Source of the DNA: Clavibacter michiganensis
Lineage (GTDB): Bacteria; Actinomycetota; Actinomycetes; Actinomycetales; Microbacteriaceae
DNA: 64,000 nucleotides
NCBI RefSeq assembly: GCF_002151125.1
Contig: NZ_MDJZ01000003.1
Coordinates: forward strand, 1 to 64,000
Reading direction: 5' to 3'
Of the stretch, positions 1 through 64,000 are shown piece after piece. Positions within the stretch are counted from its first letter, which is position 1, and each line of letters starts with the position of its first letter. The notes below the pieces were generated by a model. That model had not been told where the DNA came from. It ran no database searches and was given only the letters and a program-made list of their open reading frames with translations. A program made the position numbers and the translations under genes.

Positions 1-53
1 CGCCGATGGTACTGCAGGGGGGACCCTGTGGGAGAGTAGGACACCGCCGGACT
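1..53 (+). rRNA. rrf: 5S ribosomal RNA, 3' end (partial)
   Basis: The first ~53 bases match the 3' half of an actinobacterial 5S rRNA. The segment around ACTGCAGGGGGGACCCTGTG and the GGGAGAGTAGGACACCGCCG block are the conserved helices before the 3' end. The gene enters from outside the window, so the rest of the rRNA operon lies upstream. A strong terminator follows within 20 nt. The exact mature 3' end is an estimate (plus or minus a few bases). Confidence 0.88.
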
Positions 54-70
54 TGATTTGGTAGTAACGG

Positions 71-103
71 GAAGGCCCGTCGCACATCGTGCGACGGGCC
101 TTC
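71..103 (+). terminator. rRNA operon terminator hairpin
   Basis: A perfect 15-bp stem (71-85 pairing with 89-103) closes a 3-nt ATC loop. It lies just after the 5S rRNA. No long U tract follows, as is common for actinobacterial terminators. Confidence 0.85.
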
Positions 104-441
104 TCGCGTTAACGCCCGCTGCATCGAGAACGACCCGTCATCTAGGTCATGCAGCCCCCGTCGTTGCCGTGGTCCTGCGACACGGCGGTCCTGCGTCGCC
201 GTCGGGTCGGGCAGCGCGGTCCTCTCCCCGCGAAGGTGCCGAGGCGCTTGTCTTCCGTGGCTGCATGGCACCGCATTGGATGCTCGCAGGGGCCGTACTC
301 GTGCGCGACTCGAGCAGCCGGCGCGGAGTAGTCGCCTGGGGGACCGCGTTCGAGAGCTCGCACCGGTTAGCCTGGGACCTGACTTCGGCGACACCCACAA
401 CACCACAGACATCATCTGGCCATGCGGCCGACAGGAGCACA
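104..441. other. Intergenic stretch between the rRNA terminator and the TPR gene
   Basis: This stretch holds no convincing gene. Reading frames across it have no ribosome binding site, and their predicted proteins look like arbitrary translation of GC-rich DNA. A TAGCCT hexamer at 368-373 could be the -10 of a promoter for the following operon, giving a leader of about 65 nt. That is inference from the motif only. Confidence 0.4.
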
Positions 442-2139
442 GTGAGCGACTCATCCGACCGAGACAGCCGGCCCGAGGGCCAGGACCGCGGATCGTCGCA
501 CTCTGCGCGCGGCCGCGATGCGGGGAAGCCGCCCTACGAGCGCGGATCCTCCGGCGCTCCGCGTGGTCCTCGCGATGGCGGTCGGACGTCGGGTGCTCGG
601 GGCGCCGCGGGAGACAGGCCGGTCCGCGACGGGGAGCGGAAGCCGTGGTCGAAGGACGGTGGCGCCGCGAGGCCGCAGCGTGACGGTGAGCGCAAGCCCT
701 GGTCGCGCGACGGTGCTCCGGGTTCCGGTGCGGCTCGGCCGGCTCGTGATGGGGAGCGGAAGCCGTGGTCGAAGGACGGCGGCGCGGCGAGGCCGCAGCG
801 CGACGGTGAGCGGAAGCCCTGGTCCCGCGACGGCGCTCCGGGATCCGGCTCGGCACGACCCGCCCGTGAGGGGGACCGGAAGCCGTGGTCGAAGGACGGC
901 GGAGCCGCGAGGCCGCAGCGCGACGGTGAGCGGAAGCCCTGGTCCAAGGACGGCGGCCGTGAGAGTGGCGGGCGTCCGCCCGGAGGACGCGACGTCGGTC
1001 GTGGTGGCGCTCGACCGCCTCGCGAGGGTGACAAGCTCTGGACGCGCGACGGTCGTCCGGCGCGGAACGATCGCGATGCCCCTCGCTACGAGGAGGCCCT
1101 CACGGAGGAGCAGCTGCGAGCTCGGGAGCTGCGTTCCGTGCGGCCGCGGCACGAGGATCCGGAGATCCCCGAGGACGTGAAGCCGGGCGATCTCGATCGG
1201 ATCGCCCGCAACGAGTTGAAGACCCTGAGCAAGGACAACGCCGAGGGCGTCGCGCAGCACCTCGTGATGGCCGCTCGGCTCATCGAGGACGATCCGGAGC
1301 TCGCGCACCAGCACGCCACCTCTGCCGCACGCCGGGCGGGTCGCATCGCGGTGGTCCGGGAGTCCCTGGCGATCACGGCGTACGCCGTGGGGGACTACGC
1401 GCTCGCCCTCCGCGAGCTGCGGACCTACCGGCGCATCTCGGGCAAGAACGACCAGCTCGCCCTCATGGTCGACAGCGAGCGCGGGCAGGGACGCCCTGAC
1501 AAGGCCCTGGAGCTGGGACGTTCCGTGCCGAAGGAGACGCTGCCGGCGGCGGAGCAGGTCGCGCTCGCGATCGCGATGTCGGGCGCGCGGCTCGACCTCG
1601 GCCAGGCGGAGGCCGCTCTGGCGGAGCTCTCCATCGCGCAGCTGAACCGCGACGTGGCCTACTCCTACAGCGCGGGTCTGTTCCACGCCTACGCGGAGGT
1701 GCTCGAGGAGCTCGGCCGTGGCGCGGAGGCCGAGGAATGGCGGCAGCGGGCGGACGCGGCCGATGCGGCGTTCGCGGATCCCGACGAGGGGTGGGATGAC
1801 ATGGTCGAGGTCGTCGAGGAGGAGCTGGGGGACGAGGACCCGGTCGAGGAGGGCGCATCCACCGAGGAAGGCGCATCGAGCGCGGGCGACGGACCCGATT
1901 CGATGGCGGACACCGAGCGCGCCCCGCAGGCAGCGGACGCTGCGGACGAGGCGGAGGAGGCCGGCGAGGCTGACCCGGCGGGGACCGCGGATGACGGATC
2001 CGGCGATCCCGTCGCGGAGGAGCCCAGCCCGCCGAGCGAGGACGGCGACAGCGCGGACATCGCGGTGGACGTCGATGACGAGCTCCACGCGGATCCCGCC
2101 GCGGACGCCGCTGGGGAGGGCGAGCACGATGTTCGCTAG
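442..2139 (+). CDS. TPR protein with a basic repeat-rich N-terminus and an acidic tail
   Basis: The product is 565 aa from a GTG start, chosen because CAGGAG lies just upstream; an open frame further upstream has no such signal. It has three parts. Residues 1-~210 are Arg/Gly/Lys/Asp-rich and hold six copies of an ERKPWS[K/R]DG motif. Residues ~230-450 are helical and TPR-like, with repeated Ala/Leu-rich helix pairs. Residues ~455-565 are an Asp/Glu/Ala-rich low-complexity tail. It opens the operon leading to recN and sits where M. tuberculosis has the TPR protein Rv1691. The function is unknown. The basic repeats look like a disordered nucleic-acid-binding region, which is inference. The stop overlaps the next start by 11 nt. 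Confidence 0.8.
   Translation: MSDSSDRDSRPEGQDRGSSHSARGRDAGKPPYERGSSGAPRGPRDGGRTSGARGAAGDRPVRDGERKPWSKDGGAARPQRDGERKPWSRDGAPGSGAARPARDGERKPWSKDGGAARPQRDGERKPWSRDGAPGSGSARPAREGDRKPWSKDGGAARPQRDGERKPWSKDGGRESGGRPPGGRDVGRGGARPPREGDKLWTRDGRPARNDRDAPRYEEALTEEQLRARELRSVRPRHEDPEIPEDVKPGDLDRIARNELKTLSKDNAEGVAQHLVMAARLIEDDPELAHQHATSAARRAGRIAVVRESLAITAYAVGDYALALRELRTYRRISGKNDQLALMVDSERGQGRPDKALELGRSVPKETLPAAEQVALAIAMSGARLDLGQAEAALAELSIAQLNRDVAYSYSAGLFHAYAEVLEELGRGAEAEEWRQRADAADAAFADPDEGWDDMVEVVEEELGDEDPVEEGASTEEGASSAGDGPDSMADTERAPQAADAADEAEEAGEADPAGTADDGSGDPVAEEPSPPSEDGDSADIAVDVDDELHADPAADAAGEGEHDVR
625..960 (+). repeat. In-gene tandem repeat, 120-bp period (54 + 66 bp sub-units)
   Basis: Six copies of the RDGERKPWS unit begin near 628, 682, 748, 808, 868 and 922. 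Spacing alternates between 54 and 66 bp, so the higher-order unit is 120 bp (40 aa). Copies are near-identical at DNA level, which makes copy-number change by slippage likely. Frame is preserved because every unit is a multiple of three. Confidence 0.85.
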
Positions 2140-3169
2140 GGCGGCGAAGGGCAGCGCCCCCCTCGAGGGCGTGGACGTGATCCTCGCGGACCTCGACGGC
2201 GTCGTGTACGCGGGACCGGACAGCATCCCGCACGCCGTCGACGCGCTGAACCGCGCGGCCGGCGACGGGATCCGGCTGGGGTACATCACCAACAACGCGT
2301 CGCGCACGGATGCGTCCGTCGCCGAGCACCTGAGCTCGCTCGGGCTCACGGTCGCGCCCGACGACGTCGTCACGTCGCCGCAGGCCGCGCTGCGTCTCCT
2401 CGCGGACCGGGTGCCCGCGGGATCCACCGTGCTGGTCGTCGGCGGCGAGGGGCTCGTGCACGAGCTCGAGAAGGCCGGCTACGTGGTCACGCGCTCCACG
2501 GAGGACGGGCCGGCAGCCGTCGTGCAGGGATTCGCGCCGGAGGTGGGCTGGACCCAGCTCGCCGAGGCCGCCTTCGCGCTGGCCGACCCGGACGTGGTGT
2601 GGGTCGCGACCAACACCGACTGGACCATCCCCGTCGCGCGCGGCATCGCGCCCGGCAACGGCACGCTCGTCTCGGCCGTGCACACGGCCGTCGGCCGCCT
2701 GCCCGTGGTGGCCGGGAAGCCGGAGACGCCGATCTTCGACGTGGCCCGCGAGCGCTTCGGCGCGACGCGACCCGTGTTCCTCGGCGACCGGCTGGACACC
2801 GACATCCTCGGGGCGACGCGCGCCGGCATGGCGTCGGTGCACGTGCTGACCGGGATCGACCGGGCCAAGCAGCTCCTGGCGGCCGAGGAGGACCAGCGGC
2901 CGACCTTCATCCTCGAGCACCTCGGGCAGCTGCACGAGCCGTACCCGGAGACGCGCTTCTCCCAGGAGGGCCGCGTGGCCACGGTCGGGAAGTCGTCCGT
3001 CCGCATCGCGGGCGATCGCGTCGAGGTCGTGAAGGACGGCGGATCGACGATCGACACGCTGCGTGCCGCGTGCGCCGTCATCTGGAACTCGGGGCGGCCG
3101 ATCTACGGGCTGGACGTGCAGGAGTCGCTGTACGTCGCCGCGGGCGTCGGTGCCGCCGGTCGGGCGTAG
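2129..3169 (+). CDS. HAD-superfamily phosphatase (NagD/PGP type)
   Basis: The product is 346 aa. Motif I is DLDGVVYAG near residue 20, the TNNASRT Thr/Ser motif is near 52, the lysine is in VAGKPETP, and the acidic motif is FLGDRLDTDILGA. The C2-type cap between motifs places it in the NagD/phosphoglycolate phosphatase group. The last ~80 residues form a separate C-terminal extension. The M. tuberculosis gene in this position, Rv1692, is known as a glycerol-3-phosphate phosphatase of lipid recycling, so a small sugar- or glycerol-phosphate substrate is likely. The ATG overlaps the upstream stop by 11 nt. Confidence 0.88.
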   Translation: MFARAAKGSAPLEGVDVILADLDGVVYAGPDSIPHAVDALNRAAGDGIRLGYITNNASRTDASVAEHLSSLGLTVAPDDVVTSPQAALRLLADRVPAGSTVLVVGGEGLVHELEKAGYVVTRSTEDGPAAVVQGFAPEVGWTQLAEAAFALADPDVVWVATNTDWTIPVARGIAPGNGTLVSAVHTAVGRLPVVAGKPETPIFDVARERFGATRPVFLGDRLDTDILGATRAGMASVHVLTGIDRAKQLLAAEEDQRPTFILEHLGQLHEPYPETRFSQEGRVATVGKSSVRIAGDRVEVVKDGGSTIDTLRAACAVIWNSGRPIYGLDVQESLYVAAGVGAAGRA

Positions 3170-3178
3170 CGTGACGGC

Positions 3179-3412
3179 GTGAGCGACGACCCGGATGACC
3201 GCGGCCGAGCGGGTGCCGTGCCCGACGACGACCGCGACGACCGCGAGGACCGCGACGACCGCGAGGACCGCGACGTCGCCGAGGAGCTGGTCTCCCGGCT
3301 GCAGCTCATCGAGGAGCAGCCGCTCGGCGACCGCGCGGCGTCCTTCGCGCTGCTGCACGACGAGCTGCGCGCGCGGCTCGAGGGCGGCGACGGGGCCGCG
3401 GCGCGTGGCTGA
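3179..3412 (+). CDS. Small conserved acidic protein (Rv1693 position)
   Basis: The product is 77 aa from GTG. The first ~37 residues are almost only Asp, Arg and Glu (repeated DDRED units). The rest predicts one amphipathic helix (LVSRLQLIEEQPLGDRAASF). It lies between the HAD phosphatase and tlyA, the place of the small gene Rv1693 in mycobacteria, and its end overlaps tlyA by 8 nt. No function is recognised. Its position in the coupled operon and the conserved LIEEQPL-type core argue that it is real. Confidence 0.68.
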   Translation: MSDDPDDRGRAGAVPDDDRDDREDRDDREDRDVAEELVSRLQLIEEQPLGDRAASFALLHDELRARLEGGDGAAARG

Positions 3413-4295
3413 CCCGGGCGACGGATCCGCCGACGCGGCCCCGGCCCCGGCCCCGGCCGCGCCCGCGCCCGGCGAGGCGCTCGGCGGCGCCCTCCGGCTC
3501 GACGCCGCCCTGCCGGCCCTCGGCCTCGCGCGCTCGCGCACGCACGCCGCCCGTCTCATCGCGGACGGGCTCGTGACGGTCGACGGGCGCGGGGTCGTCA
3601 AGGCGTCGTACCGGGTGATGCCCGGATCCGTCGTCGAGGTGGCCGGGACGGACGCCTACGTGAGCCGCGGCGCCCACAAGCTCGTCGGCGCGCTCGACGC
3701 CTTCCCCGAGGTGGTCGTCGCCGGTCGGCTGGCGCTCGACGTCGGCGCGTCCACCGGCGGGTTCACGCAGGTGCTCCTCGAGCGGGGCGCGCGGCGCGTG
3801 ATCGCGCTCGACGTGGGGCACGGTCAGCTCGATCCGCTCATCCGCGAGGATCCGCGCGTCGACGTCGTCGAGGGGTTCAACGTGCGCGACCTCACGCCGG
3901 AGTCCCTCGCCGGCGTGACCCCCGACGACCTCGCGGGGGAGCGGCCCGCGCTCGTCGTGGGCGACCTCTCCTTCATCTCGCTCGGGCTCGTGCTGCCGGC
4001 CATCGCCCGCACGATGGCGGAGGACGCGGACGTCGTGCTGCTCGTCAAGCCGCAGTTCGAGGTGGGGCGGACGGGGATCCGCGAGGGCATCGTGCACGAC
4101 GCCGGGCTCCGCGACGACGCGGTGATGCGGGTGCTCTGGGCGGCCTGGGACCTGGGGCTCGGCACGGCCGGCCTCGTCTCCTCCCCGATCGTCGGCGGCG
4201 CCGGGAACCACGAGTACCTCGCCTGGTTCAGCGGTCGTGCCGGTGGCAATCCGACACAATGGAGATCGACGTCGAACGAGATCACAGGAGCGTGA
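3405..4295 (+). CDS. tlyA: TlyA-family 16S/23S rRNA 2'-O-methyltransferase
   Basis: The product is 296 aa. Residues ~30-95 form an S4 RNA-binding domain (RLDAALPALGLARSRTHAAR, then DGLVTVDG). An FtsJ-like Rossmann methyltransferase follows, with the SAM motif LDVGASTGGFTQVLLE and the catalytic-region signature LLVKPQFE. TlyA enzymes add 2'-O-methyl groups to cytidines of 16S and 23S rRNA at the subunit interface; loss gives capreomycin resistance in mycobacteria. The GTG at 3405 was chosen by operon overlap. An Ala/Pro-rich stretch of ~20 residues precedes the S4 domain. Confidence 0.93.
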   Translation: MADPGDGSADAAPAPAPAAPAPGEALGGALRLDAALPALGLARSRTHAARLIADGLVTVDGRGVVKASYRVMPGSVVEVAGTDAYVSRGAHKLVGALDAFPEVVVAGRLALDVGASTGGFTQVLLERGARRVIALDVGHGQLDPLIREDPRVDVVEGFNVRDLTPESLAGVTPDDLAGERPALVVGDLSFISLGLVLPAIARTMAEDADVVLLVKPQFEVGRTGIREGIVHDAGLRDDAVMRVLWAAWDLGLGTAGLVSSPIVGGAGNHEYLAWFSGRAGGNPTQWRSTSNEITGA

Positions 4296-4300
4296 GCGAA

Positions 4301-5218
4301 GTGGCTGGACCCGCGAGGCACATCCTGGTCGTCTCCCACACGGGGCGCCGCGACTCCATCGACGCCGCGCTCAGCGTGTGCGGCCAGCTCGCGGAGGCCG
4401 ACGTGCAGCTCGTGCTCACGGCCGAGGAGAAGGCCGACATCCTGCCGTTCGCGCCCGGCATGCAGGGCGTCGCGGTCCTCGGGCAGGACGTCCAGACGGC
4501 GGACCTGGAGATCGTCATCGTCCTCGGCGGCGACGGCACCATCCTCCGCTCGGCCGAGCTCGTGCGCGGCACCTCGGTCCCGCTGCTCGGGGTGAACCTC
4601 GGCCACGTCGGGTTCCTCGCGGAGAGCGAGCGGGAGGACCTCGCGGCCACCGTGCGCCGCGTGCTCGACCGCGACTACACGGTCGAGGAGCGCATGACGC
4701 TCGACGTCACGCTCAAGGTCGGAGCCGACATCGTCTACCGCACCTGGGCGCTCAACGAGGCGACCGTCGAGAAGGCCAGCCGCGAGCGGATGCTCGAGGT
4801 GGTCGTGGAGATCGACGGCCGGCCGCTCGCGTCCTACGGCTGCGACGGCATGGTGGTGTCGACGCCCACGGGATCCACCGCGTACGCGTTCTCGGCCGGC
4901 GGCCCCATCGTGTGGCCGAGCCTCGAGGCGATGCTCGTCGTGCCGCTCAGCCCGCACACGCTCTTCGCGCGCTCGCTCGTCGTGGGCCCGGAGTCCACGG
5001 TCGCCGTCGAGGTGCTCAGCCGCACCTCCGGATCCGGCGTGCTCTGGTGCGACGGACGCCGCACGCGCGACATGCCGCCGGGCGCGCGCGTCGAGGCCCG
5101 CAGGTCGCCCATCCCCGTGCGCCTCGCGCGCCTCAAGCAGTCGCCGTTCACCGACCGCCTCGTCAACAAGTTCGAGCTGCCGGTCACCGGCTGGAGGGGG
5201 CCGGTCGACCGTGATTGA
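4301..5218 (+). CDS. nadK: NAD kinase (ATP/polyphosphate-NAD kinase)
   Basis: The product is 305 aa from the GTG at 4301, which has AGGAG ten bases upstream. Alternatives are GTG 4292, overlapping the tlyA stop, and ATG 4259. It phosphorylates NAD+ to NADP+. It has the diagnostic VLGGDGTILR motif near residue 70, the ALNEATVEK region, and the conserved segment STPTGSTAYAFSAGGPI. The C-terminal PFTDRLVNKFELPVTGWRG closely resembles actinobacterial NadK ends. It sits between tlyA and recN as in other actinobacteria, and its stop overlaps recN by 8 nt. Confidence 0.94.
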   Translation: MAGPARHILVVSHTGRRDSIDAALSVCGQLAEADVQLVLTAEEKADILPFAPGMQGVAVLGQDVQTADLEIVIVLGGDGTILRSAELVRGTSVPLLGVNLGHVGFLAESEREDLAATVRRVLDRDYTVEERMTLDVTLKVGADIVYRTWALNEATVEKASRERMLEVVVEIDGRPLASYGCDGMVVSTPTGSTAYAFSAGGPIVWPSLEAMLVVPLSPHTLFARSLVVGPESTVAVEVLSRTSGSGVLWCDGRRTRDMPPGARVEARRSPIPVRLARLKQSPFTDRLVNKFELPVTGWRGPVDRD

Positions 5219-6926
5219 GGAGATCACCATCCGCGACCTCGGGGTGATCGGCCAGGCCACGCTGCCGCTCGGGCCCGGCTTCACGGCCGTCACGGGCGAG
5301 ACCGGCGCCGGCAAGACCATGGTCGTCACCGCCCTCGGCCTGCTGCTCGGCGCGCGCGCCGACTCCGGCGCCGTGCGGCAGGGCAGCGAGCGCGCGGTCG
5401 TGGAGGGCCGCTGGATCATCGCGGCCGACGGTCCCGTGCCCGAGCGCGTGCGCGACGCCGGGGGAGACGTGGATCCCTTCGGCGACGGCACGCGCGGCGA
5501 GCTCATCGTCACGCGGCAGCTGTCGTCCGAGGGGCGCAGCCGCGCGTCGGTCGGGGGTCGGGGCGCGCCGGCGGCGCTGCTGACCGAGATCGGCGAGCAG
5601 CTCGTCGTGGTGCACGGCCAGTCCGACCAGATGCGGCTGCGGTCGTCCACCGCGCAGCGTCAGGCGCTCGACCGGTTCGCCGGATCCGCGCTCGCGCCCG
5701 TGCTCGGCGAGTACCAGGACGTGTTCCGCCGCTGGCAGGGCGCCCGCGCGGAGCTCGACCGGCTCGTCACGGAGCAGGACGCCCGCACGCGCGAGGCCGA
5801 GGAGCTGCGCGCGGCGATCGACGCCATCGAGGCCGTGGCGCCGCAGCCCGGCGAGGACGAGGAGCTGCGCGAGCGCATCGACCGCCTCACGAACCTCGAG
5901 GACCTGCGCGCCGCCGCGTCCGCCGCGCACGAGCTCATGTCGTCCGAGGACGCGGCAGGCGAGATGGCGGACGCCGCGTCCGTGCTCGACACCGCGCACC
6001 GCCGCCTCGACCGGGTGGCCGCGCACGATCCGGGCCTCGCCGAGATCATCGAGTCGCTCGACAGCGCGCGGATCCTGGTGTCCGAGATCGCCGTGCAGCT
6101 GTCCGGCTACCTGGCGGGGCTCGACGCCGACGGCGCCCGTGAGCTGGAGACGCTGCAGGACCGCCGCGCGGAGCTCGCGGCCCTCACGCGCGCCCACGGC
6201 CCCACGGTCGAGGACGCGCTCGCGTTCCTCGACACCGGCAGCGCGCGGCTCCTGGAGCTCGACGGCGACACCGACCGCATCGACCTGCTGCGCGTCGAGG
6301 TGGAGCGCGACGAGCAGCTCGTGGTCGAGCTCGCCGCGCGCGTCACCGCGGTCCGCGCGGAGGCGGGCGCGCGGCTCGCCGCGGCCGTCACGACGGAGCT
6401 CGGCATGCTCGCCATGGCCGACGCGTCGCTCGAGGTGCGCGTGTCGCCGCGGGAGGAGCCCGCGCTGTCGGGTGCCGACCGGGTGGAGATCCTGCTGCGG
6501 CCGCACGCCGGCGCCGAGGCGCGTCCGCTCGGGCGCGGGGCGTCGGGCGGCGAGCTGTCGCGCGTGATGCTCGCCATCGAGGTCGTCGTGGCGGGCGACG
6601 ACCCGGTCCCCACCTTCGTGTTCGACGAGGTCGACGCGGGCGTCGGCGGTGCCGCGGCCATCGAGATCGGCCGGCGGCTGGCGCGGCTCGCCGAGCGCGC
6701 CCAGGTCATCGTCGTCACGCACCTCGCGCAGGTCGCCGCCTTCTCGACCAACCACCTCCGCGTCGTCAAGGGCGGCGACGGGCAGGTCACGGCGTCCAGC
6801 GTCACGCAGCTCGAGGGCGACGCCCGGATCCAGGAGATGGCGCGCCTGCTCTCCGGCCTGCCGGACAGCGAGAGCGGCCTCGCGCATGCCCGCGAGCTCG
6901 TGGAGACCGCGGCGTCCCTCCGCTGA
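5211..6926 (+). CDS. recN: DNA repair protein RecN
   Basis: The product is 571 aa, an SMC-like ATPase for double-strand-break repair. It has Walker [11 protein letters not shown] near residue 29, a central coiled-coil region rich in Glu/Arg/Ala, the ABC signature [12 protein letters not shown] near 445 and Walker [14 protein letters not shown] near 468. The length fits the family. A GGAGGGGG ribosome binding site lies ~15 nt before the GTG start, inside the end of nadK. It is the last gene of the first operon. No LexA-type operator is possible at its own start because the start lies inside nadK. Confidence 0.95.
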
Positions 6927-6976
6927 GCGGACGACCCGCGGCGCGGCGAGGGTGTCGCGGCGTCCCGAATCCCACG

Positions 6977-6982
6977 TAGGAT
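6977..6982 (+). promoter_or_regulatory. Putative -10 box of pyrG
   Basis: TAGGAT lies 8 nt before the pyrG GTG, in the 64-nt recN-pyrG gap. It fits the actinobacterial TANNNT -10. The transcript would start at or within 2 nt of the start codon and so be nearly leaderless. No good -35 is visible. Confidence 0.5.
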
Positions 6983-6990
6983 GGAAGCCC

Positions 6991-8729
<1,739 letters not shown>

Positions 8730-8733
<4 letters not shown>

Positions 8734-9419
8734 CCGACGCCGCCGCGGGATCCCCGGCGGACGGGCTGCACGACGACGAGGTCGCGTACGACATCACGTC
8801 GAGCGAGCGCGTCTTCGCGGGGAGGATCTGGGACATCCGGCGCGAGACCTTCGCGTACGGCGACGGCGAGATCACGCGGGAGTACGTCGACCACACGGGC
8901 GCCGTCGCGGTGCTCGCGATCGACGACGAGGACCGCGTGCTCCTCATCAAGCAGTACCGGCACCCCGTGCGCATGCGCGAGTGGGAGATCCCCGCGGGGC
9001 TCCTCGACGTGACCGACGAGCCGCCGCTCCAGGCCGTCCAGCGCGAGCTGGCCGAGGAGGCCGACCTGGTCGCCGCCGAGTGGAGCGTGCTCGCCGAGTA
9101 CTACACGACGCCCGGCGGCAGCGACGAGGCGATCCGCGTGTACCTCGCGCGCGGGCTCACCCCCACGGCGCAGGCGTTCGCGCGCACCGACGAGGAGGCC
9201 GACATCGAGACGCGCTGGGTGGACCTCGACGAGGTCGTCACGGCGGTGCTCGAGCGGCGGATCCAGAACCCGTCGACCGTGATCGCGGTGCTGCAGGCGC
9301 ACGTCGCGCGCTCGCGCGGCTGGGCGACGCTGGGTCCCGCCGACGCCCCGTGGCCGCGGCACCCGAAGCTCCGCGGCGGCGACGGCGACGGCGACGGCGG
9401 GGTCGCGTCCGGCTCGTGA
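8730..9419 (+). CDS. NUDIX hydrolase, ADP-ribose pyrophosphatase type
   Basis: The product is 229 aa. The NUDIX box is the variant [21 protein letters not shown], with the REL-EE core intact. The preceding [22 protein letters not shown] strand and the [11 protein letters not shown] loop are typical of ADP-ribose pyrophosphatases. It occupies the Rv1700 position between pyrG and xerD. It probably cleaves ADP-ribose to AMP and ribose 5-phosphate. The last ~25 residues are a Gly/Asp low-complexity tail. The start is a 4-nt GTGA overlap with pyrG. Confidence 0.9.
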
Positions 9420-10402
9420 CCGACGCGGCCCAGGGATCCGGGGGAGCGGTGCCCGACGCCGTGCCCGAGGTCCCGGTCGCGCTGCGGCGGGCCGTCGACC
9501 GCTGGCTCCGGCACGTCGAGGTGGAGCGCGGCCTGTCCCGCAACACGATCCAGGCCTACCGCCGCGACCTCGCGCGGTACACGGCGCACCTCGCGGCCGA
9601 GGGCGTCGCGGATCCCGCCGGTGCGACGGCGAGCCACGTCGCCGGCTTCGCGCAGCGCCTCCGCGATCCCGAGCGCGACGGCCTGACGGCGTCGTCGCTC
9701 GCGCGCATGCTGTCGAGCGTGCGGTCGTTCCACCGCTTCCTCGTGGAGGAGGGCATCGTCGAGGTGGACGTGTCCGCCGACCAGAAGCCGCCCAAGCTGC
9801 CGAGCCGCCTCCCGAAGGCCGTCTCCATCGAGACCATGGGGCGGATCCTCGACGCGACCGACGGCGACGAGCCGCTCCGGGTGCGCGACAAGGCCCTCCT
9901 CGAGCTGCTGTACGCGACGGGCGCGCGCGTCAGCGAGATCACCGCGCTGACGGTCGACGACGTGCTCGGCCCCGACGGCGCGGCCGACGAGCTGGTGCGG
10001 GTGCTCGGCAAGGGCGGCAAGCAGCGGATCGTGCCCGTCGGATCCTTCGCGCGCCGAGCCGTCGACGCCTACCTCGTGCGCGTCCGCCCGATCCTCGCCG
10101 CGCGCGGCACCGCGACGCCCGCGCTCTTCCTGGGCTTGCGCGGCCACGCGCTCTCGCGGCAGAACGCGTGGCTCGTGATCAAGGCCGCCGCCGAGCGCGC
10201 CGGCGTCACCGAGGAGATCTCGCCGCACACCTTCCGCCACTCGTTCGCCACGCACCTCATCGCGGGCGGCGCCGACGTGCGCGTGGTGCAGGAGCTGCTC
10301 GGCCACTCGTCGGTCGCGACGACGCAGATCTACACGCGCGTGACCGTCGACACCCTGCGCGACGTCTACACGACCGCGCACCCGCGTGCCCGCCGGGCGT
10401 GA
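9416..10402 (+). CDS. xerD: Tyrosine recombinase XerD
   Basis: The product is 328 aa and acts with XerC at dif to resolve chromosome dimers. The N-terminal SAM-like domain includes VERGLSRNTIQAYRRDL. The catalytic residues are Arg in ATGARVSEIT, Lys in GKGGKQRIVP, HTFRHSFATHL, and the final His/Tyr in LGHSSVATTQIYTRV. Its place after pyrG and the NUDIX gene matches mycobacterial xerD (Rv1701), so it is the housekeeping enzyme and not a phage integrase. It overlaps the NUDIX gene by 4 nt. Confidence 0.95.
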   Translation: MTDAAQGSGGAVPDAVPEVPVALRRAVDRWLRHVEVERGLSRNTIQAYRRDLARYTAHLAAEGVADPAGATASHVAGFAQRLRDPERDGLTASSLARMLSSVRSFHRFLVEEGIVEVDVSADQKPPKLPSRLPKAVSIETMGRILDATDGDEPLRVRDKALLELLYATGARVSEITALTVDDVLGPDGAADELVRVLGKGGKQRIVPVGSFARRAVDAYLVRVRPILAARGTATPALFLGLRGHALSRQNAWLVIKAAAERAGVTEEISPHTFRHSFATHLIAGGADVRVVQELLGHSSVATTQIYTRVTVDTLRDVYTTAHPRARRA

Positions 10403-10416
10403 CGAGCCCTCCCCGG

Positions 10417-10422
10417 TAGACT
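10417..10422 (+). promoter_or_regulatory. Putative -10 box of the parA-scpAB operon
   Basis: TAGACT lies in the 71-nt gap between xerD and parA and would give a leader of about 45 nt. It is supported only by the TANNNT match and by being in the first non-coding gap before a new transcription unit. Confidence 0.35.
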
Positions 10423-10473
10423 CGCAGGATCCGGCGGACCCCCGCGCCGGACGAGCGGCAGGAAGAGATCCAC

Positions 10474-11358
10474 GTGACGCGCAAGCCAGATGTGACCGAG
10501 CTCCCGGGAATGGACGTCCCCGTGCTCGGACCCACCGGTCGGGAGCTGCGCGAGTTCGTCGAGCCCGAGCCGCTCGCCGGGCACGGACCCGCGAAGATCA
10601 TCTCCCTCTGCAACCAGAAGGGCGGCGTCGGCAAGACCACCACCGCCATCAACCTGGGCGCCTCGCTCGCGAGCTACGGCCGCCGCGTGCTCGCCGTCGA
10701 CTTCGACCCGCAGGGTGCCCTCTCCGCCGGCCTCGGCGTGCAGACGCACGACGCCGTCACCATCTACGACCTCCTGCTCGGCACCGTGAAGGACCCGCGC
10801 GAGGCCATCCAGACCACGGGCTTCGAGGGCCTCGACGTCATCCCCGCGAACATCGACCTGTCGGCCGCGGAGGTGCACCTCGTCAACGAGGTGGCGCGCG
10901 AGCAGATCCTCGCGAGCGTGCTGCGGAAGGTGAGCGCCGACTACGACGTCATCCTCATCGACTGCCAGCCGTCGCTCGGCCTCCTCACCGTCAACGCGCT
11001 CACGGCGAGCCACGGCGTGCTGATCCCGCTGGAGTGCGAGTTCTTCGCGCTCCGCGGCGTCGCGCTCCTCGTCGAGACGATCGACAAGGTCAAGGACCGG
11101 CTGAACCCGGGGCTCGCGCTCGACGGGATCCTCGCGACCATGTACGACTCGCGCACCCTGCACTCCCGCGAGGTGCTCCAGCGCGTGGTCGAGGCGTTCG
11201 ACGACAGCGTGCTCGAGACCGTGATCGGCCGGACGGTCAAGTTCCCGGACGCGTCGGTGGCGGGCAAGCCCATCATCCAGTTCGCGCCCGAGCACCCGGC
11301 AGCCCTCGCGTACCGCAAGGTGGCGCGGGAGCTCATCGCGCGTGGCGCCGTCGCGTAG
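10474..11358 (+). CDS. parA: ParA/Soj-family chromosome partitioning ATPase
   Basis: The product is 294 aa. It has a deviant Walker A (KGGVGKTTTAINLG) near residue 48, the VDFDPQGALSAGLG segment, Walker B DVILIDCQPSLG and the C-terminal region typical of ParA. No parB follows; scpA and scpB do, as in mycobacteria (Rv1708-Rv1710). It is therefore the segregation-linked ParA paralogue and not the origin-proximal parAB pair. The GTG start has GGAAGAG upstream. A ~45-residue N-terminal extension precedes the fold. The end overlaps scpA by 17 nt. Confidence 0.92.
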   Translation: MTRKPDVTELPGMDVPVLGPTGRELREFVEPEPLAGHGPAKIISLCNQKGGVGKTTTAINLGASLASYGRRVLAVDFDPQGALSAGLGVQTHDAVTIYDLLLGTVKDPREAIQTTGFEGLDVIPANIDLSAAEVHLVNEVAREQILASVLRKVSADYDVILIDCQPSLGLLTVNALTASHGVLIPLECEFFALRGVALLVETIDKVKDRLNPGLALDGILATMYDSRTLHSREVLQRVVEAFDDSVLETVIGRTVKFPDASVAGKPIIQFAPEHPAALAYRKVARELIARGAVA

Positions 11359-12208
11359 GGGTGCACCCCTGGCCGAGCCGGAGCTCGCCGCCGACGCGGA
11401 CGCCGCGGCCCTCCGGGCGGATCCGGAGCGCGCGTTCCGCGTCAGCATCGGCAACTTCGAGGGCCCGTTCGACCTGCTGCTCTCGCTCATCGGCAGCCAC
11501 GAGATGGACATCACCGAGGTGAGCCTCAGCCTCGTGACCAACGAGTTCATCGCCCACATCCGCGGGCTCGACGGACCCGAGGACCTCGACGAGGCGAGCT
11601 CGTTCCTCGTGGTCGCGGCGACGCTGCTCGACCTCAAGCTCGTCGGGCTCCTGCCGCAGGGCGAGCTCGTGGACGCCGAGGACGTGGCGCTGCTCGAGGC
11701 GCGGGACCTGCTGTTCGCCCGTCTGCTGCAGTACCGCGCGTTCAAGCAGGCGGCGTCGTGGTTCCAGGAGCGGCTCGCCGCCGAGTCCGGCCGCGCGTTC
11801 AGGGACGTGCCGCTCGAGGAGCGGTTCCGCGCGCAGGTGCCGGAGCTCGTGTGGACCACCTCGCCCGCCGACCTCGCGGCCATCGCGCTGCTCGCGCTCG
11901 CGCCGCGCGAGATCCCGACCGTGGGGCTCGACCACCTGCACGCGCCGCTCGTGAGCATCCGCGAGCAGGCGGCCGTGGTCGTGGCGCGCCTGCGCGGCGG
12001 CGAGCCGGTCACGTTCCGCGAGCTCGTCGCGGACGCGGGGCTCACGGGCGTCGTGATCGCGCGGTTCCTCGCCGTGCTGGAGCTGTATCGCGTGGCCGCG
12101 ATCGAGTTCGACCAGCCCGAGGCGCTCGGCGAGCTGACGCTCACGTGGACCGCCGAGAGCTGGACCGACGACGCCCTCGCGAGCCTGGGGGCCGGCTATG
12201 ACAGCTGA
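11342..12208 (+). CDS. scpA: Segregation and condensation protein A
   Basis: The product is 288 aa, the kleisin subunit of the SMC-ScpAB condensin. The family signature FEGPFDLLLSLIGSHEMDIT is present near residue 39. A middle helical part (LLDLKLVGLLPQGE, LLFARLLQYRAFKQAA) and a C-terminal winged-helix part follow. The GTG start has GGGAG ten bases upstream and overlaps parA by 17 nt. The 3' end overlaps scpB by 11 nt, so stoichiometric coupled synthesis is likely. Confidence 0.93.
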   Translation: MAPSRRGAPLAEPELAADADAAALRADPERAFRVSIGNFEGPFDLLLSLIGSHEMDITEVSLSLVTNEFIAHIRGLDGPEDLDEASSFLVVAATLLDLKLVGLLPQGELVDAEDVALLEARDLLFARLLQYRAFKQAASWFQERLAAESGRAFRDVPLEERFRAQVPELVWTTSPADLAAIALLALAPREIPTVGLDHLHAPLVSIREQAAVVVARLRGGEPVTFRELVADAGLTGVVIARFLAVLELYRVAAIEFDQPEALGELTLTWTAESWTDDALASLGAGYDS

Positions 12209-12800
12209 GCCGGTGGATCCCGTGGACGGCATCGCGCCCGACGCCCCGCTCGACCTCGACCGCGCGCTCGAGGCGCTGCTCATGGTCGCCGACGAGCCGC
12301 AGACCGTGACGACCCTCGCGACCGCGACCTCGACGCCCGTGCGCGAGGTGCGCCGCGCGATCCAGCGGCTCGTCGACGACTTCGACGGCAAGGCCGGGGG
12401 AGTGCGCCGCGGCTTCGAGCTGCGCGAGGTCGGCGGCGGCTGGCGCGTCTACGTGCGGCCCGAGTACGACACCGTGATCCGCGACCACGTGCTCACGCAG
12501 AACCCGACGCGCCTCTCGCAGGCCGCGCTCGAGACGCTCGCGGTGATCGCGTACAAGCAGCCGATCAGCCGCAGCCAGGTCGCCGCGATCCGCGCCGTGA
12601 ACGTCGACTCGGTGGTGCGGACGCTGCTCGCGCGGGGCCTCGTGACCGAGGCCTTCACCGACGGCGAGACCGGCGCGATCCATTACGGTACGACAGACCA
12701 CCTGCTCACGCAGCTCGGCATCAACTCGCTCGACGAGCTCCCCCCGATCTCCCCGTTGCTCCCCGACGGGGCGGAAGGCTTCCATGACCCCCTCCTCTGA
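12198..12800 (+). CDS. scpB: Segregation and condensation protein B
   Basis: The product is 200 aa, the double winged-helix partner of ScpA in the condensin complex. Conserved stretches are LEALLMVADEPQTV near residue 30, RGFELREVGGGWRVYVRPEY, and LSQAALETLAVIAYKQPISR-type sequence near 110, followed by the GLVTEAF wing. The ATG lies inside scpA after a GGGGG run. The end overlaps rluB by 17 nt. Confidence 0.93.
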   Translation: MTAEPVDPVDGIAPDAPLDLDRALEALLMVADEPQTVTTLATATSTPVREVRRAIQRLVDDFDGKAGGVRRGFELREVGGGWRVYVRPEYDTVIRDHVLTQNPTRLSQAALETLAVIAYKQPISRSQVAAIRAVNVDSVVRTLLARGLVTEAFTDGETGAIHYGTTDHLLTQLGINSLDELPPISPLLPDGAEGFHDPLL

Positions 12801-13638
12801 CCATGCCTGGAACCCGGACGAGCCGGTGCAGGGCGTCCGCCTGCAGAAGGTGATGGCCGCCGCCGGCGTCGCCAGCCGCCGCGTCTGCGAGGACATGATC
12901 GCCGCGGGCCGCGTCACCGTGAACGGCGAGACCGTCACCGAGCCCGGCCGCCGGATCGACCCGGACGTGGACGAGGTCGCGGTCGACGACCAGGCCGTGC
13001 AGCTCGACACCTCCAAGCGCTACCTCATGCTCAACAAGCCGGTCGGCATCTACTCCTCGCTGCGCGACGAGCGCGGCCGACCGGACCTCCGCGAGTTCAC
13101 GGAGGAGTTCGAGGAGCGCCTGTTCAACGTCGGCCGCCTCGACGCGGAGACGAGCGGCCTGCTGATCCTCACCAACGACGGCGACCTCGCGCACGTGCTC
13201 GCGCACCCGTCGTTCGGCGTGCTCAAGACGTACATCGCGAAGGTCACGGGCCGCGTCACGCCGCAGACGATCCAGCGGCTCACGCAGGGCGTCGACCTCG
13301 AGGACGGGCCGATCCAGGCGGATCGCGCGCGCATCCTCTCCGGCGGCGGCGACCAGACGCTCGTGGAGATCACGCTGCACTCGGGCCGCAACCGCATCGT
13401 GCGCCGCATGCTCGACGAGGTCGGCCACCCGGTGGAGGAGCTCGTGCGCCGCCAGTTCGGGCCGCTGCACCTCGGATCACTAGGGGTCGGCCGCGTGCGC
13501 GACCTCACCTCCGACGAGCTCGGCCAGCTGCTCACCATCTCGCGCGAGGCCCGCGCGCAGGCCGGACCCGCGACCCCGCAGGGTGCCGGCGCCGCCGCCG
13601 AGGCGCAGGGGGACGTGGACCGCGAGGACGGCGAGTGA
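12784..13638 (+). CDS. rluB: 23S rRNA pseudouridine synthase (RluB type)
   Basis: The product is 284 aa. It has an S4 domain at residues ~18-65 ([24 protein letters not shown]), then an RsuA/RluB catalytic domain with [20 protein letters not shown] near residue 118, where the Asp is the catalytic residue. The [20 protein letters not shown] motif closes the fold. In this position (Rv1711) the enzyme modifies 23S rRNA. The last ~25 residues are a variable Ala/Gln-rich tail. The ATG has GGAAGG upstream. Confidence 0.92.
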
Positions 13639-14753
13639 GCGAGGCCGCGGGCGCGGCCGCCGCGACCGACACGCGCGTGCAGGGGACCGTCCGCATCGTC
13701 GGCACGGGCCTCCTCGGCACGAGCATCGCCCTCGGCCTCCGCGCGCGCGGCGTCGACGTGGTGCTGGCCGACGCGTCGCCGACCACGCTCCGCCTCGCCG
13801 CGGACATGGGCGCGGGACGGATCGCCGACATCGGCGCGGCGCCCGACCGGCCCTCGCTCGTCGTGGTCTGCGTGCCGCCGGACGTGACCGCGCGCGTGGT
13901 CGCGGCCGAGCTCGCCGCGCACCCGGACGCCCTCGTCACCGACGTCGCGAGCGTGAAGGCCGCGCCGCTCGCGGAGCTGGCCGCGATGGGCGCCGACCTC
14001 TCCCGCTACCTCGGATCGCACCCGCTCGCCGGGCGCGAGCGCGGCGGCCCCGTCTCCGCGACGGGCGACCTCTTCCTCGGCCGGCCCTGGGTCATCGCGG
14101 GCCACGACGGGATCACGTACTCCGCGGGCGCGCGCGTCGAGCAGCTGATCCTCGATCTCGGCGCCGTGCCCATCGAGATGACGGCCGAGGAGCACGACGC
14201 CTCGGTGGCCCTCGTCTCGCACGTGCCGCAGGTCGTCGCGAGCCTCCTAGCGTCGCGGCTGACCGACGGCGCCGCGACCGCGCTCGGCCTCTCCGGGCAG
14301 GGCCTCCGCGACACCACGCGCATCGCGTCGAGCGACGCGGCGCTGTGGGTGCAGATCCTCGGTGCGAACGCCTCGCGCATCGTGCCGATCCTGAAGGCGC
14401 TCCGCACCGACCTCGACGAGGTCATCGACGCGCTGGACGATGTCGACGCGCAGGGGGCCCGGCTGCGGGTGGCCGAGCGGATCCACGCGGGCAACGCGGG
14501 CGTCGCCCGGATCCCCGGCAAGCACGGCCAGGACCGCCGCTTCGCCGCCATCACCGTGATGATCGACGACCGCCCCGGCCAGCTGGCCGCGCTGATCTCC
14601 GAGGTCGGCGCCGCCGACGTCAGCATCGAGGACCTGCGCCTCGAGCACTCGCAGGGGGCGCAGGTGGGTCTCGTGGAGATCGCCGTGCTGCCCGAGGCCC
14701 GCGACCGCCTGGTCGCGCGGCTGGAAGAACGGAACTGGAGGATCGCCGGATGA
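13635..14753 (+). CDS. tyrA: Prephenate dehydrogenase with ACT domain
   Basis: The product is 372 aa and converts prephenate to 4-hydroxyphenylpyruvate in tyrosine synthesis. The NAD-binding motif [17 protein letters not shown] is near residue 23. The catalytic region [12 protein letters not shown] near 131 and the [11 protein letters not shown] helix follow. Residues ~300-372 form an ACT domain ([20 protein letters not shown]), which suggests feedback control by an amino acid. It is inserted between rluB and cmk, where mycobacteria have the two genes adjacent. It overlaps both neighbours by 4 nt. Confidence 0.93.
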
Positions 14754-15478
14754 CCGGAGACGCTGTGAACGCACCCGACCCGCTGGAAGACGCACTGCTG
14801 GTGGACGCCACGCTCAACCGCACGGTCGTCGCCGTCGACGGCCCCGCGGGCAGCGGCAAGTCGAGCGTGAGCCGCGCCGCCGCGCGCGCCCTCGGCTTCG
14901 ACTACCAGGACACGGGCGCCGCCTACCGCGCGCTCAGCTGGTTCGCGCTGGAGAGCGGGGTCGACACCGAGGATCCCGCCACCGTCACGAGCCTCATCGA
15001 GGGCTTCGACTACGACATCGCGATCGATCCCGACCAGACGCGCGTGAGCGTCCGCGGCACCGACGTCACCGAGGCGATCCGCGAGCCGCGCGTCTCCGCC
15101 GTCGTGAGCCGCGTGGCGCGCGTGCCCGAGGTGCGCCACTACATGGTGGAGCTGTTCCGCTCGCTCATGGCCTCGAGCGACAAGCCCGGCATCGTCGTCG
15201 AGGGCCGCGACATCACCACGGTCGTCGCACCGGACGCCCAGGTGCGCATTCTCCTCACGGCCTCCCCGGAAGCTAGGATGATGAGGCGTTCCGCGGAGAC
15301 GTCGACCCAGTCGGCAGCCGCGGTCGGCGAATCACTCGCCTCCCGGGATCGGGCCGACTCGCAGGTCGTCGATTTCATGAACGCCGCAGATGGTGTGACC
15401 ACCATCGACTCCACGGACATCGACTTCGACCAGACCGTCCAGGCGGTGGTCGATCTCGTTCACGCACGAACAGATTGA
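14750..15478 (+). CDS. cmk: Cytidylate kinase
   Basis: The product is 242 aa and phosphorylates CMP/dCMP. The P-loop is [17 protein letters not shown] near residue 30. The [11 protein letters not shown] segment, the [12 protein letters not shown] motif and the LID-region SRDRADS support the assignment. The start is an ATGA overlap with tyrA and has GGAGG upstream. It is followed after 40 nt by der, the usual actinobacterial pair. Confidence 0.94.
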
Positions 15479-15518
15479 GGCGCGGCCCGGCGACGGGCCG
15501 ACACGCCAGAGGAACAAC

Positions 15519-17027
15519 ATGGCTGATCACGACGACGACTTCCCCGAGCTCGACAGCGGGCTCCACGAGCGCCTGTCGAGCATCGACGAGGAGCTGGCCG
15601 CCCAGCGCGCGCAGACGCTCCGCGCCGGGCTCGAGGACTACGACCTGGACGACGAGGACCTCGAGGTCCTCGAGTCCGCGACGGACGACCCCGACCAGGT
15701 CACGTACCTGCCGGCGCTGCCCGTGCTCGCGGTCGTCGGCCGCCCGAACGTCGGCAAGTCGGCGCTCATCAACCGGATCCTCGGCCGCCGCGAGGCCGTC
15801 GTCGAGGACACCCCCGGCGTCACGCGCGACCGGGTCTCCTACAAGGCCGAGTACGGCGGACGCTGGTTCACGCTGGTCGACACCGGCGGCTGGGAGCCCG
15901 ACGCGAAGGGCATCAACGCGTCCGTGGCCATGCAGGCCGAGATCGCGATGGACCTCGCCGACGCCGTGCTGTTCGTCGTCGACGCCAACGTCGGCGCCAC
16001 GAGCACGGACGAGCACGTCGTCCGCCTGCTCCGCAAGACCAAGAAGACGGTGATCCTCGCGGCCAACAAGGTCGACGACGCGCGCCAGGAGCCGAACGCC
16101 GCCTCGCTGTGGTCGCTCGGCCTCGGCGAGCCGCACCCCGTCTCCGCGCTGCACGGCCGCGGCGTGGCCGACCTGCTCGACCTGGTCCTCAAGACCCTGC
16201 CGCTCGTCTCCAAGGTCGCCAAGGAGGAGGTCGGCGGACCCCGCCGCGTCGCCATCCTCGGCCGCCCGAACGTCGGCAAGTCGAGCCTGCTCAACAAGGC
16301 CGCGGGCGAGGAGCGCGTGGTCGTCAACGAGCTCGCCGGCACCACGCGCGACCCGGTCGACGAGCAGGTCGAGATCGCCGGCAAGGTGTGGCGCTTCGTC
16401 GACACCGCCGGCATCCGCCGCCGCATGCACCTCGCCCAGGGCGCCGACTTCTACGCGTCGCTCCGCACGAGCGCGGCGCTGGAGAAGGCGGAGGTCGCGG
16501 TCGTCATGATCGACGTCTCCGAGGTCATCAGCGAGCAGGACATCCGCATCATCGAGCTGGTGCTCGAGTCGGGCCGCGCGCTCGTGCTGGCGTTCAACAA
16601 GTGGGATCTCCTCGACGACGAGCGCCGCCGCTACCTCGAGCGGGAGATCGAGACCGACCTCGCGCACGTGTCGTGGGCGCCGCGCGTCAACATCTCGGCG
16701 CGCACCGGTCGCCACATGGAGAAGCTCGTGCCGGCGCTCGAGACGGCGCTGGAGTCGTGGGACACCCGCATCGCGACGGGCAAGTTCAACGCGTTCCTCG
16801 CCGAGCTCACGGCCGCCCACCCGCACCCCGTGCGAGGGGGCAAGCAGCCGCGCATCCTGTTCGGCACGCAGGCCTCGAGCCGCCCGCCGACATTCGTGCT
16901 CTTCACGACCGGGTACCTCGACCCGCAGTACCGCCGCTACATCCAGCGTCGGCTGCGCGAGATCTACGGCTTCGAGGGCAGCCCGATCATCGTCAACATG
17001 CGCGTGCGGGAGAAGCGGAAGCGTTAG
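15519..17027 (+). CDS. der: Ribosome-assembly GTPase Der (EngA)
   Basis: The product is 502 aa and acts in 50S subunit assembly. It has two tandem G domains, with [13 protein letters not shown] near residue 74 and [13 protein letters not shown] near 248. DTGGWE and DTAGIRR are the G3 motifs, and NKVD and NKWD the G4 motifs. A C-terminal KH-like domain ends in VREKRKR. The first ~65 residues are an acidic extension seen in actinobacterial Der. The ATG has AGAGGA upstream. A strong hairpin follows, so der ends the operon. Confidence 0.95.
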
Positions 17028-17057
17028 CTCGCGCTTCTGCGCGCTCTTGCTCGCAGC

Positions 17058-17103
17058 ACGACGGACGGCGTCGATCCCTCTCGGGGTCGGCGCCGTCCGT
17101 CGT
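17058..17103. terminator. Bidirectional terminator between der and the convergent flavoenzyme gene
   Basis: A 13-bp perfect outer stem (17058-17070 with 17091-17103) continues into an inner stem with G-T pairs around a TCTC loop. It separates convergent genes. Confidence 0.85.
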
Positions 17104-17117
17104 CTCGCGGGCGGGGA

Positions 17118-18437
17118 TCACGTGTACCAGGTCGGCTCCGGGATCTCGCCGAGCAGCACGTGCCGGCCCACCTCGCGGCGCTTGTAGGGGATCGGGTCGT
17201 GCAGCGTGTGCGTGCGGAGGTTCCGCCAGAAGATGTCGAGCCCGGCCTTCGACGACGAGGCGCGCGCGCCCGTGAGCTCGAGGATCCTGGTGCCGACCTC
17301 CAGCCCGTCCTCCGCGATGCGGGCCTTGGCCGCCGCGACCCGCACCGCGATCTCGCCGCGCTTCCGCTCCGTCAGCTTCTCGCGCGGCGCGTGCAGCACG
17401 GCGCTGATCTCCGCGCCCACCCGATCCAGCAGCGCCTCCGACGCCCAGAGCTTCGACTGTAGCTGCCCGTAGCCCTCGAGCACGTACCACTCGTCGGTCG
17501 CGCGCTCCTTGTCGTCGCCGCCGTACGGCCAGGCGCGCGTGGTGCTGCGCGTGTACGCGGCGGCCGTCTCGAGAGCGCCCTCCGCGATCCCCAAGTAGAA
17601 GTTCGCGAACACCAGCTGGATCGCCGGGACGTTGAGCGTGCCGTAGACGAGCGGCTGGAAGACCTTGTCGACGAAGCCGGCGGCGTCCGTCCACGGCACG
17701 CGCACGTCGCGGATCTCGACGGAGCCGGACTCCGTGAGCCGCTGCCCGAGGCTGTCCCAGTCGTGGCCGAAGACGATGCCCGGCTGGTCCGTCGGCACGA
17801 TCGCGAAGACGTGCGTGTCGGTGCCCTCGATGACGCCCTCGAGCACCGTGAGGTCGGAGACGACGCCGCCCGTGGAGAAGGACTTCCGGCCGGAGAAGAT
17901 CAGGTCGTCGCCGTCCTCGCGGATGACGAGGTCGGAGTCGCGCGGGTTCACGGCGCCGCCGAAGAGGAGGTTGCCGGTCGTGGCGAGCTTCTCCACGGCC
18001 TCGATCTGCGCGTCGGTCGCCACGAGCCGCGCCGCCCACGCCCAGAGGTAGTGGTAGCCGAGGAGCTGACCGATGGATCCGTCGCCGCGAGCGACCGCGC
18101 GGATCACCTTGTAGGCGGTGTCCCACGTCTGCCCGCCGCCGCCGTGCTCCGCGGGTCCGAGCAGCGTGACGAGGCCGGCGTGCTTGAGCAGCGCCACCTC
18201 CTGGTGCGGGCTCGCGCCGGCGCGGTCGCGCTCGACCTGGTCGACGGCGAGGATGTCGGCGACCTCGCGGGCGCGGGCGATCCACGCGGCGGGCGTCGTG
18301 GGGCGCGGGGCGCCCTTCCAGCGGTCGACGGGGGCGTCGCCGAGCGGGGCGGGGCGCTGGCGGTCGGCGTCAGTGCTGCCGTGGGCGGGCGCGGGGGAGC
18401 CGGATGCGGGTCGGGGCTCGCGGTCGATCAGGGTCAT
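17118..18437 (-). CDS. DszC/SfnB-like acyl-CoA-dehydrogenase-fold flavoenzyme
   Basis: The product is 439 aa. The N-terminal helical part includes REVADILAVDQVERD and GPAEHGGGGQTW. The middle flavin-binding part has LGYHYLWAW, GGAVNPRDSDL and the LIFSGRKSFSTGG segment. The C-terminal helical part includes LELTGARASSSKAGLDIFWRN. These features place it with FMN-dependent monooxygenases of the DszC/SfnB group, which act on sulfur or nitrogen heterocycles and sulfones with a flavin reductase. The substrate is unknown. The ATG was chosen for AGGACAGGAC upstream. A paralogue lies at 33822-35072, and both genes share an upstream 18-bp element, so common control is likely. Confidence 0.82.
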   Translation of the reverse strand: MTLIDREPRPASGSPAPAHGSTDADRQRPAPLGDAPVDRWKGAPRPTTPAAWIARAREVADILAVDQVERDRAGASPHQEVALLKHAGLVTLLGPAEHGGGGQTWDTAYKVIRAVARGDGSIGQLLGYHYLWAWAARLVATDAQIEAVEKLATTGNLLFGGAVNPRDSDLVIREDGDDLIFSGRKSFSTGGVVSDLTVLEGVIEGTDTHVFAIVPTDQPGIVFGHDWDSLGQRLTESGSVEIRDVRVPWTDAAGFVDKVFQPLVYGTLNVPAIQLVFANFYLGIAEGALETAAAYTRSTTRAWPYGGDDKERATDEWYVLEGYGQLQSKLWASEALLDRVGAEISAVLHAPREKLTERKRGEIAVRVAAAKARIAEDGLEVGTRILELTGARASSSKAGLDIFWRNLRTHTLHDPIPYKRREVGRHVLLGEIPEPTWYT

Positions 18438-18490
18438 GTCCTGTCCTCTCGTGAAGGGGCGCGACCGGTGCCGCGCCTCGCGGTGGGGCC

Positions 18491-18496
18491 ACGGTA
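18491..18496 (-). promoter_or_regulatory. Putative -10 box of the DszC-like gene
   Basis: TACCGT on the minus strand lies 53 nt before the start codon and 27 nt downstream of the shared 18-bp element at 18524-18541. Confidence 0.4.
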
Positions 18497-18523
18497 GGGG
18501 CGGGTTGCTGGGGCTGGCGAGGG

Positions 18524-18541
18524 GTGTGACGCGGGGTTGCC
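18524..18541 (-). promoter_or_regulatory. Shared 18-bp regulatory element, copy A
   Basis: The minus strand reads GGCAACCCCGCGTCACAC, oriented toward the flavoenzyme gene. It matches 17 of 18 positions of the element at 32370-32387. It is an imperfect palindrome of the form GYAACCCNGCGTCAC. Next to it, 18546-18565 holds a second inverted repeat, GTGACG-N8-CGTCAC. It is probably an operator or activator site; the regulator is unknown. Confidence 0.6.
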
Positions 18542-18700
18542 TCGCGTGACGACGCAGAGCGTCACGGGGTGTCATGCGGGGGAGCGGTCGCCTGTCCGGA
18601 TCGCGTCCCCTCGCGGGTTCGCGGGCGGCTCGCGGCGTCACGTCGTACCCTGATCCGGGCGCACCCGACGCCCGCTCACGAGACACGGAGGATCGCACCG

Positions 18701-19237
18701 GTGGACCAGCTGCTCAGCCGTCTCGATCGGATCGCCGCCGGGCGCCAGGCGGGCCACGTCATCGCCGAGGACATGCGCGACCACCCGTTCACGGCGCGGG
18801 CGTTCCGCTGGATCCGGTGGATCCTCATCGCCGAGACCGCCGTCGGTGCGACAGCGGTGGCCATCGCCCTCACGCTCGCCTCCGACGGCATCGCCATCGC
18901 GCCCGCCGTCTGGTTCCGCTCCTTCGTGGTGCTCGCGATGACCCTCACGCTCTACTACTTCGCCTGGCGCGCCTCGGCCGGCTACTGGTGGGCGTACTCG
19001 CGCCTGCGGCTCTTCAGCCAGATCTTCCCCATCGTGACCCTGGTGATCGCGGCGATCCCCGGCCTCTACCCGCTCTGGATGGTCGTGGAGCAGATCGTCT
19101 TCTCGCTGCTGCTCATCGGGGTGGCCGACATCCTCCGCAGCGACCACATGCGGGACGCGTTCCCGAAGCCGGGGCGGGCTGACGGCTCGGCGCCGGGTTC
19201 GTCCGCGGCGCAATCGACGGGCGGCACTCCGGCCTGA
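18701..19237 (+). CDS. Four-helix membrane protein of unknown function
   Basis: The product is 178 aa from a GTG with CGGAGG ten bases upstream. A ~45-residue soluble N-terminus is followed by about four hydrophobic segments (near residues 45-65, 75-95, 108-125 and 130-150). The tail is Ser/Gly/Ala-rich. No family is recognised. It is flanked by the divergent flavoenzyme gene and tRNA-Pro. A TACCCT hexamer at 18646-18651 could be its -10. Confidence 0.65.
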   Translation: MDQLLSRLDRIAAGRQAGHVIAEDMRDHPFTARAFRWIRWILIAETAVGATAVAIALTLASDGIAIAPAVWFRSFVVLAMTLTLYYFAWRASAGYWWAYSRLRLFSQIFPIVTLVIAAIPGLYPLWMVVEQIVFSLLLIGVADILRSDHMRDAFPKPGRADGSAPGSSAAQSTGGTPA

Positions 19238-19278
19238 TCTGGGCTGCCCGACGTGCCGGAGCAGTGTCGCTGATGCGG

Positions 19279-19284
19279 TAGGCT
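19279..19284 (+). promoter_or_regulatory. Putative -10 box of tRNA-Pro
   Basis: TAGGCT lies 25 nt before the mature tRNA 5' end, a sensible distance for a short 5' leader removed by RNase P. No strong -35 is visible. Confidence 0.5.
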
Positions 19285-19309
19285 CTACGAGTTGCCCAGC
19301 GATGGGTAG

Positions 19310-19383
<74 letters not shown>

Positions 19384-19388
19384 CGGAC

Positions 19389-19424
19389 ATGCCTCGGAAG
19401 GACCTTAGGGTCCGGCCGGGGCAT
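19389..19424 (+). terminator. Terminator hairpin after tRNA-Pro
   Basis: ATGCC-CGG pairs with CCG-GGCAT in the outer stem, then GGACC with GGTCC around a TTAG loop. TTCGTCGTTT follows. It separates the tRNA from the island. Confidence 0.7.
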
Positions 19425-19584
19425 TCGTCGTTTATGAGGTGGTCCTACTTGAGCCGCCAGGCCACGAAGCCGCAGCGGCGCTTTGCGCTCCTCGCCGCAA
19501 CCCGCACTCGGGTATCTGCTGGTGTCGCGATGAAGCTGGCACCGGGCTTTGCTAACCGAGTACGATGCAAAGGTGAGAGCACAC

Positions 19585-20637
19585 ATGGGTGAAGTTGCCG
19601 CCATCGATCTTTTCTGTGGAGCAGGCGGCTTGTCTCTCGGTCTCAAACAAGCGGGCATCGACGTCGTAGCGGGCATTGACCTCGATCCAGCTTGTGCGTA
19701 TCCATACGCAGTAAATCTCGATGCAGAGTTTATTTTGGCCAGTGTCGCTGAAGTGACGAAGGAAGATTTAGAGCGACTTTGGCCGCAGGGCAAGCTAAGG
19801 CTTCTGGCCGGATGCGCCCCTTGCCAGCCTTTTTCTAGTCACCGGCGAGGAGCCGACACCAGCGACGAAGAGAATTGGGATCTTCTGGGACATTTTACTC
19901 GACTGGTCGAGGAAACGTTACCAGATTTCGTAACGATGGAGAATGTGCCGCGCCTCAAAAAGATGAGCGTGTTCGCATCCTTTGTTGCGAAGCTCGAGGC
20001 GCTCAATTACTCAGTCGCTCATGAAGTTGTGTACGGGCCAAATTACGGATTACCTCAGGAGCGCCGCCGACTCGTTCTTCTCGCGACGCGAGTAGGTACG
20101 CTAGTAAAGCCAATGCAACCTACTGGTGCAGTAAGCTTTGCGACTGTAAGGGAATCGATCGGAAGTCTGCCTGCGCTACGAAGCGGAGAATCGGATTCAG
20201 TCGACTCGCTGCATGCTGCTCGCCAATTGTCTCCTCTCAATATGGAGCGTATTAGGGCTTCGAAGCCGGGTGGAACTTGGCGGGATTGGCCTGAAAGGCT
20301 CGTAGCGGAGTGCCACAAACGTGTGTCCGGAGCCAGCTTTCAAGCCTTCTATGGACGCATGGAGTGGGACAAGCCGTCTCCAACCATCACCACTCAGTCG
20401 TTTAACTATGGAACAGGGCGTTTTGGGCACCCGGATCAAGACCGCACTCTCACGTTAAGAGAGGCGGCCATGCTCCAAGGCTTTCCCCGCGATTATGTAT
20501 TCGTCGAGCCGGGCAAGCGCCCGTCCATGCAATCGGTTGGTCGCCTAATAGGCAACGCGGTTCCGCCAGCATTCGGTAAGGCCGTTGGCTCACAAATTAT
20601 GGCCCTAACCGCAGCTGGTGACCATTACGTCGCTTAA
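19585..20637 (+). CDS. C5-cytosine DNA methyltransferase
   Basis: The product is 350 aa and transfers methyl from SAM to C5 of cytosine in a specific DNA site. Motif I is AIDLFCGAGG (residues 6-15), motif IV is the PCQ with catalytic Cys80, motif VI is MENVPR, motif VIII is QERRR, and motif X is IGNAVPP near the C-terminus. The variable target-recognition region lies at about residues 185-260, so the target cannot be read from sequence. The ATG at 19585 was chosen because AAGGTGAG lies just upstream and the next residues lead directly into motif I. It is the first gene of the island; the ATPase follows after 53 nt. Confidence 0.95.
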   Translation: MGEVAAIDLFCGAGGLSLGLKQAGIDVVAGIDLDPACAYPYAVNLDAEFILASVAEVTKEDLERLWPQGKLRLLAGCAPCQPFSSHRRGADTSDEENWDLLGHFTRLVEETLPDFVTMENVPRLKKMSVFASFVAKLEALNYSVAHEVVYGPNYGLPQERRRLVLLATRVGTLVKPMQPTGAVSFATVRESIGSLPALRSGESDSVDSLHAARQLSPLNMERIRASKPGGTWRDWPERLVAECHKRVSGASFQAFYGRMEWDKPSPTITTQSFNYGTGRFGHPDQDRTLTLREAAMLQGFPRDYVFVEPGKRPSMQSVGRLIGNAVPPAFGKAVGSQIMALTAAGDHYVA

Positions 20638-20676
20638 AGTGTAGTACGGGTTTCGCCGCATTTTGGTTGTATGGTC

Positions 20677-20683
20677 AAAGGAG
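20677..20683 (+). promoter_or_regulatory. Ribosome binding site that sets the start of the GHKL-TIR gene
   Basis: AAAGGAG lies 7 nt before the ATG at 20691. It argues against an in-frame TTG start at 20667, which would add eight residues. Confidence 0.75.
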
Positions 20684-20690
20684 ATTCTGC

Positions 20691-22559
20691 ATGAAAGAGT
20701 ATAAGCTCGAAATCGACCCACGTATTTTGGAGCTCCTAGGCCCCAGCCTCTACTCGAATATATATTACGTTCTCGCTGAACTTATCGCAAACGCGTATGA
20801 CGCAGATGCTCAAAATGTGTGGATTATCGCCTCTGACGACGAGATTCGGGTGGAAGATGACGGTCGGGGTATGTCCTACTCGAATGGCGAGGTAGCGCAG
20901 TACCTGAACGTCGCTGGACCTTCTAGGACTTCTGAGAAAGACGCGGTTACCTCAAGGGGCAGGCGCCGCATGGGTCGAAAAGGTGTAGGCAAGCTGGCCG
21001 CCCTGTCCGTTTCTGCTGACGTCGAAGTGTTAACAGTTTCGCAAGGAGAGCGTTCGGGTTTCATTCTGTCTCGGGAGCCAAATGAAGGGGAGCTTTTGGC
21101 CCCAATACCGGATGATGCGATTATTTTCGAGTACGTCGATGATCACGGCTCCGCTATCGTGATGAAGTCTCCGCAGTATCAGCTTCACAAGACTCAGTCT
21201 GTCGTTAGGCGAAACATCAGTAAGATGTTTCCACTCGTCAGCAAAGAATTTCGGATACACATAGTTCGTGATGGTGTGTTTGACACGTTGGACGGTTTTG
21301 ACGACACCGTCATGCGGGACCTCAGTACCTTAATCACGCTTGGGGATGATTACAGACGCCTAGCCGGGCTCGTTCCCAATCCCTATCCGGCCGAAAGGGA
21401 CAAGCTCGTGTCCTCGCGTGAGGCCGTAACGCGCCCAGTCACTGTAGCGAACAAATCTGGAGTAGAGCGTGAGTACACGCTGGAGATCAAGGGTTGGATT
21501 GGTACCTACAAGTCCACAACTAACAGAAAGAGTACACTCACGGACTTCCCGGATAACTTTATCTCACTGTTTGCCAATGGCAAGCTTGGGGAGTTCAATA
21601 TTCTTCCCCTAGTAGGTCAGAACAAATTGAGCGAGGTCTACGTAGTCGGGCAACTGCATGTTGACCTCTTCGAATTAACAGAGTTGCCTGATATGGCGCT
21701 TAGTAACCGGCAAGGATATAAGTCGGATGACCCGCGATATCAAGAGCTTCTCATGTATGTCCGAAAGGAGCTTCTAGCGGATTCGCGGCGACGAAGGGAC
21801 CTTTTTGGTCAACTGACAAAAAGCCAAAAAGCGGAGTCGAAAATCGCTCGTCAACGTCAAGATGAGGCTGAGTTCCGGGTAGCTGTCGATGAGTTCCGGC
21901 GAGATGTCAGCCGTTCGACGGCGGAGACCATTAGTACTACTGCCACGTTGACGACCGCCGCCTCCATCGAGGAAGCACTAGACAGGTCAATAAACAGACA
22001 CGTAGGTCACCTCGGCATCAAGTCAAAAATTGATGCTCAGAAGAAGAAGATATTGATTAGTCACACTTCTGCAGATTCCGATTTTGCGGATATTATATTT
22101 GACATGTTGATATTTAACGGGGCCGTTCCCGACGACATACTCTATAGTAGTAGCGCAAACTCTGTGTGTCGAATTCCGAATGGGGTGCCAATCTACGAGT
22201 ACCTTCGTGATTTTTTTGTCGACAGCTATTCTACTCAAAAGCTAACGGTGCTCTTCGCTACCAGTGACAAAATGGCAGCGTCTTGGGGTGCAGTGTCTGA
22301 AGTTGGAGCATCTTGGATCACACAGATGCACCACGAAGTATTTAATTTGTCGCCTTTTACTCCGATAAAACCACTAAATGCAGATGCCGTTTGGCAAACT
22401 ACGCACTATGACGACGATACGGATGCCTTTTCCATGGATGCTATAAACATGGACGTATTTTGCGTCAAAATTGAGGATGTATGCGCTTTGCACGGATACG
22501 CTGTCCGATCACGGACAGATAACATGGCTCACCTCAAGCGACTGATCGAGTCGCGTTAG
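20691..22559 (+). CDS. GHKL (MutL/MORC/Hsp90-type) ATPase fused to a C-terminal TIR-like domain
   Basis: The product is 622 aa. Residues ~1-130 are a GHKL ATPase: N box ELIANAYDAD with Glu30, Asn34 and Asp37, G1 motif EDDGRGM at 55-61, and G2 motif GRKGVGKLA at 95-103. Residues ~130-330 resemble the transducer-type middle part of MutL/MORC-like proteins. Residues ~370-445 are charged, helical and probably coiled coil. Residues ~453-560 look like a TIR domain: KILISHTSADSDFA with the SHTSAD loop at 457-462, and SWGAVSEVGASW with Glu537 at the place of the NADase glutamate. An unassigned tail ends the protein. GHKL ATPases beside DNA methyltransferases and Vsr nucleases are known from restriction-type operons. 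The TIR end suggests NAD+ cleavage on infection; that is inference. The domain calls are from motifs read by eye. Confidence 0.82.
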   Translation: MKEYKLEIDPRILELLGPSLYSNIYYVLAELIANAYDADAQNVWIIASDDEIRVEDDGRGMSYSNGEVAQYLNVAGPSRTSEKDAVTSRGRRRMGRKGVGKLAALSVSADVEVLTVSQGERSGFILSREPNEGELLAPIPDDAIIFEYVDDHGSAIVMKSPQYQLHKTQSVVRRNISKMFPLVSKEFRIHIVRDGVFDTLDGFDDTVMRDLSTLITLGDDYRRLAGLVPNPYPAERDKLVSSREAVTRPVTVANKSGVEREYTLEIKGWIGTYKSTTNRKSTLTDFPDNFISLFANGKLGEFNILPLVGQNKLSEVYVVGQLHVDLFELTELPDMALSNRQGYKSDDPRYQELLMYVRKELLADSRRRRDLFGQLTKSQKAESKIARQRQDEAEFRVAVDEFRRDVSRSTAETISTTATLTTAASIEEALDRSINRHVGHLGIKSKIDAQKKKILISHTSADSDFADIIFDMLIFNGAVPDDILYSSSANSVCRIPNGVPIYEYLRDFFVDSYSTQKLTVLFATSDKMAASWGAVSEVGASWITQMHHEVFNLSPFTPIKPLNADAVWQTTHYDDDTDAFSMDAINMDVFCVKIEDVCALHGYAVRSRTDNMAHLKRLIESR

Positions 22560-22637
22560 AGTTAGCTCAAATGAAATCCGGGTGGCGATGGGCACTTTCA
22601 TGATCAAATCATTACATGCAGACTATGTCTCGTACTT

Positions 22638-23048
22638 ATGAGGCTCGACGTGTCACGTAGCTCCATGGTTAGTAACAGGGGGAGAGACACGAAGCCCGAA
22701 CTAGCGGTTCGGAAGCTGATTCATGCGAAAGGCCTCCGATATAGAGTTGATATGAGGCCCTTTGCGGCCATAAGGAGTCGAGCCGACATAGTTTTTCCGC
22801 GCCTGCGTATTGCAGTTTATATCGACGGATGCTTTTGGCATTCCTGCCCTGAGCACGGTTCGACACCAAAGACCAACATTGACTATTGGGGCCCCAAGCT
22901 TGAAAGAAATAAGCAACGTGACCTAGAGGCCACATTAGGTTTGCGGGATCAAGGGTGGACTGTTCTGAGGTTTTGGGAGCACGAGGGCGCAGAAGAAGTG
23001 GCCGACGAGATAGTTGTAGTTGTTCGTGCGGCGGCGGGCCGGATTTGA
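22638..23048 (+). CDS. vsr: Vsr-type very-short-patch / restriction-like endonuclease
   Basis: The product is 136 aa, the usual Vsr length. Compared with E. coli Vsr it has the N-terminal RDTKPE motif (Glu21), Asp50 in SRADIVF as metal ligand, Asp63 and His68 in the DGCFWHSC motif, and zinc-ligand-like Cys65, Cys70 and His73. GWTVLRFWEHE is the conserved C-terminal strand. Vsr enzymes nick at T:G mismatches made by deamination of 5-methylcytosine, so pairing with the methyltransferase makes sense. Stand-alone Vsr folds are also proposed as restriction nucleases in GHKL-containing operons. No upstream in-frame start exists. The ribosome binding site is weak. Confidence 0.9.
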   Translation: MRLDVSRSSMVSNRGRDTKPELAVRKLIHAKGLRYRVDMRPFAAIRSRADIVFPRLRIAVYIDGCFWHSCPEHGSTPKTNIDYWGPKLERNKQRDLEATLGLRDQGWTVLRFWEHEGAEEVADEIVVVVRAAAGRI

Positions 23049-23455
23049 CATCGATTTCACCTGGGCCTTGCTGTTTGGGGGTATCCAGTGAGACTGTTTG
23101 GATGCGCTAACGTCAGCGACCGTGCTAGAAGAGGCCGCACATCGATTCAGCCCAACAAAGTCGGCATGCTAAGTGAGGGTGTCTTTGGGGTGGGCGTGAA
23201 CGAACGTCGACGGAGTGCCTTGGTTCTCTCTCTAACGGTGCTCGTATCGTCCGGTGGCGATGTAAGTACGATGCTTTTGGCTCGCTAGCACGGCGCCGGC
23301 TCTGCTTCGCAGGAGGAGTTCCGCCGGTCTGGAGTCGTATCACCCCCATGCGAGGGCTTACGGACGGGAGAGCTCGCTCGTAGCCTCAGGCGTCGTCACT
23401 CGACGGCACCATCTGCCGCCTACCCCTTCGCCGCGGCACGCACCCGAGGAGCTCC
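23049..23455. other. Non-coding right end of the island and transition to host DNA
   Basis: No supportable gene was found. Short frames here lack start signals and family features. Low-GC sequence persists to about 23.29 kb. No tRNA fragment, integrase remnant or direct repeat of the tRNA-Pro 3' end is visible. The last bases carry GAGGAG, the ribosome binding site of the next gene. Confidence 0.5.
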
Positions 23456-24769
23456 ATGCCCGACGTCCCCTCCGCCGCTCCTGCCGGCTGGTTCCCCGAC
23501 GGATCCGGGCAGCTCCGCTACTGGGACGGATCCGCGTGGACGCAGCACGTCGCGCCGATGGTGCAGCCCGCCGCAGCGCCGGCGCCCGCTCCGAGCGCGG
23601 CCGCGACTGCCGCCGTCGTCGCGTCGCAGCAGGTCGACGCCGTGCGGAACGCCCAGGCAGCTGAGGCCGCGCACGACAAGGCGATGCGGGCCGCCGAGGC
23701 CGCGCAGGCGAAGGCCGTGCGTGCCGCAGAGGCCGAGCAGCAGGGCGTCGCGAAGCTCGCGCAGCGCGAGGCGGCCATGCAGGCGAAGGCCGCGGAGCGC
23801 GAGGCGGCGGCACGGGACAAGAGCGCCCGCGCGGCGGCGGCGACCGTCGCGATGCCGGTGCCGCCGCGACAGCATGCCGTCGCGGCGCCGGTCGCTCCTG
23901 CGGCTCCTGCCTCCGTGATCACCGACACGCGCCCGAGCCGCCACCCTGCGGCGACCTGGGTCATCGGGTCCGTCGTGGCGCTGGCCGTGCTGATCATCAC
24001 TGCCCTCGGCGGCTTCGGCGGCATGTTCGTCTCGCTCGGCCTCGTCGGGATCGCCACTGCTCTCTACCCGTACGCCACGGGCCGTCGCAGCTGGATCCCC
24101 GTCCTGACGACCCGTTCGCGCAACGGCGTCGCCGCCCTGGGCGCGGCCGTGCTCATCGTCATCGGGGCCACGGTGCCGGTCGCGGCGTCCGCACCCGCTC
24201 CGCGCCAGACGGAGGCGATCTCCGCCAGCGCGAGCCCGACCCCGTCCGCGAGCCCGACGCCCACGGCGTCGCCGACCCCGGTGGTCCACGTCGTCGAGGA
24301 CGTCAACGCCAAGAGCGCCTCCGACGCCCGGGCGCTCCTCCGCGAGGCCGGCTACGTCGTCCAGTACGTCCTCGAGTCGGGTGAGGCGACGAGCGTCACG
24401 GACGGCATGACGGTCAAGTCGCAGAGCCCGGTCGCGGGATCACGCACCGATGCCGGATCCACCGTGACGCTCACGCTGCTGGCGCCCGCCCCGACTCCGA
24501 CGCCCGAGCCCACTGTTGCGCCGACGGTCGCGCCAGCGCCCGTCCAGCAGCCGGCGGCTCCCGCTCCGGCGCCCGTCGCGCCTGCTCCTGCACCGGCTCC
24601 GGCCGCCCCGGCTCCCGAGCCGGCGCAGCAGACGGGGCTCATCCGACCGGGCGCGTACTGCTCGCCGTCGCAGGTCGGCCAGGTCGCCCAGGCCGAGAAC
24701 GGCCGGAGCTACCGCTGCGGTGGCAAGGGAGCCGACGCGAGCGGCGACTTCCACTGGAACACGATGTGA
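23456..24769 (+). CDS. DUF2510 / PASTA membrane protein
   Basis: The product is 437 aa. Residues ~9-40 are a DUF2510 domain (AGWFPDGSGQLRYWDGSAWT), common at the N-terminus of actinobacterial membrane proteins. An Ala-rich coiled-coil stretch at ~60-130 follows, then two or three hydrophobic segments at ~160-245. Residues ~280-345 form one PASTA domain (KSASDARALLREAGYVV), a fold that binds cell-wall fragments. A Pro/Ala-rich linker and a short Cys-containing end (YCSPSQVG, YRCGGKG) close it. It has no kinase domain. A role at the cell wall is likely; no partner is known. GAGGAG precedes the ATG. Confidence 0.82.
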   Translation: MPDVPSAAPAGWFPDGSGQLRYWDGSAWTQHVAPMVQPAAAPAPAPSAAATAAVVASQQVDAVRNAQAAEAAHDKAMRAAEAAQAKAVRAAEAEQQGVAKLAQREAAMQAKAAEREAAARDKSARAAAATVAMPVPPRQHAVAAPVAPAAPASVITDTRPSRHPAATWVIGSVVALAVLIITALGGFGGMFVSLGLVGIATALYPYATGRRSWIPVLTTRSRNGVAALGAAVLIVIGATVPVAASAPAPRQTEAISASASPTPSASPTPTASPTPVVHVVEDVNAKSASDARALLREAGYVVQYVLESGEATSVTDGMTVKSQSPVAGSRTDAGSTVTLTLLAPAPTPTPEPTVAPTVAPAPVQQPAAPAPAPVAPAPAPAPAAPAPEPAQQTGLIRPGAYCSPSQVGQVAQAENGRSYRCGGKGADASGDFHWNTM

Positions 24770-24775
24770 CCGACT

Positions 24776-24804
24776 CCCGGGCGGCCCCACGACGGCCGCC
24801 CGGG
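24776..24804. terminator. Hairpin between convergent genes
   Basis: A perfect 11-bp stem, CCCGGGCGGCC (24776-24786) with GGCCGCCCGGG (24794-24804), closes a 7-nt loop. It lies between the PASTA gene and the acetyltransferase gene. Confidence 0.8.
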
Positions 24805-24809
24805 CACCC

Positions 24810-25301
24810 TCACCGCACCATCCGCACCGTGACCATCTCCGCGCCCTGGAACGTCTGCGTCTCCACGCCGCCATCCCGCGCGAACCCGTTCCGCCGGTAG
24901 AACGCCTCCGCGCGCGGGTTGTCGTCCGCGGCCCAGAGGTACGCGGGGGAGTCGCCGACCGCCGCGTCGAACAGCGCCTGGCCCGCGCCCGAGCCGTGGG
25001 CGGACGCGATCACGTTGATCGCGTAGAGCTGGAAGTCGCGCGGCGGATCCTCGTCGCGCGCCGGTCCCGCGAGGGCGAAGCCGACGATGCGGTCGCCGTC
25101 GAGGGCGACGAACGGCGGCGCTGCGGACGAGGAGGTCAGCGTCCCGCGCCACTGCTCGGCGCGCGTCGCGACGTCGAGCCCGTCGAGGTACGAGGCCGGC
25201 AGCAGGTGCGCGTACGTCTCCTGCCAGGTGCGGATGTGGACCTCGGCGATCCCGTCGGCGTCGTCGGGAACGGCGGGGCGGACGGTCACGGGCACGGTCA
25301 T
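24810..25301 (-). CDS. GNAT-family N-acetyltransferase
   Basis: The product is 163 aa. It starts TVRPAVPDDADGIAEVHIRTW, a typical GNAT beginning. Motif A is LYAINVIASAHGSGAGQALF near residue 100 (the acetyl-CoA loop is degenerate, HGSGAG), followed by YLWAADDNPRAEAFYRRNGF (motif B). The acceptor is unknown. It is transcribed away from the betaine operon. A TATCGT hexamer lies exactly 6 nt before the ATG, so the mRNA may be leaderless. Confidence 0.88.
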   Translation of the reverse strand: MTVPVTVRPAVPDDADGIAEVHIRTWQETYAHLLPASYLDGLDVATRAEQWRGTLTSSSAAPPFVALDGDRIVGFALAGPARDEDPPRDFQLYAINVIASAHGSGAGQALFDAAVGDSPAYLWAADDNPRAEAFYRRNGFARDGGVETQTFQGAEMVTVRMVR

Positions 25302-25307
25302 GCGGCC

Positions 25308-25313
25308 ACGATA
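25308..25313 (-). promoter_or_regulatory. Putative leaderless -10 box of the GNAT gene
   Basis: TATCGT on the minus strand is separated from the ATG by exactly 6 nt, which puts the +1 at the start codon. Confidence 0.5.
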
Positions 25314-25386
25314 CGGGGCGGCCGGCGCCCGCCGATCCCGTGCCACGCGCCCGCGCGCGCGAACGATACCGCGGCCCGGATCCGGC

Positions 25387-25417
25387 TTGCGGCCGGGGGA
25401 GGGCCCCTCGCTATGGT
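25387..25417 (+). promoter_or_regulatory. Putative promoter of the betaine operon
   Basis: TTGCGG (25387-25392) and TATGGT (25412-25417) are separated by 19 nt, upstream of the BCCT gene, with a leader of ~70 nt. The spacing is long and the -35 is weak. Confidence 0.38.
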
Positions 25418-25493
25418 GGTCGCGCAACCCGGCGTGGTCCGTGAGACCCCGGGTGTCGACCGAAGCCTCATTCCCCTCCCAGCGAAGGACGCG

Positions 25494-27599
25494 ATGAGTA
25501 CTCGCGCACGTCTGCCCTCTTCCGCCCCCACCACCCCGGCCCCCGTCGTCGACGGCGCGCCGCCCGGCCGCCCCCGCCTCAACCGGCCCGTCTTCCTCGG
25601 ATCCTCCCTCGGGATCATCGCCATCGTCGCCTGGGCCTCCCTCGCCCCCACGGCCGCCGCCGAGGCGATCGGCGCCGCCGTCGCGTGGGTGTCGGAGAGC
25701 TTCGGCTGGTACTACATCGCGGTCGTGACCCTGGTGGTCGCGTTCGTGGTGATCGTCGCGGTGTCCCGCGCCGGATCCACCCGCCTCGGGCCCGACGACT
25801 CCCGCCCGAAGTTCAACCTGTTCACCTGGTCGGCGATGCTCTTCGCCGCGGGCATCGGCATCGACCTGATGTTCTTCTCGGTCTCCGAGCCCGTCACCCA
25901 GTACCTCGCACCGCCCACGGGCGACGGATCCACCGTGGAGGCCGCGCGCCAGGCGATGGTGCTCACGCTCTTCCACTACGGCCTCATCGGCTGGGCGCTC
26001 TACGCGCTCATGGGCATGGCGTTCGGCTACTTCGCCTACCGGCACAACCTGCCGCTCAGCATCCGCTCCGCGCTGCACCCCATCTTCGGCAAGCGCATCC
26101 ACGGCTGGATCGGCCACCTGGTCGACATCGCCGCGGTGCTCGGCACCATCTTCGGCATCGCGACCACGCTCGGCATCGGCGTGGCCCAGCTCAACTACGG
26201 CCTCGACTTCATGCTCGGGATCCCCGAGAACCTCGCCGTGCAGGCGGGCCTCATCGCGCTGTCGGTGGCGATGGCCGCGGTGTCCGTGCTCACGGGCGTG
26301 GAGAAGGGGATCCGCCGGCTCGCCGAGCTCAACGTGATCCTGTCCATCGCGCTCATGCTCTTCGTGCTCATCGCGGGGAAGACCAGCTTCCTCATGGACG
26401 CGATCGTGCAGAACCTCGGCGACGTCCTCAACCGCTTCCCGGCGATGACGCTCGAGACGTTCGCCTACGACCGCCCGAACGCGTGGCTCAGCAGCTGGAC
26501 CCTGTTCTTCTGGGCCTGGTGGATCGCGTGGGCGCCGTTCGTGGGCCTCTTCCTCGCGCGCATCTCCCGCGGCCGCACCATCCGCGAGTTCGTCATCGGC
26601 ACGATGGTGGTGCCGTTCGCGTTCATCCTGCTGTGGATCTCGATCTTCGGGAACAGCGCCCTCGACATCGTCATGGGCGGCGACACGGCCTTCGGCGACA
26701 CGGCCATGAACACCCCGGAGCGCGCGTTCTACTCGCTGCTCGCCGAGTACCCGGGGGTGCCGCTCACGGCCGCCGTCGCGACCTTCACGGGGCTCCTGTT
26801 CTACGTGACCTCGGCCGACTCCGGCGCGCTCGTCATGGCGAACCTCACCTCGCACCTGCCGGACGCCGACACCGACGGCCCCAAGTGGCTGCGCCTGTTC
26901 TGGGCGGTCGCGACCGGCGCGCTCACCCTCGTGATGCTCGCGGTGGGCGGCGTCCCGACCCTGCAGAGCGCGACGGTCGTGATGGGGCTGCCGTTCTCGG
27001 TGGTGCTGCTGCTCATCATGCTCGGTCTGTTCAAGGCCCTGAAGGTGGAGAACTCGCTCGCCGCCAGCTACCGCTCGAGCCTGCCGGGCATCCTGTCCGG
27101 CCGCTCCGGCGACACCGCCCCCGGGCGCAGCTGGCGTCAGCGGCTGTCGCGGTCGATGACCTACCCCGACCGCGACCGCACGCAGCGCTTCACCGAGGAG
27201 GTCGCCCTGCCGGCGCTCACCCAGGTGCGCGACGAGCTCGCCGCCCACGGCGCGACCGCGCACCTCGTGGAGGGCGAGCACTCCGAGTACGGGATCCGCG
27301 AGCTCGACCTCGACGTGTCCATGGGCGAGGAGCGCGACTTCCGGTACGCGATCCGCCCGGTGCGCTACGACACCCCCACCTACGCGCCGCACGCGGCCGC
27401 CGGATCCCAGGAGCACTACTTCCGCCTCGAGGTGTTCTCCCTGGAGGGCAGCCGCGGCTACGACGTGCTCGACTACACGCCGGAGCAGGTCATCGCCGAT
27501 GTCCTCGACCACTACGAGACGCACCTCGAGTTCCTCCACCTCAACCGCGACGAGCCGGGCAACACCCTCGTCGTCGTCACCGACCAGCCCGAGAGGTAA
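25494..27599 (+). CDS. betT: BCCT-family choline/betaine transporter
   Basis: The product is 701 aa with about 12 transmembrane segments and a soluble C-terminal domain of ~130 residues, as in BetT-type carriers. The family signature is SSWTLFFWAWWIAWAPFVG near residue 335, followed by ARISRGRTIREF. Other conserved parts are MLFAAGIGIDLMFFSVSEP and YVTSADSGALVM. It probably imports choline with Na+ or H+. It lies 3 nt before betB and forms one operon with betB and betA. The ATG has GAAGGA upstream. The N-terminus of ~35 residues is Pro/Ala-rich. Confidence 0.92.
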   Translation: MSTRARLPSSAPTTPAPVVDGAPPGRPRLNRPVFLGSSLGIIAIVAWASLAPTAAAEAIGAAVAWVSESFGWYYIAVVTLVVAFVVIVAVSRAGSTRLGPDDSRPKFNLFTWSAMLFAAGIGIDLMFFSVSEPVTQYLAPPTGDGSTVEAARQAMVLTLFHYGLIGWALYALMGMAFGYFAYRHNLPLSIRSALHPIFGKRIHGWIGHLVDIAAVLGTIFGIATTLGIGVAQLNYGLDFMLGIPENLAVQAGLIALSVAMAAVSVLTGVEKGIRRLAELNVILSIALMLFVLIAGKTSFLMDAIVQNLGDVLNRFPAMTLETFAYDRPNAWLSSWTLFFWAWWIAWAPFVGLFLARISRGRTIREFVIGTMVVPFAFILLWISIFGNSALDIVMGGDTAFGDTAMNTPERAFYSLLAEYPGVPLTAAVATFTGLLFYVTSADSGALVMANLTSHLPDADTDGPKWLRLFWAVATGALTLVMLAVGGVPTLQSATVVMGLPFSVVLLLIMLGLFKALKVENSLAASYRSSLPGILSGRSGDTAPGRSWRQRLSRSMTYPDRDRTQRFTEEVALPALTQVRDELAAHGATAHLVEGEHSEYGIRELDLDVSMGEERDFRYAIRPVRYDTPTYAPHAAAGSQEHYFRLEVFSLEGSRGYDVLDYTPEQVIADVLDHYETHLEFLHLNRDEPGNTLVVVTDQPER

Positions 27600-27602
27600 C
27601 CC

Positions 27603-29102
27603 ATGACCACGACCGAGTCCACGACGGGTCACGCCGCCACCCTGTTCATCGACGGCCGCTGGGTCGCCGCCTCCGACGGGGGCGAGCGCGAGATCCGCTG
27701 CCCCGCCGACGGATCCCTCGTCGGCCGCGTCTCCGAGGCCACCACGGCCGACGTCGAGCGCGCCATCGCCTCCGCCCGCGCCGCGTTCGACGGCGGCGCC
27801 TGGTCGCGTACGCCCGCCCCCGAGCGCGGCGACCTCCTCCTCCGCGTGGCCGACGGCCTCGTCGAGCGGAAGGCCGAGTTCGCCCGCGCCGAGACGCTCG
27901 ACACCGGCAAGCGCCTGGTCGAGAGCGAGATCGACATGGACGACATCGCCGCGTGCTTCCGCTACTTCGGCAAGCTCGCCGGGCAGGACGCGGGCCGCGT
28001 CGTCGATGCGGGGAACCCGGACGTCGTGAGCCGCATCGTGCACGAGCCCGTGGGCGTCTGCGGTCTCATCGCGCCGTGGAACTACCCGCTGCTGCAGGCC
28101 GCGTGGAAGATCGCCCCGGCGCTCGCCGCGGGCAACGCGTTCATCTTGAAGCCCAGCGAGCTGACGCCGCACACCTCGATCCTCATGGTGCAGCTCCTCC
28201 ACGACCTCGGGCTTCCCGCGGGCGTCGCCAACCTGGTGCTCGGCGCGGGCGCCGTCGCCGGCGCGCCGCTGTCGAGCCACCCCGACGTCGACATGGTCTC
28301 GTTCACGGGCGGCCTGGCGACCGGCCGCACCATCGCGGCGGCCGCGGCGGCCACGGTGAAGAAGGTCGCGCTCGAGCTCGGCGGCAAGAACCCCAACGTC
28401 GTGTTCGCCGACGCCGACTTCGACGCGGCCCTCGACAACGCCCTCAACGCGGCCTTCGTGCACTCCGGCCAGGTGTGCTCCGCGGGCGCGCGGCTCGTGG
28501 TGGAGGAGTCCATCGCCGAGCGCTTCGTCGACGAGCTCGTGCGCCGGGCCGAGGGGATCCGCCTCGGCGGCCCGTTCGACCCCGACGCGGAGACCGGCCC
28601 GCTCATCTCCGCCGCGCACCGCGAGAAGGTGCACGCGTACGTCGAGAAGGGCGTGGCCGAGGGCGCGCGCCTGCGCACGGGCGGCGCGTTCGGCACGGGC
28701 GACCTCGAGGCCGGCTACTACTACCTGCCGACCGTCCTCGACCGGGTCGAGCGCGGCATGTCCGTCGTGGTCGACGAGGCCTTCGGACCGGTCGTCACCG
28801 TGGAGACGTTCCGCACCGAGGAGGAGGCGGTCGCCATCGCGAACGACACCGACTACGGGCTCGCGGGCGCCGTGTGGTCCGAGGACGCCGGCAAGGCGCA
28901 GCGGGTCGCGCAGGCGCTCCGCCACGGCACCATCTGGATCAACGACTTCCACCCCTACCTGCCGCAGGCGGAGTGGGGCGGCTTCGGGCAGTCCGGCGTC
29001 GGGCGGGAGCTCGGGCCGACGGGCCTCGCCGAGTACCAGGAGGCCAAGCACATCTACCAGAACGTGCGCCCGCAGGTCACGGGCTGGTTCGCCGCACGAT
29101 GA
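27603..29102 (+). CDS. betB: Betaine aldehyde dehydrogenase
   Basis: The product is 499 aa and oxidises betaine aldehyde to glycine betaine with NAD(P)+. The aldehyde-dehydrogenase motifs are present: GLIAPWNYPLLQAAWKIAPA, LKPSELTP, SFTGGLATGR, the general base Glu in LELGGKNPN and the catalytic Cys in SGQVCSAGARL. The end WGGFGQSGVGRELG is typical. It sits between the BCCT carrier and choline dehydrogenase, which supports the substrate. The gene end reaches the betA start region. Confidence 0.92.
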   Translation: MTTTESTTGHAATLFIDGRWVAASDGGEREIRCPADGSLVGRVSEATTADVERAIASARAAFDGGAWSRTPAPERGDLLLRVADGLVERKAEFARAETLDTGKRLVESEIDMDDIAACFRYFGKLAGQDAGRVVDAGNPDVVSRIVHEPVGVCGLIAPWNYPLLQAAWKIAPALAAGNAFILKPSELTPHTSILMVQLLHDLGLPAGVANLVLGAGAVAGAPLSSHPDVDMVSFTGGLATGRTIAAAAAATVKKVALELGGKNPNVVFADADFDAALDNALNAAFVHSGQVCSAGARLVVEESIAERFVDELVRRAEGIRLGGPFDPDAETGPLISAAHREKVHAYVEKGVAEGARLRTGGAFGTGDLEAGYYYLPTVLDRVERGMSVVVDEAFGPVVTVETFRTEEEAVAIANDTDYGLAGAVWSEDAGKAQRVAQALRHGTIWINDFHPYLPQAEWGGFGQSGVGRELGPTGLAEYQEAKHIYQNVRPQVTGWFAAR

Positions 29103-29122
29103 ACGACCGGACGGGAGACGAC

Positions 29123-30697
29123 ATGACGCACACCGAGTACGACTACGTGGTGGTCGGCGGGGGATCCGCGGGCGCCGCGGTGGCCGCCCGCCTCAGCGAG
29201 GACCCGGACATGCAGGTGGCCCTCATCGAGGCCGGCCCGCACGACAAGGACCTCGACGTGGTCCTCCGCCTCGACCGCTGGATGGAGCTGCTCGAGTCCG
29301 GCTACGACTGGGACTACCCCATCGAGCAGCAGGAGAACGGCAACTCCTTCATGCGCCACGCGCGCGCGAAGGTGCTGGGCGGATGCTCCAGCCACAACTC
29401 CTGCATCGCCTTCTGGGCGCCGCGCGAGGACCTCGACGGCTGGGCGCACGAGCACGGCGCCACCGGCTGGGACGCCGACAGCACCTACCCGCTGTACCGG
29501 CGGCTGGAGACGAACGAGGATCCCGAGCCGCACCACGGCCACGACGGCCCGGTGCACCTCATGAACGTGCCGCCGCGGGATCCCTCCGGCGTCGCCCTGC
29601 TCGACGCGTGCGAGCAGGCGGGCATCCCGCGCACGCGCTTCAACACCGGCGCGACCGTGCGGAACGGCGCCGGGTTCTTCCAGATCAACCGGCAGGCGGA
29701 CGGCACGCGCGCGTCCTCGTCGGTCTCGTACCTGCACCCGCTCGCCGACCGCGCGAACCTCACGGTGCTGACCGACCTCAAGGCGCGCGCGCTCGAGTTC
29801 GACGACGCCGACCGCTGCACGGGCGTGCAGGTCGTCGACAACGCGTTCGCGAAGACGCGCACCGTCCGGGCCCGCCGCGAGGTGATCCTCTCCGCCGGCG
29901 CCATCGACTCGCCCAAGCTGCTGATGCTCTCGGGCATCGGCCCGAAGGCACACCTCGAGGATCTCGGCATCCCGGTGCGCGTCGACTCGCCCGGCGTGGG
30001 CGAGAACCTGCAGGACCACCCCGAGGGCGTGATCCAGTGGGAGGCCAAGCAGCCCATGCCCACGGAGAGCACGCAGTGGTGGGAGATCGGGATCTTCGCG
30101 ACCACCGAGGAGGGGCTCGACCGGCCCGACCTCATGTTCCACTACGGGTCGGTGCCGTTCGACATGCACACCGTGCGCCAGGGCTACCCGACGACCGAGA
30201 ACGGCTTCTGCCTCACGCCGAACGTCACGCACGCCCGCTCCCGCGGCACGGTGCGCCTCCGCAGCCGCGACCACCGCGACAAGCCGCTCGTGGACCCGCG
30301 CTACCTCACCGACCCGCACGACATGCGCGTGCTCATCGCCGGGATCCGGCTGGCGCGCGAGATCGTGGCGCAGCCCGCGATGTCCGAGTGGGCGGGCCGG
30401 GAGCTGTACCCGGGCGTCGAGGCGCAGACCGACGAGGAGATCGCGGACTACCTCTCCCGCACGCACAACACCGTCTACCACCCGGCGGGCACCGTGCGGA
30501 TGGGCGCCGTCGACGACGCGATGTCGCCGCTGGATCCCGAGCTGTGCGTCAAGGGCGTGACGGGCCTCCGGGTCGCCGACGCGTCGGTCATGCCCGAGCT
30601 CACGACCGTGAACCCCAACATCACGACGATGATGATCGGCGAGCGCTGCGCCGACCTCGTGAAGGCGTCGCGCGCGGCGGAGCTGGTCTCCCGCTAG
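29123..30697 (+). CDS. betA: Choline dehydrogenase (GMC oxidoreductase)
   Basis: The product is 524 aa and oxidises choline to betaine aldehyde using FAD. The N-terminal FAD motif is [19 protein letters not shown]. The GMC signatures [15 protein letters not shown] and [18 protein letters not shown] are present. The C-terminal catalytic His is in [10 protein letters not shown], with [11 protein letters not shown]. The start at 29123 was chosen for GGGAG six bases upstream; an in-frame ATG at 29099, overlapping betB, would add eight residues. The operon ends in a strong hairpin. No BetI regulator is nearby. Confidence 0.92.
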
Positions 30698-30716
30698 GCG
30701 CCGAGCCGGACCGCGT

Positions 30717-30753
30717 CGACCGGCCGCCGTCCACACGGGACGGCGGCCGGTCG
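30717..30753. terminator. Bidirectional terminator after betA
   Basis: A perfect 16-bp GC-rich stem (30717-30732 with 30738-30753) closes a 5-nt loop between the convergent betA and MFS genes. Confidence 0.85.
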
Positions 30754-30764
30754 CGGCGCAGGGC

Positions 30765-32243
30765 CTACCGGGCGGGAACGCGCTCCCGGTCGTGCTCGTC
30801 CGCATGCGCGGATCCCGCCACGGCGACGGCCGGGTGCACGGGGTCGGCGTCGGCGTCGGCGGCACCGCGCGCCTTCCGCTCCGCGATCGCCTCCCGCGCC
30901 GGGTCCTTCGCGGCGAGCGCCGCGGCGATCGTCAGCACCGCGTACAGCCCGATGTAGGCGCAGAGGATCCACGGGGAGCCGCCGCCCCACTGCAGGAACA
31001 GCACCGCGAGCAGCGGCGTGAGGCCGACGGAGAAGATGCTGCCGACCTGGTAGCCGAGCGAGACGCCGCTGTAGCGGACGCCCGTCGGGAACTGCTCGGC
31101 GAACCACGCCGCCTGCGGGCCGTAGATCGAGTCGTGGAAGACGTTCATGCCGAGCGCGAAGACGAGCGGCAGGAGCAGCAGCGGGCCGGAGTCGAGGAAC
31201 GCGAAGAACGGCCAGATGAGGATCCCGATGCCGGCGGCGCTCCCGATGGTGAGGCGGCGGCGGCCGACGCGGTCGGAGATCCAGCCCCAGAGCGGCGTGG
31301 TCAGCAGGCTCAGCGCCGAGACGATGAGCACCGACGTGAGCGCGACGCCCGAGTCGCCGCGGTTCTCGGCGAGGTAGGAGAGCGTGTAGACGGTGAGGAT
31401 CGAGTAGAGCGCGGGCTGCACGAGGCGGAGACCCGCGGTGATCAGCACGGCGCGCGGGTGCTTCCGCAGCACGACGCCGAGCGGGAAGCGCTCGACCTTG
31501 CCGGACGCCTTGATGTCGCGGAACTCGGCGGCGTCCTCCACGCGGAGGCGGATCACGAGGCCGACGCCCACGAGCACGGCGCTGAGGAGGAACGGCAGGC
31601 GCCAGCCCCAGGCGAGGAACTGCTCCTCGCCGAGCGAGAAGCGCGTCGCGGCGAAGACGCCGGTGGCGAGGAGCATGCCGCCCGCGGATCCCATCTGGGT
31701 GAACGCGCCGAAGAGGCCCCGGCGGTGGGCGGGGGCGTGCTCGACGGACAGCAGCGCGGATCCGCCCCACTCGGCGCCGGCCGCGATGCCCTGCACGAGC
31801 CGCAGGAACACGAGGCCGACGACGCTCGCCAAGCCGATGGTCGCGTAGGTCGGCAGGACGCCGATGAGCGTCGACGCGATCCCCATGAGCACGAGCGAGT
31901 ACACGAGCATGCGCTTGCGGCCGATGCGGTCGCCGAGGTGGCCCGCGACGATCCCGCCGATGGGCCGCGCGAGGAAGCCGACGCCGTACGCGGCGAACGA
32001 CGAGAGCAGGCCGACCGCGGGCGTCTGGTTCGGGAAGAACTGGCTGCCGAACACCAGCGCGGACGCGGTGGCGTAGAGGTAGAAGTCGTAGTACTCGACG
32101 GTCGTGCCGACGAACGACGCGGTGAGGACGCGGCGTCGGCGGCGGGAGACGTCGGCGGGGGCCTCGGGATCGGAGGGCGAAGCGGGCGACGCGGGCGGCG
32201 GGGGCGTCGACGCGGCGGATGCGGCGGGCGGTGCGGTGGTCAT
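30765..32243 (-). CDS. MHS-family MFS transporter
   Basis: The product is 492 aa with 12 predicted transmembrane segments. The start of the fold, SFVGTTVEYYDFYLYATASA, and the loop GHLGDRIGRKRMLVYSLVLM are diagnostic of metabolite:H+ symporters (ShiA/ProP/KgtP relatives). RPIGGIVAGHLGDRIGRK is the MFS loop 2-3 motif. The N-terminal ~30 residues are Pro/Ala-rich. Its substrate is unknown. It is divergent from the LLM monooxygenase gene, with the shared 18-bp element between them, so it may import that pathway's substrate. The ATG has GGAGA upstream. Confidence 0.88.
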   Translation of the reverse strand: MTTAPPAASAASTPPPPASPASPSDPEAPADVSRRRRRVLTASFVGTTVEYYDFYLYATASALVFGSQFFPNQTPAVGLLSSFAAYGVGFLARPIGGIVAGHLGDRIGRKRMLVYSLVLMGIASTLIGVLPTYATIGLASVVGLVFLRLVQGIAAGAEWGGSALLSVEHAPAHRRGLFGAFTQMGSAGGMLLATGVFAATRFSLGEEQFLAWGWRLPFLLSAVLVGVGLVIRLRVEDAAEFRDIKASGKVERFPLGVVLRKHPRAVLITAGLRLVQPALYSILTVYTLSYLAENRGDSGVALTSVLIVSALSLLTTPLWGWISDRVGRRRLTIGSAAGIGILIWPFFAFLDSGPLLLLPLVFALGMNVFHDSIYGPQAAWFAEQFPTGVRYSGVSLGYQVGSIFSVGLTPLLAVLFLQWGGGSPWILCAYIGLYAVLTIAAALAAKDPAREAIAERKARGAADADADPVHPAVAVAGSAHADEHDRERVPAR

Positions 32244-32369
32244 GGGGTCTCCAGCGGTGCGGCTGCGGTGCAGGGGAAGGCCGGGCGGGGATCCGCTCGG
32301 CTGCCGCCCACCGTGGCCCGTGATCCCCCGGCCGGGGAAGGGCCGCGGTCACGCCGCGTAACGCGCGCC

Positions 32370-32387
32370 GGTAACCCCGCGTCACAC
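32370..32387 (+). promoter_or_regulatory. Shared 18-bp regulatory element, copy B
   Basis: GGTAACCCCGCGTCACAC lies in the 211-nt divergent region between the MHS transporter and the LLM gene, 67 nt before the LLM start. It differs at one position from copy A (18524-18541) and has the same orientation relative to the downstream flavoenzyme gene. A related palindrome, GTCACGCCGCGTAAC, lies just upstream at 32349-32363. Confidence 0.6.
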
Positions 32388-32454
32388 GGGCCGCCCCGGA
32401 TTCCGGCGCCCGGGGAAGCGGGTGGGAGGGTGGAGGTCCGACGAGAGGATCCCC

Positions 32455-33825
32455 ATGCCCGACGCCCGGCCCCCGCTCCGCTTCGCCGCGTTCGTGATGA
32501 ACACCGCCAGCCACATCCAGCACGGGCTGTGGCGGCACCCGTCCGCCCGCCAGCACGAGTTCGACGACGTCGAGCTGTGGGTGGACCTCGCGAGGACCCT
32601 CGAGCGCGGCCGCTTCGACGCCATGTTCTTCGCCGACGTGGTGGGCCTCTACGGTCCGGGCGACGGCGCCTACGACGTGAACGCGCGCGAGGGCCTCCAG
32701 TTCCCGAGCAACGACCCGTCCGTGCTGATCTCCGCGCTCGCCGTGAGCACCGAGCACCTCGGCTTCGCGTTCACGAGCTCGGTGCTCCAGGCGCACCCGT
32801 TCGACTTCGCGCGCAAGGTGTCGACGCTCGACCACATCTCGAAGGGGCGCATCGCCTGGAACGTCGTGACGAGCGCGCTCGACGGCGCCGCCCGCAACTT
32901 CGGGCACGACGGCCTCGAGGACCACGACGCCCGCTACGCCTGGGCCGACGAGTACCTCGACGTCGTCTACAAGCTGTGGGAGGGATCGTGGGACGACGAC
33001 GCTCTCCAGCGCGACAAGGAGCGCGGGGTGTTCTCGGATGCGTCGCGGATCCACCGCATCGACCACGAGGGGCCGCGCTACAAGGTCGCAGGTCCCCACC
33101 TGTCGTCTCCGTCGCCGCAGCGCACGCCCGTGCTCTTCCAGGCGGGATCCTCGCCCGTCGGCCGCCGCTTCGCCGCCCGGAACGCGGAGGCGCAGTTCAT
33201 CCTGTCGTCGACGCCGGAGAAGACCCGCGCCCTCATCGAGGACACCCGGGCGCTCGCCGTGGACGCGGGCCGGCGGGCCGACGACCTCTCCTTCTGGCTC
33301 GGGCTCTCCTTCATCACGGGCAGCACGGAGGAGGAGGCGAAGCGCAACGAGGCCGAGATCGACGAGTACCTGAGCGCCGACGGCTTCCTCCTGCACTCCA
33401 ACCTCGGCTTCGACCCGAAGACGGGCGAGCAGCTGGATCCGGCCACCCCGCTCTCCGAGGTCGAGACCCAGGCCGGGCAGAGCCACCTCAACTGGCTGCG
33501 CGAGGCGTCGCCCGACCGCGAGCCGACCATCGCCGACCTCGCCCGCCTCTCGGCGAAGCTCCGCGGCCGCGTCGTGGGCACGCCCGAGCAGATCGCGGAC
33601 GTGCTCGCGGGCTGGCAGGAGGCGGGCGTGGACGGGATCAACGTCATCAACTGGACCCTGCCCGGCAGCTACGAGGACTTCGTCGACCACGTCACGCCCG
33701 TGCTGCAGGAGCGCGGGCTGCAGCAGAAGGAGTACGAGCCGGGGACGCTGCGGCACAAGCTCACCGGACACGACCGGCTGCCGGAGTCGCACCCGGCGGC
33801 GGCGTACCGGGGCGCGTTCTCGTGA
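32455..33825 (+). CDS. LLM-class flavin monooxygenase (DszA/NtaA/SnaA type)
   Basis: The product is 456 aa. Features of the NtaA/DszA group are FAAFVMNTASHIQHGLWRHP at the start, LARTLERGRFDAMFFADVVG, AVSTEHLGFAFTSS, RIAWNVVTSALDGAARNFG, and the C-terminal GWQEAGVDGINVINW. These enzymes use FMNH2 from a separate reductase to oxidise sulfones, nitrilotriacetate or similar. The substrate cannot be told. GAGAGGA precedes the ATG. The next gene, a DszC-like enzyme, overlaps by 4 nt, so the two probably act in one pathway. Confidence 0.88.
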   Translation: MPDARPPLRFAAFVMNTASHIQHGLWRHPSARQHEFDDVELWVDLARTLERGRFDAMFFADVVGLYGPGDGAYDVNAREGLQFPSNDPSVLISALAVSTEHLGFAFTSSVLQAHPFDFARKVSTLDHISKGRIAWNVVTSALDGAARNFGHDGLEDHDARYAWADEYLDVVYKLWEGSWDDDALQRDKERGVFSDASRIHRIDHEGPRYKVAGPHLSSPSPQRTPVLFQAGSSPVGRRFAARNAEAQFILSSTPEKTRALIEDTRALAVDAGRRADDLSFWLGLSFITGSTEEEAKRNEAEIDEYLSADGFLLHSNLGFDPKTGEQLDPATPLSEVETQAGQSHLNWLREASPDREPTIADLARLSAKLRGRVVGTPEQIADVLAGWQEAGVDGINVINWTLPGSYEDFVDHVTPVLQERGLQQKEYEPGTLRHKLTGHDRLPESHPAAAYRGAFS

Positions 33826-35072
33826 CCGTGACGGCCGACGGGGCGACCGCGACCGCTACCCGCGCCGACCTGCGCGCCGAGTTCCTGCCGCTGTTCGACC
33901 GGATCCGCCAGGGCGCCGTCGCCCGCGAGCGCGACCGGCAGCTCGCGTTCGACGCCGTCGCGCTCCTCCGCGAGGCGCGGTTCGGTGCCATCCGCCTGCC
34001 CGTCGCAGACGGCGGGCGCGGCGCCTCGCTCGCCCAGCTCGTCGAGCTCGTGATCGAGCTGTCCGCCGCCGACGCGAACGTCGGGCACCTGCTGCGCGGC
34101 CACTTCGGCTACGTCGAGCTCGTGCTGCGGCGGCCGCCGGGCCCCGCGCGCGAGGAGTGGATCCGCCGCATCGCGTCCGGCGCCATCGTCGGCAACGCCA
34201 CGAGCGAGCAGACCGGCAACACGCTCGCCGACATCTCCACGACGCTCCAGGAGCGCGACGGCCGCTGGATCCTCGACGGCACCAAGTACTACTCGACCGG
34301 CACGCTCTACTCCGACTGGATCTACCTCGCCGCGGGTCGCGCGGCCGCCGACGGCGTCGAGCGCGTGACCCTCGCGATCCCGACCGACGCGCCCGGCGTC
34401 ACCGCGGTCCACGACTGGGACGCGTTCGGCCAGACCCTCACCGCGAGCGGCACCACCACCTTCGCGGGCGTGGAGGTGGATCCGGCGACCGTCACCGCGT
34501 ACCGCGAGGCGCCGCTGAGCCACATCCAGGCCTTCTACCAGCTGCACCTCGTGGCGGTGCTGGCGGGGATCGCGCAGGAGGTCGAGCGTGACGCGGTCGC
34601 GTACGTGCGCAGCCGCACGCGCACCTACATCCACGCGAACGCGGCGCTGCCGAAGGACGACCCGCAGGTGCTCGACGTCGTCGGCCGGATCTCCACCGCG
34701 GCGTTCGCCGTGCGCGCCGCCACGCTCGCGGCCGCCGCCTGGCTCGACGACGCGGTCGCGACCGCCCCGGCCGGCGAGGCCCTCGACCGGCCGTCCCTCG
34801 ACGCCGCCGAGAACGCCGTCTACCAGGCGCAGGTGCACGCGGTCGACCAGGTGCCCGCCGCCGCGACGCTGCTGTTCGAGGTCGGGGGAGCGTCCGCCAC
34901 CTTCCGCGAGCGCGCGCTCGACCGGCACTGGCGGAACGCCCGCGTCGTCGCGAGCCACAACCCGGCCATCTACAAGGCCCGCGCGATCGGCGAGCACGCG
35001 GTCGCGGGCCGCGGTCCTGTCGAGGCGTGGGCCGCGTACGAGAAGGTGGGCGCGACGGCGTTCCCGCGCTGA
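33822..35072 (+). CDS. DszC/SfnB-like acyl-CoA-dehydrogenase-fold monooxygenase
   Basis: The product is 416 aa from a GTGA overlap with the LLM gene. Conserved parts are RLPVADGGRGASLAQL, SAADANVGHLLRGHFGY, GNATSEQTGN, the ILDGTKYYSTGTLYSDWIYL segment and the C-terminal LFEVGGASATFRERALDRHW. The KYYSTG segment is equivalent to KSFSTGG in the paralogue at 17118-18437. In the dibenzothiophene pathway DszC and DszA act in sequence, so this LLM/DszC-like pair may oxidise an organosulfur compound; that is inference. Confidence 0.84.
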   Translation: MTVTADGATATATRADLRAEFLPLFDRIRQGAVARERDRQLAFDAVALLREARFGAIRLPVADGGRGASLAQLVELVIELSAADANVGHLLRGHFGYVELVLRRPPGPAREEWIRRIASGAIVGNATSEQTGNTLADISTTLQERDGRWILDGTKYYSTGTLYSDWIYLAAGRAAADGVERVTLAIPTDAPGVTAVHDWDAFGQTLTASGTTTFAGVEVDPATVTAYREAPLSHIQAFYQLHLVAVLAGIAQEVERDAVAYVRSRTRTYIHANAALPKDDPQVLDVVGRISTAAFAVRAATLAAAAWLDDAVATAPAGEALDRPSLDAAENAVYQAQVHAVDQVPAAATLLFEVGGASATFRERALDRHWRNARVVASHNPAIYKARAIGEHAVAGRGPVEAWAAYEKVGATAFPR

Positions 35073-35190
35073 CCGGCGCCGATCCGCGCAGACCCGTGCC
35101 GCCCGAGCTGGGGGCGTCCGCGCGCCCGGCGGCGGTGCACGGCGTCGGTACGGTGGACGGGCGGCCGGGACGCCGCGGGACAGGGGATCC

Positions 35191-36354
35191 ATGACGACGC
35201 ACGCGCCCAGCCGGCCGCAGCTGGACACGACGCCGCTGACCGGACGCATCGACCGCGACGACCTCCGCCGCTTCCGCCGCGAGTTCACCGCCCGGTTCCC
35301 CGTCCTGGTCTCGCCGCTGTTCCTATTCGGCCGCATCGCCATGGGGATCCTCGCCGTGCTCACCATCCCGCTCGGCGGCGTCTTCGTGCTCGTCGCCGGC
35401 CTCGCCGCGATCTTCACCGACGACCCCGAGATGCGCGGCGACGCCCTCGGCATGACCGTCTTCGGCATCCCGCTGCTCGGCACAGGCGTCTTCTTCGCCT
35501 GGCGCCTGATCCGCACCCGCCGGCGTCGGAGCACCATCCGCAGCCACTACCGCCTCGCGCGCTTCGGGCGGGTCAACGGCCTCAGCTACACGCCCGGTCC
35601 GCTCTCCGACGGGCACATGGGCGAGGTCGCGGCGCGCGGCATGTACCTCACCCGGATCATGCGGCCCCGCACCGCGCGCCCCGTCGAGTTCGGCAACCAC
35701 GAGCTGGCCTCCGCGTCGAAGGCGTCCGGCATCACCCAGTACGGCGGCTACGCGATGATCGGCCTGCGGCGCGAGCTCCCGCACATCCAGGTCATCTCGA
35801 ACCGGACGCGCCTCCGCCGAGCGATGACGCCGACCGTGGACGTCGCCCGCTCCCAGCGCCTCGAGCTCGAGGGCGACTTCGACCGGCACGCCGCGCTCTA
35901 CTGCCCGGAAGGGTACGAGCGCGACGCCCTCTACCTCTTCACCCCCGACGTGATGGCGGTGCTCGTCGACCGGGTGCGCGGCTTCGACGTGGAGATCCGC
36001 GGCGACCGCCTGCTGCTGCGCTCGCCCGCGGACATGGTGACGCTGAGGCCCGACCGCTGGCACGACGTCATCGACGCGACCGCCGCCCTCATGGCGAAGG
36101 TCGACCGGTGGGAGCGCTGGCGCGACGACCGGCTGCTGTCGCTCGAGGGCGAGGAGGCGTCGGTGCTCACGGCGTCCGACGAGGCGCTCGCCGTGCCCGA
36201 GCCCGGGAAGGCGCGCCGCCGGGCCCGTCGCGCGCGCGGCGTCGCGACGGCCGGCCGACGCCTCCGGATGCGGCCGACGCTCGGGCTCCTCCTGCTCATC
36301 GCGCTCGCCGTCGTCTTCCTCGGGCTCGGCTTCCTGATCACGACGCTGCCGTGA
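35191..36354 (+). CDS. Membrane protein of unknown function, tandem paralogue 1
   Basis: The product is 387 aa. It starts with a TPLTGRIDRDDLRRFRREF helix. Two transmembrane segments lie at about residues 50-75 and 88-108, a large soluble domain at ~115-330, and one C-terminal transmembrane helix after a basic stretch. The soluble domain has LEGDFDRHAALYCPEGYERD and LYLFTPDVMAVLVDRVRGF. From memory this resembles DUF3137-type proteins, with low confidence. The next gene overlaps by 4 nt and is a clear paralogue. ATG preceded by GGGGA. Confidence 0.75.
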   Translation: MTTHAPSRPQLDTTPLTGRIDRDDLRRFRREFTARFPVLVSPLFLFGRIAMGILAVLTIPLGGVFVLVAGLAAIFTDDPEMRGDALGMTVFGIPLLGTGVFFAWRLIRTRRRRSTIRSHYRLARFGRVNGLSYTPGPLSDGHMGEVAARGMYLTRIMRPRTARPVEFGNHELASASKASGITQYGGYAMIGLRRELPHIQVISNRTRLRRAMTPTVDVARSQRLELEGDFDRHAALYCPEGYERDALYLFTPDVMAVLVDRVRGFDVEIRGDRLLLRSPADMVTLRPDRWHDVIDATAALMAKVDRWERWRDDRLLSLEGEEASVLTASDEALAVPEPGKARRRARRARGVATAGRRLRMRPTLGLLLLIALAVVFLGLGFLITTLP

Positions 36355-37484
36355 GCCGCGTCACGGCGCTCACGCGAGCCAGGCTCGACACGGATCCGCT
36401 CACCGACCGCATCCGCCGCCGCGACCTCCGCACGTTCCGCCGGGAGTTCCGGCGTGAGCACCCGGAGGCGGAGGGGATCGGCGTGAAGGCGCGCACCTTC
36501 CTCATGCACTTCCTCCTGTGGGACAGCGTCATCGCGCTCGCCCTCTTCGCCGGGATCATGGTGGAGACGCTCCAGAAGGGCGCGCCCGACGCCGGCGAGC
36601 AGGTCCTCTTCCAGGCGCTGTTCGCGTCGATCTTCGCCATCCTGCTCGTCGTGTTCGGCAGCTGGGTGATCCGCTCCCGCGAGCGCCGCGGCGGCTACCG
36701 GGCCCACCTCCGGCTCGTGCGCTTCGCCGAGGCCAACGGCATGGAGTACCTCCCGGGGCCGATGTCGGACGGGCGCTTCGGATCCGCGCGCCGCTTCTTC
36801 GACCTCACGCGCGTGATGCGGCCGACCCTGGCGCCCGGCATCGAGTTCGGCAACCACGAGATCGTCACGGCCGGCCGGCGCGAGGGGGCGCCGCGCTTCG
36901 GCGGGTACGCGATGATCCGGCTCGCGCACGAGATGCCGCACATCCGCGTCATCGCCCGACGGGGGATCGTCCGGCGCGCGCTGACGATGATGTCGAGCCC
37001 GGACCGGGAGCAGCGCCTCTCGCTCGAGGGAGACTTCGACCGCCACTACGCGCTGTACTGCCCGGCGGGCAGCGAGCGCGACGCCCTCTACCTCTTCACG
37101 CCCGACATCCTCGCCCTGCTCATCGACCGGGTCCGCGGGCTCGACGTCGAGGTCGTCGGCGACCGGCTGCTGCTCACCTCGTTCGACGACGTCGTGACGC
37201 GCGATCCCGAGCGCTGGCGCGACGTGATCGAAGCGACGACCGCGCTCGTCGCGAAGGTCGACCGCTGGGAGCGCTGGCGCGCCGATGCGATCGCCCGGCC
37301 GGAGGATCCGACCGCCGTCGACGCCGTGCTCGAGGCGATCGGCCTGCCCGACCCGGGTCGCGCGTCCCGGCCGCGACCGGTGCGACGCCTGCGTATGACG
37401 CCGACCCTCGGCGGCGTCATCGCGGTCGGCGTGCCGCTCCTGGTGTTCGCCGCGATGTGGATCGCCGTGCTCGTCCTCGATTGA
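36351..37484 (+). CDS. Membrane protein of unknown function, tandem paralogue 2
   Basis: The product is 377 aa. Layout and motifs match the preceding gene: TDPLTDRIRRRDLRTFRREF at the start, two transmembrane helices, LEGDFDRHYALYCPAGSERD, LYLFTPDILALLIDRVRGL, then a basic stretch and a C-terminal transmembrane helix. The start is a GTGA overlap with paralogue 1, so the two are co-translated and probably form one complex. The function is unknown. Confidence 0.75.
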   Translation: MSRVTALTRARLDTDPLTDRIRRRDLRTFRREFRREHPEAEGIGVKARTFLMHFLLWDSVIALALFAGIMVETLQKGAPDAGEQVLFQALFASIFAILLVVFGSWVIRSRERRGGYRAHLRLVRFAEANGMEYLPGPMSDGRFGSARRFFDLTRVMRPTLAPGIEFGNHEIVTAGRREGAPRFGGYAMIRLAHEMPHIRVIARRGIVRRALTMMSSPDREQRLSLEGDFDRHYALYCPAGSERDALYLFTPDILALLIDRVRGLDVEVVGDRLLLTSFDDVVTRDPERWRDVIEATTALVAKVDRWERWRADAIARPEDPTAVDAVLEAIGLPDPGRASRPRPVRRLRMTPTLGGVIAVGVPLLVFAAMWIAVLVLD

Positions 37485-37490
37485 CGCGGA

Positions 37491-38042
37491 TCATTCGCCC
37501 GTGACACCGTCGACCAGCTCCCGCACCACGTCGACGTGGCCCGCGTGGCGCGCGGTCTCCTCGATGAGGTGCACCACGATCCAGCGCAGCGACGGCATCT
37601 CGTCGGGTGGACCGGCGGCGGCGATGTCGTCGAGGTCGTGCCGGGCGATGACGGCGTCGCTCCCCGCGCACGCCAGCTCGTAGTCGGCCACGATCTCCGC
37701 GAGGGAGTCCGCCGGCGCGACGCGCCACTCGCCGTCCGGGTCGTCGTCGCCTCCGAAGCGCCGGTCGTAGTCGCCGGCCTCCATCAGCTCGACCGTCCAC
37801 GAGCGCTCGACGTCGGCGAGGTGCCGGATGGCGCCCGCGACGGAGGTGAGGCTCGGCAGCACGCGGCGGGCGGCGTCGGCGTCCGAGAGGCCGCGGGCCT
37901 TGCGGATCACGGTGGCGCGGTTGAGCGCGAGGAAGCCGGTGAGGCAGGCGCGCTCGTCGGCGCGCGGCGGTCGGGGGCGGTCGTCGTGGCCGAGGAGATC
38001 GGCGTCCGCGCCGGTCGCCATGTCGGGTGGATCGAGGGTCAT
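37491..38042 (-). CDS. DinB-like (DUF664) helical-bundle protein
   Basis: The product is 183 aa. It has the layout of small DinB/YfiT metal-binding four-helix bundles: LPSLTSVAGAIRHLADVERSW near residue 62, with His in RHLADVE, and the C-terminal LRWIVVHLIEETARHAGHVD. The His of RHLADVE with the two His of VHLIEETARHAGH are the usual metal ligands. Such proteins are thiol transferases (bacillithiol/mycothiol) or of unknown function. A TAGGCT box lies exactly 6 nt before the ATG. Confidence 0.85.
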   Translation of the reverse strand: MTLDPPDMATGADADLLGHDDRPRPPRADERACLTGFLALNRATVIRKARGLSDADAARRVLPSLTSVAGAIRHLADVERSWTVELMEAGDYDRRFGGDDDPDGEWRVAPADSLAEIVADYELACAGSDAVIARHDLDDIAAAGPPDEMPSLRWIVVHLIEETARHAGHVDVVRELVDGVTGE

Positions 38043-38048
38043 GGCGGG

Positions 38049-38054
38049 AGCCTA
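38049..38054 (-). promoter_or_regulatory. Putative leaderless -10 box of the DinB-like gene
   Basis: TAGGCT on the minus strand lies exactly 6 nt from the ATG and no Shine-Dalgarno sequence is present. Confidence 0.55.
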
Positions 38055-38129
38055 GGACCGGTTCCGGCGGGTGGGGAAGGTGCGGTACCGCGGGGATCCG
38101 CATGGAGGGGCCGCGCATCCGCCCCGCGT

Positions 38130-38135
38130 CAGACT
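38130..38135 (+). promoter_or_regulatory. Putative leaderless -10 box of the DoxX-like gene
   Basis: CAGACT ends exactly 6 nt before the ATG at 38142. The first base differs from TANNNT, but the spacing is the same as at seven other starts in the window. Confidence 0.4.
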
Positions 38136-38141
38136 GGGCGC

Positions 38142-38615
38142 ATGACCACGAGCCCCGCGTCCCGTTCGACCGCCGACCCGCGCATCGCCCCGGACGGCGG
38201 CCGCCGCTCGCTCCCGCGGACGCTCGCGCGGATCCTGCTCGGCCTCGTGCTGGTCATGGCCGGCACGGGCCACCTCACGGTCGCGCGCGAGTCGTTCCAG
38301 GCGCAGGTGCCGACGTGGCTGCCGATGGATCCGGACTTCGTGGTGCTCGCATCGGGCGTGGTGGAGATCGTGCTCGGCCTGTCGCTCGTGCTCCTCGGCC
38401 GCTGGCGCGTGTGGGTCGGACTCGTGGTCGCGGCGTTCTTCGTCGCGATCTTCCCCGGCAACATCTCCCAGCTCGTCACCCGCACGCCGGCCTTCGGCCT
38501 CGAGACCGACGCGGCCCGCGCGATCCGCCTCGTGTTCCAGCCGCTCCTCGTGATCTGGGCGCTGTGGGCGACCGGCGCGTGGTCGGCCTGGCGGAACAGG
38601 CGCGCCCGCCGCTGA
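38142..38615 (+). CDS. DoxX-like four-helix membrane protein
   Basis: The product is 157 aa with four transmembrane segments (about residues 28-45, 65-85, 90-110 and 125-145). LARILLGLVLVMAGTGHLTV and FPGNISQLVTR resemble the DoxX/DUF4267-like group of small membrane proteins often tied to redox balance. The specific role is unknown. The stop codon lies within a terminator hairpin. Confidence 0.75.
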   Translation: MTTSPASRSTADPRIAPDGGRRSLPRTLARILLGLVLVMAGTGHLTVARESFQAQVPTWLPMDPDFVVLASGVVEIVLGLSLVLLGRWRVWVGLVVAAFFVAIFPGNISQLVTRTPAFGLETDAARAIRLVFQPLLVIWALWATGAWSAWRNRRARR

Positions 38616-38637
38616 CCGGGGTCGAGCGGCGGGCGCG
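38601..38637. terminator. Bidirectional terminator, DoxX-like / PLDc_N-like genes
   Basis: A perfect 13-bp stem (38601-38613 with 38625-38637) closes an 11-nt loop and overlaps the stop codon of the DoxX-like gene. Confidence 0.8.
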
Positions 38638-38655
38638 GGGCTGCGCGGGGAGCGG

Positions 38656-38895
38656 CTAGAGGCTGAACCGGAACCGGTCGACGGCGCGCTGCGCGTCGGC
38701 CGTGCGGTGCCCGACCGCGAACCAGGCGATCGCGCCGAAGACGGGGACGACCACGAGCGCGACGACCCAGAGGTCGCGCGCGAGCCCGGCGAGCGAGCCG
38801 TCGCGGACGACCTGGACGATCGCGGTCACGATGAGCGCGACGTAGGCGATGACGAGCGGGGCGACGACGGCCCCGGCGATGAGTGCGTCGGACAC
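38656..38895 (-). CDS. Small membrane protein with PLD-nuclease N-terminal-type fold
   Basis: The product is 79 aa from GTG with AGGAGG upstream. It has two transmembrane helices (residues ~8-28 and ~42-62), joined by a loop with RDLWVVALVVVPVFGAIAWF. The W-V-VP--G-I-WF pattern is the PLDc_N signature. Such proteins are small integral membrane proteins of unknown function in actinobacteria. Confidence 0.75.
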   Translation of the reverse strand: MSDALIAGAVVAPLVIAYVALIVTAIVQVVRDGSLAGLARDLWVVALVVVPVFGAIAWFAVGHRTADAQRAVDRFRFSL

Positions 38896-38930
38896 GGTGG
38901 TTCCTCCTGTCGTGTGCGCGTCCCTCGACC

Positions 38931-40166
38931 CTACGCGCGGGCCACGCCGACGCGCGAGAGGAGGGCGGCGGTCGCGGCCTTGACGCCCGTCTCGATCGTG
39001 CCCTCCATGGTGGGAGCGAACTGCGGCGTGTGGTTGCCGGGAGGCGGGGTCTCGCCGCCGAAGGCCTCGGGCTCGACGCCGCCGAACGCCCAGTAGACGG
39101 TGGGGACGCCGATCGCCTCCCCGAGGATCCCGAAGTCCTCGCTGCCCATGATGGGCGGCGACTCGACGACCCTGTCCGCCCCGAGCTGCGCCGTGAGCGC
39201 CGCGACGACGCCGCGCGTGGCCTCCGGGTCGTTGCGGTTGAGCGGGAACGAGACGATCTCCTCGATCTCGGGCTCGGGCGCCCCGCTCGCGGCGGCCTCG
39301 GCCACGATGATCCGCCGCACGGACGCCAGCACGCGCTCGCGCACCGCCGGGTCGAACGTGCGGATGCTGAGGCCCAGCGTCGCGTGCTCGGGGATGATGT
39401 TCTCCTTCGTGCCCGCCTGGAACGTGCCGACGGTGACGACGGCCGCGGCCTGCGGGTCGATCTCGCGCGCGACCACGGTCTGCAGGCGCAGCACGATGGC
39501 GCTGGCGGCGACGATCGGGTCGATGGAGTTCTGCGGCTGCGAGCCGTGCGCGCCGCGGCCCTTCACGGTCACCTTCCACGAGTCGGACATGCTCATGAAC
39601 GCGCCCTCGCGGGTGGCGACCATGCCGACGGGGAGCGGGAAGACGTGCTGGCCGAGGATCACCTCGGGGCGCGGCGCCCGGTCCCAGAGGCCGTCGGCGA
39701 GCATCGCGCGGGCGCCCTCGCCGGTCTCCTCGCCGGGCTGGAACACGAAGACGATCGTGCCGGCCCACGCCTCGCGGTTCGCGGCGAGCGCCTGGGCGGT
39801 GGTGAGCGCGGCGGCGACGTGGAAGTCGTGGCCGCAGCCGTGCATCGTGGGCACCTCGGTGCCGGACGGGTCGATGCCCGTGTCGCGGCTGGCGTGCGCG
39901 AGGCCGGTCTCCTCGAGGATGGGGAGGCCGTCGGTGTCCGCTCGGAACGCGACCACGGGGCCCTCGCCGTTGCGGAGGATCCCGACCACGCCGGTGCCGC
40001 CGCAGCGGCTCGTCTCGGCGCCGATCGCCTCCAGGTACGCCTCGATCGCCGCGGCGGTCGCGTGCTCCTGCATCGAGAGCTCGGGGTGCGCGTGCAGCGA
40101 GCGGAACAGCTCGTGCGCGTCGCGCACGTCCTCGTCCAGCAGGGTGACACCGGGGTGCACGTCCAT
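38931..40166 (-). CDS. M20-family amidohydrolase
   Basis: The product is 411 aa. Metal-binding motifs are MHGCGHDFH near residue 108 and QPGEETGEGARAM near 140, with ADTDGLPILEETGLA between strands. The lid domain has KVTVKGRGAHGSQPQNSIDP, and the C-terminal metal ligand is in the PGNHTPQF region. It belongs with hippurate / N-acyl-amino-acid hydrolases (AmhX/HipO type). The substrate is unknown. GAGGAGG precedes the ATG. Confidence 0.9.
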   Translation of the reverse strand: MDVHPGVTLLDEDVRDAHELFRSLHAHPELSMQEHATAAAIEAYLEAIGAETSRCGGTGVVGILRNGEGPVVAFRADTDGLPILEETGLAHASRDTGIDPSGTEVPTMHGCGHDFHVAAALTTAQALAANREAWAGTIVFVFQPGEETGEGARAMLADGLWDRAPRPEVILGQHVFPLPVGMVATREGAFMSMSDSWKVTVKGRGAHGSQPQNSIDPIVAASAIVLRLQTVVAREIDPQAAAVVTVGTFQAGTKENIIPEHATLGLSIRTFDPAVRERVLASVRRIIVAEAAASGAPEPEIEEIVSFPLNRNDPEATRGVVAALTAQLGADRVVESPPIMGSEDFGILGEAIGVPTVYWAFGGVEPEAFGGETPPPGNHTPQFAPTMEGTIETGVKAATAALLSRVGVARA

Positions 40167-40309
40167 CGGGGATCCTCCTCGGGAGTGGGTGGCGTCCCTC
40201 GTGGGGACCTGTCCCTCCAGGCTATGCCCGGCCTCGGGGGCGGATCCCGGCCGGCGGAGCGGGGTACTCTCCGGCGCCGCGCGACCCGCGCGGGAGGGAC
40301 CGCCGGGCG

Positions 40310-41938
40310 TCAGCCGAGGTCGACGCCGCCGCCCGCCGGTCGCGCGGGGGGATCCACGAGCTCCGGGTCGCGGATGATGCCGATGGGCGTCGTGTCGAGC
40401 CGCACCGACTGCACCACGACGCGCTTGGCCCGGCGGCGGAGGTGGCGCCGCGCCTGCGGGGTCGCGAGGAGGCTGCCGAGCACGAGGCCCGCGCCGATCG
40501 CGAGGGTCGTCGCCATCGCGCCGACGAACGCGCCCGTGGCGCCGGACGTGCCCGCCATCGAGTTGAGGAGCGCCGACGCGACCGCGAGCGACGGCAGGAG
40601 GGATCCGCAGAAGGCCGGCACCGCGATCGCCGTGGCCGACACCCGCAGGCGCGCCGCGACCACCGTCCCGAGCGCGCCGAGCAGCGTCGCCACCAGGAAC
40701 GTCGCCGCGAGCAGCGGGATGCCGGCCGCCTTGAGGATCCAGAGCGAGACCGTGCCCACGAGCGCCATGGCGATGGCCACGGGCATCACGCGCGCGTTGG
40801 CGCCCTGCGTGATCCCGGTGGCGCCTGCCGCGAAGAACGTGGTGATGAGCAGCATCCAGAGGGGGAGCGCCCGCAGCGTGATGTCCGTGGGATCCACCTC
40901 GATGTCGACGCCCGCGGTGAGCGCGAGCCCGCCGGGGATCCCGACGGCGATGCCCGCGACGACGAGCACGATGATCATCGCCCGCGACAGCGCCATGGCC
41001 CGGAACCCCGAGATGGCGTCCTGCGCCCAGGTGACGATCGTGACGTGGGGGAGGATCAGCACCACCACGGCCGCGACCATCGCGGCCGCGCTCCCCGCGG
41101 GCATGACGCCCCACCAGATCGCCATCGTGCCGATCGCGGCGACGGCCGCCGACTGCACGGCGACCACGAAGAACGGCGGGATGCCGCGGCGCGACAGCTG
41201 CCGTCCGAGCACCATCACGCCGATCATGAGGAGGAACGCCCCGACCGCGCCCGCGAGCGAGCCGCCCGCCTGCAGCGAGACGGAGACGCCGAAGAGCCCC
41301 ATGGCCGCGTCGGTGATCCACGACGGCCAGCGCGGCGGCGACTTGAGCACCTCGACGAGGCCCTCGACGGCGCTCGTCATGTCGCGGTCGTCGTGGAGGA
41401 GCTCGTCGACGATCTGGTACACGAGCGAGAGCCGGTGCAGGTCGCTGCCCTCGGCGGTGACGACGCGCAGCTTCACGAGCGGTGGCCCCTCGAGCGGCGC
41501 GTACTGGATCGTGATGGCCGTGCCCGTGATGTCGAGCTCGAGCGGCGCGAGGTTCCACTTGGTGCTCACGGCGACGATCGCGATCTCGACCGCGCGCACG
41601 TCGGCGCCGGAGGCGAGCATCACCTCGCCGAGGTCGAGGCAGAAGTCGATGATCTGACGCGGCGAGTAGAGGTCGCCGAGGCGGCCGTGCGCGGGCTCCG
41701 TGCCCTCGTAGATGGTGCCGCGGAGTCGCGCGCGGACGTCGCGCATCTCCTGCGGGTTGACGCGGCGGCGGCGCTGGCGTGGCGGGCGTGCGGCGCCGGG
41801 ATCCCGGCGGGGGCGCCGCGGGTCGCCGGGCGGCGGGGTGGTGCTCAGCGCGATCAGCGCTCCGTTCGGTGGCCGGCCCGCGTCGAGCGGGGGCGGATGG
41901 TGGATCGGGTCCACCCTAGGCGTCGCGTCGGGGGACAC
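40310..41938 (-). CDS. ThrE-family threonine/serine exporter
   Basis: The product is 542 aa as drawn, with the start uncertain. A cytoplasmic ThrE domain begins near residue 85 (YSPRQIIDFCLDLGEVMLAS, GADVRAVE) with LSLVYQIVDELLHDD. Ten hydrophobic helices follow, with the fused two-part layout of Corynebacterium ThrE. It probably exports Thr/Ser or small peptides by proton exchange. The GTG at 41938 has no ribosome binding site. A TAGGGT -10-like box lies inside the first codons at 41913-41918, so translation may begin further in, for example ATG 41746. Confidence 0.85.
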   Translation of the reverse strand: MSPDATPRVDPIHHPPPLDAGRPPNGALIALSTTPPPGDPRRPRRDPGAARPPRQRRRRVNPQEMRDVRARLRGTIYEGTEPAHGRLGDLYSPRQIIDFCLDLGEVMLASGADVRAVEIAIVAVSTKWNLAPLELDITGTAITIQYAPLEGPPLVKLRVVTAEGSDLHRLSLVYQIVDELLHDDRDMTSAVEGLVEVLKSPPRWPSWITDAAMGLFGVSVSLQAGGSLAGAVGAFLLMIGVMVLGRQLSRRGIPPFFVVAVQSAAVAAIGTMAIWWGVMPAGSAAAMVAAVVVLILPHVTIVTWAQDAISGFRAMALSRAMIIVLVVAGIAVGIPGGLALTAGVDIEVDPTDITLRALPLWMLLITTFFAAGATGITQGANARVMPVAIAMALVGTVSLWILKAAGIPLLAATFLVATLLGALGTVVAARLRVSATAIAVPAFCGSLLPSLAVASALLNSMAGTSGATGAFVGAMATTLAIGAGLVLGSLLATPQARRHLRRRAKRVVVQSVRLDTTPIGIIRDPELVDPPARPAGGGVDLG

Positions 41939-41955
41939 GCCCGCGGCGCAGCTGA

Positions 41956-41961
41956 CAGCAT
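41956..41961 (+). promoter_or_regulatory. Putative leaderless -10 box
   Basis: CAGCAT ends exactly 6 nt before the ATG at 41968, and no ribosome binding site is visible. Confidence 0.4.
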
Positions 41962-41967
41962 GGGCCG

Positions 41968-42642
41968 ATGGACGAGGCCGAGGCGATCGCGCGCGCGGAC
42001 CGCCTGTGGGAGAGCGGCCGGCGGGCCGCCGCGCTGGAGTCCCTGCGCACGCGCGTGCGTCGCGAGCCGGCGGATGCGGGCGTGCGTCGGGCCCTTGTCG
42101 GGCGCTACCGCGAGCTCGGCGCCGCCGACCAGGCCGGGCGGTACGGGCTCGCGATCGGAGGGCTCACCACCCGGCGCGAGCGCCAGCTCGCGGCCCGCCA
42201 GTTCGCGGCGTCGTGGACGGGCACGGCGGGGCTCGCCGACTTCCTCGCCCTCCCCGCGGGCGACCTGCCGTCGGAGGTCCTCGACCTGGTCGTCGAGGTC
42301 GAGCGCCTGCGGCAGGAGCGTCGCCTCGCGTGGGGCACCGACCACGCGGGAACGGGCGACGCCGACGACATCTCCTTCGCCTTCTGGGCCGTCACCGGGA
42401 CGCTGCTCGTGCTGTCCCTGCTCGCCGCCGTCGTGGTCGACCTCGCGGGTGCGCCCTGGACGGCGCTCGCGCGGTGGATCGCCGTCGCGGTCGTCGCGGT
42501 GATGCTGATCGGCTGCGGCCTGGAGCGCCGCCGAGCCGTCAGGTCACGGCTCGTCGCCGCCGCCGAGGGCTGGGGCATGGCGGCGGTGGTCCTGGCGCTC
42601 GGCCTCGCGTGTCTCGTCGCCGCCGCGGTTGCGGTCAGCTGA
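41968..42642 (+). CDS. Membrane protein with N-terminal TPR-like helices (DUF6584-like)
   Basis: The product is 224 aa. The first ~75 residues have the pattern ALESLRTRVRREPADAGVRR, then LVGRYRELGAADQAGRYGL, which I associate from memory with DUF6584 proteins. Three transmembrane helices follow (about residues 137-160, 165-185 and 198-222). The function is unknown. Confidence 0.68.
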   Translation: MDEAEAIARADRLWESGRRAAALESLRTRVRREPADAGVRRALVGRYRELGAADQAGRYGLAIGGLTTRRERQLAARQFAASWTGTAGLADFLALPAGDLPSEVLDLVVEVERLRQERRLAWGTDHAGTGDADDISFAFWAVTGTLLVLSLLAAVVVDLAGAPWTALARWIAVAVVAVMLIGCGLERRRAVRSRLVAAAEGWGMAAVVLALGLACLVAAAVAVS

Positions 42643-42650
42643 GACGACGC

Positions 42651-42680
42651 GCGGCGCCCGACCCGGAGGCCGGACGCCGC
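42651..42680. terminator. Imperfect hairpin between convergent genes
   Basis: GCGGCG pairs with CGCCGC, with a C-A mismatch and then CCG with CGG, around a 10-nt loop, in the 57-nt gap between convergent genes. Confidence 0.45.
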
Positions 42681-42699
42681 GTGGAGGGGAGCGGGCGGA

Positions 42700-43599
42700 T
42701 CAGCCCCGGGGGCAGGAGCTGAGCGACGCGCTGATGGGGCCGACGGCCTTCGGGGCCGGGCAGATGAACCTCCCGTACGCGCTGTTGCCGTCGAGGTAGC
42801 GCTTGAGGAACGCCGTGACCGCCGTGCGGACCGTGGGGACCGGCATGTGCTCGCCCGCGCCGTGACCGAGGCCCTTCAGCTCCAGGTACTGCTTCGGGGT
42901 CCCGGCGGGGATGGAGTCGTACGCGGGCTTGCCGAAGTACTTCGGGTCGGCGACGTCGTCCTCCTGCCCGGTGATGACCAGGGTCGGGGTCGTCATCCTC
43001 GGGTACGCCGGGGTCGTCGCGTTCGGGTCGCTCTCCGGCGGGGCGTCGAACGGCATCATGCCGACCACGGCCTTGATGGACGGGCGCGACTGCGCCGCCT
43101 GCATCGCGCCGCCGCCGCCGAACGAGTAGCCGAGGAGGGCGACGCGGTCGGGGGAGACCTCCGCCTTCACCGGGCTCGATCCCGTGAGCCAGTCGACCGC
43201 CGCGAGCATCTGGGTGGCGCGGTCGGCGGGGATGTCGCCGGTGTCGAGCGTGTCGATCGCGAAGGCGACGAAGCCCTGCGAGGCGACGAGCTCGGCGTAC
43301 TCCTTCTCGTCGGCGTTCGTGTCCGTGAAGCCGGGGGTGATGACGACGGCGCCGAGGACGGGCTTGCCGGTGTCCCGGGGCTCGTAGATGACGCCGCCGC
43401 CGAACTTCGTGACGGCCGTCCTCGGGACGACGGTGGTGCGGAGCGCGAAGGGCGCGTGGTGGTGGACCGCGGCGTGGGCGGGTGCCGCGTGGTGGGCGGG
43501 CGCTGCGGCCTGCGCCGCGGTGGGGATCGCGAGCGTCGCGACGAGGGCGAGCGCGGCGACGGCCGCGGGGCGGCGCAGCGGGGAGGACATGGCGGACAT
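42700..43599 (-). CDS. Secreted cutinase / PET-hydrolase-family esterase
   Basis: The product is 299 aa with an N-terminal signal peptide (basic start, hydrophobic residues ~11-25, Ala-rich cleavage region) and a His/Ala-rich linker. The fold matches actinobacterial polyesterases such as Thermobifida cutinase. It has KFGGGVIYEPRD, the oxyanion loop TPGFTD (Phe91 where Tyr is common), GYSFGGGG with nucleophile Ser159, TPTLVITGQEDDVADP with Asp215, and LKGLGHGAGE with His246. The C-terminal Cys280-Cys296 pair in RFICPAP-SSCP matches the conserved disulfide. It probably cleaves cutin or other polyesters, fitting a plant-associated host. Activity on synthetic polyester is untested. Confidence 0.87.
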   Translation of the reverse strand: MSAMSSPLRRPAAVAALALVATLAIPTAAQAAAPAHHAAPAHAAVHHHAPFALRTTVVPRTAVTKFGGGVIYEPRDTGKPVLGAVVITPGFTDTNADEKEYAELVASQGFVAFAIDTLDTGDIPADRATQMLAAVDWLTGSSPVKAEVSPDRVALLGYSFGGGGAMQAAQSRPSIKAVVGMMPFDAPPESDPNATTPAYPRMTTPTLVITGQEDDVADPKYFGKPAYDSIPAGTPKQYLELKGLGHGAGEHMPVPTVRTAVTAFLKRYLDGNSAYGRFICPAPKAVGPISASLSSCPRG

Positions 43600-43687
43600 G
43601 GTCGTCTCTCTGTTCGAGGTGAGGGGGAGTCGGCGGCGAGCGCCGCCGGGATGCGGCACGACGCTACGGGTCGGGCCCCGGCGGACA

Positions 43688-43709
43688 CCGCCGCTCTCCC
43701 CAGCGGCGG
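43688..43709 (-). terminator. Hairpin downstream of gntR
   Basis: CCGCCGCT (43688-43695) pairs with AGCGGCGG (43702-43709) around a 6-nt loop. It lies about 120 nt beyond the gntR stop and could end the four-carbon-sugar operon. Confidence 0.45.
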
Positions 43710-43803
43710 GCCCTGGGGGTGATCGGCTCGCGGCAGCCGCGGCCTCGCGTGCGGACACCCCTCGGAGTGGCGCCAGCGACGCGCGACGTCGGCCGCTCCG
43801 CTG

Positions 43804-43824
43804 ACGTGCGACGTGCGACGTGCG
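43804..43824. repeat. Short tandem repeat (ACGTGCG x3)
   Basis: Three exact copies of a 7-bp unit lie just after the gntR stop. A related 10-bp word, GCGACGTCGG, occurs at 43783-43792 and again at 43822-43831. It is probably a slippage-prone non-coding tract. Confidence 0.7.
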
Positions 43825-43831
43825 ACGTCGG

Positions 43832-44749
43832 TCAGTTCAGGCGACGCGCCAGCTCCGCCAGCTCGCGGGACAGGGCGAGCGCGTGGGCCGCGAGTGCGGC
43901 GTCGGACGCCGACCCGCCCGCACCCGGGGCGGCCGTCGCCGTCGAGGCGCCGGGCGAGGAGGCCGCGCGGGCCGGGGCCCCCGAGTCGCCCTCGTTCGTG
44001 AGGACGTCGATGTCGAAGACGAAGCGGTCGGCGCGGTGCCAGGTTCGGAACACCTCGACGGGATCCCCGGATGCGTCCGTGCTCGTGCCCTCGAGCACCA
44101 GGACGGGAGCGCCCTCCGCGACGCGCAGCGCGGCGGCCACCTCGGACGACGCGCCGACGGCTCGCACCTGGCGGCGTCCGGCGGCGACCTGGACCCCCAG
44201 CCGGGCGCGGAGGAGGGCGTGCAGGGAGGCGTCCGTGAGGTCTTCGGCGGTCAGCCGCCCGGCGATGCCACTCGGGAGCCAGGTGTGGATGAGCGCCACG
44301 GCCTCGCCACCCGCCGAGCGGAGGCGGCGCAGGAGGTGCACGTCGGATCCGCCGAGCACGCGCTCGGCGTCCGCGTCGCGCCCGGGCGCCAGCTCCAGCA
44401 CGCGCGTGGTCACCGACGGCACCTGCGTCGATAGCCCCGACACCCGCTGCACGAGGCGGTGCAGCTCACCGCGCGGCGCGACGATGCTGCCGCGCCCGCG
44501 TCCACGCTGGACCAGCCCCTCCGCCGTCAGCGCGTGCAGCGCCTGGCGGACGACCGAGCGGGACACGCCGAAGCGCTCCTGCAGCTCGGCCTCGGTCGGG
44601 AGCTGGGAGCCGGGCGGCCACGCGCCGTCCATGATCGGAGCGCGCAGCACGGCGGTGAGCTGCGCGTGCAGCGGCCCCGCGTGCGACGAGGAGACCGCGC
44701 CGGGATCCAGGTCGTCGATCCGGTTCGGCACGGTCTCCTCGGGTGTCAC
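43832..44749 (-). CDS. GntR/HutC-family transcriptional regulator
   Basis: The product is 305 aa. The winged-helix DNA-binding domain spans residues ~25-95, with LPTEAELQERFGVSRSVVRQ and ALHALTAEGLVQRGRGRG. A UTRA ligand-binding domain follows (~100-245), with LHALLRARLGVQV and FRTWHRADRFVFDID. The C-terminal ~55 residues are Ala/Ser-rich. It is the last gene of the kdgT-type permease, DUF1537 kinase and pdxA operon, 3 nt after pdxA. It probably represses the operon through the palindrome at 48336-48348, with a sugar acid or phosphate as inducer (inference). Confidence 0.88.
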   Translation of the reverse strand: MTPEETVPNRIDDLDPGAVSSSHAGPLHAQLTAVLRAPIMDGAWPPGSQLPTEAELQERFGVSRSVVRQALHALTAEGLVQRGRGRGSIVAPRGELHRLVQRVSGLSTQVPSVTTRVLELAPGRDADAERVLGGSDVHLLRRLRSAGGEAVALIHTWLPSGIAGRLTAEDLTDASLHALLRARLGVQVAAGRRQVRAVGASSEVAAALRVAEGAPVLVLEGTSTDASGDPVEVFRTWHRADRFVFDIDVLTNEGDSGAPARAASSPGASTATAAPGAGGSASDAALAAHALALSRELAELARRLN

Positions 44750-44752
44750 GGG

Positions 44753-45793
44753 TCAGGCGGCGGGGGCGTCGATCTTCTGCGCCGTGCGCCAGACGTGGTC
44801 CCACCCGGGGGCCAGGGACGCGGCGCGCTCCACCGACAGTACAAGGCTCGCCTCCCTCGCGATCCCCTGGCCGGCGATGTCGAACGCGGTGCCGTGGTCG
44901 ACGGACACCCGCACCACGGGCAGGCCCACGGTGATGTTCACGCCGTCGTCGCCGTAGACGGCCTTGAAGGGCGCATGCCCCTGGTCGTGGTAGCAGACGA
45001 CGACGAGCTTGTACTTGCCGCGGACGGCGGCCGGGATCAGCGCGTCGCCCGGCACGGGGCCGACGACGTTCAGGCCCCGCTCCTTCGCGGCGGCGACGGC
45101 GGGCGCGAGGATGTCCGCGTCCTCGTCGCCGAACAGCCGGTTCTCGCCCGCGTGCGGGTTCAGGCCGGCGAGGCCGATGAGCTCGTCGGGCGTGCCCATC
45201 GACGCGGCGAAGGCGCCGGCCAGGTCGAGCACGTCGCCCGTGCGCTGCGGAGTGATGTCGTCGATCGCCTGACGCATCGAGACGTGGGTCGTCAGGTGGA
45301 AGAAGAACAGCTCGCCGGCGGAGAGCACGAGCGAGAAGTTCTCGACGCCGAACTCGTGGGCGAGCAGCTCGGTGTGGCCGGGCCACTGGTGTCCGCCGGC
45401 GTGCATCGCGGCCTTGTTGAGCGGCGCGGTGACGATGCCGTCGACCTCGCCCTCGCGCGCGAGCCGGCACGCCTCCACGACGAAGCGGTACGACCCGTCG
45501 CCGGCGACCGAGCTGAGCACGCCCAGCTCCACGTCCGCGAGGGAGGGGCCGGTCTGGATGAGCTCGATCGTGCCGGGCTCGTTGCGCGCGTCGGCGACGG
45601 ACGCGATGACGCGCACCATGTCGGGGTCGCCGCCCACGTTCTCCACGCCGCGGCGCATGGCGGCCTCGTCGCCGATGACGACGGTGATCGCCTTCTCGCG
45701 CAGGTCGTCGTGGCCGAGCAGGGTCTTCGCGGTGATCTCGGGGCCGACGCCGGCGACGTCTCCGAGGGTGAGGGCGAGTCGGGGGAGGGTCAT
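44753..45793 (-). CDS. pdxA2: PdxA2-type 4-phospho-D-threonate/erythronate dehydrogenase
   Basis: The product is 346 aa of the PdxA fold. It starts LALTLGDVAGVGPEI, with metal-binding His in WPGHTELLA, the GLNPHAGEN motif and the YHDQGHAPFK region. The last differs from the YHDQGLPVLK-type of vitamin B6 PdxA, and it is paired with a DUF1537 kinase. PdxA2 enzymes with such kinases oxidise and decarboxylate 4-phospho-threonate or -erythronate to dihydroxyacetone phosphate. AAGGAG precedes the ATG, which overlaps the kinase stop by 4 nt. Confidence 0.87.
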   Translation of the reverse strand: MTLPRLALTLGDVAGVGPEITAKTLLGHDDLREKAITVVIGDEAAMRRGVENVGGDPDMVRVIASVADARNEPGTIELIQTGPSLADVELGVLSSVAGDGSYRFVVEACRLAREGEVDGIVTAPLNKAAMHAGGHQWPGHTELLAHEFGVENFSLVLSAGELFFFHLTTHVSMRQAIDDITPQRTGDVLDLAGAFAASMGTPDELIGLAGLNPHAGENRLFGDEDADILAPAVAAAKERGLNVVGPVPGDALIPAAVRGKYKLVVVCYHDQGHAPFKAVYGDDGVNITVGLPVVRVSVDHGTAFDIAGQGIAREASLVLSVERAASLAPGWDHVWRTAQKIDAPAA

Positions 45794-47181
45794 GCGGGAT
45801 CTCCTTGCGTGGTGGGTTCGGTGGGTCGGGGGTCGAGGAGCTCGGGCACGATCTCGGTGAGCGCGGAGGGGGAGCCGAAGCCGCCCGCCTTGGTCACCAC
45901 GGGCATGCCATGCAGCAGGCCGCCCTCGATGGTGCCGCGCGGCATCCCCTCGCGGATGGCGTCGCGGACCAGGATCGCGTCGGCTCCCTGGCGGCCGAGG
46001 ACGGCGCGCGCGCCCTCGCCGCCCAGGAGCACGAGGGCGGTGGCGCCGTCCCGGGCGAGGATCCGGCCGGCGAGACGGGCGAGCGCGGCCGCGACGCGCT
46101 CGGCGGCGGTCGGCAATCCGGCGGTCGGCTCCGGCGGGGTGTCGGATCCGCGCGCCGGGGCGAGCACGACGGTCACCGACGCGGCACCGTCCGGACCCGA
46201 GGGCAGCGCCGGGAGCGCGGGCAGCCGGTCGTCGAGGATGTCGTCCATGCTCGGGGCGAGCGTCCGCACGGAGGCGCGCAGGTCACCCGCGTCCGCCGCC
46301 TCGATGAGGTGCGCGTGCTGGCGGCGGGAGACCTCGTGCAGCGAACTGACGACGACCACCACGTGACGCGGCCCCGTCCACCTGGCCGGCCCCGCGCCGA
46401 TGTTCACCGCGCCGGATGCGGCGAGCCCGGCACCCCAGACGCGCGCCATCTCCACGGCGAGGCCGGCGGATCCCACGGGGACAGCCCGCGGGCCGAGCAG
46501 CAGGAGGGCGTCCGCGAGGAGGCGGAGGTCGGCGTCGGTCGCGGCGTCGATCGTGACGACGCGCGCGCCGTCGGCGACGCCGGACGAGATGCGCTCGGCG
46601 AGCGTCCGCGCGTCCTCCCGCGGCGAAGCGGCGAGGTGCGTGCTGCCGGGCAGGAGCTCGGCGAGAGCGCTCGTGTGCACGGGCGTCACGGGATCGCGAC
46701 CCACCGAGGTGGTCTCGACGCCCGCGCCGTCGACGAGGAGGCGACCGGCCTCGACGGTTCGGCCCATCGCCGGGTAGGCCGGGCAGACGACGGCGAACGC
46801 GCCGTCCTCGCGGGCGCTCCAGGCGCGGACCGCACCGTCGACCTGGTCGGCGACGGAGCCGCGCATGGTGGAGTCGATCTTGAGGAAGACCCGGCCGTCT
46901 CCGTTCTCGACGGCCGTGGCCACGGCGGCCGCGGTCGCCTCGCGGGCCCGGACCGGGGACAGGGCGCGGGCGTCGGTGACGATGGCCACGACGGATCCGT
47001 CCGCGCCGTGCTGCTCGGCGGCGTCGCCGAGGGCGAGCCGCGCGATCCACCCGGCGCGGGCGAACTGCACGGCGGAGTCGTTGCCGCCCGTGAGGTCGTC
47101 GGCGACGATGGCCACGGATCCCACGGCCGTCCCGGGATCCGGATGCGTCAGGGGCATCGCGGGCGTCGCGGCGGCCGTCAC
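45790..47181 (-). CDS. Four-carbon acid sugar kinase (DUF1537 family)
   Basis: The product is 463 aa. The N-terminal DUF1537 domain begins VAIVADDLTGGNDSAVQFAR near residue 23, with LKIDSTMRGSVADQVDG and VVCPAYPAMGRTVEAGRLL, the usual substrate-binding parts. The C-terminal nucleotide-binding domain has ALVLLGGEGARAVLG and GGLLHGMPVVTKAGGFG. Family members phosphorylate D-threonate, D-erythronate or related acids (DtnK, DerK, OtnK). The exact acid cannot be told. It overlaps both neighbours by 4 nt. Confidence 0.88.
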   Translation of the reverse strand: MTAAATPAMPLTHPDPGTAVGSVAIVADDLTGGNDSAVQFARAGWIARLALGDAAEQHGADGSVVAIVTDARALSPVRAREATAAAVATAVENGDGRVFLKIDSTMRGSVADQVDGAVRAWSAREDGAFAVVCPAYPAMGRTVEAGRLLVDGAGVETTSVGRDPVTPVHTSALAELLPGSTHLAASPREDARTLAERISSGVADGARVVTIDAATDADLRLLADALLLLGPRAVPVGSAGLAVEMARVWGAGLAASGAVNIGAGPARWTGPRHVVVVVSSLHEVSRRQHAHLIEAADAGDLRASVRTLAPSMDDILDDRLPALPALPSGPDGAASVTVVLAPARGSDTPPEPTAGLPTAAERVAAALARLAGRILARDGATALVLLGGEGARAVLGRQGADAILVRDAIREGMPRGTIEGGLLHGMPVVTKAGGFGSPSALTEIVPELLDPRPTEPTTQGDPA

Positions 47182-48281
47182 GCGGGCCCCGCCCCGGGGA
47201 TCCCGCGGTCGTCCGGGCGTGCCTCGCGGGCCGCAGCGGCGGATGCGCTGGACGCCTCGGCGGCGGCGACCGCCGCGGTCTCCTCCCGCTTGCGGTCGTC
47301 GGAGATGGCCTTCATGCCGCCCTCGCGCTTGAGCACCCAGGCGGCGAGGATCGGCGCGAGCACGGCCGAGACCAGCACCGCGGAGGCGACCTGCGCGGTC
47401 GCGACCTCGACGTAGGGCGCGAAGGACGGGTCGGCAGCGCCCACGATCGCGGGGGTCGCGATCGCGTTGCCCGCCGTGGTGGCGGACGCGATGCCGAGGC
47501 CCGACTCCTTGCCGCGGCGCAGCAGGAAGCGGTAGCCGAGGTAGGCCACGGTCCCGGTGAAGACGGTCGCGATCACACCCACCACGATGCCGGACAGGCC
47601 GCCCGAGACGACGTTGCCGAGGTCGATGCCCGTGCCGAGCGCGAAGGCGAAGAACGGGATGACCATGTTGGGGATCGGCCGCATGACCTCGGTCCACTTG
47701 GCGTCCATGTTCCCGATGATGACGCCGAGCAGGAGCGGGATGACGGCCGCGAGCAGCAGCGTGTACGGGATGTCCGCGAGGCCGGCGGCGCCGAGGAAGA
47801 GCAGCGAGAAGAACGGGCCGTCGTTCACGGCGCTCGCGATGTAGGCGCCGCGGTCACGCTCCCGGCCGTAGCGGCCGGTGAAGGCGAGCCAGATGCCGCC
47901 GTTGCTGTTGTCCATGCTCACGAGCAACGCGAGGATCGACACCCCGAGCAGGCCGTCGAGGCCCACGAGGTTGCCGAGCACGACGACGCAGGTGGCCGGG
48001 ATGATCGACTTCGTCAGCAGCAGCACGCCGGACGTCGCGAGCACGGGACCCGAGGTGCGGAGCGTGATCTGCATGCCGGTCGCGAAGATCAGGATGCCGA
48101 TGAGGGGGAGCGCGCTGTCCCGGAAGAGCGCCGTGGTGAAGTTCCCGAGGTCGAGGAAGCCGGGCGCGAAGGTCCCGACGACGGATCCGATTATCAGCGG
48201 GATGAGCATGAGCCCGCCGGGGATCCGGTTCATCCCGTCGAACAACGGGACGCGGCTGGTGGGTAGGGGGTCGGGTGCCAT
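47178..48281 (-). CDS. KdgT-like 2-keto-3-deoxygluconate permease family transporter
   Basis: The product is 367 aa with about ten transmembrane helices. LFDGMNRIPGGLMLIPLIIG near residue 13 and LVSMDNSNGGIWLAFTGRYG are KdgT-family features, as is GLGIASATTAGNAIATPAI. The C-terminal ~45 residues are a charged Ala/Glu-rich tail. In this operon it most likely imports a four-carbon sugar acid such as threonate or erythronate. AGAGGAGA precedes the ATG. It is the first gene of the operon, 54 nt from an operator palindrome. Confidence 0.88.
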   Translation of the reverse strand: MAPDPLPTSRVPLFDGMNRIPGGLMLIPLIIGSVVGTFAPGFLDLGNFTTALFRDSALPLIGILIFATGMQITLRTSGPVLATSGVLLLTKSIIPATCVVVLGNLVGLDGLLGVSILALLVSMDNSNGGIWLAFTGRYGRERDRGAYIASAVNDGPFFSLLFLGAAGLADIPYTLLLAAVIPLLLGVIIGNMDAKWTEVMRPIPNMVIPFFAFALGTGIDLGNVVSGGLSGIVVGVIATVFTGTVAYLGYRFLLRRGKESGLGIASATTAGNAIATPAIVGAADPSFAPYVEVATAQVASAVLVSAVLAPILAAWVLKREGGMKAISDDRKREETAAVAAAEASSASAAAAREARPDDRGIPGAGPA

Positions 48282-48335
48282 GGCGGATCTCCTCTGATCG
48301 TCGGCTGGCCCGCGCGCACCCTCGACATTGAGTAC

Positions 48336-48348
48336 GTACACGGTGTAC
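48336..48348 (-). promoter_or_regulatory. Palindromic operator (GTACAC-N-GTGTAC)
   Basis: GTACACGGTGTAC is a perfect 6+6 inverted repeat around one base. It lies immediately downstream of the -10 box and spans the expected start of transcription. It is the natural target for the GntR regulator encoded at the end of the operon. Confidence 0.68.
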
Positions 48349-48350
48349 TT

Positions 48351-48380
48351 ACATTAGCCCGGCCTCGGGGAGGGCGTCAA
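48351..48380 (-). promoter_or_regulatory. Promoter of the four-carbon acid sugar operon
   Basis: On the minus strand, -35 TTGACG (48375-48380) and -10 TAATGT (48351-48356) are separated by 18 nt. The AT-rich patch stands out in GC-rich DNA, and the operator overlaps +1. Confidence 0.68.
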
Positions 48381-48393
48381 CGGGACCCGGCCG

Positions 48394-49014
48394 TCACCGC
48401 AGGAGCAAGCGGACGTGCTGCAGCGACACGCGCGCCGCGACCGCGATCCGGTGCTCGTCGAGCCCCGCGGCGTGGGCGGAGCGCACCGCGTCGGCGAGCG
48501 CGTCGAGGGACGCCTGCGCTGCGTCCGACGCCTCCGCGAGCCGCGCCGCGTGCCGGTCGAGCTCCGGATCCGGGGCGCGCGGCGGCGCCCCGACGTCGAT
48601 CACCCAGCCCGCGTCAGGGTGCCGGGCCTCGAGCACGAGCCGCCGCACGGCCGGCAGGTCCGGCGCCGACCAGCCGAGGTCGCCGAGGTCCGCGAGCGGC
48701 ACCCAGCGCAGCTCGTCGTGGTCGGTGCTGGTGGTGGGCAGCGGCCCGACGGGATCCGCGAGGTAGCAGGCGAGGTCGATGATCCGCTCGCCCACGGGCA
48801 CCTCGGAGCGGTCGACGAGCGCGCCCACGGTGACGTCGACGCCGAGCTCCTCGCGGATCTCCCGGGCGAGCGCCGCCTCGGGCGTCTCGCCGGGCTCGAC
48901 CTTGCCGCCCGGGAACTCCCACGTGCCCGCGCCCGGCTTGTGCGCCGCGCGTCGGCAGGCGAGCGCCCGCCCGTCGCGCACGATGACCGCCGCCACGACC
49001 TCGAGTCCCGCCAT
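48394..49014 (-). CDS. MutT-type NUDIX hydrolase with a C-terminal helical extension
   Basis: The product is 206 aa. Residues 1-~130 are a MutT-like domain: VVAAVIVRDGRALACRRA, WEFPGGKVEPGETPE and the NUDIX core REIREELGVDV. MutT enzymes hydrolyse 8-oxo-dGTP and similar nucleotides. Residues ~145-206 add a helical part ending AAGLDEHRIAVAARVSLQHV, which looks like a helix-turn-helix, so DNA or RNA contact is possible. GGGGAGG precedes the ATG. It is divergent from the LysR-HTH gene. Confidence 0.85.
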   Translation of the reverse strand: MAGLEVVAAVIVRDGRALACRRAAHKPGAGTWEFPGGKVEPGETPEAALAREIREELGVDVTVGALVDRSEVPVGERIIDLACYLADPVGPLPTTSTDHDELRWVPLADLGDLGWSAPDLPAVRRLVLEARHPDAGWVIDVGAPPRAPDPELDRHAARLAEASDAAQASLDALADAVRSAHAAGLDEHRIAVAARVSLQHVRLLLR

Positions 49015-49141
49015 GCCGTGCCTCCCCGTCGACGCCGTCCGCCGCCTCGACGCTACCGGCAGGGTCGCGTGCGCCCGGGCCGCGGGGACGCGGCCTGTAC
49101 CGTGGGTCCTCCGGCATCCGCCGCGACGAGAGGCACCACGC

Positions 49142-49489
49142 GTGAAGATCAGCCACCAGCGTCACTTCGTGGTCGCGGCCGAGGTGCTGCACCTGCCGAA
49201 GGCGGCGGATCAGCTCGGCATCTCGCGCGCGAAGCTCGCCTCCTCCATCCGCGCGATCGAGGAGCACTACGGCAAGGCCGTCTTCGACCCGCAGAGCACC
49301 GAGACCCGGCTGACCAAGACCGGCCGCCTGGCCTACGAGGAGGCGCTCGAGGAGCTCGCGAAGCCGTCGACCCCGCCCGAGGCGCCGAAGCCGCCGGCCG
49401 GCGGGAAGGCGAAGGCCTCCAAGGGCCAGGGCCGCGCGCCCGTGGTCAAGGGCCAGCCGAAGCCGTACAAGCGCACGCAGGGGCGCTGA
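49142..49489 (+). CDS. Stand-alone LysR-type helix-turn-helix protein
   Basis: The product is 115 aa from GTG. Residues 1-~65 are a complete LysR-type winged helix: HFVVAAEVLHLPKAADQLGI, then SRAKLASSIRAIEEHYGKAV and RLTKTGRLAYEEAL. There is no effector domain. Instead a ~45-residue Lys/Pro/Gly-rich basic tail follows. The gene is not truncated by a frameshift that I can see; its stop lies inside a terminator hairpin. It may be a small DNA-binding or nucleoid protein. The target is unknown. Confidence 0.78.
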   Translation: MKISHQRHFVVAAEVLHLPKAADQLGISRAKLASSIRAIEEHYGKAVFDPQSTETRLTKTGRLAYEEALEELAKPSTPPEAPKPPAGGKAKASKGQGRAPVVKGQPKPYKRTQGR

Positions 49490-49509
49490 CCCGATCGGAT
49501 CAGCGCCCC
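49480..49509. terminator. Bidirectional terminator
   Basis: GGGGCGCTGA (49480-49489) pairs with TCAGCGCCCC (49500-49509), with two further GC pairs around a GATC loop. It overlaps the stop codon of the LysR-HTH gene and lies between convergent genes. Confidence 0.82.
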
Positions 49510-49527
49510 CGCGGCAGGTGGTGGGTC

Positions 49528-50364
49528 CTACTTCTTCAGGAACTCCAGCACGGCCTGGTTCCACTCCTCGGGGTGGCTGACCGTGACGCCGTGCGGGGCG
49601 TCCTTGACCACGTGCAGCTCGGAGCCCGCGATGGCGCGGTGGGTGCGCTCGCCGGATCCCTCGAACGGCACGGTCGCGTCGCTGTCGCCGTGGATGACGA
49701 GGGTCGGCACCGTCACCTTGGTGAGGTCGTCGCGGAAGTCCGTGGTCGCGAACGCCTTCATGGAGGCGAGCGCCGCGTGCTTCTTCGACTGGTGCGCGAG
49801 CGCGATGGCCTCCTGGCGCTCGGCCTCGGTGACCTTGAGCACGCCGTCCGCGGAGTAGAAGCCGGTCGTGAACTCGTCGTAGAAGGAGTCCTCGTCCTTG
49901 GTGAGGCCGGCCGTCATCTCGGCGGCGGCGTCCTTCGTGAGCGGGCCGTCGGGGTTGTCGTCGGTCTTCTCCAGGTACGGCGGCACGGCGGACGCGAAGA
50001 CCACGCTGTGCAGGCGGGCCTCGCCGCGGGTGCCGATGTAGCGGGCGATCTCGCCGCCGCCCATCGAGAAGCCGACGAGCGTGACGTCGACGAGGTCGAG
50101 CTCGGTGAGCACGGCGTCGAGGTCGGACGCGAAGGTGTCGTAGTCGTAGCCGGTGAGCGGCTTGTCGCTGCGCCCGAAGCCGCGGCGGTCGTAGGTGATG
50201 ACGCGGTAGCCGGCGGCCTGGAACGCGGGCACCTGCTTGCTCCAGGACTCGCCGGAGAGCGGCCAGCCGTGGATGAGGACCACGGGGCGGCCCGTGCCCC
50301 CGGTGTCGTCGACGTGCAGGTTCGTGTCCTTCAGGAGCCCGTGGTGGGCGGTGATCTCGGTCAT
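49528..50364 (-). CDS. Alpha/beta hydrolase of the non-haem chloroperoxidase type
   Basis: The product is 278 aa. It has VLIHGWPLSGESW with the oxyanion HGWP, YDRRGFGRSDKP, the nucleophile elbow VGFSMGGGE (Ser ~98), the acid in VIHGDSDATVPFEGS and His in KDAPHGVTVSHP. This set is typical of cofactor-free haloperoxidase/perhydrolase-like esterases. The natural substrate is unknown. GGAAGGA precedes the ATG. There is no signal peptide, so it is cytoplasmic. Confidence 0.9.
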   Translation of the reverse strand: MTEITAHHGLLKDTNLHVDDTGGTGRPVVLIHGWPLSGESWSKQVPAFQAAGYRVITYDRRGFGRSDKPLTGYDYDTFASDLDAVLTELDLVDVTLVGFSMGGGEIARYIGTRGEARLHSVVFASAVPPYLEKTDDNPDGPLTKDAAAEMTAGLTKDEDSFYDEFTTGFYSADGVLKVTEAERQEAIALAHQSKKHAALASMKAFATTDFRDDLTKVTVPTLVIHGDSDATVPFEGSGERTHRAIAGSELHVVKDAPHGVTVSHPEEWNQAVLEFLKK

Positions 50365-50476
50365 GTGGTCGTCCTTCCCTCAGTGATGAGTTCGTGCACT
50401 ACGGAATTGCTTCGGAGCCGACGGTCGTGCGGTGCGGTCTCTGGATCCTCTGTGCTCGGCACCACGGCGCGGGCAG

Positions 50477-50482
50477 CAGGAT
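50477..50482 (+). promoter_or_regulatory. Putative leaderless -10 box of the acyl-CoA synthetase gene
   Basis: CAGGAT ends exactly 6 nt before the ATG at 50489. It could also serve as a weak ribosome binding site. Confidence 0.35.
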
Positions 50483-50488
50483 GGACCC

Positions 50489-52204
50489 ATGACCCGAGCC
50501 AACTCCTCCTACCGCGCCGCCCGTGACCTCCTGCAGGAGATGCGCACCGACCGGACATCCGCGGTCGAGCGCTTCCGGTGGCCCGACGTCGGGGAGTCGT
50601 TCAACTGGGCGGTCGACTGGTTCGACCAGATCGCGCGGGGGAACGATCGGGTGGCGCTGCGGGTGGTCGCGGGCGACGGATCCGAGCGCAGCGTGACCTT
50701 CGACGAGATGGCGACGCGCTCCGACCGCGTCGCCACCTGGCTCGTCGCGCGGGGCGTGCGGAAGGGCGACCACGTGATGCTCATGCTCGGCAACCGGGTG
50801 GAGCTGTGGGAGACGATGCTCGCGATCATGAAGGCGGGCGCCGTGATCCTGCCCACCTCCACGGTGCTCGGATCCGCGGACCTCACGGACCGCGTGGAGC
50901 GCGCGGGCGTGCGCCACGTCATCGCCGACCTCGCGCACACGGCCGTCTTCGACGACGTGCCGGGGGAGTACGCGCGCATCGCGATCGGCGCGCCCGGGGA
51001 CGCCTCCGTGCCCGCGGGCTGGAGCGACTACCGCGACGCCGACGACGCGCCCGCGGACCGGGTGGGCGTCGAGGTCGCGTCCACGGATCCCGCGCTCGTC
51101 TACTTCACCTCCGGCACCACGAGCAAGCCGAAGATGGTCGTCCACACGCACGTCTCGTACCCCGTCGGCCACCTCACCACCGCGTACTGGCTGGGCCTGC
51201 AGCCCGGTGACGTGCACCTCGCCATCAGCTCGCCCGGCTGGGGCAAGCACGCGTGGAGCTGCTTCTTCGCGCCGTGGATCGCCGAGGCCACCGTCTTCGT
51301 GCACGACTACGCCCGGTTCGACGCGCACGCGCTCGTCGAGCAGCTCGACCGCGCCGAGGTCACGACGTTCTGCGCGCCGCCGACCGTGTGGCGCATGCTC
51401 ATCCAGGCGGGGATCCGCGAGCGGCCCGGCAGGCTGCGCGAGATCATGTCGGCCGGGGAGCCGCTCAACCCCGAGGTCATCGCGCGCATCGAGGAGTGGT
51501 GGGGACTCACCATCCGCGACGGCTACGGCCAGACCGAGACCACCGCCATCGTCGCCAACGCGCCCGGCGACCCCGTCGTGCCGGGCTCGATGGGCACGCC
51601 GCTGCCGGGCGTCGACCTCGTGCTCGTGGATCCCGTGACCGGCGAGCCCGCCGACGAGGGCGAGATCTGCCTCGACCTCACCACCCACCCCGTCAACCTC
51701 ATGGCCGGGTACCTCGGCGACGACGCCCGCACGGCCGAGTCGCTGCGCGACGGGTACTTCCACACGGGCGACGTCGCCCGGCGCGACGCCGACGGGACCA
51801 TCACCTTCATCGGCCGCACCGACGACATCTTCAAGTCCTCCGACTACAAGGTCTCGCCGTTCGAGGTCGAGAGCGTGCTGATCGAGCACCCGGCCGTCGC
51901 CGAGGCCGCGGTGGTCGGCGCGCCGGACGCCGTGCGGCTCAACGTCGCGAAGGCCTACGTGCACCTCGCCGCAGGCTGGGAGCCCGACGAGGCGACCGCG
52001 CTCGCCGTGCTGAAGCACGCGCGGGAGAAGAGCCCGGCCTTCATGCGCGTGCGCCGCGTGGAGTTCGGCGAGCTGCCGAAGACCGCGTCGGGGAAGATCC
52101 GCCGGGTGGAGCTGCGGCAGCGCGAGGTGGAGGCGGCCGACGCGGGCGAGCGGCTCGACGGCGAGTGGCGCGACGACCAGTTCCCGGGGCTGCGCGCCCG
52201 CTGA
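50489..52204 (+). CDS. AMP-forming acyl-CoA synthetase
   Basis: The product is 571 aa. Adenylate-forming motifs are YFTSGTTSKPKMV near residue 208 (P-loop), DGYGQTETT near 345, YFHTGDVARRDADG, IGRTDDIFKSSDYKVSP and the catalytic Lys in LPKTASGKIRR at the end. It resembles medium-chain or acetoacetyl/acetyl-CoA synthetase-like ligases. The acid used is unknown. It stands alone, followed by the PaiB-like operon. Confidence 0.9.
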   Translation: MTRANSSYRAARDLLQEMRTDRTSAVERFRWPDVGESFNWAVDWFDQIARGNDRVALRVVAGDGSERSVTFDEMATRSDRVATWLVARGVRKGDHVMLMLGNRVELWETMLAIMKAGAVILPTSTVLGSADLTDRVERAGVRHVIADLAHTAVFDDVPGEYARIAIGAPGDASVPAGWSDYRDADDAPADRVGVEVASTDPALVYFTSGTTSKPKMVVHTHVSYPVGHLTTAYWLGLQPGDVHLAISSPGWGKHAWSCFFAPWIAEATVFVHDYARFDAHALVEQLDRAEVTTFCAPPTVWRMLIQAGIRERPGRLREIMSAGEPLNPEVIARIEEWWGLTIRDGYGQTETTAIVANAPGDPVVPGSMGTPLPGVDLVLVDPVTGEPADEGEICLDLTTHPVNLMAGYLGDDARTAESLRDGYFHTGDVARRDADGTITFIGRTDDIFKSSDYKVSPFEVESVLIEHPAVAEAAVVGAPDAVRLNVAKAYVHLAAGWEPDEATALAVLKHAREKSPAFMRVRRVEFGELPKTASGKIRRVELRQREVEAADAGERLDGEWRDDQFPGLRAR

Positions 52205-52270
52205 TCCGCGGCTCGCGAGGGCCGCGGACCGGCCCGCCGCGGCGTGACGGGAGCGGTGCCCGGCGGCCGG

Positions 52271-52276
52271 TAGCAT
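52271..52276 (+). promoter_or_regulatory. Putative leaderless -10 box before the 16-codon leader ORF
   Basis: TAGCAT ends exactly 6 nt before the ATG at 52283, so +1 would be the first base of the leader ORF. Confidence 0.55.
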
Positions 52277-52282
52277 CCCGTC

Positions 52283-52333
52283 ATGCCCCTCGCCACCTCG
52301 CCCGCCCTCGAGCCGCGGCGGGTCGCCCGGTGA
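52283..52333 (+). CDS. 16-codon leader ORF upstream of the PaiB-like gene
   Basis: ATG at 52283 is followed by 15 codons and TGA at 52331-52333. The TGA overlaps the GTG start of the next gene (GTGA). The start lies where the TAGCAT box would begin transcription. The peptide is Pro/Ala/Arg-rich with no obvious regulatory codon run. It may carry ribosomes to the next gene by reinitiation, since that gene lacks a clear Shine-Dalgarno sequence. It is known only from this arrangement. Confidence 0.45.
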   Translation: MPLATSPALEPRRVAR

Positions 52334-52998
52334 GGGAGAACCCGTCGTACGCGCTCGAGGACGTGACCGAGATCCGCCGCCTCGTCGACGAGAACCCGTG
52401 GGCCACCATCGTCAGCGGCACGAGCGCGGGTCTCGTCGCCTCGCACTACCCGGTGCTGCTGGATCCCGCGCGCGACGACCTCACGCTCCTCACCCACGTG
52501 GGCCGCCCCGACGAGCGGATCCACGAGCTCGGGCTCCGCGACGGCGCCGACGGCGAGGTGCTCGTCATCGTCCAGGGCCCGCACGGCTACGTGTCGCCCG
52601 GCTGGTACGACGCCGCCCCGGCGGTGCCCACCTGGGACCACGTCAGCGCGCACCTGACCTGCCGGGTCGAGATCCTCTCGCCGGAGGAGAACCTGCGCGT
52701 GCTCGGGCAGCTCGTCGACCGGTTCGAGGACCGCATGCCGGAGCCGCGCCGCATGGAGGGCACGCCCGCCGACGCCGCGTACGCCGCCCGGATCAGCGCC
52801 GGCACCGTGGGCCTCCGCCTCGTCGCCACGCGGTTCGTCGCGAAGGCGAAGCTCAGCCAGGACAAGCCGCCGCACGTCGTCGAGCGCGTGCTCCACGAGC
52901 TCGAGCACGGCGCCGAGTACGCGAACCCGGCGCTCGCCGCGGAGATCCGCCGCGCCCGAACCCGGGCCGAGACCGGTTCCGCCGGGGCCGACGCGTGA
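52330..52998 (+). CDS. PaiB-like FMN-binding protein (FMN_bind_2)
   Basis: The product is 222 aa. It starts with the family pattern RENPSYALEDVTEIRRLVDE, then WATIVSGTSAGLVASHYPV, GPHGYVSPGWYD, VPTWDHVSAHLTCRVEIL and a C-terminal KAKLSQDKPPHVVE. The fold is the split-barrel FMN-binding type. PaiB was named as a transcriptional regulator in Bacillus, but many relatives are probably flavin enzymes. The GTG start overlaps the leader ORF stop, and the stop overlaps the amidohydrolase start by 4 nt. Confidence 0.88.
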   Translation: MRENPSYALEDVTEIRRLVDENPWATIVSGTSAGLVASHYPVLLDPARDDLTLLTHVGRPDERIHELGLRDGADGEVLVIVQGPHGYVSPGWYDAAPAVPTWDHVSAHLTCRVEILSPEENLRVLGQLVDRFEDRMPEPRRMEGTPADAAYAARISAGTVGLRLVATRFVAKAKLSQDKPPHVVERVLHELEHGAEYANPALAAEIRRARTRAETGSAGADA

Positions 52999-54560
52999 GC
53001 GCGCTGCTCCTCGCGGGCGGCCGCCTGCCCGGCTCCGACGCGCCCGTCGACGTGCTCGTGCGCGACGGCGTCATCGCGTCCGTGGGCCCCGCCGGATCCG
53101 CCGACGCCGCGGGCGTCGAGACCCGCGCGCTCGACGGCCGGTTCGTCATCCCCGGCCTCTGGGACAACCACGTGCACTTCACCCAGTGGACCAAGGTGTC
53201 CCGTCGCCTCGACCTCTCGCGGGTGTCGTCCGCCGCGGAGGCCGTGGACCTCGTGCGCGCCGCGCTCGCCGCCCGCGCAGCGTCCGCGGGATCCGGTGCC
53301 GTCACGAGCCCGGGCACCCCCGAGGCGCTCGTCGGCTACGGCTTCCGGGACGGCCTCTGGCCCGACCTCCCCACGAAGGACCTGCTCGACGCCGTCGCGG
53401 GCGACACCCCCGTGCTCCTCGTCAGCGGCGACCTGCACTGCTGCTGGGCGAGCTCCGCGGCGCTCGCGCCCCACGGCTACGGGGACCACCCGACCGGGCT
53501 CCTGCGCGAGGACGACTGCTTCGACTTCATGTACCGCGTGGAGGAGGGCGACGCGTCGTCGCTCGACGCGCAGGCCGTGCAGGTCGCGCGCGAGGCCGCC
53601 CGCCGGGGTGTCGTCGGCATCGTCGACCTCGAGATCGACTGGAACCCGGCTCGCTGGCGCCGCCTCGCCGCCCTCGGCCACGACGCGCTACGGGTCGAGT
53701 TCGGCGTCTGGCCGCAGCACCTCGACCGGGCGCGCGACGAGGGCCTCCGCACGGGCGACGTGCTCCCGGGCACGCGCGGACTCGTGCGCGTGGGACCCGC
53801 GAAGGTCGTCACCGACGGATCCCTCAACACCCGCACCGCGTACTGCTTCGACCCGTACCCCGACCTCGACGGCCAGGGTGGCGACGCGCACGGCGGCGCC
53901 TGCGGCACGCTCTCGGTGCCGCCGGAGGAGCTGCGGGAGATCATGGTGCGGGCCGCGCGCCAGGGGCTCTGGCCCGCGATCCACGCCATCGGCGACCACG
54001 CCAACCGGCTCGCGCTGGACGCGTTCGCGCACCTCGACCGGCTGCTCGGCGGCGCGCACCGCGACGCGGACGGGCTCGCCGGATCCATCGAGCACGCCCA
54101 GCTGCTCACGCACGAGGACGTGGCGCGCTTCGCCGCGCTCGGCGTGGTCGCGAGCGTGCAGCCCGAGCACGCGATGGACGACCGCGACGTGGCCGACGTC
54201 TACTGGGCCGGCCGCACGGGCCGCGCCTTCGCCCTCGCCGACCTCCGGGCCGCGGGGACGCGCCTCGCCCTCGGGTCCGACGCGCCCGTCGCGCCGCTGG
54301 ATCCGTGGGCCACCATGTCCGCCGCCGTCGGCCGCGCGCGCGACGGCCGGGAGCCGTGGCACCCCGAGCAGGCCATCGACCGGGCCGCCGCGCTCGACGC
54401 CTCCGTGCGCACGCGCGTGGCGGCGGGGGAGCGGGCCGACCTCGCGGTCGTCGACGCGGATCCGCTCGCCGACACCACCGCGCCCGACGACCTCCGCGCG
54501 ATGCGCGTCTCCGCCACGCTCCTCGGCGGCCGGCTCACCCACGACACGCTCGGCGGCTGA
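52995..54560 (+). CDS. Amidohydrolase (YtcJ / amidohydrolase-3 type)
   Basis: The product is 521 aa. Metal-binding and catalytic motifs are PGLWDNHVHFT near residue 55 (HxH), the metal Lys region GPAKVVTDGSLNTRTAY near 265, HAIGDHANR near 333, the IEHAQLLTHED His near 365, and Asp in LALGSDAPVAPLDPW near 430. This layout is that of deformylase- or imidazolonepropionase-like amidohydrolases. The substrate is unknown. It is coupled to the PaiB-like gene by a GTGA overlap. Confidence 0.88.
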   Translation: MSALLLAGGRLPGSDAPVDVLVRDGVIASVGPAGSADAAGVETRALDGRFVIPGLWDNHVHFTQWTKVSRRLDLSRVSSAAEAVDLVRAALAARAASAGSGAVTSPGTPEALVGYGFRDGLWPDLPTKDLLDAVAGDTPVLLVSGDLHCCWASSAALAPHGYGDHPTGLLREDDCFDFMYRVEEGDASSLDAQAVQVAREAARRGVVGIVDLEIDWNPARWRRLAALGHDALRVEFGVWPQHLDRARDEGLRTGDVLPGTRGLVRVGPAKVVTDGSLNTRTAYCFDPYPDLDGQGGDAHGGACGTLSVPPEELREIMVRAARQGLWPAIHAIGDHANRLALDAFAHLDRLLGGAHRDADGLAGSIEHAQLLTHEDVARFAALGVVASVQPEHAMDDRDVADVYWAGRTGRAFALADLRAAGTRLALGSDAPVAPLDPWATMSAAVGRARDGREPWHPEQAIDRAAALDASVRTRVAAGERADLAVVDADPLADTTAPDDLRAMRVSATLLGGRLTHDTLGG

Positions 54561-54600
54561 CGCCAGGAACACCGCGCGGGCGCCGGGCGTTGTCCCCGTC

Positions 54601-55629
54601 ATGAGAGCGATCACCTACACCCGCACCGGTTCCCCCGACGTCCTGCAGCCCGTCGACCGCGACGAGGCCGCGCCCGGCCCCGGCGAGGTGCGCGTCCGCG
54701 TCGTCGTCTCCGGCGTGAACCCCACCGACTGGAAGTCGCGCGACGGCGGATCGCCCGGTCAGGAGCTGCCCTTCCCCGAGGTCGTCCCCAACCAGGACGG
54801 CTCCGGGATCGTCGACGCCGTCGGTCCCGACGTCACCGACCTCGCCGTCGGCGACCGCGTCTGGATCATGCTGGCCGCGCACGGCCGCCCCACCGGCACC
54901 GCGCAGGAGAAGACGGTCCTCCCCGTCGACCGCGTCGCGCCCCTGCCCGACGGCCTCTCCTTCGACCTCGGCGCGAGCCTCGGCGTGCCCGCCGTCACCG
55001 CGCACCGGGCCCTCACCGTCTCCGAGGACGGCCCGTCGCGCCTCGCTCCCGGCGTCCTCGCCGGGAAGCACGTGCTCGTCGCGGGCGGCGCGGGAGCGGT
55101 CGGCCACGCGGCCATCCAGCTCGCGCGCTGGGCCGGCGCCACCGTGATCACCACGGTCAGCTCGCCGGAGAAGGGCGCCCTCGCGACGGCCGCGGGCGCG
55201 CATCACGTCGTCGACTACAAGCACGGCGACGCGGTCGCGGAGATCCTGGGGCTCGCGCCCGACGGCGTCGACCTGATCGTCGAGGTCGCCCCCGCCCAGA
55301 ACGCCGAGCTCAACCAGGCGGTCGCGAAGAACCGCGCCTCGGTCGCCGTGTACGCCAACAACGGCGGCGACACCGTGACCCTGCACGTCGTCGACAGCTT
55401 CGTGAAGAACCTCCGCTACCAGTTCCTGCTGCTGTACACGGTGGGCCAGGAGGCGCTCGACGCCGCCCGCGCCGACATCCACCTGGCGCTCATCGACGGC
55501 GCCCTGCCCGTCGGCGAGGACGCGGGCCTCCCCCTCACGCGCTTCCCGCTGGAGCGGACCGCGGACGCGCACCAGGCGGTCGAGGACGGCGTGACCGGCA
55601 AGGTGCTGATCGACGTGACCGAGGCCTGA
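54601..55629 (+). CDS. NADPH:quinone reductase (zinc-free MDR family)
   Basis: The product is 342 aa. The N-terminal GroES-like part has VVSGVNPTDWKSRDG and PNQDGSGIVDAVGPDVTDLAVGDRVW. The nucleotide-binding motif is VLVAGGAGAVGHAAIQLARW near residue 160. No structural or catalytic zinc Cys set is present. The family reduces quinones or enones with NADPH. It is the last plus-strand gene before a terminator. There is no clear ribosome binding site. Confidence 0.9.
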   Translation: MRAITYTRTGSPDVLQPVDRDEAAPGPGEVRVRVVVSGVNPTDWKSRDGGSPGQELPFPEVVPNQDGSGIVDAVGPDVTDLAVGDRVWIMLAAHGRPTGTAQEKTVLPVDRVAPLPDGLSFDLGASLGVPAVTAHRALTVSEDGPSRLAPGVLAGKHVLVAGGAGAVGHAAIQLARWAGATVITTVSSPEKGALATAAGAHHVVDYKHGDAVAEILGLAPDGVDLIVEVAPAQNAELNQAVAKNRASVAVYANNGGDTVTLHVVDSFVKNLRYQFLLLYTVGQEALDAARADIHLALIDGALPVGEDAGLPLTRFPLERTADAHQAVEDGVTGKVLIDVTEA

Positions 55630-55648
55630 TCCGAGGCCCCGGACGACG

Positions 55649-55682
55649 GATGGCCGCACCGCCCTCGGGCGGTGCGGCCATC
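55649..55682. terminator. Strong bidirectional terminator
   Basis: A perfect stem of up to 16 bp (55649-55664 with 55667-55682) closes a CTCG-type loop, between convergent genes. Confidence 0.87.
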
Positions 55683-55710
55683 GGCCTGTCGGGCGGATCC
55701 CTGTCGCGGG

Positions 55711-56007
55711 CTAGTCGGTGCCCGCTACCCGGCGCCGCGAGCGCGGCGCGCGGGTGAGGACGCGCTGCATGAGGAGCGGCCCGAGGGCGCTCGCGTTGAG
55801 GCACGTCGAGATCAGGAACGCGATCGCGAGCGCGTTCGCCGGGACGCCCCACGCGTCCGCGCCCAGGTGCAGCGCGAGGACAGCCAGCGCGACCGCGAGC
55901 AGCAGCCACGAGGATCCGCGGAGCCACCGCGGCGTGCGCGCCCCCGCGAGGGCGACGACGGCCATGATCGCGGCGTTCGCGATGGCGAGGACGAGCGGGC
56001 CGGTCAT
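55711..56007 (-). CDS. Small membrane protein of unknown function
   Basis: The product is 98 aa with three hydrophobic helices (about residues 4-22, 30-50 and 55-78) and a basic C-terminus (RAPRSRRRV). GGGAGGG precedes the ATG. No family is recognised. The gap to the next gene (56008-56162) shows nothing supportable. Confidence 0.65.
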   Translation of the reverse strand: MTGPLVLAIANAAIMAVVALAGARTPRWLRGSSWLLLAVALAVLALHLGADAWGVPANALAIAFLISTCLNASALGPLLMQRVLTRAPRSRRRVAGTD

Positions 56008-56162
56008 GCCGGCCCTCCCGCTCGGGTGCGGTGCGTTGTGGCGTGACCGTGCATGGTGTCGTCCCCCTTCGACGGGCCGGATGGCCTGCCTCCACCCTCT
56101 CGTGACGGGAGCGTCGGGTGAAGTCGGCGATATCGGGGACACGGGGCGGCCCGGGCGCGTCG

Positions 56163-56909
56163 TCAGCGTGCGGCGCGCACCAGCGGGGCCGTGCCGGAGA
56201 GGTCGAGCCCGACGTCGACGAGCTCCACGCGGCCGGCGAGCGCGCGGCCGGGTCCGCGCATCAGGCCGGGCTTCCCCGCCCCGAAGGTGACCGTGACGTC
56301 GGCGGGCAGCACGGTCGGATCCGGCACCTCGCCGTCGTCGCAGCCGACGCCGCTCGGGATGTCGCACGCCACGACGGCCGGGCGTCCCGCGCCGCGGACG
56401 ACGGGCAGGAGCGCGGCCACCACGCGGCGCGCCTCGCCCCGGAGGGCCGGGCTCGCGGTGGTGCCGATGCCGAGGATCCCGTCGACGACGAGCGCGGACG
56501 CCCGGCCGAGACCGGCGACCTGCGCGTCGTCGAGCTGCTCGGACGGCGTGATCCGGATGCCGGCCGCGACCGCGCGGGCGGCGCCGGCCTCGTGGACGCG
56601 CGCCGCCGTGCGGATCACGCGCACCTCGCGGCCGTCCCGCGCGAGCTCGGCCGCGACGAGCAGCGCGTCGCCGCCGTTGTTCCCCGCACCGACCAGCACG
56701 AGGACGGCGCCGGCGGGGACCTCGGCGCGGCAGACGCGCGCGAGCCCGGCCGCGGCGACGCGCATGAGCTGCGCCCCGGCCGCGAGCAGCGGGGCCTCGG
56801 CGGCGCGGATGTCCGCGGCCGCGTAGCCGTCGGCGAGCGCGTACCCGTCAGCGACGGCGGGGCCGTCGGCGGCCGCGTGGCCGTCGGCGGGGGAGGCGGC
56901 CCCGGTCAC
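56163..56909 (-). CDS. nnrE: NAD(P)H-hydrate epimerase (epimerase domain only)
   Basis: The product is 248 aa and repairs damaged NAD(P)H by epimerising R- and S-NAD(P)HX. It has the YjeF_N fold: LMRVAAAGLARVC, LVLVGAGNNGGDALLVAAEL, LVVDGILGIGTTASPAL, VACDIPSGVGCDDGEVP and FGAGKPGLMRGPGR. The N-terminal ~40 residues are an ADG/YAAAD-rich stretch. There is no fused dehydratase domain, unlike many bacterial proteins of this kind, so NnrD should be elsewhere. The GTG overlaps the upstream SGNH-like gene by 4 nt. Confidence 0.88.
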   Translation of the reverse strand: MTGAASPADGHAAADGPAVADGYALADGYAAADIRAAEAPLLAAGAQLMRVAAAGLARVCRAEVPAGAVLVLVGAGNNGGDALLVAAELARDGREVRVIRTAARVHEAGAARAVAAGIRITPSEQLDDAQVAGLGRASALVVDGILGIGTTASPALRGEARRVVAALLPVVRGAGRPAVVACDIPSGVGCDDGEVPDPTVLPADVTVTFGAGKPGLMRGPGRALAGRVELVDVGLDLSGTAPLVRAAR

Positions 56910-57721
56910 GACGGCGCGATCCGCTCGACCAGCAGCTCCGCCCACGCCCGGTAGACGCGGCCGTAGAGCGTGTCCTCGGGGTTCGGCGCGGTGAACTCGG
57001 GGATCCGCCAGGCCGGGAACGGCACGCTCTCCGCCCGCTCATGGCGTGCGACGACGCGGCGGGTGCTGCGGTTGAGCGCGTCCGCGTGGCGACCGACGGC
57101 GCCCGCGATGAGCGGCGGCGTGACGGGTGAGATCTCGAGCGGCGGCACCTCCGTGACGAGCACGAGGGAGCCCTCGGGCATCCGCTCCTGCATCCCCGTG
57201 ATGCACGCGTCGAGCAGCGACTCCCACAGCGGCGTCGGCGTGAAGCGGATGGCGTCGCCGATGCCGAGGGCGAGGACCGCCACGTCGGTGCTCGCCCAGG
57301 CGGGGAACGCGTCGAGGCCCGCGCGCCAGGAGCGCACGGTGAAGTCGGGGAAGGACTGGACGGACCAGAAGACGCCGCGTCCGGTGCGCACCGAGAGCTT
57401 GTGCGCGACCTGCCCGGCCACGCCGAGGTCGTGGGACACGGTCTGGTAGCCGACCGCGGTGCCCTCGCCCACGACGGCGAGGCCGTAGGGATCCGGCCCC
57501 GGCAGCGAGCCGGTGGGGGAGTCGCGCGGGAACGTGGCGCGCCGCATCTCGCGGTAGAGCACGCGGTACTGGAGCCGGCCGACGGTGCCCGACCGCAGCG
57601 ACGCGAGGGGGCCGGCCGCCAGCATCCGGGGCCCTGGAGCGGGGCGGTCCGCCGGGTCGCCGTGCGGCCCGACGGCGGGGTCGCGGCCCGGTTCGGGGTC
57701 GGAGGGCGGTGCGCCGGTCAT
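56906..57721 (-). CDS. SGNH/GDSL-like protein with degenerate motifs
   Basis: The product is 271 aa. The pattern resembles SGNH hydrolases: LAVVGEGTAVGYQTVSHDLG at block I, where Ser is replaced in GEGTAVG, then VAVLALGIGDAIRFTP at block III with GIGD in place of GxND, and EDTLYGRVYRAWAELL at block V. The usual catalytic Ser and the DxxH His are not evident, so it may be inactive or use other residues. The first ~45 residues are Pro/Asp-rich. It is coupled to nnrE by a 4-nt overlap. The ribosome binding site is weak. Confidence 0.68.
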   Translation of the reverse strand: MTGAPPSDPEPGRDPAVGPHGDPADRPAPGPRMLAAGPLASLRSGTVGRLQYRVLYREMRRATFPRDSPTGSLPGPDPYGLAVVGEGTAVGYQTVSHDLGVAGQVAHKLSVRTGRGVFWSVQSFPDFTVRSWRAGLDAFPAWASTDVAVLALGIGDAIRFTPTPLWESLLDACITGMQERMPEGSLVLVTEVPPLEISPVTPPLIAGAVGRHADALNRSTRRVVARHERAESVPFPAWRIPEFTAPNPEDTLYGRVYRAWAELLVERIAPS

Positions 57722-57834
57722 CGCAGCCCGTCCCGTCCGTCGCGATGCCCCCGGAATGGGGACGATCGCAGGATATCCCGCGCTCGGGCGCCCCCTCCAC
57801 CGCGGAGGGACGGAGGGGGCGTCCGGAGGGCGGA

Positions 57835-58863
57835 TCAGGCCAAGATGTCGCGGACCATGGGCGCCACGATGGTGCCGTAGCGCTCGATCCCGCCCATCAT
57901 GCGCTCGTGCGAGAACGGGCCCGCGCTGTACTTGAGGTCGAACCGGGTGGCGCCGACCGCCTTCAGCGTCGCGGCGATCTTCCGGGCGACGGTCTCCGGG
58001 GATCCGACGTACAGCGAGCCGTGGTCGATCTCCTGCTCGTACGAGGCGCGGGCGAGCGGCGGCCAGCCGCGGTCCTTGCCGATGCGCGCGTGCATCACCT
58101 GGTAGTCCGGGAAGAAGGCCTCGCGCGCCTCGGCGTCGGTCTCGCCGACGTAGCCGGGCGAGTGGATCCCGACGGGCAGGCGCGGCTGCTCGAGCTGGTC
58201 GAGGGCGCGCGCGAACAGGTCGGCGTAGGGCGCGAAGCGGTGCGGCTCCCCGCCGATGATGGCGAGCATGAGCGGGAACCCGTGGCGCGCGGCGCGCACG
58301 ACCGACTCGGGGCTGCCGCCGACGCCGACCCACGTCTTGATCCCCGCGGCGGTCTTCGGGAACACGTCGTGGTCGGTGAGGCCGGCGCGCGTCGAGCCGC
58401 TCCAGGTGACGGGCGTCTCCTTCACCAGCTCGGCGAAGAGGCCGAGCTTCTCCTCGAAGAGGCGCTCGTAGTCGCTCAGCTCGTAGCCGAACAGCGGGAA
58501 CGACTCGGTGAAGGACCCGCGGCCGAGGATGACCTCCGCGCGGCCGTCCGAGACGGCGTCGAGGGTCGCGAAGCGCTGGAAGACGCGCACGGGGTCGTCG
58601 GAGCTGAGTACCGTGACGGCGGAGCCGAGGCGGATGCGCTCGGTCTTCGCGGCGATGGCGGCGAGCGCGACCTCGGGGGAGGAGATCGCGTAGTCGTCGC
58701 GGTGGTGCTCGCCGAGGCCGATGAAGTCGATGCCGACCTGGTCGGCCAGCACGCCCTCGGCGACGACGTTGCGGATCACCTCGGCGTAGGGCAGCTCACG
58801 GCCGTCCGGTCCGACCGTGACGTCGCCGAACGTGTCCAGTCCGAGCTCGATCTCCTGCGCCAT
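57835..58863 (-). CDS. LLM-class flavin-dependent oxidoreductase
   Basis: The product is 342 aa. It starts ELGLDTFGDVTVGPDGRELP, with GIDFIGLGEHHRDDYAISSP, LGSAVTVLSSDDPVRVFQRF, GRAEVILGRGSFTESFPLFG and the C-terminal GSPETVARKIAATL. This is the bacterial-luciferase-like, F420/FMN type often called LLM oxidoreductase. The substrate is unknown. AAGGAAG precedes the ATG. A TTGACC -35-like box (58904-58909, minus strand) and an inverted repeat CGAA-N8-TTCG at 58888-58903 lie upstream. Confidence 0.88.
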   Translation of the reverse strand: MAQEIELGLDTFGDVTVGPDGRELPYAEVIRNVVAEGVLADQVGIDFIGLGEHHRDDYAISSPEVALAAIAAKTERIRLGSAVTVLSSDDPVRVFQRFATLDAVSDGRAEVILGRGSFTESFPLFGYELSDYERLFEEKLGLFAELVKETPVTWSGSTRAGLTDHDVFPKTAAGIKTWVGVGGSPESVVRAARHGFPLMLAIIGGEPHRFAPYADLFARALDQLEQPRLPVGIHSPGYVGETDAEAREAFFPDYQVMHARIGKDRGWPPLARASYEQEIDHGSLYVGSPETVARKIAATLKAVGATRFDLKYSAGPFSHERMMGGIERYGTIVAPMVRDILA

Positions 58864-58960
58864 GCTGCCCTGCTTCCTTGATCCATGCGAACGTATGCAT
58901 TCGGGTCAACTGTAGGGGCGGGGTCGGCATTCCCGCGAATCGTGCCCGAGGCGTGCGGGG

Positions 58961-60400
58961 TCAGTCGACGACGGTCTCCGCGCGCGCGATCTCGGTGTCC
59001 TCGACGCGCGACTCCGGCATGAGGAACCCCGCCACGACGGTCGCGAGCGCGCACACGCCGACCGCGAGGAACACGGCGCCGGACGCGGCGATCACGGCGT
59101 CCGGATCGCGCTGGCCGCCGTCCGACGCGGCGAAGATCGCGTTCGCGATCGCGCCGAAGACCGCGACGCCGACCGCGCTGCCGATGGAGCGCGCGAAGAG
59201 GTTCGCGCCCGTGACGACGCCGCGCTCGCCCCAGCCGACGCTCGACTGCGCGCCGATGAGGCTGGGCGTCGCGACGAGGCCGAGCCCCAGGCCCACCACG
59301 AAGCAGCCGGCAGCGATGCCGACGAGGGTGGGCGTGCCGGCGAGCAGCGCGATGGATCCGGTGCCGACGATCGTGAGCGCCATGCCGATGAGCACCGTGC
59401 GGCGGAACCCGATGCGCAGGTACAGACGGCCCGACAGCGACGCAGAGATCGGCCAGCCGATGGTGAGCGCCGCGAGCGCGAGGCCCGAGACGAGCGGGGT
59501 GACGCCGATCGATCCCTCGAGGTAGGTGGGCACGTAGGAGGTGAGGCCGATGAGGATCGCGCCGACGCCGAGCGACACGAGCGTGGTCGTGAGCAGCAGT
59601 CGACGCGAGAACACCCACAGCGGCAGCACGGGCTCCGCCGCGCGTCGCTCCACCAGCAGGAACGCGACGATGAGCACCGCGCCGATCGCGAACGCGCCGA
59701 TGCTCGGCGCGGAGTCCCACGCCCACGCCTGGCCGCCCTCGAGCACCGCGAGGATCAGCAGGCTGAGGCCCACCGTGAGGAGCGCGGCGCCCGCGTAGTC
59801 GACCCGGTGCCGCGTCCGCTCGATGGACTCGTGGAAGCGGCGGACGATCATCCAACCGGCCAGGAGGCACAGCGGGACGTTGACGAAGAAGATCCACCGC
59901 CAGGTCGCGAACTCGGAGAACACGCCGCCGAGGGTGGGGCCGACCACGCTCGACACCGCCCACACGCTCGCGAGGTAGCCCTGCGTCTTGGCGCGCTCGG
60001 CGACGGTGTAGATGTCGCCCGCGATGGTGATCGCCATCGGCTGCACGGCGCCCGCGCCGAGGCCCTGGATCGCGCGGGCCGCGATGAGCGCGGGCATGCT
60101 CCACGCGAAGCCGCACAGCACGGATCCCACGAGGAACAGGCCGATGCCGATGAGGATGATCGGCTTCCGGCCCACGGTGTCCGCGAGCTTCGCGTACAGC
60201 GGCACCGACACGGCCTGCGCGAGCAGGTAGATGGAGAACAGCCACGGGAACGAGGCGAAGCCGCCGAGGTCGTCCACGATGGACGGCACCGCGGTGGCGA
60301 GGATGGTCGAGTCGATGGCCACGAGGCCCGTCGTCATCATCAGGGCGATGAGGATGGGTCCGCGCTCGGATCGGAATCCGACGCCAGTGCTGTCAGTCAT
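58961..60400 (-). CDS. DHA2-family MFS multidrug efflux transporter
   Basis: The product is 479 aa with 12-14 predicted transmembrane helices. Typical parts are TTGLVAIDSTILATAVPSIV (motif D1 of drug:H+ antiporters), KLADTVGRKPIILIGIGLFL (motif A), RAIQGLGAGAVQPMA (motif B) and WAVSSVVGPTLGGVF (motif C). It probably exports drugs or toxic metabolites. GGGAGG precedes the ATG. It is divergent from the gamma-glutamyltransferase gene. No regulator is adjacent. Confidence 0.9.
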   Translation of the reverse strand: MTDSTGVGFRSERGPILIALMMTTGLVAIDSTILATAVPSIVDDLGGFASFPWLFSIYLLAQAVSVPLYAKLADTVGRKPIILIGIGLFLVGSVLCGFAWSMPALIAARAIQGLGAGAVQPMAITIAGDIYTVAERAKTQGYLASVWAVSSVVGPTLGGVFSEFATWRWIFFVNVPLCLLAGWMIVRRFHESIERTRHRVDYAGAALLTVGLSLLILAVLEGGQAWAWDSAPSIGAFAIGAVLIVAFLLVERRAAEPVLPLWVFSRRLLLTTTLVSLGVGAILIGLTSYVPTYLEGSIGVTPLVSGLALAALTIGWPISASLSGRLYLRIGFRRTVLIGMALTIVGTGSIALLAGTPTLVGIAAGCFVVGLGLGLVATPSLIGAQSSVGWGERGVVTGANLFARSIGSAVGVAVFGAIANAIFAASDGGQRDPDAVIAASGAVFLAVGVCALATVVAGFLMPESRVEDTEIARAETVVD

Positions 60401-60504
60401 GGGCCTCCCGGGTCGAACGGTGAACGGACGCAGGGCCGACGGCATTCCCGCACCGGACGGAACGGGTGTGGTCGACTGGGGGCATCCCACCGGAAGGACC
60501 CCCC

Positions 60505-62316
60505 GTGACGTTCCGCGCGCCCGACGCATTCACCACCCGCCCCACGCTCCGCGGCACGTTCGGCATGAGCGCCTCCACGCACTGGCTCGCCTCCGGCACC
60601 GGCCAGGCCGTGCTCGAGCGCGGCGGCAACGCGTTCGACGCGGCCGTCGCCAGCGCGTTCGTGCTGCACGTCGTCGAGCCGCACCTCAACGGACCCGGCG
60701 GCGACATGACCGCCGTCGTGCACGTCGCGGGGGAGGCCGCGCCCAAGCTCCTCATGGGGCAGGGATCCGCGCCCGCCGCCGCGACGCCCGAGCGCTTCCG
60801 CCAGGAGGGCCTCGACCGCGTGCCCGGCGCCGGTGCGCTCGCCGCCGCCGTGCCCGCCGCGGTCGACGCCTGGCTGCTGCTGCTCCGCGACCACGGCACG
60901 TGGGAGCTCGCCGACGTCTGGGCCTTCGCCATCGGGTATGCGCGCGACGGGCACCCGGTGCTGGAGAGCGTGCGCCGCACCATCGCGGGCGTCGGCGACC
61001 TGTTCCGCGAGCACTGGTCCGCGTCCGCCGCGTTCTGGATGCCGGACGGCGAGGCGCCCGCGGCCGGATCGCTCGTGCGGAACCCGGCCTGGGCGGCGGC
61101 GATGGAGCGGATCCTGTCGGAGTCCGCGTCCGCCGCCGGCCCGGACGCGACGCGCGAGGACCGCATCGAGGCCGCCCGCACGGTCTGGGCCGAGGGCTTC
61201 GTCGCGGAGGAGATGGTGGCGAGCGTGCAGGATCCGCACCGGCACTCGACCGGCGCCGACCACGCCGGGCTGCTCACCGCCGAGGACCTCGCCGGCTCGC
61301 GGGCCTCGTGGGAGGACGCGGTGTCGATCGGGTTCCGCGGCCTGCGGATCTGGAAGACGGACGCGTGGGGTCAGGGGCCGGCGCTGCTGCAGGCGCTGAT
61401 GATCCTCGACGGGTTCACGGACGAGGAGATCGACCCGTCGACGGCGGACGGCATCCACCGGATCATCGAGGCGCAGAAGCTCGCGCTCGCCGACCGCGAG
61501 GCCTACTACGGCGACGCCGTGCCGGGTGGGGCGCCCCTCGACGTGCTGCTGAGCCCCGAGTACGCGGCCGAGCGTCGCGCGCTCATCACCGACGAGGCGT
61601 CGCACCAGCTGCGCCCCGGACGCGTCGACGGGGTGGAGCCGTTCATGCCGCCGCTCGTGGTCGAGGGCGACGCACCCGCGTCCGCCGGCGGCACGGGTGA
61701 GCCCACCGTCTCGCGCACGGGCGAGACCCGCGGCGACACCTGCCACCTCGACATCGTCGACCGGTGGGGCAACATGATCTCCGCCACGCCCTCCGGCGGC
61801 TGGCTCCAGTCGTCGCCGTTCATCCCCGCGCTCGGCTTCTGCCTCGGCACGCGCCTGCAGATGACCTGGCTCGAGCCCGGCGGCCCGTCCTCGCTCGCGC
61901 CCGGGCGCCGTCCCCGCACGACGCTGACGCCCACGCTCATCACGCGCGACGGCGAGCCCGTCGAGGCGCTCGGCTCGCCCGGCGGCGACCAGCAGGACCA
62001 GTGGCAGCTGCCCTACCTGCTGCGCACGATCGTCGGCGGCTCCACCCCGCAGCAGGCCGTCGACGCGCCCACGTTCCACACGACGAGCGTCCCCGGATCC
62101 TTCTGGCCGCGCACGTGGACGCCCGGCGGCCTGGTGGTCGAGGGGCGCGTGGGCGACGACGTGATCGCCGACCTGCGCGCCCGCGGGCACGAGGTCGAGG
62201 TGTCGGGCGACTGGACGCTCGGGCGCCTCTCGGCCGTGACGCGGGATCCCGCCACCGGGCTGCTCGGCGCCGCGGCGAACCCGCGCGGGGCGCAGGGGTA
62301 CGCGGTCGGGCGATGA
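60505..62316 (+). CDS. Gamma-glutamyltransferase family protein
   Basis: The product is 603 aa from GTG with CGGAAGGA upstream. The large-subunit part has LERGGNAFDAAVASAFVLHV and HLNGPGGDMTAVV. The processing and catalytic Thr412 lies in GDTCHLDIVDRWGNMIS, so the second Thr of the usual TTH is Cys. The small-subunit part has the glycine-rich LGSPGGDQQDQW in place of GSPGG-x-I. No signal peptide is visible, so it may act in the cytoplasm. Members hydrolyse gamma-glutamyl bonds or act as acylases. The stop overlaps the next gene by 4 nt. Confidence 0.88.
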   Translation: MTFRAPDAFTTRPTLRGTFGMSASTHWLASGTGQAVLERGGNAFDAAVASAFVLHVVEPHLNGPGGDMTAVVHVAGEAAPKLLMGQGSAPAAATPERFRQEGLDRVPGAGALAAAVPAAVDAWLLLLRDHGTWELADVWAFAIGYARDGHPVLESVRRTIAGVGDLFREHWSASAAFWMPDGEAPAAGSLVRNPAWAAAMERILSESASAAGPDATREDRIEAARTVWAEGFVAEEMVASVQDPHRHSTGADHAGLLTAEDLAGSRASWEDAVSIGFRGLRIWKTDAWGQGPALLQALMILDGFTDEEIDPSTADGIHRIIEAQKLALADREAYYGDAVPGGAPLDVLLSPEYAAERRALITDEASHQLRPGRVDGVEPFMPPLVVEGDAPASAGGTGEPTVSRTGETRGDTCHLDIVDRWGNMISATPSGGWLQSSPFIPALGFCLGTRLQMTWLEPGGPSSLAPGRRPRTTLTPTLITRDGEPVEALGSPGGDQQDQWQLPYLLRTIVGGSTPQQAVDAPTFHTTSVPGSFWPRTWTPGGLVVEGRVGDDVIADLRARGHEVEVSGDWTLGRLSAVTRDPATGLLGAAANPRGAQGYAVGR

Positions 62317-62846
62317 CGCTCGACCGGCAGATCGCCTCGGCGCTCATCGCCGACCACGCCCGGCGACGCGTCGGCAGCGACGCGGCGCTGCGGGCGGCCT
62401 CGGCGCCCGGCCGGTTCGTCGCGGAGCCGGACGCCGCGACGCCCGCGGTCGGCGTCGTGCTCGGTGCGTCCGAACAGCGGAACGCGACGTGCGGCGACGT
62501 GGTCGACCTGCGGGTGCTCGCGGTGGATCCGGCGCGGGCTGGGCTCGCTGCGGGAGCGGCCGTCGACCCCGCCGACCGCATCGCCGTCCGCTGGCACGGC
62601 CGCGGTTGCACGGTCTCGCAGGCGTCGGCGTCGATGCTCGCCGAGCTGGTCGAGGGGCGGACGGGCGCGGAGGCGCAGGCGCTCGTGGTCGAGCTGCGCG
62701 CCCTGATCCGCTCCCACGAGCTCCGGCCCGGCGCGGAGGACCGCCTCGGCGACGCGTTCGCCCTCGCCGACTCCGGCCGCTACCCGCTCCGCGGCACGTG
62801 CGCGCTGCTCGCCTGGCACGCCCTGGAGGAGGCGCTGGGGCGCTGA
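62313..62846 (+). CDS. SufU/IscU-like iron-sulfur scaffold-type protein
   Basis: The product is 177 aa. The three conserved Cys are in RNATCGDVVDLRV, the GRGCTVSQASASMLAEL segment, and RGTCALLAWHALEEAL. The Asp after the first Cys is also present. The spacing between the second and third Cys fits SufU, which takes sulfur from SufS through zinc. An N-terminal ~50-residue extension is unusual. No suf genes are nearby; instead it is coupled by ATGA to the gamma-glutamyltransferase. It could be a second, specialised SufU-like protein. Confidence 0.82.
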   Translation: MTLDRQIASALIADHARRRVGSDAALRAASAPGRFVAEPDAATPAVGVVLGASEQRNATCGDVVDLRVLAVDPARAGLAAGAAVDPADRIAVRWHGRGCTVSQASASMLAELVEGRTGAEAQALVVELRALIRSHELRPGAEDRLGDAFALADSGRYPLRGTCALLAWHALEEALGR

Positions 62847-62864
62847 GACGGGACGGGGTCTCCG

Positions 62865-63491
62865 TCAGGGATGTCGGTCGACGTCCGCGCCCGTGCTGAG
62901 GTCGGCGGCCTCGACGAGCCGTGCGTCGTGGGCGGAGAGGTAGGGGCGGGCGCCCGCGTCGCCGCGCACGCCGGCGGCGAGCGAGGACCAGTGGTCGCGG
63001 CCGATCAGGGCGGGGTGGCCGGGACGGCCGCGGAACACGGCCTGGCGGATCGTGGCTGCGTCCACAGGTCCGGCCTCGAGCACGTGGCGCACCGTCGCGG
63101 CGTCGAGGTCGGGCACGTCGACCGGCACGACCGCGAGGGCGACGGGCTGCGGATCCAGCGCCGCGGCGGCCCGGAGCGCCGCGCGCAGGGAGGCGGACAT
63201 GCCGTCCGCCCAGTCGTCGGCGCGCACGACGACCGCGTCAGCGGACTCCGAGAGCGTGCCGAGCAGGGCCGCCGCCTCCTCGGCCGCCGCGCCGAGCACG
63301 ACGAGCACGGGGGAGCAGCCCGTGTCGGCGAGCGCGCGGATCGCGGTCGCGAGCCAGGGCGTCCCGTCGGGGTGGGCGGCGAGCGCCTTGGGACCGCCGA
63401 ACCGGGTGCCGGCGCCGGCGGCGAGGACCACCCCGGCGACGCGACCGTCCGATCGGTCGGCGCTCGTCCCCGCTGATCCCGGCTCCGCCAT
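62865..63491 (-). CDS. MocA/MobA-like nucleotidyltransferase
   Basis: The product is 208 aa. The nucleotide-binding motif is GVVLAAGAGTRFGGPKALA near residue 20, then VVVRADDWADGMSASLRAAL and VVPVDVPDLDAATVRHVL, and GRPGHPALIGRDHW. This matches molybdenum-cofactor cytidylyltransferases (MocA) or related guanylyltransferases. No molybdoenzyme genes are adjacent. A TAGCAT box lies exactly 6 nt before the ATG. Confidence 0.87.
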   Translation of the reverse strand: MAEPGSAGTSADRSDGRVAGVVLAAGAGTRFGGPKALAAHPDGTPWLATAIRALADTGCSPVLVVLGAAAEEAAALLGTLSESADAVVVRADDWADGMSASLRAALRAAAALDPQPVALAVVPVDVPDLDAATVRHVLEAGPVDAATIRQAVFRGRPGHPALIGRDHWSSLAAGVRGDAGARPYLSAHDARLVEAADLSTGADVDRHP

Positions 63492-63497
63492 CCGCCC

Positions 63498-63503
63498 ATG
63501 CTA
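63498..63503 (-). promoter_or_regulatory. Putative leaderless -10 box of the MocA-like gene
   Basis: TAGCAT on the minus strand is separated from the ATG by exactly 6 nt. No ribosome binding site is present. Confidence 0.58.
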
Positions 63504-63545
63504 GGAGGGCCCCGCCGTTCCCTCGCCCTCCGGAGGCGCGCGGCC

Positions 63546-63551
63546 TACGCT
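63546..63551 (+). promoter_or_regulatory. Putative leaderless -10 box of the last membrane protein gene
   Basis: TACGCT ends exactly 6 nt before the ATG at 63558. The two divergent boxes here are 42 nt apart. Confidence 0.55.
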
Positions 63552-63557
63552 CGACGC

Positions 63558-63926
63558 ATGGATCCCGACACCGCCTTCGCGCTCGCCCTCACCCTGACGC
63601 TCGGCGTGCCGGTGCTCGTGATCGTCGCGGCCGTCGTCCTCGTCGTGGCGAAGGCCCGCGGCGCCGGCTGGGGCTGGTACCTCGTGGGGACCACGATCGT
63701 CGCGCTCGTCCTCGCCCTGGGTCTCGCCGTGCTCGCGGCATGGGCCACGCGGGACGTCGTCGGGCAGGTCGACGAGAGCGCCGGCGCCTTCGGGATCGTG
63801 CTCATGGGCGTCATCGGCGCCGTCGCCACCTTCGTCATCGGCTTGATCGCGGGCACGGCCGGGCTCATCGCCTCCGCGGCCCGCCGACGCGACCGCGTGT
63901 CGTCGTCGGCGCTCGTCCGCGGGTGA
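63558..63926 (+). CDS. Small membrane protein of unknown function
   Basis: The product is 122 aa with three hydrophobic helices (about residues 5-30, 40-65 and 80-108) and a basic C-terminus (AARRRDRVSS). The ATG was chosen by the -10 box spacing; an upstream in-frame start would add ~20 Arg-rich residues without a signal. No family is recognised. The remaining 74 bases of the window show no further feature. Confidence 0.7.
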   Translation: MDPDTAFALALTLTLGVPVLVIVAAVVLVVAKARGAGWGWYLVGTTIVALVLALGLAVLAAWATRDVVGQVDESAGAFGIVLMGVIGAVATFVIGLIAGTAGLIASAARRRDRVSSSALVRG

Positions 63927-64000
63927 TCCGCCGCCCGCCGCCCCCGGCACGCGCGACGACCGCCCTCGATCTGCCTGCGCCCCGTCGCGGCAGGAGCCAC

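Follow-up and report, generated by a model that had tools for sequence, protein, structure and literature searches.

Sequence, structural, and comparative evidence point to a two-gene immune module in Clavibacter michiganensis that resembles a restriction-modification system and in which "restriction" would be the depletion of NAD, accompanied by an accessory repair gene; we give this reading a probability of roughly 55%. The genes lie within a 64,000-nucleotide stretch of DNA (here called the window), all on the plus strand: M, a C5-cytosine DNA methyltransferase (350 amino acids [aa]; positions 19585 to 20637); G, a paraMORC4-type GHKL-S5-coiled coil-TIR protein (622 aa; 20691 to 22559); and V, a Vsr-type mismatch endonuclease (136 aa; 22638 to 23048). 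An earlier note on this DNA had placed these three genes on a low-GC island by tRNA-Pro, and both the genes and their coordinates proved correct.

The low-GC insert runs from approximately 19430 to 23340, as judged from blastn flanks and the GC profile, beside the landmark tRNA-Pro (anticodon GGG; 19310 to 19384, plus strand; ARAGORN). By blastn, its conserved flanks, 19385 to about 19430 and about 23340 to 23455, were matched in 12/14 and 14/14 congener intervals, respectively, and tRNA-Pro is identical in all 14 intervals fetched. Upstream flanking genes are 85 to 98% identical in 17 congeners and downstream ones 69 to 98% identical in 15, with the nearest congener at 98% on both sides. The insert is a small imported gene island at a tRNA-Pro hotspot of variable genes, and the idea that the site is such a hotspot was upheld by congeners, some of which have defense-like genes there. 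No attachment-site duplication of the tRNA end was found in the window with up to 3 mismatches allowed; congener interval L136 contains a 43-nt copy of the tRNA end. Promoter and terminator scans of the locus gave results at chance level.

Profiles (HATPase_c_3, 3.5e-18) and an AlphaFold2 model (mean pLDDT, 83.3) show that G has both folds of the GHKL-TIR ATPase proposed in the earlier note. The GHKL ATPase and S5/transducer module occupies aa 1 to 347 (20691 to 21731, plus strand) and contains E30/N34/D37, DDGxGM (aa 56 to 61), GRKGVGK (aa 95 to 101), and K298; the S5 domain that follows the GHKL domain has its conserved basic residue, and the counted GHKL motif residues are invariant in all 73 full-length G proteins compared. 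A long helix/coiled coil (aa 348 to 441; 21732 to 22013, plus strand), formed by helices 348 to 416 and 423 to 441 according to DSSP of the model, links the ATPase to the TIR domain. With VIA-align, the ATPase part was closest to MORC.

The earlier note had also stated that no classical restriction gene is present, a claim that the following match overturns. G matched the BbrUII/HgiDII model NF050001 with 213.5 bits (E = 5.8e-63) over aa 12 to 379 of the 630-aa open reading frame, the runner-up NCBIfam model scoring 30.7 bits. The match stops at model position 360 of 659, and the whole-protein cutoff of 550 bits was not reached; the C-terminal half is absent from G, and a TIR domain stands there instead. 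Because sub-cutoff matches occurred in 11/14 control genomes, a bare NF050001 match shows a GHKL domain only, and it is the strength and length of the match that carry the argument. On this profile evidence, the first ∼370 residues of G are homologous to the BbrUII/HgiDII restriction enzymes, and TIR stands in place of the nuclease half. In those enzymes, the C-terminal half is presumed to be a nuclease, as the family name implies. Since a probable NAD-destroying domain thus replaces the DNA-cutting end, G may kill infected cells rather than cut viral DNA. Seven proteins that we found pass the NF050001 cutoff, 6 of them adjoining the same methyltransferase family as M; no BbrUII enzyme above the cutoff was found in the host genome.

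The TIR domain (aa 446 to 622; 22026 to 22556, plus strand) contains HTSAD at aa 458 to 462 and the invariant residues D462, E537 (22299 to 22301), G539, A540, and W542. It matches SpbK, the nearest solved TIR, by both profile and fold, and alignment pairs G residues E537, G539, and W542 with SpbK E192, G194, and W197 (numbering offset 24, given a chain of 290 residues and a native end at 266). According to the available text of PMC11984713, an E192Q substitution in SpbK abolishes both NAD+ depletion and defense, and that of PMC12847820 reports that G194R and W197A leave no NADase activity even with activator. The NADase glutamate is kept: it is invariant in 73/73 G proteins, as are G539 and W542. 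The Hx[ST]xD motif, H458-T-S460-A-D462 in the window, has D in 73/73, H in 27, and Q in 46. By analogy with SpbK, the G TIR domain probably destroys cellular NAD.

M was recognized by PF00145 (5.6e-53; 180.9 bits, above the cutoff of 22) and by TIGR00675 (125.7 bits, above the cutoff of 100.65), and it contains FCGAGG, PCQPF, ENVP, QERRR, and GNAVPP, which we take to be m5C methyltransferase motifs. Its target-recognition region is 45 to 57% identical to those of 8 methyltransferases adjoining BbrUII-like genes and, relative to the catalytic part, is more alike in 6 of these, equal in 1, and less alike in 1. Against 13 other m5C methyltransferase open reading frames, identity in this region was only 19 to 30%, a low value that is partly by construction because these controls were picked at <35% overall identity to M; in 10/13 it fell below the catalytic part in likeness, in 1 it equaled it, and in 2 it exceeded it. 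M.HgiDII is an m5C enzyme for GTCGAC in the available text of PMC5867850, and the likeness in target recognition suggests that M has the same target, an assignment that runs via the NCBIfam family name. PADLOC matched M with its DrmMII and MTase_II models, DrmMII being the best, and this filing counts against GTCGAC. DrmMII is a DISARM name, and at least one enzyme under it marks another site. Avoidance was discarded as a test of the site: the window has 104 GTCGAC sites versus 69 expected, an excess that neither supports nor excludes recent arrival.

Across genomes, the core of the unit is a near-obligate M-G pair. Admission to the set of 73 full-length G proteins took a minimum of 540 matched residues together with 35% identity, and TIR is therefore present throughout partly by construction; we excluded loci L058, L060, L069, L084, and L086, which were truncated or split. 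For alignments A4 and A5, 61 of these rows were used, after removal of L009 and of 11 others chosen by eye, most of them close relatives. The contig scan for G is a sample and not a census, because it used two N-terminal peptide patterns. A same-family M lies within 1 kb of G in 56/73 loci, and of 16 tested genomes without an adjacent M, 15 still encode one (49 to 52% identity), as a rule within the cluster that contains G; in 12 of the 15 it shares a contig with the DISARM-type cluster. No family M was found in the remaining genome, L012, whose contig starts inside drmMI of a DISARM-type cluster. The methyltransferase and the GHKL-TIR ATPase are thus one conserved unit, as first surmised. Pairing persists whatever the gene order (45 M>G, 3 G>M, and 7 convergent among 55 pairs), and the M and G distance matrices of 56 pairs are correlated (r = 0.33; 0/2,000 permutations as high), to which shared taxonomy may contribute. 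Among 98 relatives of the host, a family M was found in only 1 (57%, full length), adjoining a BbrUII-type gene. In the phage collection, the single related record was a P2-like phage whose BbrUII-type gene lies next to Dcm; the plasmid collection yielded 20 records, 1 of them with at least 80% coverage. In 15/73 loci, DrmMI and DrmA homologs flank G in DISARM-type clusters, where G may answer to DISARM and not to M's site.

V (TIGR00632; 120.7 bits, above the cutoff of 97.85) is accessory. Vsr endonucleases repair T:G mismatches arising by deamination of methylated cytosine. The three-gene neighborhood of the earlier note was borne out for M and G, whereas Vsr adjoins the unit in only 26/73 loci; in 6 of the other 47, a V-like stretch lies elsewhere in the locus. 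The note's suggestion that Vsr acts as an effector nuclease draws some support from the position of V after G in the window and in 6 of the 17 V-adjoining, M-adjacent loci outside it (V adjoins the unit in 18/56 M-adjacent loci). However, in the 6 DISARM-type clusters with V and G on one contig, V lies next to M, with 7.5 kb or more between it and G, congeners have V at the same site without M or G, and the V tree tracks host taxon and not the M-G unit. Together with the minority adjacency, these observations led us to reject Vsr as effector or core part, a role that we consider very improbable. V was also rejected as a vertical resident of the site: it shares only 60 to 65% identity with its counterparts in 8 congeners, and because this is low beside the flanking genes, V seems to be a relative of those copies that was imported separately. 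Tree support for the placement of the window V is weak (92/70).

Three other explanations concern how G is triggered or what it does. M-G could act chiefly as toxin and antidote and so hold the island in the host, loss of M exposing unmethylated sites at which TIR kills, with any anti-phage effect secondary. The rarity of G without M and the position of the island in a hotspot of variable genes favor such addiction, whereas a G tree spanning at least 15 phyla and the repeated nesting of DISARM fit defense; we regard it as unlikely, though the best placed of the alternatives, and both roles may hold. Next in order, and doubtful, is a TIR domain that serves as a nuclease or as a structural or allosteric part, G restricting or compacting DNA in MORC fashion without NAD+ depletion. 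A nuclease or allosteric binding site is proposed in section 5 of PMC2292703, the ATPase is nearest MORC, and SpbK makes filaments (available text of PMC12847820); against this stand the invariance of the NADase glutamate and of the SpbK-required G and W and the fact that the closest fold belongs to a proven NADase.

Last of these, and improbable, G could sense a phage protein, with M linked and mechanistically separate. SpbK is triggered by the phage portal protein YonE and not by DNA (available text of PMC12847820), but its N-terminal domain is small where G has a MORC-like ATPase, and retention of M in 15/16 genomes where it is nonadjacent would be hard to explain if it worked separately. 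Counting against our preferred reading of an NAD-depleting restriction-modification-like module are the Gln in place of the Hx[ST]xD His in 46/73, the portal trigger of SpbK, the unavoided GTCGAC, and L012 without M.

The GHKL-TIR architecture was already predicted in 2008, and G joins it. Iyer, Abhiman, and Aravind (PMC2292703) described paraMORC4, with a GHKL and S5 ATPase, a C-terminal TIR, and Hx[ST]xD, all present in G, among DNA methylases and Vsr in restriction-modification-type operons, as M and V adjoin here. That text left the TIR nuclease question open, and its available sections are silent on BbrUII/HgiDII, SpbK-type NADase residues, a shared M specificity region, and DISARM. Apparently new are the near-strict dependence on M, the DISARM genes inside the pair, the probable target site, and the reading of Vsr as a guard of M and not an effector. 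With the BbrUII/HgiDII systems (NF050001; GTCGAC), the locus shares the N-terminal GHKL-S5 half of R, the methyltransferase family with a similar target-recognition region, the two-gene layout, and sometimes Vsr; it differs in the TIR that replaces the C-terminal half of R and in a score far below the cutoff. SpbK, from Bacillus subtilis ICEBs1, shares the TIR fold, the catalytic glutamate, and the filament-interface G and W, whereas the available text on it mentions no ATPase or methyltransferase partner. DISARM is linked to the unit by the DrmMII match of M and by the flanking DrmMI/DrmA homologs, but the host genome gave no match to the one DrmA model used (PDLC02567), and M adjoins G in most loci. 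VcSduA (GHKL-Shedu) likewise joins a GHKL ATPase to a C-terminal effector and is reported to act against phages, but its effector is a PD-(D/E)xK nuclease, and a methyltransferase partner goes unmentioned in the available text of PMC12137116. A literature search found no experiments on any GHKL-TIR protein.

In the mechanism that we propose, M would methylate one cytosine motif, probably GTCGAC, throughout the host genome. G, a MORC-like ATP-driven protein that is probably dimeric, would read unmarked DNA, presumably that of a phage, through the GHKL-S5 module common to BbrUII/HgiDII enzymes, and its coiled coil would serve to unite the TIR domains at the C termini. Once assembled, these would cleave NAD+ as SpbK does, halting the cell ahead of phage multiplication, and V, as guard of M, would repair T:G mismatches left by deaminated methylated cytosines. 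We give about even odds to a bolder reading, in which a methylation-licensed NADase takes the place of DNA cleavage: G would inspect DNA with the module of BbrUII-type enzymes and fire its TIR at unmarked sites, the ends of the sensor (nuclease half, TIR, or TIGR02391 domain) would be interchangeable, and DISARM, where nested in M-G, would be coupled to suicide.

If the mechanism holds, methylation-based discrimination of self from nonself can be wired to metabolic suicide, and a single sensor would feed both restriction-modification and TIR abortive infection. The ATPase module occurs in nature with either a restriction-enzyme or a TIR end, which provides a direct test of DNA reading by MORC-like ATPases; NAD+ loss, used as a reporter, would reveal the timing of its firing and the DNA that sets it off. 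The findings further suggest a suicide branch in some DISARM-type clusters.

The three plus-strand genes that the earlier note placed at 19585..23048 lie exactly there in the window. The first, M, encodes a 350-aa m5C methyltransferase (19585-20637; Pfam DNA_methylase, E = 5.6e-53). The second, G, encodes a 622-aa GHKL-S5-coiled-coil-TIR protein (plus strand, ATG at 20691, stop at 22559; Pfam HATPase_c_3, 3.5e-18) and is preceded on the same strand by the ribosome-binding sequence AAAGGAG (20677-20683). The third, V, encodes a 136-aa Vsr-type protein (22638-23048; Pfam Vsr, 7.5e-18) that exceeds the Vsr cut-off (TIGR00632). The low-GC island beside tRNA-Pro was likewise confirmed: GC is 0.44 to 0.55 across the three-gene stretch, directly after tRNA-Pro(GGG) (19310-19384), versus 0.67 to 0.77 in the remaining sequence.

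Scans of genome contigs (75 loci, 70 full length) and viral contigs (6 loci, 1 full length) supplied the full-length loci that, with a Listeria locus from a plasmid collection and the window, form a set of 73 G loci. An M-family gene lies within 1 kb of G in 56 of the 73; the others comprise 15 DISARM-type loci, in which DrmMI and DrmA homologues flank G, one locus cut by a contig end (L024), and one with neither neighbor adjacent (L041). Outside the window, 45 of the 55 pairs run M>G, 3 run G>M, and 7 are convergent. An M-family gene (49 to 52% identity) was also found in 15 of the 16 searched genomes lacking an adjacent M, the exception being L012, whose contig starts inside drmMI. As background, only 1 of 98 other relatives of the host carries an M-family gene (57%, G067), and that gene adjoins a BbrUII-type gene. 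The two genes form a single unit. In L041, M lies 11.5 kb from G on the same contig, and a SEFIR/TIR-like protein gene (8517-9821; PADLOC bSEFIR, SAVED_TIR) lies 0.6 kb from G. The Listeria locus (L009, NZ_CP030101.1) is a two-gene M-G unit in a 2.9-Mb record that is labeled a Listeria monocytogenes plasmid and resembles a chromosome; no Vsr was found in its 13.9-kb stretch.

Between motifs VIII and IX, M is 45 to 57% identical (median, 52%) to 8 methyltransferases beside BbrUII-like genes and 45 to 62% identical (median, 51%) to 55 G-linked methyltransferases, while the medians for its catalytic parts are 45% and 44%, respectively. Six of the 8 lie beside proteins that pass the BbrUII cut-off; the neighbor in L099 is a GHKL protein that falls short of it, and that in L098 is an annotated ATP-binding protein. 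Identity in the same region to 13 other m5C methyltransferase open reading frames (ORFs) from these loci, several near-identical and all chosen for low overall identity, is 19 to 30%. M.HgiDII is described in PMC5867850 as an experimentally characterized 5mC enzyme with the site GTCGAC. We infer GTCGAC as the probable target of M, the tie to that site running through the family name (BbrUII/HgiDII, NF050001). The site is not scarce in the window (104 occurrences versus 69 expected).

DrmMI and DrmA homologues surround G in all 15 DISARM-type loci, and PADLOC models, run on the neighbors in three of these loci (L012, L016, and L019), gave strong matches to DrmMI, DrmA, DrmB, or DrmD; the DrmMI protein of L016 scores higher still with a type IIG model. 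Over larger stretches, M was on the contig of G in 12 of the 15. The commonest order is M-(V)-DrmD-DrmMI-G-DrmA-DrmB, its DrmD matches being partial (31 to 38%); M is on the opposite side in L106, and extra sequence separates DrmMI from G in L108, L109, and L114. Mapping the DISARM label on the G tree requires 8 changes, and branches with good support force at least 6 of these; therefore, G shifted several times between DISARM and M-adjacent settings. We found no report in the open-access literature of DISARM genes nested within an M-G pair, and the one DrmA model applied to the host genome of the window found nothing. On a Deinococcus plasmid (L095, 3974-9038), annotated drmC and DUF1998 genes adjoin a BbrUII-type gene, M, and Vsr, so the restriction-enzyme version is also accompanied by DISARM genes.

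As defined by Iyer, Abhiman, and Aravind (PMC2292703), the predicted paraMORC4 proteins join GHKL and S5 to a TIR that carries an Hx[ST]xD motif, and they occur with methylases and Vsr in operons of the restriction-modification type. Because G displays every one of these features that was tested, it is a member of this predicted kind; a search of the open-access literature found no experimental study of any GHKL-TIR protein. Among related architectures, a TIGR02391 domain is fused to the BbrUII-like ATPase half in L003, L004, and L088, a third C-terminal end on the same sensor. The P2-like Escherichia phage PhiR44_1 (L010, 5001-8151) has a complete BbrUII-type gene (annotated as ParaMORC3) next to Dcm; this phage-borne restriction-modification pair is located between portal and replication genes. 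Near M and G in L031 (157-1935), L032, L033, and L085 (2008-3837) is an ORF of ∼600 aa that matches methyltransferase (26%) and Vsr (39 to 41%), a Vsr-methyltransferase fusion that apparently belongs to a second system.

V lies next to the unit in 26 of 73 loci. These are L024, 7 of the 15 DISARM-type loci, and, counting the window, 18 of the 56 with an adjacent M. A looser search added no adjacent cases, with V-like stretches farther away in six loci. All 7 DISARM-type cases have V next to M, with G at least 7.5 kb away in the 6 having both on the contig. The 17 other M-adjacent cases are ordered V-M-G (8), M-G-V (6), M-V-G (2), and G-V-M (1). V homologues (60 to 65%) occur in 8 congeners (L153-L159 and L163), 7 of them at the same tRNA-Pro site (L127, L134, and L136-L140); none of these congeners has an M-family gene of at least 45% identity over most of its length. 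Partial or broken Vsr copies are found in G015 and G005. Phylogenetically, the window V falls within an actinobacterial clade, separate from most G-linked V genes. Its placement next to the congener copies is weak (92/70), and it is not part of the clade that those copies form (100/97). We read V as a repair gene recruited locally, guarding the sites of M.

The gene upstream of the insertion is present in all 17 congeners of the host (85 to 98% identity) and the downstream gene, over most of its length, in 15 (69 to 98%), the G002 copy being split across two contigs and the G011 and G013 matches being weak or short. In the 14 congener intervals fetched (L127-L140, matching window 19385-23455), tRNA-Pro is identical, and counterparts of flanks 23340-23455 and 19385-19430 match in 14 and 12, respectively. 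The spacing of the neighbor genes ranges from about 1.3 to 10 kb across congeners. Of 10 proteins from these intervals searched with Pfam, 5 had matches, including a NACHT protein (L128), an AAA/DUF3696 ATPase (L133), and an ORC-CDC6-like ATPase (L129). Of 10 searched with PADLOC, 2 had matches: the L133 ATPase, which matched NsnB and, more weakly, PtuA and others, and a CARF6-like protein (L129). The inserts vary genus-wide, with NACHT, AAA/DUF3696, and ORC-CDC6-like plus CARF6-like genes among them. The site is thus a hotspot across the genus. None of the 17 congeners yielded a full-length G; the two matches there span only about 110 residues. In the 10-kb interval of G008 (L136), a 43-nt stretch repeats the 3′ end of tRNA-Pro, and there are ORFs that, judged by eye, are integrase- and terminase-like; this insert may be a phage or satellite that integrated at the tRNA.

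In the mechanism that we propose, M would mark self DNA, and G, ATP-driven and MORC-like, would inspect DNA; at unmarked target DNA it would close and cluster its TIRs, which would then cleave NAD+. The TIR domain of G was picked up as a match to spbK, the TIR NADase of Bacillus subtilis (PADLOC, 1.2e-18), and no TIR model matched in a Pfam search of G. Among the alternative readings, this TIR may not be an NADase. G could also be a sensor of phage proteins rather than of unmarked DNA, or the M-G pair could be an addiction unit. With trigger and chemistry predicted by homology, the M-G unit most likely works as a restriction-modification-like switch.
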